IMG/VR virus record: IMGVR_UViG_3300042115_000060
Span: 1-20,036 of that record
Length of the DNA: 20,036 nt
From: a virus
Reading direction: 5' to 3' (one strand)
Shown: positions 1-20,036 of the stretch, one piece after another
Layout: every line of letters begins with the position of its first letter
Position numbering within the stretch: position 1 is the stretch's first letter
Notes under the pieces: model-generated
What the model saw: the letters and a program-made list of their open reading frames with translations, nothing else
Database searches by the model: none
Told to the model about the DNA's origin: nothing
Made by a program: the position numbers and the translations under genes

Positions 1-28
1 CGGAGAACGGCGGGAGTGGCTCGCTCAT
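1..28 (-). CDS. Start of a coupled minus-strand gene (partial)
   Basis: On the minus strand an ATG at position 28 overlaps the stop of the preceding 35-aa gene in an ATGA junction. Only nine codons (MSEPLPPFS) lie in the window, so no function can be assigned. The overlap suggests it is the third gene of a leftward cassette, translated by coupling to the gene before it. Confidence 0.5.
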
Positions 29-132
29 CGGCTGCTCCCGATGACGAGTACGAAGTCGACGGCCATGACGCCCGGCTGGGCGAGCACAACGAACGCAAAC
101 AGGGCCGACATGGCGGCGCAGATGGTTCTCAT
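25..132 (-). CDS. 35-aa hydrophobic small protein
   Basis: A 36-codon minus-strand frame begins at an ATG that overlaps the stop of the 248-aa gene (ATGA) and ends in TGA, which in turn overlaps the next ATG. The peptide starts MRTICAAMSALF and is almost entirely hydrophobic up to a short polar end (GSSR), consistent with a single membrane segment or a signal-peptide-like peptide. No family is recognised. Support comes from the two exact stop/start overlaps, a pattern used throughout this genome, rather than from homology. It could be a small membrane peptide working with its neighbours, or a translational linker. Confidence 0.55.
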   Translation of the reverse strand: MRTICAAMSALFAFVVLAQPGVMAVDFVLVIGSSR

Positions 133-875
133 GAGTCGCCCCCTTCCGGGGCGGGTAGCGACTTGCCTTCGTCCTTGGGGCGCCGCCTCAGGTCTTCCTC
201 GTCACCTGCGGGCTTGTCACGCCACCACCACACGCGCTCACACAGCAACTCGACCTTGATCTCGTCCCGCTCGTACAGATCATCATCGGACTCGTCATCG
301 AGAGCGTGCACCGACGGCGGGAACCGGTCGATACCAACAGGGCGCAGCATCACGCACCCCTGACTGAGAACGTGGGCCGACGAGACCACGGCCGGAGTCC
401 GGTCGTAGTACACGCGCCGCCCTTGCAACTGGTCGGCGGCGGTCGTCTCCAACCGCCAGTCGATAGCCGAGTGGTGAAGCATCCGGTTCGCGATCCGGTG
501 GATATCCAGGAGCTGGTTGAGAGGGTCCTCCCGGAGATAGCCCTCCCAGCACTGCTGGCGGGCAAGCGCGAGCGTCCACGTGCCTTCGGCGCGGATCTCG
601 TCGCGGCCTTTCCAGTCGTTGACCTCGCGGCGGTTCGCGGTATGGAACCCGATGTCGATCTGCACGTGGTGGCCCCGGAAGTGGGACCAGTGGGTGCCGT
701 TGCCGCTAACGTCGGCCCACCGCCAGTGGGCGTCGCGGTTGTACTCGTCCGGGGCGCCGATGGTCTCGCGGCCGATGACGCGGACACCGCCGCGTGGGGG
801 TGCGATCTCGACGATGTGCGGGCGCCCGTCGAGGAAGAGGCGGTCGGGGACGTACCCGTCGTTGCGGTCGACCAT
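129..875 (-). CDS. Unknown 248-aa protein of a leftward cassette
   Basis: The ATG at 875 (MVDRNDGY) is preferred over the in-frame ATG at 923 because AGGAG lies about 7 bases upstream of it. The protein is soluble and rich in charged and aromatic residues, with Trp/His-rich stretches near residues 50-75, an Arg/Trp-rich stretch near 215-225 (CERVWWWRDK) and an acidic, disordered tail. I recognise no family. It is transcribed opposite to the adjacent tail-fibre gene and heads a coupled set with the 35-aa peptide. A block in reverse orientation beside late genes suggests a moron-type accessory cassette, perhaps expressed in the lysogen; this is inference from orientation only. Confidence 0.75.
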   Translation of the reverse strand: MVDRNDGYVPDRLFLDGRPHIVEIAPPRGGVRVIGRETIGAPDEYNRDAHWRWADVSGNGTHWSHFRGHHVQIDIGFHTANRREVNDWKGRDEIRAEGTWTLALARQQCWEGYLREDPLNQLLDIHRIANRMLHHSAIDWRLETTAADQLQGRRVYYDRTPAVVSSAHVLSQGCVMLRPVGIDRFPPSVHALDDESDDDLYERDEIKVELLCERVWWWRDKPAGDEEDLRRRPKDEGKSLPAPEGGDS

Positions 876-975
876 GGGTCTGCTCCTGCGGGTTGCTTGC
901 GGGTTGTGGGTGGCAGGGGTCAACCCGCAAGGAAAGCCCCTGCCACCGACCCCTCCGAAAGGGTCGCGAGAACCA

Positions 976-1016
976 TCCTACGAATCGTAGGAATTTGGCA
1001 AGCGCAAGCTACGATT
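976..1016. promoter_or_regulatory. Palindromic operator candidate between divergent genes
   Basis: The 170-bp gap between the leftward cassette and the tail-fibre gene holds a palindrome at 976-992, with arms TCCTACGA and TCGTAGGA around one central base. A third half-site, CTACGATT, lies at 1009-1016 and is an inverted match to AATCGTAG at 983-990. The CTACGA core also occurs in the switch-region boxes near 11024-11044. It may bind a regulator of one or both divergent units. No convincing -35/-10 pair was assigned here. Confidence 0.45.
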
Positions 1017-1045
1017 CCAAGGAGAGGCGGCGGTAGGAGGAACCC

Positions 1046-2242
1046 ATGGCCTTCCCCAACGGCGTAGAAACGGTGACCGTCACCGCCGGAACCGCCGGAT
1101 ACCGCACCCTCGACGGCGAGCCCTATACCGGCACCATCACGTTCACGCCGTCCGTCTCCCGCGTCACCTCAGCCACTCACGGCGTCATCGCCCTTGGCCC
1201 CGTCAATGCCACCCTGTCCGCGTCCGGCCAGTTCACGGAGACACTCCTCGCCACCGACGCCGACGACTTCAGCCCAACCGGCTGGACATACCGCGTCGAC
1301 GAAGAGTTCACCAACGCACCCGGCCGCGCTTACAACATCAGCCTCCCCGCCGCCGTCCCTACGGTCGCGCTGCCGTCCCTCGCCCCGGTCGAGTCGAGCA
1401 GCGGCACCGTCTCGGCGCCCGCCGTGCTCTCCGTCAACGGCGACACCGGCATCGTCACCGGCCTCCTCGAATCCGCGAACAACCTGTCCGACCTGGCCTC
1501 GGCAGCAACCGCCCGCACAAACCTCGGCCTCGGCACCGCCGCCGTCAGCCCGGCCACCGCGTTCGCCTCAGCCACACACGCCGCCACCCACGGCAGCGCA
1601 GGCAGCGACCCGATCACGATCGCGCAGTCCCAAGTCACCGGCCTCACCGTGGCCTTGGACGCCAAGGCAGCCACGACGTACGTCGACAGCACCTTCGCCA
1701 CCCAGTCGACCGTGACCACCATCGGCGGCTTCGTCACCGACTGCCTCAACCGCGTCGCCGCCATCGAACAAGGCACCGCCTTCCTCGCCGGACTCAACGT
1801 CGACGGCAACGCGCAAGTCTCGAACGGCAACCTCACCGTCACCGACTTCGACAAGGGCTACCGCTTCCGAGTCGACGGCTCAGCACTCGACCTCGAAGCC
1901 ACCGGCACCGACCTCATCATCAGCAACTGGTCCGGCGACGCCTTCAACGGCGACCAGAGGTCCTACGCACGCCTGTCCGCAGACGCCCTCAACACGCAGT
2001 GGGCAGGCAAGTTCGAATCCGTCAACGCCCTGTACGGCGCAGCGGTGCACACCCTCGACCCAACCACCGGCGTCGCATCGGTCGGCGGAAAGAACGGGCT
2101 CACCGCTGTGCGCCTGGCGGGCTTCAAGAACAGCGCCGGCGCCCCTGCGGCCGGCACGTGGGAGGCCGGTGACGTGGTCCTTGACTCGGCCGGCGCCTGG
2201 CACCTCTGCTCGGTCGGCGGCTCCCCCGGTACGTGGACGTGA
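1046..2242 (+). CDS. Tail fibre / receptor-binding minor tail protein
   Basis: A 398-aa protein whose ATG follows AGGAGG with good spacing. Residues 1-110 look like a beta-rich virion-attachment domain. The middle contains the linker familiar from phage fibres, VNGDTGIVTGLLESANNLSD followed by a TARTNLGLGTAA element, then an Ala/Thr-rich helical stretch (about 180-250). The C-terminal portion includes the tip-like sequences GTWEAGDVVLDSAG and SVGGSPGTWT. These are features of actinophage tail fibres that contact the cell surface. It directly precedes a small virion-type gene and the endolysin, the usual late order. The exact receptor and fold cannot be read from sequence. Confidence 0.85.
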   Translation: MAFPNGVETVTVTAGTAGYRTLDGEPYTGTITFTPSVSRVTSATHGVIALGPVNATLSASGQFTETLLATDADDFSPTGWTYRVDEEFTNAPGRAYNISLPAAVPTVALPSLAPVESSSGTVSAPAVLSVNGDTGIVTGLLESANNLSDLASAATARTNLGLGTAAVSPATAFASATHAATHGSAGSDPITIAQSQVTGLTVALDAKAATTYVDSTFATQSTVTTIGGFVTDCLNRVAAIEQGTAFLAGLNVDGNAQVSNGNLTVTDFDKGYRFRVDGSALDLEATGTDLIISNWSGDAFNGDQRSYARLSADALNTQWAGKFESVNALYGAAVHTLDPTTGVASVGGKNGLTAVRLAGFKNSAGAPAAGTWEAGDVVLDSAGAWHLCSVGGSPGTWT

Positions 2243-2255
2243 GAGGCAGGATCTG

Positions 2256-2687
2256 ATGGCAACCCAGTGCAAGCTGTACCGCGGCCTCGCGCCGCAGTTG
2301 ATCCCGCCTGAGAAGTGGACGCTGCTGACGTTTGAGAAGACGATCCGCAACGACCGGTCCATGGCACGCGACCGCTGCCTGATCATGCCGCCGTTCGACG
2401 GGGACTTCGAGTGGTCGCGGAACCTGCGCTGGGCCGCGATCACCCTCCCCGACGGAGACACCAGGCCCCGGCAGTTCATGTCGCGCTTCGTGCGTGACCC
2501 GCACGGCATCCGCGACGACACCGGCGCCGACGACCGTCTAGCCACCCCAGGCCGGTCGTGGCAGACCGTCACGTGGCCGTTCTACGGCGAGGCGTACCAG
2601 CCCGTCGGCGTGGAGGTGTGGCACGACCACACCGAACCATGGGCCATCGAACACGCCCAATTCACGGCCACCACCTGGGACTACTGA
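2256..2687 (+). CDS. Small probable virion protein
   Basis: A 143-aa protein beginning MATQCKLYRG. The ATG at 2256 is chosen over an in-frame start at 2169 because it avoids an 87-base overlap with the fibre gene and follows AGGCAGGA. It has many aromatic residues (W and F in the FDGDFEW, NLRWAAI and TWPFYGE segments), no predicted membrane segment and a beta-rich look. I do not recognise its family. Its place between the fibre and the endolysin suggests a baseplate or fibre-accessory protein, or a chaperone for the fibre; this rests on position only. Confidence 0.75.
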   Translation: MATQCKLYRGLAPQLIPPEKWTLLTFEKTIRNDRSMARDRCLIMPPFDGDFEWSRNLRWAAITLPDGDTRPRQFMSRFVRDPHGIRDDTGADDRLATPGRSWQTVTWPFYGEAYQPVGVEVWHDHTEPWAIEHAQFTATTWDY

Positions 2688-2701
2688 GAGAAGGATCGGC
2701 C

Positions 2702-3583
2702 ATGGCTTGGTATCCGGGCGCCACGAAGTACGAACTCCAGCCCGAGTCGGACGCGCAAGCGGCGATCCGGCCGACCCAGTTCATCGTTCACAGCATCATC
2801 GCCCCGTGGACGGCGAAGCGGGTCTACGAGTACTGGCGGGATAGCACCAACTTGGAGTCCCATTTCGGCCTCGGTTATGAGGGCGACCTCGGCCAGTTCA
2901 TCGGCACGGAGACCCGAGCGGACGCGAACGCCGGCGCGAACCGGCGGGCGGACGGTACGGGCGCGGTGTCGATCGAGACGGCGTCGAACTTGCAGGGTTC
3001 GGATCCGTGGACGGCGGCGCAGGTCGAGGAGCTGACCAAGCTCGGTGTGTGGCTGCATCAGCGGCACGGGATCCCGCTTCGTGTCTGCCGTACCCACGAC
3101 GATCCGGGGTTCGGCTATCACCGGCTCTTCCCCGAGTGGTCTACGTCGGGCACCTCGTGCCCTGGTGACGCGCGGGTGAAGCAGTTCAAGGAGGTCGTGT
3201 TTCCGGGCATCGTCGCCCGCGCGACTGGTTCCACCCCACCGGAGGAGGACGACGTGGCCCTGACCGCGACGGATGTGAAGACTCTCGCGAAGACGGACGG
3301 CGTGTTCACGTCGCCGGACGGCGCGGACGACACGAAGGGAAACGAGTTCTGGAGCCTGGAGTCGTACCAGCGGTACGGCTACCTCCAGGGCCGCGAGACG
3401 AAGCAGCTCATCAAGGCGCTCGGCGTGAAGGTCGACGCGCAGAACACCATGATCGACCAGCTTGTGAAGACCGTTGCCACCCTCGCCGCGAACGTCGGCG
3501 ACATCGACCCGGCCGCGATCGTCGCCGAACTCAAGGCGTCGATCGAGTCCGTCACCATCCACCTCGACGCCGACGGCGTCTGA
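2702..3583 (+). CDS. Endolysin: N-acetylmuramoyl-L-alanine amidase
   Basis: A 293-aa protein; the ATG at 2702 sits 6 bases after GAGAAGGA. Residues 20-160 match the zinc amidase_2/PGRP fold. H30 (FIVHS), H140 (GYHR) and C153 (TSCPGD) fit the three zinc ligands of T7-lysozyme-like enzymes. Such enzymes cut the bond between N-acetylmuramic acid and L-alanine in peptidoglycan. After an acidic linker (about 180-190) the C-terminal region (about 190-290) has a WSLESYQRYGYLQG segment and a helical, coiled-coil-like end ending in IHLDADGV, probably for wall binding or oligomerisation. No signal peptide is seen, so export should depend on the adjacent holin. Confidence 0.9.
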   Translation: MAWYPGATKYELQPESDAQAAIRPTQFIVHSIIAPWTAKRVYEYWRDSTNLESHFGLGYEGDLGQFIGTETRADANAGANRRADGTGAVSIETASNLQGSDPWTAAQVEELTKLGVWLHQRHGIPLRVCRTHDDPGFGYHRLFPEWSTSGTSCPGDARVKQFKEVVFPGIVARATGSTPPEEDDVALTATDVKTLAKTDGVFTSPDGADDTKGNEFWSLESYQRYGYLQGRETKQLIKALGVKVDAQNTMIDQLVKTVATLAANVGDIDPAAIVAELKASIESVTIHLDADGV

Positions 3584-3596
3584 AACAGGAGACCCG

Positions 3597-3920
3597 ATGA
3601 ACGTCAATCTCGATGCGGCCTACTGGTTGGGCCTGCTCATTTCCGTCGTCCTGCCCGTCCTCGTCGGACTGGTCACGACCAGAGTCACCCACGCCGGCGT
3701 GAAGGCGGTCCTGCTGCTGGCGTTGTCGACGCTGAACGGGTTCCTCGTGGAGTTCGCTGCGGGTGGCCCCGGCTACGACGTGGGCACCGCTGCTGTGCTG
3801 GCGCTGGTGGCGTTCGCGACGGGCGTGCTGGCGCACTTCGGCTTGTGGAAGCCGGTCGGAGTGAGCGGTAAGGCGCAGGACTCGTTGGTGACGTCTGGCT
3901 CGCACGCTGCTGGCGTCTGA
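3597..3920 (+). CDS. Holin-like membrane protein
   Basis: A 107-aa protein whose ATG follows AGGAG by 5 bases. Three hydrophobic segments are visible at about residues 9-27, 34-52 and 62-82, followed by a polar tail. Size, topology and position 13 bases after the endolysin fit a class I-type holin that permeabilises the membrane so the amidase can reach the wall. No sequence signature proves holin function; a membrane protein of another lysis role is the alternative. Confidence 0.75.
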   Translation: MNVNLDAAYWLGLLISVVLPVLVGLVTTRVTHAGVKAVLLLALSTLNGFLVEFAAGGPGYDVGTAAVLALVAFATGVLAHFGLWKPVGVSGKAQDSLVTSGSHAAGV

Positions 3921-3932
3921 TCGGAGTTGCAC

Positions 3933-4229
3933 GTGCCGGATGAGCTGACGCTCGGCGAGTTGGCCCGCCGCCTGGACGATCGCACGGGCGACATTCGGGA
4001 TGACATTCGGGGCCTGTCTGAGGAGATGGCCAAGAAGGTCGACCAGCGGCTGTATGACATCCGGCACGATGCGCTCGCCGCTCGGGTGGCGACGTTGGAG
4101 ACGCTCAGGGAGAAGGACGCTGAGAAGCTCATCGCGACGCGCCGTTGGCTGATTGGTGCGGTGATTGTGCCACTGGTCGCAATCCTCCTGCCGATGGTCA
4201 TCCTGCTGGCTCGGGGGTCTGGGTCGTGA
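3933..4229 (+). CDS. Coiled-coil protein with C-terminal membrane anchor
   Basis: A 98-aa protein started at GTG 3933, which has GGAG 6 bases upstream; an upstream TTG at 3927 lies too close to that site. Residues 5-70 are highly charged and helical, with heptad-like spacing ([15 protein letters not shown] and on). Residues 72-93 form one hydrophobic segment ([21 protein letters not shown]). The layout, with a cytoplasmic coiled coil and a tail anchor, is common in lysis-cassette accessory proteins such as second holins or antiholins. Its stop overlaps the next start as GTGA, so it is probably co-translated with the collagen-like protein. Confidence 0.75.
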
Positions 4230-4861
4230 GCCGGGCGCAGGTGCGGGCGGAGGAGCGTCGGGGGCGTCGCGGTGACGTGTGGGCGGTCGTGGGCGCGGTG
4301 GCTTTGGGGGCGGTGCTGGCGTGGATTGTGCTGACGATTCAGGGTGTGACGCACGATCTGCACGAGGAGCGGGAGTACAACCGGCTGTTGGCGCAGCAGG
4401 TGCGGGATCTGGGCGGGAAGCCGATCAAGGGGCCGCCGGGTGAGCCGGGTGCTTCGGTGACGGGTCCGCCCGGCCCGCAGGGGGAGCCGGGGTCGCCGGG
4501 CGTGGACGGGGAGCCGGGCCCGTCGGGGAGTCCGGGTAAGGCGGGGGCGGACGGCGTCGATGGTTCTGACGGTAAGGCCGGGGAGCCCGGAGCCGTCGGC
4601 GCTTCGGGTCCGGCTGGTCCTGCTGGTCCTCCGGGTCCGCAGGGTGAGCCGGGTCCGCCTGGGCCTCAGGGCGAGCCGGGCGTGGACGGGGCGGACGGGG
4701 AGGATGGGCAGACGTGCCCGGACGGCTACAGCTTGCAGGCTCCGGCGTATGACGAGGCTGCGCTGGTGTGCCGCCGGGATGGGGCGCCGGATCCTGAGGA
4801 GCCGGGTGGTGGTCCGCAGGCGGCTGGGGCGTTGGATCCGCAGCGCCGCGTGTACGCGTAG
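4226..4861 (+). CDS. Membrane-anchored collagen-like protein
   Basis: A 211-aa protein that starts at GTG 4226, overlapping the previous stop (GTGA). A basic N-terminus (residues 1-17) precedes one membrane segment (about 18-39) and a short helical stem. Collagen-type Gly-X-Y repeats then run from about 69 to 160: three triplets, a two-residue break, and 27 uninterrupted triplets rich in GPP, GEP and GPQ. A small C-terminal head follows with two cysteines (C164 and C182) and an acidic tail. The order predicts a type II membrane protein with a trimeric rod reaching into the cell wall. Collagen-like repeats are known in phage fibre proteins; here the anchor and lysis-cassette position suggest a role in envelope disruption or surface exposure. 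That role is inference. Confidence 0.8.
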
Positions 4862-4872
4862 GGGTGGTGGTC

Positions 4873-5037
4873 GTGGCTCGGATGCTGGGTCGTCGTGTGT
4901 GGCGTGGCCAGACGCTCGAAGATGCGCCGTTGCGCCGCAAGCATTGGCGGGTACGGGAGAAGCGGGAGTGGCGGCGGGAATCGCTTCGGGAAACGCCGAA
5001 GCGATGCGCTGACCAGCAAGAACTTCAGTTTGGATAA
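4873..5037 (+). CDS. Possible 54-aa Arg-rich protein
   Basis: A short frame starting at GTG 4873 follows AGGGG 8 bases upstream and ends at TAA 5037. It reads MARMLGRRVWRG and continues strongly basic (RKHWRVREKREWRRES), with mostly G/C third positions. It follows the collagen-like gene at once. Against it, two stem-loops lie inside its 3' half, and a competing frame overlaps it. It may be a real last gene of the late operon or a chance frame. Confidence 0.35.
   Translation: MARMLGRRVWRGQTLEDAPLRRKHWRVREKREWRRESLRETPKRCADQQELQFG
4980..5005 (+). terminator. Stem-loop at end of late operon
   Basis: Perfect 10-bp arms ATCGCTTCGG and CCGAAGCGAT enclose the 6-base loop GAAACG, about 120 bases after the last sure late gene. 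There is no T-run, which is common for terminators in high-GC actinobacteria. A second stem-loop follows at 5024. Confidence 0.55.
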
Positions 5038-5050
5038 TATACAAACTGAA
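5024..5050. terminator. A/T-rich stem-loop after the late operon
   Basis: Perfect 9-bp arms TTCAGTTTG and CAAACTGAA flank the loop GATAATATA. The element is strikingly A/T-rich for this genome. It may be the second half of a tandem terminator, or a protein-binding palindrome. Confidence 0.45.
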
Positions 5051-5075
5051 ACTCCGCCCCTCGGATCCCCCAACC

Positions 5076-5093
5076 CTGGGAAGTCTGGGAAGT
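5076..5093. repeat. 9-bp tandem repeat
   Basis: CTGGGAAGT occurs twice head to tail in the non-coding stretch before the zinc-ribbon gene at 5146. Function unknown; it may be a binding site for a regulator. Confidence 0.5.
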
Positions 5094-5145
5094 TCGTTAC
5101 TGGTTCCCCTTGGGAGCGGCACTCCGCGTAGTTCACGCTGGTCTC

Positions 5146-5376
5146 ATGACCGTCATCGACTTCAACGAGCGGCGCCGCAAAAGCGAACAGCCGAAGCCCG
5201 ACTACGTCACCTGCGAGTGCGGGGAGGCGTGGTTCGAACTGCGCGGCAACCATCCGAAGATGCCCGAGCACGGGGCGGTGGTGCTGCGTCCGGATGGCAC
5301 GATCAGCGGGTACGCGGGGACGCCGTGCTGCGTCGGCTGCGGGAAGGCTGCCGTGGTGCGGCCGACCGCGACGTGA
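5146..5376 (+). CDS. 76-aa zinc-ribbon-like protein
   Basis: The ATG at 5146 (MTVIDFNERRR) lacks an evident Shine-Dalgarno, so it may be read from a short or leaderless mRNA. An upstream in-frame start at 5110 is possible but has no better site. Two cysteine pairs, CEC (residues 23-25, in VTCECGEAW) and CCVGC (in GTPCCVGCG, near residue 60), flank a beta-type core ending GTISGYAGTP, the shape of a small zinc ribbon. The ligands are inferred from pattern, not homology. It converges with the 62-aa gene on the other strand, with the two stops adjacent at 5376/5377. Confidence 0.65.
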   Translation: MTVIDFNERRRKSEQPKPDYVTCECGEAWFELRGNHPKMPEHGAVVLRPDGTISGYAGTPCCVGCGKAAVVRPTAT

Positions 5377-5565
5377 TCACGCCGCTTCGACGACGTCGGT
5401 CCGCTCCGCCGCCACCGCAACCGTCCACTCCGCCACCAACTCCGCATACCTGACCCGAGCATCCCCATACAGGCGCCCTTGAGCAGCCTGCACAAGCCGC
5501 CGAATCTCCTCATTCACGACGGCAGCAGAGCGCACACCGCCAAGGGCGGAAGGGTTGGGGGACAT
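5377..5565 (-). CDS. 62-aa helical protein, probably leaderless
   Basis: A minus-strand frame MSPNPSALGG with a helical, amphipathic core (NEEIRRLVQAAQGRLYGD, then ARVRYAELVAEWTVAVAAE). No domain is recognised. There is no Shine-Dalgarno. Instead TAGGCT, a good actinobacterial -10 (TAGNNT), ends 6 bases before the ATG, so transcription would start at the initiation codon. It lies divergent to the gene at 5716. It could be a small regulator partner or an antitoxin-like protein, but no toxin is visible beside it. Confidence 0.65.
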   Translation of the reverse strand: MSPNPSALGGVRSAAVVNEEIRRLVQAAQGRLYGDARVRYAELVAEWTVAVAAERTDVVEAA

Positions 5566-5571
5566 GCTGTC

Positions 5572-5577
5572 AGCCTA
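5572..5577 (-). promoter_or_regulatory. -10 box of a leaderless transcript
   Basis: TAGGCT on the minus strand, followed by 6 bases and the ATG at 5565. No strong -35 is seen 17-18 bases upstream. Confidence 0.45.
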
Positions 5578-5664
5578 TCTAGCGACGCCCTCAAACACGC
5601 ATCGGCCACCGACCAAAAACAGGCCTCCCCACACCCGGCCCCCGCCCGCTAAGCTCCCCCCATC

Positions 5665-5690
5665 GCCCCGAGGCCCCGACGCCTTGGGGC
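5665..5690. repeat. GC-rich stem-loop upstream of 5716 gene
   Basis: Arms GCCCCGAGGC and GCCTTGGGGC (one G-T wobble in the RNA) enclose the 6-base loop CCCGAC. It lies 25 bases before the gene at 5716 and could act as a leader structure, or insulate that gene from upstream transcription. Confidence 0.4.
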
Positions 5691-5715
5691 GCTCTACTGT
5701 CGGGAGTAGAAGACC

Positions 5716-5961
5716 ATGCTGTACCGCGTCACCTACCGCATCCTGCCCGCCGGAACGGGGCCGGACGACTACGAACCCGCCGACCTCGCAACCGGTGAAG
5801 TCGTTGTCGAGCTCGACGACCCCGAGCCGGTCGGTGTCATCAGCGGCGGCAGCATCCTGTCGTACGGCCCCCACCACCGAGACGTCGTCAAGGCAGTCAC
5901 CGAAGCCGCGCAGTTGAAGCCCGGCGACGAGCCCCTCATCCGCGACTGCACCCCCGCCTAG
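5716..5961 (+). CDS. 81-aa unknown protein
   Basis: MLYRVTYRILPAG starts about 10 bases after GGGAG. The protein is acidic and looks like a small alpha/beta fold: a short beta N-terminus (MLYRVTYRILP), an acidic middle (VVVELDDPEPVG) and a C-terminal amphipathic part (HHRDVVKAVTEAAQLKPGDE). No known family is recognised. It converges on and overlaps by 4 bases the stop of the 348-aa regulator gene on the other strand. It belongs to the accessory block between lysis and integrase genes. Confidence 0.65.
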   Translation: MLYRVTYRILPAGTGPDDYEPADLATGEVVVELDDPEPVGVISGGSILSYGPHHRDVVKAVTEAAQLKPGDEPLIRDCTPA

Positions 5962-7004
5962 ACCCGCCGCTCCGCATCCTCCAACCGGGCCCGATAGTAA
6001 GCATGGTCGCGCGGGAACCCCGCCAGCGCAGGCAGCGCTTCACGAAACCCAGCCGCCGCATCCGCCCACCGCTGGCACGCGTACGCCGCATCCGCCGCAT
6101 TCAACCGCGCCCTCGCCGCGTCCAGCCAGTACAACCAGCCCGGCCGCTCCTGTTCGTCCGGCACCTGTAGTGCCAGCCCGTGGGCCTCCTCGGCGAGGCG
6201 TACGGCACGATCCCGCTCACCCAACTGGGCTGCGGCCATCGCTTCCTGGTGCACTGCTACGGCCTCGGCTGCGGGGGACAGTGGGCGCGGGCCGGCGAAC
6301 CGGGCGCCCTCCGCAGTGCGTAGGGCGCGGACGGGATCCCCGTACTCCAGCGAGTAGTGCGCGCGGACGCGTTGCGCCCACGACGCCATGTCCGGGTGCC
6401 CGCCGTCGACAGCCCACCCGTGGGCGAGGTCAATCCAGGCGAGGGCGGGGCCGTGCTTGTTCTCCTGCCACGCCACCCAGCTGAGCCAGTGCGCGTGCTC
6501 CGCGGCGAGCAACAGCAGCCGGTCGGCGGCCAGCCCGCTCGTGCCAGGCAACAGTGCGGTCACCTGGTCGAGTTGCGCGCGAACGACAGGCCACAGGGCC
6601 AGCCCGCCGACCTCGTCTTCGGCACGCCGATGCTGCGCAAGGACGACACCAATCCAGTCCGCGGTACGCAGGTCCGCCCGTCCTCGGGTATGGGCGTGCG
6701 CGATCCGCTCCCGCAACTCGGCGGACGGCGACCACTCATCCGGGCCGAAGCGGACGGGGAGCCCAGTGAGTTCTGCTGGCACGTTCAGCCCTTCAGTCAT
6801 TCGGGCGATCAGCTCAGCGGACGTGACGCGTTTTCGGCCCGACTCGATGGCGGAGATGTAGGGCTGCGGCACCCCGATGAGGGGTTCCAGGCCGCGCTGC
6901 GACAGGCCGGACGCCCGCCGGTATTCGCGGAGGATTACAGCCCAGTCCTGGCGCGCCCAGGCGGCGCGTAAGCGGACGTCTGCCCAGGGTGTCTGACCAC
7001 TCAT
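5958..7004 (-). CDS. XRE-family HTH regulator with long helical (TPR-like) C-terminus
   Basis: The ATG at 7004 (MSGQTPWADV, 348 aa) is favoured over 7079 because a promoter-like -10, TATCGT, ends 6 bases before it, suggesting a leaderless message. Residues 24-78 form an XRE/Cro-type helix-turn-helix (LREYRRASGLSQRGLEPLIG, PYISAIESGRKRVT). The remaining 260 residues are Ala/Trp-rich paired helices (WLSWVAWQEN, ALAWIDLAHGWAV, AVRLAEEAHGLAL), resembling TPR-type ligand or peptide sensing modules of Streptomyces regulators. It faces three coupled Cys-rich mini-genes across a 109-bp divergent region, so it probably controls them and itself. Its signal is unknown. Confidence 0.85.
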   Translation of the reverse strand: MSGQTPWADVRLRAAWARQDWAVILREYRRASGLSQRGLEPLIGVPQPYISAIESGRKRVTSAELIARMTEGLNVPAELTGLPVRFGPDEWSPSAELRERIAHAHTRGRADLRTADWIGVVLAQHRRAEDEVGGLALWPVVRAQLDQVTALLPGTSGLAADRLLLLAAEHAHWLSWVAWQENKHGPALAWIDLAHGWAVDGGHPDMASWAQRVRAHYSLEYGDPVRALRTAEGARFAGPRPLSPAAEAVAVHQEAMAAAQLGERDRAVRLAEEAHGLALQVPDEQERPGWLYWLDAARARLNAADAAYACQRWADAAAGFREALPALAGFPRDHAYYRARLEDAERRV

Positions 7005-7010
7005 ACGGGG

Positions 7011-7043
7011 ACGATACGCCGCCCTGATATGCGGTGTGTATCG
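7011..7043. promoter_or_regulatory. Promoter and inverted repeat of the HTH/TPR-like regulator
   Basis: On the minus strand TACACA (7035-7040) and TATCGT (7011-7016) lie 18 bp apart, and TATCGT sits 6 bases before the regulator's ATG. CGATAC (7012-7017) and its inverse GTATCG (7038-7043) overlap both elements, a layout expected for autoregulation. Confidence 0.45.
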
Positions 7044-7113
7044 AATCGTGTTGGCCAAGTCACCAACCTGTTGTCTCAATCACACCGAGTCGGGTCGGGG
7101 AGAGAGAACACGC

Positions 7114-7305
7114 ATGGCCAGAACCAGCGCAGACGCAACGCCTGTCGGCTACGCCTACTGCTCGTGGCACCAGGGCTACGCCCGCGACGCACGGCTTGTA
7201 CGGCAACCACCGGACCAAGGGTCAGGGCCGGCACCGCAGGGCCTGTTCGCATGCGCGCCTTGCCGCCAGGCGTACAACCTCGTACCGCTGGAGGACCGGT
7301 CATGA
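7114..7305 (+). CDS. 63-aa Cys/His mini-protein
   Basis: The ATG at 7114 (MARTSADATPVGY) follows GGGAGAGAGA and is the first of three coupled genes. The motif CSWH near residue 20 and CAPC near residue 50 supply four potential zinc ligands, so a small treble-clef or ribbon fold is likely. An upstream in-frame ATG at 7036 lies inside the divergent promoter region and is disfavoured. No function is known; the gene is divergent from the 348-aa regulator. Confidence 0.65.
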   Translation: MARTSADATPVGYAYCSWHQGYARDARLVRQPPDQGSGPAPQGLFACAPCRQAYNLVPLEDRS

Positions 7306-7514
7306 CCACTCGCGTCGAGCTACCACCGGTTGAGCAGCTGTCGTACGGGCAGTACAACGGGCTGGCCTGCGTCTGGTGCGGGACGAACCTCACCACCGGC
7401 GCGGTCAGTGCCGGGATAGCGCGCGGCCAGATGGGCGCCCACATCCTCGACACCGAGGTGTACGCCTGCCCCGAACACGCCGACGGACCAGCCCCCGCAG
7501 GAGACACGCCATGA
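7302..7514 (+). CDS. 70-aa Cys/His mini-protein
   Basis: Its ATG overlaps the stop of the 63-aa gene (ATGA), so translation is probably coupled. CVWC near residue 23 and CPEH near residue 56 give four likely metal ligands around a Gly/Ala-rich middle (TTGAVSAGIARGQMGAHI). The layout repeats that of the previous gene, a CxxC/H pair at each end, although the sequences do not align well. No family is recognised. It may work as a partner of its neighbours under the divergent regulator. Confidence 0.7.
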   Translation: MTTRVELPPVEQLSYGQYNGLACVWCGTNLTTGAVSAGIARGQMGAHILDTEVYACPEHADGPAPAGDTP

Positions 7515-7630
7515 GCAAGAAGACCCTCCCCCGGCCGACACCGACCGGCCCGCTCGGGCACGGCTACTGCTGGAAGACGCACCCGAACCGGGGCGTCCAC
7601 TGCACCCAGCCGATCGGGCATGAGGCCTAG
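7511..7630 (+). CDS. 39-aa Cys/His mini-protein
   Basis: A third gene overlaps the previous stop by ATGA. It reads MSKKTLPRPTPTGPLGHGYC and continues with closely spaced C, H, H, C and H residues (GYCWKTHPNRGVHCTQPIGHEA), enough to bind one zinc ion. It is too short for a domain call. The exact coupling and the shared Cys/His character argue that it is real. It ends before the hairpins at 7688-7745. Confidence 0.6.
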   Translation: MSKKTLPRPTPTGPLGHGYCWKTHPNRGVHCTQPIGHEA

Positions 7631-7687
7631 GGCGTCGAGCACCTCTACCCGTACGTGCGACCTGAGATCCGCTGGCGCTGACAGCTT

Positions 7688-7745
7688 CCGCCGCCCCGTC
7701 TTCCCTCGGCGGCGGGAGACCGCCCCTCGTGCCGACAGAGGGGCG
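7688..7745. terminator. Two adjacent stem-loops between convergent genes
   Basis: Arms CCGCCGCC (7688-7695) and GGCGGCGG (7708-7715) form the first hairpin. CGCCCCTC (7721-7728) and GAGGGGCG (7738-7745) form the second. They lie between the rightward mini-gene operon and the leftward XRE gene and probably end transcription from both sides. Confidence 0.6.
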
Positions 7746-7788
7746 ATGGTGGCCCGCGAGCCGGTCTAACCCCCGAGCCGGCTGCGGG

Positions 7789-8025
7789 TCACCGCACCAG
7801 ATCCGACAGGGGCACGTTGAGGGCGTACGAGACGCGAATCAAGTTGTCGAGCTTCGCACTCGCCCGACCCTGCTCAATCCGGTTCACGGCCTGGCGGTCC
7901 AGCCCGGCTAACTCGGCGAGCCGTTCTTGGGTGAGGTTGGCGTGCAGGCGTGCGGCCCGGATCTGCTCGCCAACGGCCCGGCGGCGGTCGAAGACCCAGT
8001 CATCGGGCGGTGGGGCGGAATACAC
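7789..8025 (-). CDS. 78-aa XRE-family HTH protein
   Basis: A GTG start at 8025 gives a protein that is almost entirely one helix-turn-helix domain (residues about 18-76): VGEQIRAARLHANLTQERLA, then LDRQAVNRIEQGRASAKLDN, then a final helix ending DLVR. It lacks any sensor or cleavage domain, so it would act as a stable DNA-binding dimer, Cro-like or as a small autorepressor. It lies downstream of int on the same strand but is separated from it by the int terminator, and has its own upstream palindrome at 8059-8076. A second immunity regulator or a control protein for int are both possible. Confidence 0.85.
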   Translation of the reverse strand: MYSAPPPDDWVFDRRRAVGEQIRAARLHANLTQERLAELAGLDRQAVNRIEQGRASAKLDNLIRVSYALNVPLSDLVR

Positions 8026-8058
8026 CCGCTCACGCTGGCGTGATCAACCACGGATGTC

Positions 8059-8088
8059 TGTATCGTGCACCGTACATTCCTGGATCAA
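8059..8088 (-). promoter_or_regulatory. Promoter/operator upstream of the 78-aa HTH gene
   Basis: An 18-bp near-palindrome, TGTATCGTGCACCGTACA (8059-8076; 16 of 18 bases symmetric), is centred on GTGCAC. On the minus strand TTGATC (8083-8088) could be a -35, with a weak GATACA-type -10 inside the palindrome. Binding there would block transcription of the HTH gene. Confidence 0.45.
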
Positions 8089-8238
8089 GACGAACCCATG
8101 ATCGCAAGACCCGTGAACGGAAAACACACGATCCAGTGACTCCAGGACTACCCGCCCACCCTGGGGTTAAGCGGTTACTGGATGGGCGTCACAGACCGGT
8201 CGGCTCCGCATAGCCCCCAGGCTCGCGGCGGCCGACCC

Positions 8239-8274
8239 CGGAGCCCCCGGCCCCACAGCGGACCGGGGGCTCCG
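8239..8274 (-). terminator. Terminator of the integrase gene
   Basis: A perfect 12-bp stem (CGGAGCCCCCGG and CCGGGGGCTCCG) with a 12-base loop begins 2 bases after the int stop codon on the minus strand. Confidence 0.7.
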
Positions 8275-8276
8275 CC

Positions 8277-9881
8277 CTACACCAACCAGACGATCTCAAT
8301 CGTGTCCGTGTCGAGAAGCATGTTCCTCGGTAGGCGGCCCTTCCGGGCGGGATGCAGCCGCACCGTCATCATGTACGAGATCACCGCCCGCTGCCGCGAC
8401 AGATCCCACTTGCCCCACTCCTCCACCATGTCGTCCGCCGCAAGCAACCCAGCCACGGGGTTCACCTCCACCGCCCGCGACAGGACGCCTTCCGCAGCCT
8501 CCAGGCGCTCTCTCGCAAGCTTTGAAGCGATCCGCCACTCCGGCATGCTCATCGCCCCCGAACCAAGCTCCTGCGCCAGCTCATCCAACGTCTGACGGGC
8601 CTGCCGGATCGTGGCCTGAGCACCCCGCACATCCACCGGATCCTGCTTGTGCGCGAATATGTCTCCCGCATCGGGCCGCGCCAGCCGCTTCATCAGATTG
8701 GCCTGCACGAAGTCGTCCAACGGCTCAGCCTTCCGCACCACATGCTGACCCGCACGACAGCCATACGCGACTAGGTACCTGCCGCCAGCGCGATTGCTGG
8801 TCATGCACCGCACGGTCGCCCCGCACGGCCCACACACGTACAAGCCCGACCCGAGATACTTCCGCTCGTTCCCCGGTGTTGTACGCCGCCCCGGATCGTC
8901 GAGCAACGACACCAGACTCCGCCACGTCGGCTCATCCAGCGGACCGGGCCAGCCAGCAGGGCCGGCCTCTTTCCCGCGGTGCACGAGGATGCCCGCGTTC
9001 CTGGGACGGCGAAGCATCGCCCCGACCTCGGGGCCCTCCCAGTCGCTGCCCGTGCTCGTGAGGACCGGCGGGTTCATCCGGTTCCACTCGGCGGCGATGG
9101 CGCGCAGCGACCCGCCTGCGAGGATGGTGTCTGCGGCTTCCCGGATCCGCTGGAATTCGCTGCCTTCGGCCACAGTGGCGGCGTGCCCGCACTGGCGGCA
9201 CACCATCCACGTGTACCGGCTGTGGGGGGCGTGGCAGTGGTTGCAGGCCCAGCCGTCGAGGTTGTCGTCTCGGCCGCACTCCCCGCACTTGATGACCATC
9301 CGGAAGCCGTCTGGGTCGTCCTGCCCGCACGGCAGGCAGATCAGGGACCGCGGGGTGACGCCGTCAGCTTCCCACCCGAAGGGGCGACGCCCGCCGAAGA
9401 ACTTCCCGTCGCGGGCCATCTCGTCCCGCTTGCGTTTCTGCCGCTCCACCATCCGCTCAACCTCGTAGCGGGCCTGCACGCCCAGCTGCCGGGCGATCAT
9501 CCGGCCGGTGGCCGTGGACAGGTCCAGCACTCCGGCCTTGACCGTGCGGGTCTGTACGGCGCGTGGCTCGCACACGTCGATGTACTCCTCCAGTTCGGCC
9601 GGGGAGCGGTGGAGGCGGTCGGTGTGCCAGGCGAGGACGATGTCTGCCCGCCCGGCGCGGAGGTCGGCGAGGAGCTTCTGATATCCGGGGCGCGGCTTAC
9701 CCGAGTAGGCGGAGAGGTCGTTGTCGCTGTAGACGGCGACGACGTCGAGGCCGAGGCTGGCGGCGAGGACTTCGCAGTCTTCGCGTTGGCGGCCGACGCC
9801 GAGGCCGGCGCCTTCGCGGTCGCGGCTGATGCGGCAGTAGATGATCGCGCGGGTTGGGATGCCGGGTGCGTGGGTGGGCAT
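8277..9881 (-). CDS. int: Large serine integrase with extra CxxC-rich insertion
   Basis: A 534-aa site-specific recombinase. Residues 11-155 are the resolvase catalytic domain: nucleophile S19 in YCRISRD, plus YSDNDLSAYSGKPRPGY and the ADIVLAWHTDRLHR core. The recombinase domain resumes around 240 (FQRIREAADTILAGGSLRAI). The zinc-ribbon domain (CGPC near 355, then YGCRAGQH) is followed by a coiled-coil region (about 410-470) that governs synapsis direction. Between FGGRRPFGWEADG (about 162-174) and 240 lies an insertion with four CxxC knuckles at 182, 199, 213 and 228, which most phage integrases lack. It catalyses attP x attB integration. The start codon lies 18 bases from the candidate attP and has no clear Shine-Dalgarno. 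Confidence 0.95.
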   Translation of the reverse strand: MPTHAPGIPTRAIIYCRISRDREGAGLGVGRQREDCEVLAASLGLDVVAVYSDNDLSAYSGKPRPGYQKLLADLRAGRADIVLAWHTDRLHRSPAELEEYIDVCEPRAVQTRTVKAGVLDLSTATGRMIARQLGVQARYEVERMVERQKRKRDEMARDGKFFGGRRPFGWEADGVTPRSLICLPCGQDDPDGFRMVIKCGECGRDDNLDGWACNHCHAPHSRYTWMVCRQCGHAATVAEGSEFQRIREAADTILAGGSLRAIAAEWNRMNPPVLTSTGSDWEGPEVGAMLRRPRNAGILVHRGKEAGPAGWPGPLDEPTWRSLVSLLDDPGRRTTPGNERKYLGSGLYVCGPCGATVRCMTSNRAGGRYLVAYGCRAGQHVVRKAEPLDDFVQANLMKRLARPDAGDIFAHKQDPVDVRGAQATIRQARQTLDELAQELGSGAMSMPEWRIASKLARERLEAAEGVLSRAVEVNPVAGLLAADDMVEEWGKWDLSRQRAVISYMMTVRLHPARKGRLPRNMLLDTDTIEIVWLV

Positions 9882-9898
9882 GGTTCAGGGTGGCACAG

Positions 9899-9954
9899 TA
9901 ATACTGCGTTTGTCTCAGGTTCGCTAGGTCGAAGCCCACTGGAAGGCAGTATTA
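9899..9954. other. Candidate attP site
   Basis: Perfect 9-bp inverted repeats TAATACTGC (9899-9907) and GCAGTATTA (9946-9954) flank a 38-bp spacer. The whole is 56 bp, the size expected for a serine-integrase attP, with its centre at about 9926/9927 (GCTAGGTC). It lies immediately upstream of int, where attP is placed in several Streptomyces phages. The crossover dinucleotide cannot be fixed without attB or attL/attR. Confidence 0.6.
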
Positions 9955-9981
9955 AAGCCGCAGGCTGTGGGCCTGCGGCTT
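9955..9981 (-). terminator. Terminator after the 83-aa gene
   Basis: A perfect 11-bp stem (AAGCCGCAGGC and GCCTGCGGCTT) with a TGTGG loop. On the minus strand it is followed by TTTAAT, so it should end the leftward repressor transcript. It touches the edge of the attP repeat. Confidence 0.75.
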
Positions 9982-10005
9982 CAAAGTGTGGGGGGTTGGG
10001 TGGAG

Positions 10006-10257
10006 CTAGCGGGCTTCGGGCCAGTTCTGCGCCCACCAGCCCTCGGTCACGATCCGCCGGAACAGTTCGAGCAGCTCGTCCCTGGCCTGCTCACTGACGT
10101 GCTCCTTGGAAGCGAGCCAGGTGAAGGAACCTTCCTGCTCCACTCCCGCGATGGCCCGCCCGCCAGGGAGGCTGCCGACCAGTTCCATCCGGATCTCCGG
10201 CTGCGGTCGCGCCTGCTGTGACTCGCTGTCACTCTGCCGGGTTTCCTCGTCCGCCAT
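10006..10257 (-). CDS. 83-aa unknown protein of the lysogeny block
   Basis: The ATG at 10257 (MADEETRQSDS) is chosen because GGAGG lies upstream at suitable spacing; a longer frame to 10455 would overlap the repressor. The N-terminal 20 residues are polar and probably disordered. The rest is a compact alpha/beta stretch (IRMELVGSLPGGRAIAGVEQ), then helix EQARDELLELFRRIVTE and an aromatic end GWWAQNWPEAR. No family is recognised. It lies between attP and the repressor, on the repressor strand, and would be made in lysogens. A role in immunity or as an integration helper is possible but unproven. Confidence 0.7.
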   Translation of the reverse strand: MADEETRQSDSESQQARPQPEIRMELVGSLPGGRAIAGVEQEGSFTWLASKEHVSEQARDELLELFRRIVTEGWWAQNWPEAR

Positions 10258-10285
10258 TCGCACTCCGCCTCCCTGCTCAAACCCA

Positions 10286-10379
10286 GGCGCTCGGACATAC
10301 GTACGAGCGCCCAGTTGAGGTGATCCCCTTTGCGCCCCCAGGCGGATCACCGACTGTGTCACACCGATCAGCGTGTGAC
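10286..10379. repeat. Three successive inverted repeats
   Basis: Between the repressor and the 83-aa gene lie arms GGCGCTCG/CGAGCGCC (10286-10311), GGTGATCC/GGATCACC (10319-10351) and GTCACAC/GTGTGAC (10358-10379). All arms are perfect. They may be operators for a second regulator, or RNA hairpins that lower expression of the downstream gene. Confidence 0.55.
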
Positions 10380-10411
10380 CAGAGGGAATCAGCCAGTGAC
10401 AGAAAGTCGTA

Positions 10412-10843
10412 CTATTCGCCCGACTTATCGTCACTCTGCGTGCGCCTACGGGCAAAGGTTTCCGCGATTGCGGCGAACTGCCGGCGCTCTTCCTCGGTCA
10501 TCTCCTCGGCGCGGGCCACGATCAGACGAGTCGTGAGGTCTCCACTCCATACGACGGAGGCGTCGGCGGCCGGGTCGTAGCCGAAGAACTGGATCGAGGC
10601 CGCCCTCTGCAACTCCTTCAAGGGGAGTCCGTAGCCGGCGGCGATGGCCTTGAGGCGGTGTTCCTTGGGCGGGTCGACGGGCTTGCCGAGTTCCACCTTG
10701 GAGAGCCAGCCGAACTTTGCCTGCTCGCCGCTGTCTGGGTCGATGCAGATCTTTTCCATGTCGCGCAGGCTCTTGCCGAGCTCGGCGCGCCGAGCCTTCA
10801 GCAGGTCGGCGAAGTCGGTCCGCTGCTCAGTCATGGCGTGCAT
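10412..10843 (-). CDS. XRE-family phage repressor (CI-like)
   Basis: A 143-aa protein with an ATG at 10843 after AGAAGGGG; a second ATG at 10834 (MTEQRTDF) is an alternative. Residues 10-75 form an XRE-type HTH (DLLKARRAELGKSLRDMEKI, then FGWLSKVELGKPVDPPKEHR and a following helix). The C-terminal half contains FFGYDPAADASVVWSG and a helical, charged end (VARAEEMTEEERRQFAAIAE), probably for dimerisation. No LexA-like Ser/Lys protease motif is seen, so induction would not follow RecA-driven self-cleavage. Position and divergence from the early operon make it the likely immunity repressor. Confidence 0.85.
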   Translation of the reverse strand: MHAMTEQRTDFADLLKARRAELGKSLRDMEKICIDPDSGEQAKFGWLSKVELGKPVDPPKEHRLKAIAAGYGLPLKELQRAASIQFFGYDPAADASVVWSGDLTTRLIVARAEEMTEEERRQFAAIAETFARRRTQSDDKSGE

Positions 10844-10882
10844 TGTGCCCCTTCTCTGTCCCCGTAGTGACGCCCGATGTCT

Positions 10883-10910
10883 ACGTTACGGTTTTTGATC
10901 ACTGAGTAAA
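10883..10910 (-). promoter_or_regulatory. Leftward repressor promoter
   Basis: On the minus strand TTTACT (10905-10910) and TAACGT (10883-10888) are 16 bp apart, upstream of the repressor start. A GTCTACG box (10879-10885) overlaps the -10, as expected for autoregulation. Confidence 0.5.
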
Positions 10911-10943
10911 TGCCAGGTCAGCGGACGCAACCGTTTGTGGCTC

Positions 10944-11092
10944 CGCACAGAGTGTCTACGGAAACGCCTCACGGCGCCATCCCTTCCGGATGTGATGACC
11001 GGATCCTGACTCGATGTGCGTTTTCGTAGACAGCACGTCTACGAGTGTGTACTGTCGTTCTTGTTCACGGAAACGCACACAGCGTCTACGGA
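10944..11092. promoter_or_regulatory. GTCTACG operator array of the genetic switch
   Basis: GTCTACG occurs at 10879, 10954, 11037 and 11084, and in inverse at 11025-11031. The central pair forms a perfect operator at 11024-11044 (TCGTAGAC, 5-base spacer, GTCTACGA). The 10944-10962 and 11074-11092 boxes agree at 17 of 19 bases in the frame CGCACAnAGnGTCTACGGA. One box overlaps the Shine-Dalgarno of the Cro-like gene. These are likely binding sites for the repressor and/or the Cro-like protein. Confidence 0.65.
11027..11055 (+). promoter_or_regulatory. Rightward early promoter
   Basis: TAGACA (11027-11032) and TACTGT (11050-11055) are separated by exactly 17 bp and point to the Cro-like gene. 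The palindromic operator at 11024-11044 covers the -35 and most of the spacer. Confidence 0.55.
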
Positions 11093-11101
11093 GGTAGCCA
11101 G

Positions 11102-11395
11102 GTGCGGCCCCAACAGGAATACATGGTCCTCGTGAGCAGCGACCTGCTGGTCATGCTCATGGAGCGCACCGGAGACGGACGCGAAGTCAGCGTCCGAGAA
11201 CTCGCCGACGCGGCCGGATGCCACCCCAGCAAGATCGACGCCCTGCGCAACGGGCGACGCAAGAAGTCCCTCTACGACGAGGCAACGGCAATTGCCAAAC
11301 GGCTTGGAGTAGACCTCCTCGTCCTCTGGGCCCACACCGGCCGAACCGTCGAAGCCCCCGCCGAGCCCACACACATCGCCGCGGTGCCGGCATGA
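11102..11395 (+). CDS. Cro-like HTH protein, first early gene
   Basis: The GTG at 11102 follows GGAGG with a 7-base gap and gives 97 residues. Residues 25-80 look like a small helix-turn-helix: REVSVRELADAAGCHPSKID, ALRNGRRKKSLY and AIAKRLGVDLLVLW. The short Pro/Ala tail seems disordered. Its place as first gene of the early operon, divergent from the repressor and with a GTCTACG box beside its ribosome-binding site, fits a Cro-type antirepressor that also limits early transcription. The longer frame from 11045 would start inside the promoter and is rejected. Confidence 0.8.
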   Translation: MRPQQEYMVLVSSDLLVMLMERTGDGREVSVRELADAAGCHPSKIDALRNGRRKKSLYDEATAIAKRLGVDLLVLWAHTGRTVEAPAEPTHIAAVPA

Positions 11396-11571
11396 CGGCC
11401 CCGTTCTCCTTCGAGAAGGCCCTGCGCACTATCGGCGAGGCCGGCCTGCGCGCGGCGGAGCGGAACGCGGCCGAGGCGCCGCCGATCAGCCCGGAGATTC
11501 GGGCGAAGGTCCGCGCGGTCGTCCTGTCGGCTCGGGTCTCACGCCCGCAGCGCGCGGCTGACGCCGCCTGA
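11392..11571 (+). CDS. 59-aa early protein
   Basis: Its ATG overlaps the Cro-like stop (ATGA). The sequence begins MTAPFSFEKALRTIGEAGLR and is a helical, basic, Ala/Arg-rich peptide with no cysteine or membrane segment. No family is recognised. Small early proteins of this kind often modify host enzymes, but nothing in the sequence shows a target. Coupling with the HTH gene means it should be made as soon as repression is lifted. Confidence 0.7.
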   Translation: MTAPFSFEKALRTIGEAGLRAAERNAAEAPPISPEIRAKVRAVVLSARVSRPQRAADAA

Positions 11572-11607
11572 TCCCACCCACGCCGAAGGGCCGCCCCCTT
11601 AGCCCGG

Positions 11608-12009
11608 ATGACGGCCCCCGACTCGGCGTCAACCCCACTCATCACAGAAAGCGAGGCGTTCGCCTTGAACGCATCATCTCAGACCCAGACCGACCAGATC
11701 ATGGCCGCCTTGTCGGTGGCGGAGAAGCTGGCAGCCGCGTCGCCCGTCGCCCCGACGAGCTTGCAGATCAGCAGCAACAGCTTCGACGCCGAGCCGGGGT
11801 GCTACGTCCGGCCGATCGGTGTGGAGCTGTACTTCCACCTCTCCGTGGACAAGGTCGGCGAGTTCGCCGGGGCCTTCGGTGCGGACGTGCGGGAGCGTCC
11901 GCGTGAGGGTGAGTGGTCGCTCTTCACGTACGCGGATGGCTTGTTGGACGGGGTTCCGTTCCGGGCGTGGACGCTGACGAACGAGCCGGTTGCGCAGGTG
12001 GCGGCATGA
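11608..12009 (+). CDS. Unknown early protein, about 114-133 aa
   Basis: The ATG at 11608 has no Shine-Dalgarno; an in-frame TTG at 11665 has GAGG 8 bases upstream and may be the true start. The core has a helix (QIMAALSVAEKLAAAS), then a beta-rich domain with GCYVRPIGVELYFHLSVDKV, VGEFAGAFGADV, EWSLFTYADGLLDGVPFRAW and a final strand. This resembles small proteins of actinobacterial phages but I cannot name a family. Its stop overlaps the next ATG. Confidence 0.7.
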   Translation: MTAPDSASTPLITESEAFALNASSQTQTDQIMAALSVAEKLAAASPVAPTSLQISSNSFDAEPGCYVRPIGVELYFHLSVDKVGEFAGAFGADVRERPREGEWSLFTYADGLLDGVPFRAWTLTNEPVAQVAA

Positions 12010-12815
12010 GTGAGTCGATTACGAATCTGTCGGATGCGGTGGCCGCGTTGGGTGCGCTGCCGATGCCGGTCGGGCCGCAGATGCCGGACTTCCCGCCGCC
12101 GCCCGAGACCGAGGTGGAGAAGCTCCGCGCCGAGAGGGCGCGCCTGCAAGCTCTCCTCGCTGAGGCAGTCGCCGATGTGCACCGGGCTCGCCGTGAGCGG
12201 GACGAGATGCGGGAGCGGGTGTCGGAGCCGTACGGCTGCACCCACTGCGGCATCACGAAGCGGTCGCACGGTCGTCGATGGACGACGGGCGTGGGGTCCC
12301 ACGCGTGGACCGCGCCGTCGGAGGACCAGATCGTGGAGCGGATGAAGGCCCGGCGCACGGTGCGCCTGGCGGCTCGTGCGCACCAGTTGGGGCGGCTGCG
12401 GGCTCAGGTTGAGGCGCTGCTTGTGGAGCGGCACTCGACGAACGAGGCGCTCGACGACGCGGTGCAGGCCCTCCGGGCGAAGCAGTCGTCGGACAGCTCG
12501 TACTCGACCGCGCTGCCGTGGGCGGCGCTCATGGACGACGAGGATCTGGCTGAGTTCCTCGACGAGTTGGCGGATGCTGCGACGACGAACGTGGACGCGG
12601 TGACGCGGCTGGCTGAGGTTGAGCGGGCGTGTGGCACGTGGCGTCTGATTGCTGAGGCGCAGCACGGGCACAACACGGCGCCGGGCCCGGATGCGATGAC
12701 GCGGGTGTTCGTGCCGGTGGCGTCGTTGCGTGAGCCGGAGGGCGAGTTCTACGGGGTCGTGCACCACGACTACAAGGTGGGCCACGACCTGCCCGAGACG
12801 GGCGGTGCATCGTGA
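12006..12815 (+). CDS. 269-aa coiled-coil protein with zinc knuckle
   Basis: ATGA coupling sets the start. After a Pro-rich stretch (residues about 18-33) a charged coiled coil runs to about 72 (VEKLRAERARLQALLAEAVA and on). A Cys/His knuckle follows, YGCTHCGITKRSHGRRW, with GSHAW soon after. A second helical arm (about 105-155) carries more heptads, and the C-terminal 70 residues are acidic and mixed. A rod-like DNA- or protein-binding factor is likely; no enzyme motif is seen. Its stop overlaps the next GTG. Confidence 0.8.
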   Translation: MSESITNLSDAVAALGALPMPVGPQMPDFPPPPETEVEKLRAERARLQALLAEAVADVHRARRERDEMRERVSEPYGCTHCGITKRSHGRRWTTGVGSHAWTAPSEDQIVERMKARRTVRLAARAHQLGRLRAQVEALLVERHSTNEALDDAVQALRAKQSSDSSYSTALPWAALMDDEDLAEFLDELADAATTNVDAVTRLAEVERACGTWRLIAEAQHGHNTAPGPDAMTRVFVPVASLREPEGEFYGVVHHDYKVGHDLPETGGAS

Positions 12816-13342
12816 CCGCCGCTACATGGCCGTTCGGTACGGACGCCAAGCAAGACGACCCGCTGACCGCTCTGCGGATCCCGGTCGTCGACAGCTTCAA
12901 CCCCAACTGGAAGTACGTGGCCGCGTACATCGACGTGGACACCACGCCCTACAGCTGGGGCAGCAACGAACGGCCCACCGATGCCGAGGCCGCGATGCTC
13001 GCCTCGTTCATCGAGGAGTACAAGCACCACTGGTTCAACGACTGGTACAAGGCGAAGCTTCTGGAGCGTCCGCTCGACGTCGACTCCGGCTGCAACACCA
13101 CGGTGTTCATCAAGTACGGCGCCAACGACTGGGGCTACCGCCGGTGCTCGTGGACATACGGGCCGCTGTTCGTGCCTGTCGGCCCCAACCTGCGGGGCGG
13201 CGACCACGACCGTAGCAAGCCGTCCGGGCCGCTCTCGCTGGAGCAGGTCATGGATCGCAGTCACACGATCGTCGACGATGCCATGCCGCACTGGTTGCAG
13301 TGGAAGGCGGACCACCCCGCGATCTTCGGGGGCGCCCAATGA
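12812..13342 (+). CDS. 176-aa unknown early protein
   Basis: Starts at GTG 12812 inside the previous stop (GTGA). The protein is rich in Trp and Tyr (FNPNWKYVAAYIDVDTTPYS, KHHWFNDWYK, NDWGYRRCSWTYGP), with two cysteines and no membrane segment. The composition suggests a compact globular beta/alpha protein, perhaps nucleic-acid or carbohydrate binding, but no family is recognised. It belongs to a run of coupled unknown genes that lead to the recombination module. Confidence 0.75.
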   Translation: MTAATWPFGTDAKQDDPLTALRIPVVDSFNPNWKYVAAYIDVDTTPYSWGSNERPTDAEAAMLASFIEEYKHHWFNDWYKAKLLERPLDVDSGCNTTVFIKYGANDWGYRRCSWTYGPLFVPVGPNLRGGDHDRSKPSGPLSLEQVMDRSHTIVDDAMPHWLQWKADHPAIFGGAQ

Positions 13343-13587
13343 GTGGCCTGTCTGTCGGCGAGTGGTTCTTCCTCGCGCTCGGTACCGCAGGGTTCGCGCG
13401 TTTCGGCTGGTGTCTGGTCTGGCTGATCGGCACGGAGGCTCCGATGCCCGCCCCGGTGGAGCGCGCTCTGGACGCGGTCGTCGGGTTCGTGTTCGCCGCT
13501 GCTGCGGCTGTTCGCAGGCAGGCCCTCACCGCTGCCGCGCTCCTTGCTCTTCTCCTCCCCACCAGCCCGGAAGGGGCCCGGTCATGA
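13339..13587 (+). CDS. 82-aa membrane protein
   Basis: ATGA coupling gives MSGLSVGEWFFLALGTAG. Hydrophobic segments occur at about residues 8-30 and 43-57, with a third near 62-75 (LTAAALLALLL), separated by short charged loops, so it should sit in the cell membrane. No functional motif is seen. A second small membrane protein occurs in the same operon at 15099; superinfection exclusion or membrane tethering of early complexes are possible roles, both speculative. Confidence 0.75.
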   Translation: MSGLSVGEWFFLALGTAGFARFGWCLVWLIGTEAPMPAPVERALDAVVGFVFAAAAAVRRQALTAAALLALLLPTSPEGARS

Positions 13588-14018
13588 GTCATTCCAGCAA
13601 GCCGCCGTTGTCGTTCGAGACGGGCGCCAACCATCTGCACGGCGTCCTGCGCGTCGACCAGATCCGCACCGACACCTTCACCCAGCTTGTGCAGCACTGG
13701 GGTGACCCGCAGTCCCGTGACGACGTCATCGACGCCCTCGACGAGCTGGCCGCCATCGTCTGCGGCGTGGCCCGTGAGGGCGAGTTGGACGCGGCGGTGG
13801 AGCAGGTTGAGGACGTGGCGGGGATGGATACCGCGCACGTCGAGGTGGATGCGTTCGACGTTCGCCGCCTCCTCGCCGAACTCACGGCGGTCGAGCGGGT
13901 CACCAGCCGGTTCCGGAAGGGCGCGTCGGAGATCAAGCATCCGGTGATGCGGGCGACCCGCCAGCACTTCGCCGTGAACCCGCTGCCCGAGCAGCGCCAG
14001 ATCGGCGGTGCGGCATGA
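13584..14018 (+). CDS. 144-aa unknown early protein
   Basis: ATGA coupling defines the start. The protein is mainly helical and acidic at first (DDVIDALDELAAIVCGVARE, LDAAVEQVEDVAGMD) and then basic (VTSRFRKGASEIKHPVMRAT), ending in PLPEQRQIGGAA. No cysteine cluster or enzyme motif is evident. It might be a DNA-associated or adaptor protein, but the sequence does not say. Confidence 0.75.
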   Translation: MSHSSKPPLSFETGANHLHGVLRVDQIRTDTFTQLVQHWGDPQSRDDVIDALDELAAIVCGVAREGELDAAVEQVEDVAGMDTAHVEVDAFDVRRLLAELTAVERVTSRFRKGASEIKHPVMRATRQHFAVNPLPEQRQIGGAA

Positions 14019-14626
14019 GCGAGTACCCCGAGATCGCGGCTCGCTTCGCCCGTCACGCGATGACCGTGTTGCACGAGGACGGGCTGTACCGGCACCTGCG
14101 GTTCGAGGGCGACGCGGAGTCTCCGCTCGGCCGCTACCCGAGCTACCCGTTCGAGCTGATCACGTGGCCGTACAACCTCGTCGTCAAGGCCGGGTGGGTC
14201 TTCCACTTCGACATCGACGCCACCCCGGACATGTTCGTCCTGTTCCGGAAGACCGCGCTGACCGGGCAGATCAACCCCGGTTACTGGTCGGAGAAGGTCC
14301 GCGCCGGGCGCGACGAGGTCGACGGCTTCGACCTGGAGCTGTTCGAGCAGCAGGTCAAGCGGTACGTCGTCCACTCCATCCGTGAGGGCGACGCCCCGCG
14401 CGGCATTGGTGCTGAGGTCACCCGCGAGATCTTCGAGCTCGGTGACATCAGCCATGAGGCGGGCGCCCGTGAGGCGCTGTCGGACTTCCGCTACGAGGGC
14501 TGGGACTTCGGTGACCTGCCGGAGTGGGACTTCACCGACTACACGCCGGGCTTCCTGCACTGCTGCTACGCGATCCGCCAGGGCATCGACGTGTGGGACG
14601 CCGCCCGGAAGGCGGTGGCGGCATGA
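14015..14626 (+). CDS. 203-aa unknown early protein
   Basis: ATGA coupling gives MSEYPEIAARFARHAMTVLH. The protein is rich in aromatic and acidic residues: RYPSYPFELITWPYNLVVKA, VFHFDIDATPDMFVLFRK, YEGWDFGDLPEWDFTDYTPG, then a helical end with CCYAIRQGIDVWDAARKA. I see no standard catalytic motif. It is globular and cytoplasmic. In related phages early genes of this size include recombination directionality factors, but nothing here identifies it as one. Confidence 0.75.
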   Translation: MSEYPEIAARFARHAMTVLHEDGLYRHLRFEGDAESPLGRYPSYPFELITWPYNLVVKAGWVFHFDIDATPDMFVLFRKTALTGQINPGYWSEKVRAGRDEVDGFDLELFEQQVKRYVVHSIREGDAPRGIGAEVTREIFELGDISHEAGAREALSDFRYEGWDFGDLPEWDFTDYTPGFLHCCYAIRQGIDVWDAARKAVAA

Positions 14627-15102
14627 ACGCCCGCGAAGTCCTCGAAGGGATGATCCGCATCGAGCGGGGCGACATGACCGTCCACTCGCCGGTGGAGGTC
14701 CAGGCTCGTCTCGACGCCTACCGCGCCGAGGTTCTCGCCGAGGCCGACCTGCTGCCCAAGGCGCACGTCGTGGCCTGGCTGACGAAGAAGGCCCGCGAGG
14801 ACACGCCGGTGTGGCAGCTCGCGTCGAAGGTCGATCGGGGCGCGGTCCGCCCGGACAACCTGCGGATGCTGCCCGCCACGTTCTTCGAGGCTGGCCACAC
14901 CTACACCGATGGCACGGGCTACAGCGCGCCTGAGGTCACCACCGTGTTCCGTGTCGAGCACGTCACTCGCCATCCCGACCGGGGCCACCTTCGCGCCATC
15001 GGCTGGTCCCGCTCGGGTGAGCCTGGCGCGAGCTGGCACGGCGACTTCCGGGACGAGGGCGAGTTCGACGGCTGGACCGACGTCACCGAGTCCGCCGAGT
15101 GA
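14623..15102 (+). CDS. 159-aa unknown early protein
   Basis: Starts at an ATG overlapping the previous stop. The N-terminal half is helical (REVLEGMIRIERGDMTVHSP, EVQARLDAYRAEVLAEADLL, AWLTKKARED). The C-terminal half, from about residue 75, is a beta-type domain with THP-like turns (LPATFFEAGHTYTDGTGYSA, TVFRVEHVTRHPDRGHLRAI, GWSRSGEPGASWHGDF). No known family is named. Its stop overlaps the GTG of the 57-aa membrane gene. Confidence 0.75.
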   Translation: MNAREVLEGMIRIERGDMTVHSPVEVQARLDAYRAEVLAEADLLPKAHVVAWLTKKAREDTPVWQLASKVDRGAVRPDNLRMLPATFFEAGHTYTDGTGYSAPEVTTVFRVEHVTRHPDRGHLRAIGWSRSGEPGASWHGDFRDEGEFDGWTDVTESAE

Positions 15103-15272
15103 CCGCCCGCCGGGTTTGGGCCGCCGCGCATTGGGCGGCCGTCACCCTCATCGCCCTCTGCGCCACCGAGGCAACCCCGGTCGACGGCTGGCATGCCAGC
15201 ACGGTCACCGCTGTCGGAGTCGGCCTCATCGGATACGCCACCGCACCACACCCGAACGGAGCCCAACGATGA
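15099..15272 (+). CDS. 57-aa two-segment membrane protein
   Basis: A small gene with a GTG start inside the previous stop (GTGA) and an end overlapping the next ATG (ATGA). Residues 6-22 (VWAAAHWAAVTLIALCA) and 34-49 (STVTAVGVGLIGYATA) are hydrophobic, separated by a short polar loop, so it is a likely helical hairpin in the membrane. It fills what would otherwise be an unexplained 166-bp gap in a tightly packed operon, which supports it strongly despite its length. Function unknown. Confidence 0.75.
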   Translation: MTARRVWAAAHWAAVTLIALCATEATPVDGWHASTVTAVGVGLIGYATAPHPNGAQR

Positions 15273-15532
15273 CGACCGTCACGTCCGCCGGCCCCACCGG
15301 GCGCCTCGCCTACCTCCTCGACGCCATCCGCGTACAAGGCGGGCGCTGGACCACCAGCAAGGCATTCAACGCCTACCGCAGCCTGCCGCAACTCGCCGCA
15401 CTGGGGCCGGGCCAGATCCGCATCGTCGCCCGCGGTGACCTCCGCGACCTCGCCGCGTGGGGCTGGCTCACCGCCCACGACGACACCGGCCGCCGCGAGT
15501 ACACCCTCAACACCCGAAAGGACCACCAGTGA
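15269..15532 (+). CDS. 87-aa winged-helix-like protein
   Basis: ATGA coupling gives MTTVTSAGPTGRLAYLLDAI. The order helix (LAYLLDAIRVQGG), helix (WTTSKAFNAYRSL), helix (GQIRIVARGDLRDLAAWG) and a final beta hairpin (WLTAHDDTGRREYTLN) resembles a small winged helix. Such proteins bind DNA or mediate replication or recombination contacts. The fold is judged by eye only. It is coupled to the Rad52-like gene, so a helper role in recombination or its regulation is plausible. Confidence 0.7.
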   Translation: MTTVTSAGPTGRLAYLLDAIRVQGGRWTTSKAFNAYRSLPQLAALGPGQIRIVARGDLRDLAAWGWLTAHDDTGRREYTLNTRKDHQ

Positions 15533-16311
15533 CCCGCCTGACCGAACAGCAGGTTGGCTTCCTGCTGCAGCCCATCGCCAGCAACCGCGTCCGCAACCTG
15601 CGGGGCATGTCCCACCTCGAAGCGTGGGACGTCCGCCGCCAACTGATCCGCATCTTCGGCTTCGAGGGGTTCACTGTCGAAACCCTCTCCCTGGAACTCG
15701 TCGCCGAGCGGGAGACGAAGCAAGGCGACCGGTCCCGATGGACGATCGTCTACCGGGCCCAGGTCAGGCTCACGATCAAGACCGTCGACGGCACACCGAT
15801 CGCTGTCTTCGAGGACGCTGCAGCCGGTGACGCGGTCAACCAGCCGTCGATCGGAGACGCGCACGACCTCGCCATGAAGACCGCCCTGTCGCAGGCACTC
15901 AAGCGGTGCGCGGTCAACCTCGGCGACCAGTTCGGGCTGTCGCTCTACAACGACGGCTCACAAAACGCGGTAGTCATGCGGTCACTGGCGTACATGGGCG
16001 AGCCCGTGAAGGAGTCGGAGGACGCCCCGGTGCAGCCGGAGCCGACCCCGCAGACGCCGACGGTCGTACCCAATCCGACCGACCAGGACCGCGACCCCAA
16101 CCCCGCCGCCGAGCCGACGACGCCGACCGAGCAGGGCAACACGGAGTGGCAGGCCGCCCTCGACGAGATGCGGCAGATGGCCGCCGCCATCAACTTCGCC
16201 GACGGTCTCCCCGGTCAGTTCGTCGCCACCTTCGGCCACCCCATCGAGCAGGGCACCGCCGACGAGTTCCGCGAGGCCACCGCGCTCATGCGCGGCACCG
16301 CCGCCGCCTAA
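15529..16311 (+). CDS. Rad52-like single-strand annealing protein
   Basis: A 260-aa protein starting at GTG 15529 (GTGA overlap). Residues 1-140 match the Rad52/Rad22 annealing core: RGMSHLEAWDVRRQLIRIFG, then a beta sheet (TVETLSLELVAERE, RSRWTIVYRAQVRLTIKTVD), then the hallmark helix SIGDAHDLAMKTALSQALKR with CAVNLGDQFG at about 107-137. A Pro/Thr-rich linker (about 164-203) leads to a helical C-terminus that may bind a partner. Rad52-type proteins form rings that anneal complementary single strands during phage recombination and replication. The coupled winged-helix protein upstream and the nearby DEDDh exonuclease and RuvC-like protein complete a recombination module. Confidence 0.85.
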   Translation: MTRLTEQQVGFLLQPIASNRVRNLRGMSHLEAWDVRRQLIRIFGFEGFTVETLSLELVAERETKQGDRSRWTIVYRAQVRLTIKTVDGTPIAVFEDAAAGDAVNQPSIGDAHDLAMKTALSQALKRCAVNLGDQFGLSLYNDGSQNAVVMRSLAYMGEPVKESEDAPVQPEPTPQTPTVVPNPTDQDRDPNPAAEPTTPTEQGNTEWQAALDEMRQMAAAINFADGLPGQFVATFGHPIEQGTADEFREATALMRGTAAA

Positions 16312-16329
16312 CCCAGCCGCACACCAAAA

Positions 16330-16358
16330 GGGGCGCCCCGCGGCTATCGGGGCGCCCC
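16330..16358 (+). terminator. Strong stem-loop inside the early operon
   Basis: Perfect 11-bp arms GGGGCGCCCCG and CGGGGCGCCCC enclose CGGCTAT in the 64-bp gap after the Rad52-like gene. No T-run follows. It may be a partial terminator or a processing/stabilising element that sets different levels for genes before and after it. Confidence 0.6.
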
Positions 16359-16375
16359 GCCCACCAGGAGACCAC

Positions 16376-16903
16376 ATGAACGTGAAGGAAGCAGCGGCCA
16401 GGGCCGCTGTCCTCGACACCCTCCACAAGGCCATCGGCGACGAGCTGAAGGCCGCCAAGCGCGACCTGGAGGACGGGCTGCGGGCCGCGAAGGCAGAGAC
16501 CGGAACCCAGAAGGTCGCCATCAGCCTCGACGAGCAGCAGGACATCGGCACCGCCAGCCTCGTCCAGCCGGCCGCCGCGGCCGTCGTCGCCGACGTCGAG
16601 AAGTTCAAGGCGTGGGTGATGGACCACTACGCGAGCGAGATCGAGCGGAAGTTCGTCACCGAGGTCCGTGCCTCGTTCACCGCCCGTCTGCTGAAGGAGA
16701 TGACCGCCGCCGGGGTGGCGCAGTGGGCCGACCCGGAGACGGGCGAGATCCACGATGTGCCGGGTGTGGAGATGCAGGGCCGGGCGGCGTACACGCGGCT
16801 GACGGTGCCGACTGCGGGCAAGCAGGCGATCGGGCAGGCGTGGCAGTCGGGCGCGCTCTCGCATCTGGTGCTTCCGCAGCTCACCGCCGGAGGTGCCGAG
16901 TGA
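16376..16903 (+). CDS. 175-aa unknown protein of the recombination module
   Basis: The ATG follows AGGAG by about 7 bases, and unlike its neighbours the gene is not coupled to the one before. Residues 1-50 are a charged helix (EAAARAAVLDTLHKAIGDEL, then AAKRDLEDGLRAAKAE); then QQDIGTASLVQP and a second helical stretch (VEKFKAWVMDHYASEIERKF). WADPETGEIHDVPGVEM and QGRAAYTRLTVP form a beta part. I do not recognise the family; a nuclease-inhibitor or DNA-end protection protein would fit the position, but this is only inference. Confidence 0.75.
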   Translation: MNVKEAAARAAVLDTLHKAIGDELKAAKRDLEDGLRAAKAETGTQKVAISLDEQQDIGTASLVQPAAAAVVADVEKFKAWVMDHYASEIERKFVTEVRASFTARLLKEMTAAGVAQWADPETGEIHDVPGVEMQGRAAYTRLTVPTAGKQAIGQAWQSGALSHLVLPQLTAGGAE

Positions 16904-17649
16904 CCGCCCTCGTGCAGCCCGACCTCGCCGGGCACGTCGAACTCCCCTGGCACCGCGGGCCACTCGCCTCGTACGACTGCGAGACGAGCGGCCTCAACAT
17001 CGGCGAGGACCGCATCGTCACAGCCGCCCTGATCCGACCCAACGGGGAGACCCGCCGCTGGTTCTCCGACGCTGACGGCGTCGAGATCCCCGAGGCCGCC
17101 AGCAACATCCACGGCTACACCACCGATGTCGTACGGGCCAAGGGGCACCCCGCAAAGCAGGTCGTCGAGGAGATCACCGACGCGCTCGCCGGAGAACTCT
17201 CAGCCGGCCGCGCGGCGCTGGTTGTGATGAACGCCCCGTTCGACCTGAGCCTGTTGGACGCGGAGTGCGCCCGGCATGGCGTGCCGACGATCGCTGAGCG
17301 GATCGGCGCCGTCGCACCGATCGTGGACCCCCTCGTTCTCGACCGGGCGGCGGACAAGTACCGGTCTGGTCGCCGGAATCTGGAGACGCTCGCCAAGCAC
17401 TACGGCGTGACGCTCACGGACGCGCACCAGGCGGACGCCGATGCCCAGGCCGCGCTCGCTGTGGCGCGGCGGATCGCGGAGGAGCACCCGAAGGTGCAGG
17501 TACCTGCGCGGGTGCTGCACGGCTGGCAGGTGCAGTGGCACGCGCGGTGGGCTGCGGACCGCGAGGCGTTCCTGGCACGGAAGGGCAAGACGGAGTCGGT
17601 CGACGGCACGTGGCCGATCCGCCCCGTCCCGGCGGGAGGTGCGGCATGA
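16900..17649 (+). CDS. DnaQ-like DEDDh 3'-5' exonuclease
   Basis: A 249-aa protein from GTG 16900 (GTGA overlap). Motif I is D26/E28 in SYDCETSGL, motif II NAPFD with D115, and motif III H176xxxxD181 in AHQADADAQ. These are the four acidic residues and histidine of DEDDh nucleases that bind two metal ions and remove nucleotides from 3' ends. The C-terminal 50 residues (VQVPARVLHGWQVQWHARWA and on) resemble a short helical extension common in phage versions. It probably provides single-strand trimming for the Rad52-like protein, or proofreading for a polymerase encoded beyond the window. Confidence 0.88.
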   Translation: MTALVQPDLAGHVELPWHRGPLASYDCETSGLNIGEDRIVTAALIRPNGETRRWFSDADGVEIPEAASNIHGYTTDVVRAKGHPAKQVVEEITDALAGELSAGRAALVVMNAPFDLSLLDAECARHGVPTIAERIGAVAPIVDPLVLDRAADKYRSGRRNLETLAKHYGVTLTDAHQADADAQAALAVARRIAEEHPKVQVPARVLHGWQVQWHARWAADREAFLARKGKTESVDGTWPIRPVPAGGAA

Positions 17650-18206
17650 GGTTCCCGTTCGTTCCCCGCGCCTGGCACAACGCCGCTATCGCCCGACTCA
17701 CCGCCGAACGCAACCAGCTCGCCAAGGACCTCGCCGCGGCCGAGAAGGACCTCGCCGCGACTGAGGCGGAGTTGGTCGGCGTCTCGGAGAAGTACACCGA
17801 CACCGCCATCGTCAACGACTGCCTCACCGACGATCTCAGTAAGGCCCGCGCCCGGCTCGCCGAGTACGGCAGCCGCCGCACCACCGCGGAGGTTCTCGAA
17901 GAGCACGACGTCCACCGCAAGGCGCTCGCTGACGCGCTCGGCCCCCAGAAGTACCACCTGAACTGGGACCAGCTGATCGACGAGGTCACCCGTCTCAACA
18001 AGGCGGCGCACGCCTGGAAGGCCGACTACGAGGCCGAGAAGAAGCGGGCCGACCACCTGGAGACGGACAGCGAGACCGGGCGCCTGAAGCGCCGTGTGGC
18101 CCATCTGCAACGGCAGCTTGACGACGCCGTCGGCCTGCCGCCCGGCCGGATCGAGGACAGCAGCCGTTGGCAGCCCGGCTACAAGACCCCGGAGAAGGCG
18201 TCATGA
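17646..18206 (+). CDS. 186-aa coiled-coil protein
   Basis: ATGA coupling gives MRFPFVPRAWHNAAIARLTA. Long charged heptads run over about residues 10-75 (ERNQLAKDLAAAEKDLAATE and on) and 115-160 (LNKAAHAWKADYEAEKKRAD). A non-helical joint (HHR-like HDVHRKALADALGPQKYHLN) lies between them. A Pro/Gly C-terminus closes the protein. The shape suggests a dimeric rod or scaffold; there is no enzyme motif. It may organise replication or recombination proteins, but this is inference from context. Confidence 0.75.
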   Translation: MRFPFVPRAWHNAAIARLTAERNQLAKDLAAAEKDLAATEAELVGVSEKYTDTAIVNDCLTDDLSKARARLAEYGSRRTTAEVLEEHDVHRKALADALGPQKYHLNWDQLIDEVTRLNKAAHAWKADYEAEKKRADHLETDSETGRLKRRVAHLQRQLDDAVGLPPGRIEDSSRWQPGYKTPEKAS

Positions 18207-18484
18207 CCACCCTGCGCCGCTACCTGCGGCAAGTCATCGCTCCCAACGGCCGGCACCGCCCCCAGCCTGTGCTGCTGCCCGATGAGCCGATCCCCGCACC
18301 CGCCGAACCGGTCGTCGGTGCGGTCCTCTGCGAGGACGAGCTGGCACGGCTCCTCGACGAAGACGCCGCGGCACCGACGGAGTGCGCGCCGTGCCCGTGC
18401 TGCGACCGGATCACCGCGCACGCCATGAACCGCGACGGGACACGCCGCTGCTTTACCTGCGGCACCACTTCCAAGGGGGACTGA
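18203..18484 (+). CDS. 93-aa zinc-ribbon protein
   Basis: Starts at an ATG overlapping the previous stop. After a basic N-terminus (LRRYLRQVIAPNGRHRPQPV) and an acidic helix (CEDELARLLDEDAAAP), a C-terminal cysteine block, ECAPCPCCDRITAHAMNRDG then RRCFTCGTT, forms a likely four-cysteine zinc ribbon (CPCC and CFTC). Zinc ribbons of this sort bind nucleic acid or proteins in replication and transcription complexes. No named family is claimed. Confidence 0.75.
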   Translation: MTTLRRYLRQVIAPNGRHRPQPVLLPDEPIPAPAEPVVGAVLCEDELARLLDEDAAAPTECAPCPCCDRITAHAMNRDGTRRCFTCGTTSKGD

Positions 18485-18487
18485 ACC

Positions 18488-18889
18488 GTGGGCTACTACA
18501 CCCGCGTCACCGGAGAGATCACCATCCAGCCGCCGCTCACCTGGCAGGAGTTCAAGGACAGCCCGTTCCTGCCCGGCAGCCCGAACGACAACGGCAACTA
18601 CGACATCCGCCTGCGTGCCGACGAGGAGACCGTCGACACCGACGAAGGCCAGCTCGTCCGCAAGACCGCCAGCGTGGTGCTGCCCCGGTGGGACGACTCC
18701 TTCAAGGCGTACCACCTCGTCGAGCACGTACAGGCCGTGATCGACGCGTTCCCCGGCCACACGTTCACGGGCCGCCTGGAGTGCGAGGGCGAGGACAACG
18801 CCGACATGTGGCGGGTCGTCGTCCGTGATGGCCGCGCGGTGAAGGTTGAGCCGCGCATCGTCTGGCCGGACGAGGACGGTGCCCAGTGA
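18488..18889 (+). CDS. 133-aa conserved phage/Streptomyces protein (DUF6205-like)
   Basis: A GTG start at 18488 follows AAGGGG. The sequence MGYYTRVTGEITIQPPLTWQ and EFKDSPFLPG, with further beta strands (YDIRLRADEETVD, LVRKTASVVLPRWDDSFKAY) and an acidic end, resembles a group I remember as DUF6205 from Streptomyces; that name is from memory. The first residues look like a small alpha/beta fold found in proteins of unknown role. Its stop overlaps the GTG of the RuvC-like gene. Confidence 0.7.
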   Translation: MGYYTRVTGEITIQPPLTWQEFKDSPFLPGSPNDNGNYDIRLRADEETVDTDEGQLVRKTASVVLPRWDDSFKAYHLVEHVQAVIDAFPGHTFTGRLECEGEDNADMWRVVVRDGRAVKVEPRIVWPDEDGAQ

Positions 18890-19506
18890 CCGCCCCGACC
18901 CTGTTCACCGTCGAGGCTCCGGCCGTCCCCGTGGCGGCCGGTCCCCGGCCCCTCGTCATCGGCGTCGACGCGAGCCTCAACAGCCTCGGCATCGCCGGAG
19001 CCGACTGGGCCGACGCCATCCGCCACCCCGGCCTCACCGGCCACGCCCGAATCGACTACCTCCGCCGCGAAGTCGCCGACCGCACCAAGGCCGCCGACCT
19101 CGTCGTCATCGAGGACGTCGCCCGCGGAGCCAAGGGCTCAGCCGTCCACCAGCTCGCCGGACTCTGGTGGGTCCTCACCACAGAACTCCACCGCCGCGGC
19201 ATCCCCTTCGCCGTGGCCAACCCTCAGAGCCGCTACACCTACGCCACCGGCGTGGCCAACCCGGCCCGCGAGCACCCTCGCGACAAGCGGGCCCGGATCT
19301 GCAAGGGCATGGTCTGCTCGTTCGTCGTCGAGCAGCTGGGCATCTGGTGCGAGGGGCCTGGCAAGTACGACGCCGCGGACGCCGCGGTGTTCGCGGCGAT
19401 GGGCTTGGACTGGCTGGGCTATCCGCTGGTTGATCTGCCGAAGCAGCAGCGGCGTGCGCTGGACGGCGTGCACTGGCCCACGCAGACCGTGGCGGCGGCG
19501 TCATGA
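18886..19506 (+). CDS. RuvC-like Holliday-junction resolvase
   Basis: A 206-aa protein from GTG 18886 (GTGA overlap). Residues 22-90 start an RNase H-like fold: D28 in IGVDASLNSLGIAG and E76 in VVIEDVARG. D162 and D165 in YDAADAAVFAAMGL supply the other acids, matching the D-E-D-D set of RuvC enzymes. A conserved basic stretch (HPRDKRARICKGM) and the Gly/Tyr-rich PQSRYTYATG follow usual RuvC order. Such enzymes resolve branched DNA before packaging. Length (about 160-210 aa) is normal for phage forms. Confidence 0.85.
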   Translation: MTAPTLFTVEAPAVPVAAGPRPLVIGVDASLNSLGIAGADWADAIRHPGLTGHARIDYLRREVADRTKAADLVVIEDVARGAKGSAVHQLAGLWWVLTTELHRRGIPFAVANPQSRYTYATGVANPAREHPRDKRARICKGMVCSFVVEQLGIWCEGPGKYDAADAAVFAAMGLDWLGYPLVDLPKQQRRALDGVHWPTQTVAAAS

Positions 19507-19790
19507 CTGTGCCGCAGATCTACACCGTGATCGTCCTCGCCGCCCTCGGCGCCACCGTCTGCGCCTGGCAGGTCTACCGCGCCCTCCGCGAACCGTCGGA
19601 ACGGGACCGCATCATCCGCGAGGCCCGCGCCCGGACCGGCCTCCCGCCCGCCGCACCCGACAACGTCCCCGGCGTCAACGGCGCCGACCTCGACGAGTGC
19701 GAACTCATCTGGGCCACACCCAACACCGCCGGCCTCGACCGACTCCGCCAAGCCCTACGCGACGAGCAGCAGAACGGAGGAACCGACTGA
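19503..19790 (+). CDS. 95-aa protein with N-terminal membrane segment
   Basis: ATGA coupling gives MTVPQIYTVIVLAALGATVC with one hydrophobic segment (about 5-23), followed by a charged helix (YRALREPSERDRIIREARAR) and an acidic tail (GADLDECELIWATPN, then DRLRQALRDEQ). It should be anchored in the membrane with its tail in the cytoplasm. No function is recognised. Its stop (TGATG) overlaps the methyltransferase start. Confidence 0.7.
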   Translation: MTVPQIYTVIVLAALGATVCAWQVYRALREPSERDRIIREARARTGLPPAAPDNVPGVNGADLDECELIWATPNTAGLDRLRQALRDEQQNGGTD

Positions 19791-20036
19791 TGCTGTTCAA
19801 CCGCCGCACCCTCGCCGCGGACTCCACCGACGGCTTCGCCGGCGCCGGAGGATCCTCCACCGGCATCCGCCAAGCCGGAGGCACCGTCCGCACCGCACTC
19901 AACCACTGGCGCCTCGCCGTCGACGTCCACAACGCCAACCACCCCGACACCGACCACGACTGCGCCGACATCTCCCAGGTCGACCCGCGCCGCTACCCGA
20001 CGACGACGTTCGCGTGGTTCTCCCCGTCCTGCACCA
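19790..20036 (+). CDS. C5-cytosine DNA methyltransferase (5' part)
   Basis: The ATG at 19790 follows GGAGG by about 8 bases and the frame runs off the window. The first 82 residues contain motif I (DGFAGAGGSSTGIRQAGG), which binds S-adenosylmethionine. Next comes the acidic motif III region (CADISQVDPRR), and the start of motif IV, FSPSC, with the catalytic cysteine in a P-S-C variant of the usual P-C. Phage enzymes of this family methylate cytosine, often to avoid host restriction. The target-recognition part lies outside the window. Confidence 0.85.
   Translation, partial: MLFNRRTLAADSTDGFAGAGGSSTGIRQAGGTVRTALNHWRLAVDVHNANHPDTDHDCADISQVDPRRYPTTTFAWFSPSCT

Follow-up and report, generated by a model that had tools for sequence, protein, structure and literature searches.

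The window, a complete virus record of 20,036 bases, carries a real and conserved unit in which a regulator and small partner proteins are encoded together as prophage accessory genes. Our proposal, held with about even confidence, is that this is an accessory locus carried by temperate Streptomyces phages, namely a regulator-controlled operon of small zinc-binding partners that would modulate host regulators in lysogeny. The first-pass annotation was right to see one accessory unit at 5958-7630, but the unit is wider than it described, since the gene at 5716-5961 and the small XRE gene at 7789-8025 also belong to it. The features are as follows.

2702..3583, plus strand: amidase endolysin of the lysis cassette (Pfam Amidase_2), given as context
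5716..5961, plus strand: companion gene of about 80 aa (gene 1, product P0003), convergent with the regulator gene and overlapping it by 4 nt
5958..7004, minus strand: regulator P0001, 348 aa, HTH_XRE and TPR-like, NsdA family
7005..7113, no strand: divergent control region (49 sequences compared by eye; 42 loci aligned with MAFFT)
7010..7042, no strand: putative operator, with a GATAC-type element at 7010-7020 and a dyad GATAT..GTATC at 7026-7042
7085..7098, plus strand: conserved leader element of 14 nt, just 5' of mini-gene 1
7114..7305, plus strand: mini-gene 1, 63 aa, B family (P0004), C-x-W-H ... C-x-x-C
7302..7514, plus strand: mini-gene 2, 70 aa, C family (P0005), C-x-x-C ... C-P-x-H/C
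7511..7630, plus strand: mini-gene 3, 39 aa, a truncated allele of a 56-aa gene
7789..8025, minus strand: small XRE gene of 78 aa, at the far end of the exchanged segment (Pfam HTH_3, 55 bits)
8277..9881, minus strand: serine integrase (Pfam Resolvase, 97.8 bits, and Recombinase), given as context

Along the window the endolysin is followed by further small genes, which are holin-like in their position, and then by the companion gene, regulator, mini-genes, small XRE gene and serine integrase. No tRNAs were found in the window, and Rfam gave no match for the whole window or for the control region.

The regulator had been described as an XRE protein of 348 aa with a TPR-like body, and this is borne out: it scores above the Pfam cut-offs for HTH_31 (42.6 bits) and HTH_3, and its AlphaFold2 model (43 sequences; mean pLDDT 87) is all-helical, with a body predicted to be a helical repeat. 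The further claim that it has no known family was mistaken. P0001 scores 102.6 bits against the NCBIfam model NF053720 (NsdA family; curated cut-off 75), with the best stretch at residues 104-341, and L043 (97.7 bits), L028 (96.2 bits) and L052 (99.4 bits) also exceed the cut-off; in PHROGs the match, to a transcriptional regulator, covers residues 109-343. NsdAsr of S. rimosus, a Streptomyces NsdA, is reported to repress production of the antibiotic rimocidin and to bind DNA by ChIP and EMSA (PMC12243394). P0001 is, however, not NsdA itself: it lies far under the cut-off of the NsdA equivalog NF050130 (23.6 bits versus 830), it is phage-borne, and its HTH falls outside the best-matched stretch.

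By its model, P0001 has the architecture of an HTH-TPR sensor, and the ligand to which its TPR body probably responds may be a peptide, a small molecule or a partner protein. The HTH and TPR receptor fold that characterize the RRNPP regulators (PlcR, Rap) are both present in the model, as a shared fold that shows no function. The top Foldseek match is PlcR with peptide and DNA (E 3.5e-4, 12% identity), followed by general TPR proteins; in VIA-align a large number of TPR proteins reach Z of about 15, Rap and PlcR among them but also many unrelated ones, and such similarity is weak evidence because helical repeats match widely. The absence of AimR among the 50 VIA-align matches listed says nothing either way. 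Unlike in the PlcR-PapR type of system, no secreted-peptide gene was identified here, the neighbouring small genes having no obvious signal peptide when read by eye.

The three divergent mini-genes were annotated as coding for 63, 70 and 39 aa and joined by ATGA overlaps; coordinates and overlaps (each ATGA) stand, whereas the third gene is, on its sequence, a truncated allele with a premature stop. Its frame runs uninterrupted to 56 aa in three of three near-identical phage contigs (L002-L004), and its relatives in other phages have 53-64 aa. A codon-usage gene caller rates all three as coding (4.3, 17.9 and 12.8), the first weakly. The dN/dS of P0004 is about 0.10 versus its nearest relative (39 codons), values of 0.16-0.52 were obtained for payload families 46, 7, A, 20, 22 and 39, and gene 1 gave 0.27 and 0.45 in two pairs. 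Against our reading, two C-family pairs (0.73 and 0.76) are weakly constrained. The mini-genes are more than chance ORFs, because the first two fall into families that co-occur elsewhere, P0004 has a low dN/dS and the Cys and His residues at the ligand positions are conserved.

The zinc-ligand-like residues that the first-pass annotation saw in the mini-proteins are conserved in the alignments of both families, each of which has four Cys/His ligands in two pairs. In the B family (38 aligned members) the ligand columns are Cys in 38/38, His in 33 or Cys in 4 of 37, Cys in 37/37 and Cys in 36/37; in the C family (53 members) they are Cys in 53/53, 49/53 and 47/52, and Cys in 38 or His in 5 of 45. 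Exchange of Cys and His at one ligand position is typical of zinc sites, and the pattern suggests that the B and C mini-proteins are probably zinc-binding. The P0005 model (mean pLDDT 85) has a CxxC turn, a beta-hairpin and the second ligand pair after the hairpin. A fold search with it returned nothing significant, which counts against our reading, the best Foldseek match having E 1.2 and the best VIA match being a PHD-like domain (Z 2.6, rmsd 3.5, 45 aligned).

The lack of a known family, wrongly assigned to the regulator, does apply to the first two mini-proteins. P0004, P0005 and the 39-aa product match no Pfam family at E up to 1, DUF397 included, and the B and C families reached no model in Pfam, PHROGs, NCBIfam or PADLOC (one weak NCBIfam match, E 0.08, is far below the cut-off). 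Literature searches on NsdA with prophage, and on Streptomyces prophages or temperate phages with small or zinc proteins, returned nothing that describes the locus in its title or the start of its abstract. The two families therefore appear to be undescribed so far as these libraries and searches extend, though a description outside them may exist. For gene 1 there was no Pfam or NCBIfam match and one weak PHROG match (E 0.04), and its alignment pointed to no function.

The first-pass annotation proposed to look for the same gene order elsewhere. There are relatives at 33 viral loci and at 21 bacterial ones, the latter mostly in Streptomyces, and the usual layout is lysis genes, a gene of about 80 aa, the regulator, divergent small genes, a small XRE gene and an integrase. 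Genes were called by a custom codon-usage script and then clustered (L003, L062 and L063 are not in the gene tables), and the layout was counted over 42 loci; six were excluded because they repeated the window or another locus, and five because their regulator start went unrecognised. The companion gene directly adjoins the regulator in 36/42 loci, and at least one small gene is among the first three payload genes in 39/42. Where the sequence extends at least 1.5 kb beyond the payload, a small XRE gene is present there in 23 of 31 loci, and where it extends at least 3 kb, an integrase-family gene is present in 19 of 29; that one or the other is missing in some loci counts against our reading. 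In Streptomyces scabiei 87.22 the prophage has its serine integrase at one end (7156189-7157718). The payload lies at the opposite end, and after it come GDT1-antiporter and HAD-hydrolase genes, so that in this strain the integrated unit is at the prophage edge. A search of two chromosomes for direct repeats as att sites gave no convincing pair; the best repeat, of 18 nt in S. scabiei, has both copies well outside the prophage genes.

Comparison of individual loci indicates that phages exchange the small genes but keep the regulator and the control region. Identity between the window and L005, in blocks of 100 nt, is 83-90% at 6801-7100, 42-55% at 7101-7800 and 67-76% at 7801-8100, and at the same point it falls from 84 to 46% in L006 and from 73 to 41% in L008. 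L007 shows the reverse, its HTH and operator (6701-7100) being 58-70% identical to the window, its body 80-93% and its payload start 88%. The small payload genes belong to many unrelated families that differ widely between loci, and a Cxx[C/H] motif is found in 55/80 of them (the first three per locus) versus 12/160 other small genes of the same loci (Fisher p 5e-23); at least one payload gene with the motif is present in 35 of the 39 loci that have small payload genes.

This exchange bears on two other explanations. If the locus were a toxin-antitoxin or addiction module, the HTH protein would be the antitoxin and the small proteins the toxins, as has been proposed for XRE-DUF397 pairs in an excerpted source (PMC7159879). 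However, the payload varies while the regulator hardly changes, which leaves no fixed pairing of toxin and antitoxin, and two studies report that the XRE-DUF397 pairs of S. coelicolor regulate pleiotropically and, when tested, did not act as toxin-antitoxin systems (PMC10364602, PMC6262351). We regard this explanation as very improbable. Improbable too, though a shade less so, is a role in lysis-lysogeny or integration control, in which the regulator would serve as an additional switch and the neighbouring integrase would have a mini-protein as its directionality factor or anti-repressor. The locus does adjoin the integrase and the small XRE gene, and the P0001 model resembles the peptide-sensing switches PlcR and Rap. 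But the window has a separate repressor/Cro-like pair at 10412-11395, and close to several relatives of the mini-genes on chromosomes and plasmids no integrase is annotated or could be recognised. Moreover, the payload of L005 differs from that of the window, yet over 8801-9800 of the integrase gene the two are 63-89% identical per 100-nt block, which would not be expected if the payload held an integrase partner.

The control region shared by the regulator and the mini-genes, another claim of the first-pass annotation, is indeed conserved across loci, and in the 49 sequences compared by eye it is kept while the first payload genes differ. Perfect 7+7 dyads occur in its operator part in 15/42 loci versus 1.3 expected, the 14-nt leader element (with at most 2 substitutions) in 29/42, and an ACGATG element in 26/42. 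The leader pattern (ACGATG, gap, CCGAGTCGGGTCGG) was found in 17 viral contigs and in 6/392 Streptomyces genomes, one in each, versus 0 for the reversed control. In the window itself the dyad is imperfect, ACGATG is absent and no sigma-70-type promoter was found, all of which weigh against our reading; the one terminator-like site is located within this region.

Operator distance between loci correlates with HTH distance (r 0.64) better than with distance in the regulator body (r 0.37), and the partial correlations are 0.57 (p 2e-4) for the HTH and 0.08 for the body (42 loci remaining after those with identical or incomplete regulators were left out). The stretch from operator to HTH, residues 1-20, contributes nothing (0.018). 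However, residues 67-100 correlate with the operator like the HTH (0.638 versus 0.644), so the relation may partly reflect a single mosaic block inherited as a whole. On these comparisons operator divergence tracks the DNA-binding domain and not the body, to the extent that shared block inheritance does not account for it, and is consistent with P0001 binding the putative operator.

Relatives of the mini-genes are widespread in the host genus, the B family being found in 26/121 Streptomyces genomes and the C family in 47/121. Lack of joint conservation, which the first-pass annotation had named as grounds for rejecting its reading, was not what we saw: in these genomes 13 of 38 B-family matches have a C-family match on the same strand no more than about 250 bp away, B preceding C in 10 and following it in 3 (counts read off the match tables by hand). 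B and C also occur together on plasmids of NBC_01450 and S. goshikiensis. Of three window proteins tried by tblastn against 50,697 phage records, only the 70-aa one matched (14 records), the regulator and gene 1 giving no match. In the isolated Streptomyces phages Eastland and Ignacio of cluster BP, predicted to be temperate in an announcement that does not discuss the small genes (PMC9583777), families A, B and C occupy the same slot in one operon, after an HTH protein and before a serine integrase (sequences read for Eastland). The Eastland HTH protein differs from P0001 in that it is not of the NsdA family by NCBIfam and is co-directional with the small genes; a regulator-profile search of the Eastland record gave no match, which alone shows nothing.

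The B and C genes are often adjacent to each other and beside HTH regulators, NsdA-family ones included. Of 53 loci scanned, 33 yielded a usable neighbour, and 3 of these were not aligned, which left 30 large neighbouring proteins: 8 are NsdA family, 7 DUF5753 and 3 GntR, and 18 carry HTH_31. Of four divergent neighbours taken singly, L097, L098 and L111 score 204-227 bits for the NsdA family and L103 is GntR. Because host relatives stand beside NsdA, DUF5753 and GntR regulators, the phage unit looks like the mobile counterpart of a host-type locus, and the best reading is that it is a mobile variant of Streptomyces regulator/small-partner loci.

The closest known parallel is offered by the XRE-DUF397 systems (Scr1/Scr2; WhiJ/BldB), in which, as in the window, an HTH regulator adjoins genes for small proteins; relatives of the mini-proteins, moreover, adjoin DUF5753-type XRE regulators. 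The divergent control is also shared, as an extract concerning S. venezuelae describes WhiJ9 binding the divergent iosA-whiJ9 region and activating iosA, and small BldB-type proteins as hetero-oligomerising and linked to WhiJ loci (PMC10294661). The mini-proteins differ in having Cys/His ligands in place of DUF397, and the regulator body is NsdA/TPR-like, not DUF5753. On this analogy, the most likely role of the mini-proteins would be that of small partners modulating regulators in the lysogen.

The first-pass annotation had further suggested that the unit might be defence-type, for which we obtained no direct support, the argument being one of analogy in genome position. According to excerpts, defence genes of Gordonia phages are variable, lysogenically expressed and near the genome centre, integrase and repressor (PMC6426606), and prophage-borne defence is reported for the mycobacteriophage Sbash (PMC6426596); the small genes of the window are likewise variable and occupy a comparable central position in the genome, and an exchanged payload of many unrelated small families fits an arms race. 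The mini-proteins would then be exclusion factors that block other phages in lysogeny, with the regulator limiting their cost. The window differs from the prophage-expressed defence genes of the actinobacteriophages Sbash and CarolAnn in that a dedicated regulator and control region stay while the payload changes. PADLOC-DB gave no match for any mini-protein (P0004, P0005 or the 39-aa product) or for P0003, those of P0001 and the small XRE protein being through their HTH regions only, and defence alone leaves unexplained why the same families stand beside several types of host regulator. We consider prophage defence unlikely, with an appreciable chance of being right, and the data do not decide between it and the regulator-partner reading.

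Under the regulator-partner reading, the locus, lying between the lysis cassette and the integrase, would become the edge of the integrated prophage. The NsdA-family HTH-TPR regulator would bind the putative operator and control both its own gene and the divergent mini-gene operon, whose content is swapped between phages while the regulator, leader and surroundings are kept, and the mini-proteins would act as small partners of regulators, changing host gene expression in lysogeny. A bolder version is a modular conversion device whose three parts can be exchanged independently, in which a strongly conserved TPR sensor, a matched HTH-operator block and swappable zinc mini-proteins plugging into host regulators would turn a common signal (a peptide or host metabolite) into a phage-specific set of outputs. 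This version is doubtful and has a rather small chance of being correct; if it is true, phages exchange host-reprogramming outputs under a constant input.

The locus brings to light two unnamed, conserved and probably zinc-binding families of small proteins that are common in Streptomyces, tied to regulators and carried by phages in sets. If the mini-proteins modulate host regulators or block phages, they would provide a testable route by which prophages may affect development, antibiotic production or phage sensitivity, along with naturally occurring matched HTH-operator pairs that could be studied as a series.

Over the 11 kb compared, the window differs from L004, one of three near-identical phage contigs, at 17 sites, and at least 12 of these (all those listed) lie at 6543-6603, inside the NsdA-family HTH-TPR regulator gene (5958-7004, minus strand); this clustering suggests that a small patch within the regulator gene has been exchanged.

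In Streptomyces sp. NBC_00154 (L045:1416-3565), the payload, that is, the exchanged small genes divergent from the regulator, contains a cluster-7-type mini-gene that runs into the gene for a MerR-resolvase protein; next comes one for a TnpB-like protein with a Cas12f1-like TNB domain. The MerR-resolvase and TnpB-like genes are an insertion of the IS607 type in the payload. At four other bacterial loci with regulator relatives (L051, L052, L055 and L058), the early payload genes resemble, by eye, HATPase_c (AbaA-like) proteins, genes for which are likewise present at the WhiJ/AbaA loci. In Streptomyces sp. CC53 (L057:2-1744), there is a gene for a Cas3-HD helicase past the small XRE gene of the unit, at a distance of about 1 kb.

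Outside the unit, the window carries the following genes:
4226-4861, 211-aa protein with collagen-like repeats (10 protein letters, not shown), located after the lysis genes and before the unit
5146-5376, small Cys-rich gene of 76 aa with CxC and CxxC motifs, directly ahead of the unit
15529-16311, Rad52/22-family annealing protein
16900-17649, RNase_T-type exonuclease
The last two are probably a phage recombination pair.

The C-family gene, of the type of the 70-aa mini-gene 2, is followed in three Streptomyces genomes (L098, L099 and L103) by a protein of about 160 aa, which has no family match in L098, and one of about 220-233 aa, which is a SAM methyltransferase in L098. One payload protein of phages L020 and L021 resembles, by eye, a protein of this gene set. 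The three genes look like a small biosynthetic set.

Follow-up and report, generated by a model that had tools for sequence, protein, structure and literature searches.

A predicted double zinc-ribbon insert within the recombinase domain of a large serine integrase from a Streptomyces phage

The large serine integrase encoded at positions 8277-9881 of a 20,036-base virus record (the whole of this stretch is the window analyzed here; the gene and its parts lie on the minus strand, as do the attachment site and the small gene beside it) carries two extra predicted zinc ribbons within its recombinase domain, and this double-ribbon insert is a new variant within a known enzyme family. The protein, 534 amino acids in length, is the integrase of a temperate Streptomyces phage. 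Taken as a whole, the observations are best explained by the acquisition of a zinc ribbon that left target choice unchanged and that would provide a protein-contact surface modulating synapsis or directionality, an explanation that we advance tentatively and rate a little short of an even chance. The presence of an extra double zinc ribbon, proposed in an earlier note on this DNA, is supported by our analysis. Most of the clade's serine integrases lack it, and no description of such an integrase insert was found in the papers searched; a survey of large serine recombinases (LSRs; PMC10083194) mentions DUF4368, and no ribbon in the recombinase domain was found in its main text.

The canonical parts of the enzyme are readily assigned. 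The catalytic (resolvase) domain spans residues 12-160 (9402-9848; Pfam PF00239, 8.1e-28, 97.8 bits against a cut-off of 23.3), and its catalytic serine is assigned as S19 in the YCRIS motif (residues 15-19), which is at least 90% conserved in a 50-row alignment. The recombinase domain (PF07508, 26.9 bits against a cut-off of 21.1) is split by the insert, such that the hairpin GGRRPFGWEADGVTP (residues 163-177; 9351-9395), recognized from alignments and AF2 secondary structure, starts the domain directly before the insert and the Pfam match covers the remainder at residues 246-305 (8967-9146; 6e-06). The protein also matches the integrase family PHROG 95 (1.8e-81). Conservation counts and a positive net charge delimit the canonical DNA-binding zinc ribbon at residues 341-386 (8724-8861), with C350, C353 and C375 conserved in 73-74 of the 74 rows and His or Cys at position 380 in 63 of 74; PF13408 gave no Pfam match to the full-length integrase. 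The CGPC motif of this domain, which the earlier note had placed near residue 355, is indeed present but begins at residue 350. Position 380 is His in 40 and Cys in 23 of the 74 rows, and the fourth ligand here is probably His380, giving a possible CCCH site. The coiled-coil motif, which in large serine recombinases is embedded in the zinc domain, is represented by the long helices 418-441 and 446-473 of the AF2 prediction. With catalytic, recombinase and C-terminal zinc ribbon parts found and the coiled coil predicted, together with attP and attB (see below), the protein is a member of the large serine recombinases.

The best fold matches of the integrase are likewise LSR structures. Its catalytic, recombinase, zinc and coiled-coil parts follow one another as in the LI/A118, phiC31 and Bxb1 enzymes (PDB identifiers 4kis, 9rah and 9iu2), and it shares with these systems attP outer arms that lie 16-27 bp from the central dinucleotide. 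It differs from LSRs in its two extra zinc ribbons in the recombinase domain, where aligned insert-free relatives run from the hairpin straight to the helix. The integrases of the Streptomyces phages R4, phiCAM, phiScoe3 and Pablito are similar to it over most of the protein (~30-39% identity), but queries with the insert region, in the form of consensus-like strings, matched none of 50,697 phage records and no plasmid record.

The insert comprises approximately residues 178-240 (9162-9350), a stretch without counterpart in insert-free relatives. We confirm the four CxxC motifs reported earlier at residues 182, 199, 213 and 228, with C182 to C231 corresponding exactly to 9338-9189. The first ribbon extends from CLPC (182) to CGEC (199-202) at 9276-9338 and the second from CNHC (213) to CRQC (228-231) at 9189-9245. 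When the protein was shuffled 20,000 times, four non-overlapping CxxC motifs within 50 amino acids never arose, and the insert is an uninterrupted coding sequence that is retained in 25 distinct double-insert integrases. All eight cysteines are invariant in 25/25 of these proteins, the remaining insert positions averaging 49% majority identity, and the boundary residues PR.L.C and SE are retained across distant versions of the insert. The insert follows the hairpin (GGRRPFG..DG-VTP) and precedes SEFQRIREAADTILAG, the first helix of the recombinase domain, and therefore sits within that domain and not, as the earlier note had it, between the catalytic and recombinase domains. Consistent with this placement, the Pfam Recombinase match starts at residue 246 with profile position 7, and in alignments of the insert-free relatives VTP reaches the same helix after ~5 residues.

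Judging from its sequence, the insert consists of a single zinc-ribbon unit repeated in tandem. Profile comparison of ribbon 1 with ribbon 2 gave a probability of 95, and that of the single-ribbon versions with each half 98; because zinc knuckles look alike and these pairwise probabilities carry no database calibration, the claim of a tandem repeat also rests on shared flanking residues. In the single-ribbon version the beginning resembles ribbon 1 (PRSL.CP.CG) and the end resembles ribbon 2 (A.....GSEA), a pattern that interconversion between one and two units would be expected to give. Derivation of the ribbons from the C-terminal zinc domain of the integrase itself was rejected, as comparison of that domain with the insert ribbons gave profile values of only 5, 3 and 30 and aligned over a single knuckle. 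AF2, run with the family alignment, modeled the insert with a pLDDT of 83-90 in the full-length protein and of 81.5 when modeled by itself; its two halves have a short-long-short arrangement of strands in common. The Cys pattern, its invariance and the predicted beta layout fit a zinc-ribbon fold, and each half may be expected to bind one zinc ion via its own two CxxC knuckles. Foldseek searches initiated using the insert model found no match at E <= 0.001, and VIA-align returned a weak best Z of 3.8, its matches being mostly zinc proteins (MetRS, RPB2, Parkin). The insert resembles DZR (Pfam PF12773) in having four CxxC knuckles of similar spacing, with a weak match of 22.9 bits (E 9.5e-05). 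However, its scores of 22.9 and 15.4 bits fall under the curated cut-off of 27.3, and the insert unit differs from DZR in lying within an enzyme domain and in occurring also as a single ribbon.

The earlier note had regarded its proposal as open to challenge if the insertion proved common in the family; we find it to be rare and patchy across the clade. Among the relatives collected, which include 14 close ones as well as loci drawn from viral contigs and from genomes of Streptomyces, there are 25 distinct proteins with eight cysteines and 11 with a single ribbon, and the named hosts in the genome collection are Streptomyces. The insert was matched in 9/393 sampled Streptomyces genomes (E <= 1e-8), and a sample of 396 Actinomycetota yielded only two matches, both to genomes already known from the Streptomyces sample. 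A 200-genome family search at a looser cut-off recovered more single-ribbon cases, so the single-ribbon rate is a lower bound. An integrase of this clade is present in 20 of 296 Streptomyces genomes (E <= 1e-80), nine of which are the insert-bearing genomes. In a tree built without the insert columns, the insert switches between presence and absence, by gain or by loss, about six times, and five or more of these switches fall on well-supported branches. A single vertical origin of the main double-insert clades, A and B, is disfavored (joint p-AU 0.0275, for a group picked after seeing the tree). Clades A and B have neighboring genes in common, and their integrase backbones are at least as far from each other as from insert-free ones; the insert follows the phage background and not the integrase backbone. 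One single-ribbon integrase, that of Streptomyces sp. TP-A0356 (L053, 5228-5979), is split over two frames and is either frameshifted and probably dead or the product of a sequencing error.

The attachment sites bear on the suggestion that the ribbons change DNA contacts. The predicted attP (9900-9953) lies directly upstream of the integrase gene and, by comparison among relatives, consists of the inverted arms AATACTGC and GCAGTATT around TTCGACC/TAGCGAA (the slash marks the center, GACC/TAGC), with CT as the probable central dinucleotide; equivalent provirus junctions represent attL. The provirus junction with yifB, a Mg-chelatase-like ATPase gene (TIGR00368), carries the same core as attP, the C-terminal part of yifB recurs at the far end of the prophage, and intact yifB in relatives' genomes gives the attB GGCTTCGACCTGGC. 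These sequences indicate that integration would take place at attB via an attP that has inverted arms and a central dinucleotide common to both sites. A literature search for a magnesium-chelatase-like gene as a known attB of Streptomyces serine integrases found no paper. The gene is interrupted after the same GFDL codons by integrases with two ribbons (L049; L050, from S. caniscabiei; L054), one ribbon (L056, L131, L132, L133, L135) or none (L108, L113). The outer attP arms pair 16-27 bp from the center in both groups compared (16 insert-bearing and 18 insert-free integrases), a comparison in which several rows, L008, L011 and L031 among them, have a misplaced center. Of 28 conserved columns, the core-aligned attPs of three insert-free integrases agree at 22, 25 and 21, where shuffling gives ~7 on average. 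Having the same arms, core, spacing and yifB codon, ribbon-bearing and ribbon-free enzymes therefore have DNA recognition in common, and the insert is disfavored as a determinant of DNA specificity; the earlier suggestion of changed DNA contacts is not supported in the sense of target choice. Four single-ribbon loci (L055, L057, L058, L053) have upstream flanks in another host neighborhood, near a LacI-type regulator gene and not yifB. A terminator-like hairpin, GCCGCAGGC...GCCTGCGGCTTT, lies at ~9955-9985 between the small gene described below and attP, abutting the left arm of attP, and is kept in many relatives.

Unchanged target choice would also suit ribbons that are a tolerated structural decoration, folded around zinc with little effect on recombination, in a loop that simply accepts insertions. 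The repeated switching of the insert on the tree speaks for this, as does its dN/dS of 0.47, the highest of the protein (catalytic domain 0.15, C-terminal domain 0.25), and other relatives have an unrelated longer hairpin (TGET...VPEEA) at the same location. Such a decoration would hardly be expected to keep eight cysteines invariant while neighboring residues vary, nor its boundary residues across distant versions, and its presence follows phage lineage; we consider this alternative somewhat unlikely.

The ribbons could instead add contacts to the DNA backbone or the flanking minor groove, which would strengthen binding to the attachment sites and leave sequence preference as it is. Here the charge of the insert is against it: the insert is acidic in nearly all members, with a mean net charge of -2.8 in double versions (range -8 to +1) and -3.4 in single ones, against +6.5 for the canonical DNA-binding zinc ribbon. 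The length, arms and spacing of attP are equal with and without the insert, and the attB gene and codon are identical for zero, one and two ribbons. Zinc ribbons do often bind nucleic acid, the canonical zinc domain of LSRs being an example in the LI structure (PMC3783163), and the insert adjoins the strand coming after the minor-groove linker. Non-sequence-specific contacts of this kind may exist, though the reading as a whole appears distinctly unlikely.

The acidic charge and the high dN/dS suit a variable surface for contacts with proteins better than one for contacts with DNA, and an effect on synapsis or partner binding, also raised by the earlier note, is the best remaining reading of the insert. 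In published work the coiled coil regulates synapsis, an intra-dimer contact between the coiled coil and the recombinase domain has been suggested in attL/attR complexes, and the directionality factor gp3 binds the zinc domain near the base of the coiled coil (PMC5814800). Given such published coiled-coil/recombinase-domain contacts in regulation, a surface on the recombinase domain would thus be well placed to act there. Sequence and profile comparison show that the lineage has gained a zinc ribbon in the loop linking VTP, the hairpin's second strand, to the first helix of the recombinase domain and, in the present enzyme, a tandem copy of this ribbon. By comparison of the att sites, the module has no role in target choice, and the recombinase domain and the canonical zinc domain recognize these sites as they do in relatives without it. 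Its most likely form is that of a projecting protein-contact surface, acidic, rapidly evolving and stabilized by zinc, which may modulate how integrase subunits, coiled coils or a phage directionality or accessory factor meet during synapsis. A more elaborate form of this proposal, which we regard as speculative and unlikely as it stands, is that the ribbons are a plug-in control module, i.e., a lineage-specific docking surface of zero, one or two units through which a phage factor gates synapsis or direction with att-site recognition untouched.

A candidate accessory factor is the 83-residue protein encoded next to attP (10006-10257), singled out by its position and without a Pfam or PHROG match. 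Its gene lies on the side of attP opposite the integrase and, in proviruses, at the far end of the prophage beside attR, as might suit a directionality factor for which the ribbons would be the docking site. Nearly every integrase of the clade is accompanied by a divergent version of it, and more distant matches adjoin other serine recombinases (L094; L116). Identity of the small protein between clades A and B (0.59) is about that within A (0.58), as against 0.25 when A is compared with the nearest insert-free integrases, and the catalytic domain, which lies physically between the small gene and the insert, shows the opposite order (0.69 for A-B and 0.84 for A-insert-free) and follows the backbone. 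However, two control genes further upstream, HTH143 and HTH116, covary with the insert just as the small protein does, so the covariation marks phage lineage and not the small gene in particular, and a specific coupling is downgraded to a candidate. The two-ribbon L054, with a different version of the small protein, is an exception to the covariation, no clear match to the family was found in the single-ribbon proviruses or in G019, and the small protein, like the insert, seems to be acidic. Docking of this particular protein is improbable. That the insert is a redox or metal sensor coupling recombination to the state of the host is very improbable, in that its eight cysteines, although forming two predicted zinc sites, follow the pattern of ordinary structural ribbons, and enzymes with one ribbon or none share its integration site.

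Serine integrases are standard tools of genome engineering and the control of their directionality is only partly understood. The integrases described here form a natural series with zero, one or two ribbons, which share a host gene and near-identical att sites, and the role of an add-on to the recombinase domain is therefore testable apart from DNA recognition. Elsewhere in the window, a Rad52/22-family protein (15457-16311, plus strand; PF04098, 2.9e-20) is followed by an ORF with an exonuclease domain (16612-17649), probably forming a phage recombination module, and a collagen-like protein with Gly-X-Y repeats (4145-4861, plus strand) is encoded near an amidase gene (2558-3583).
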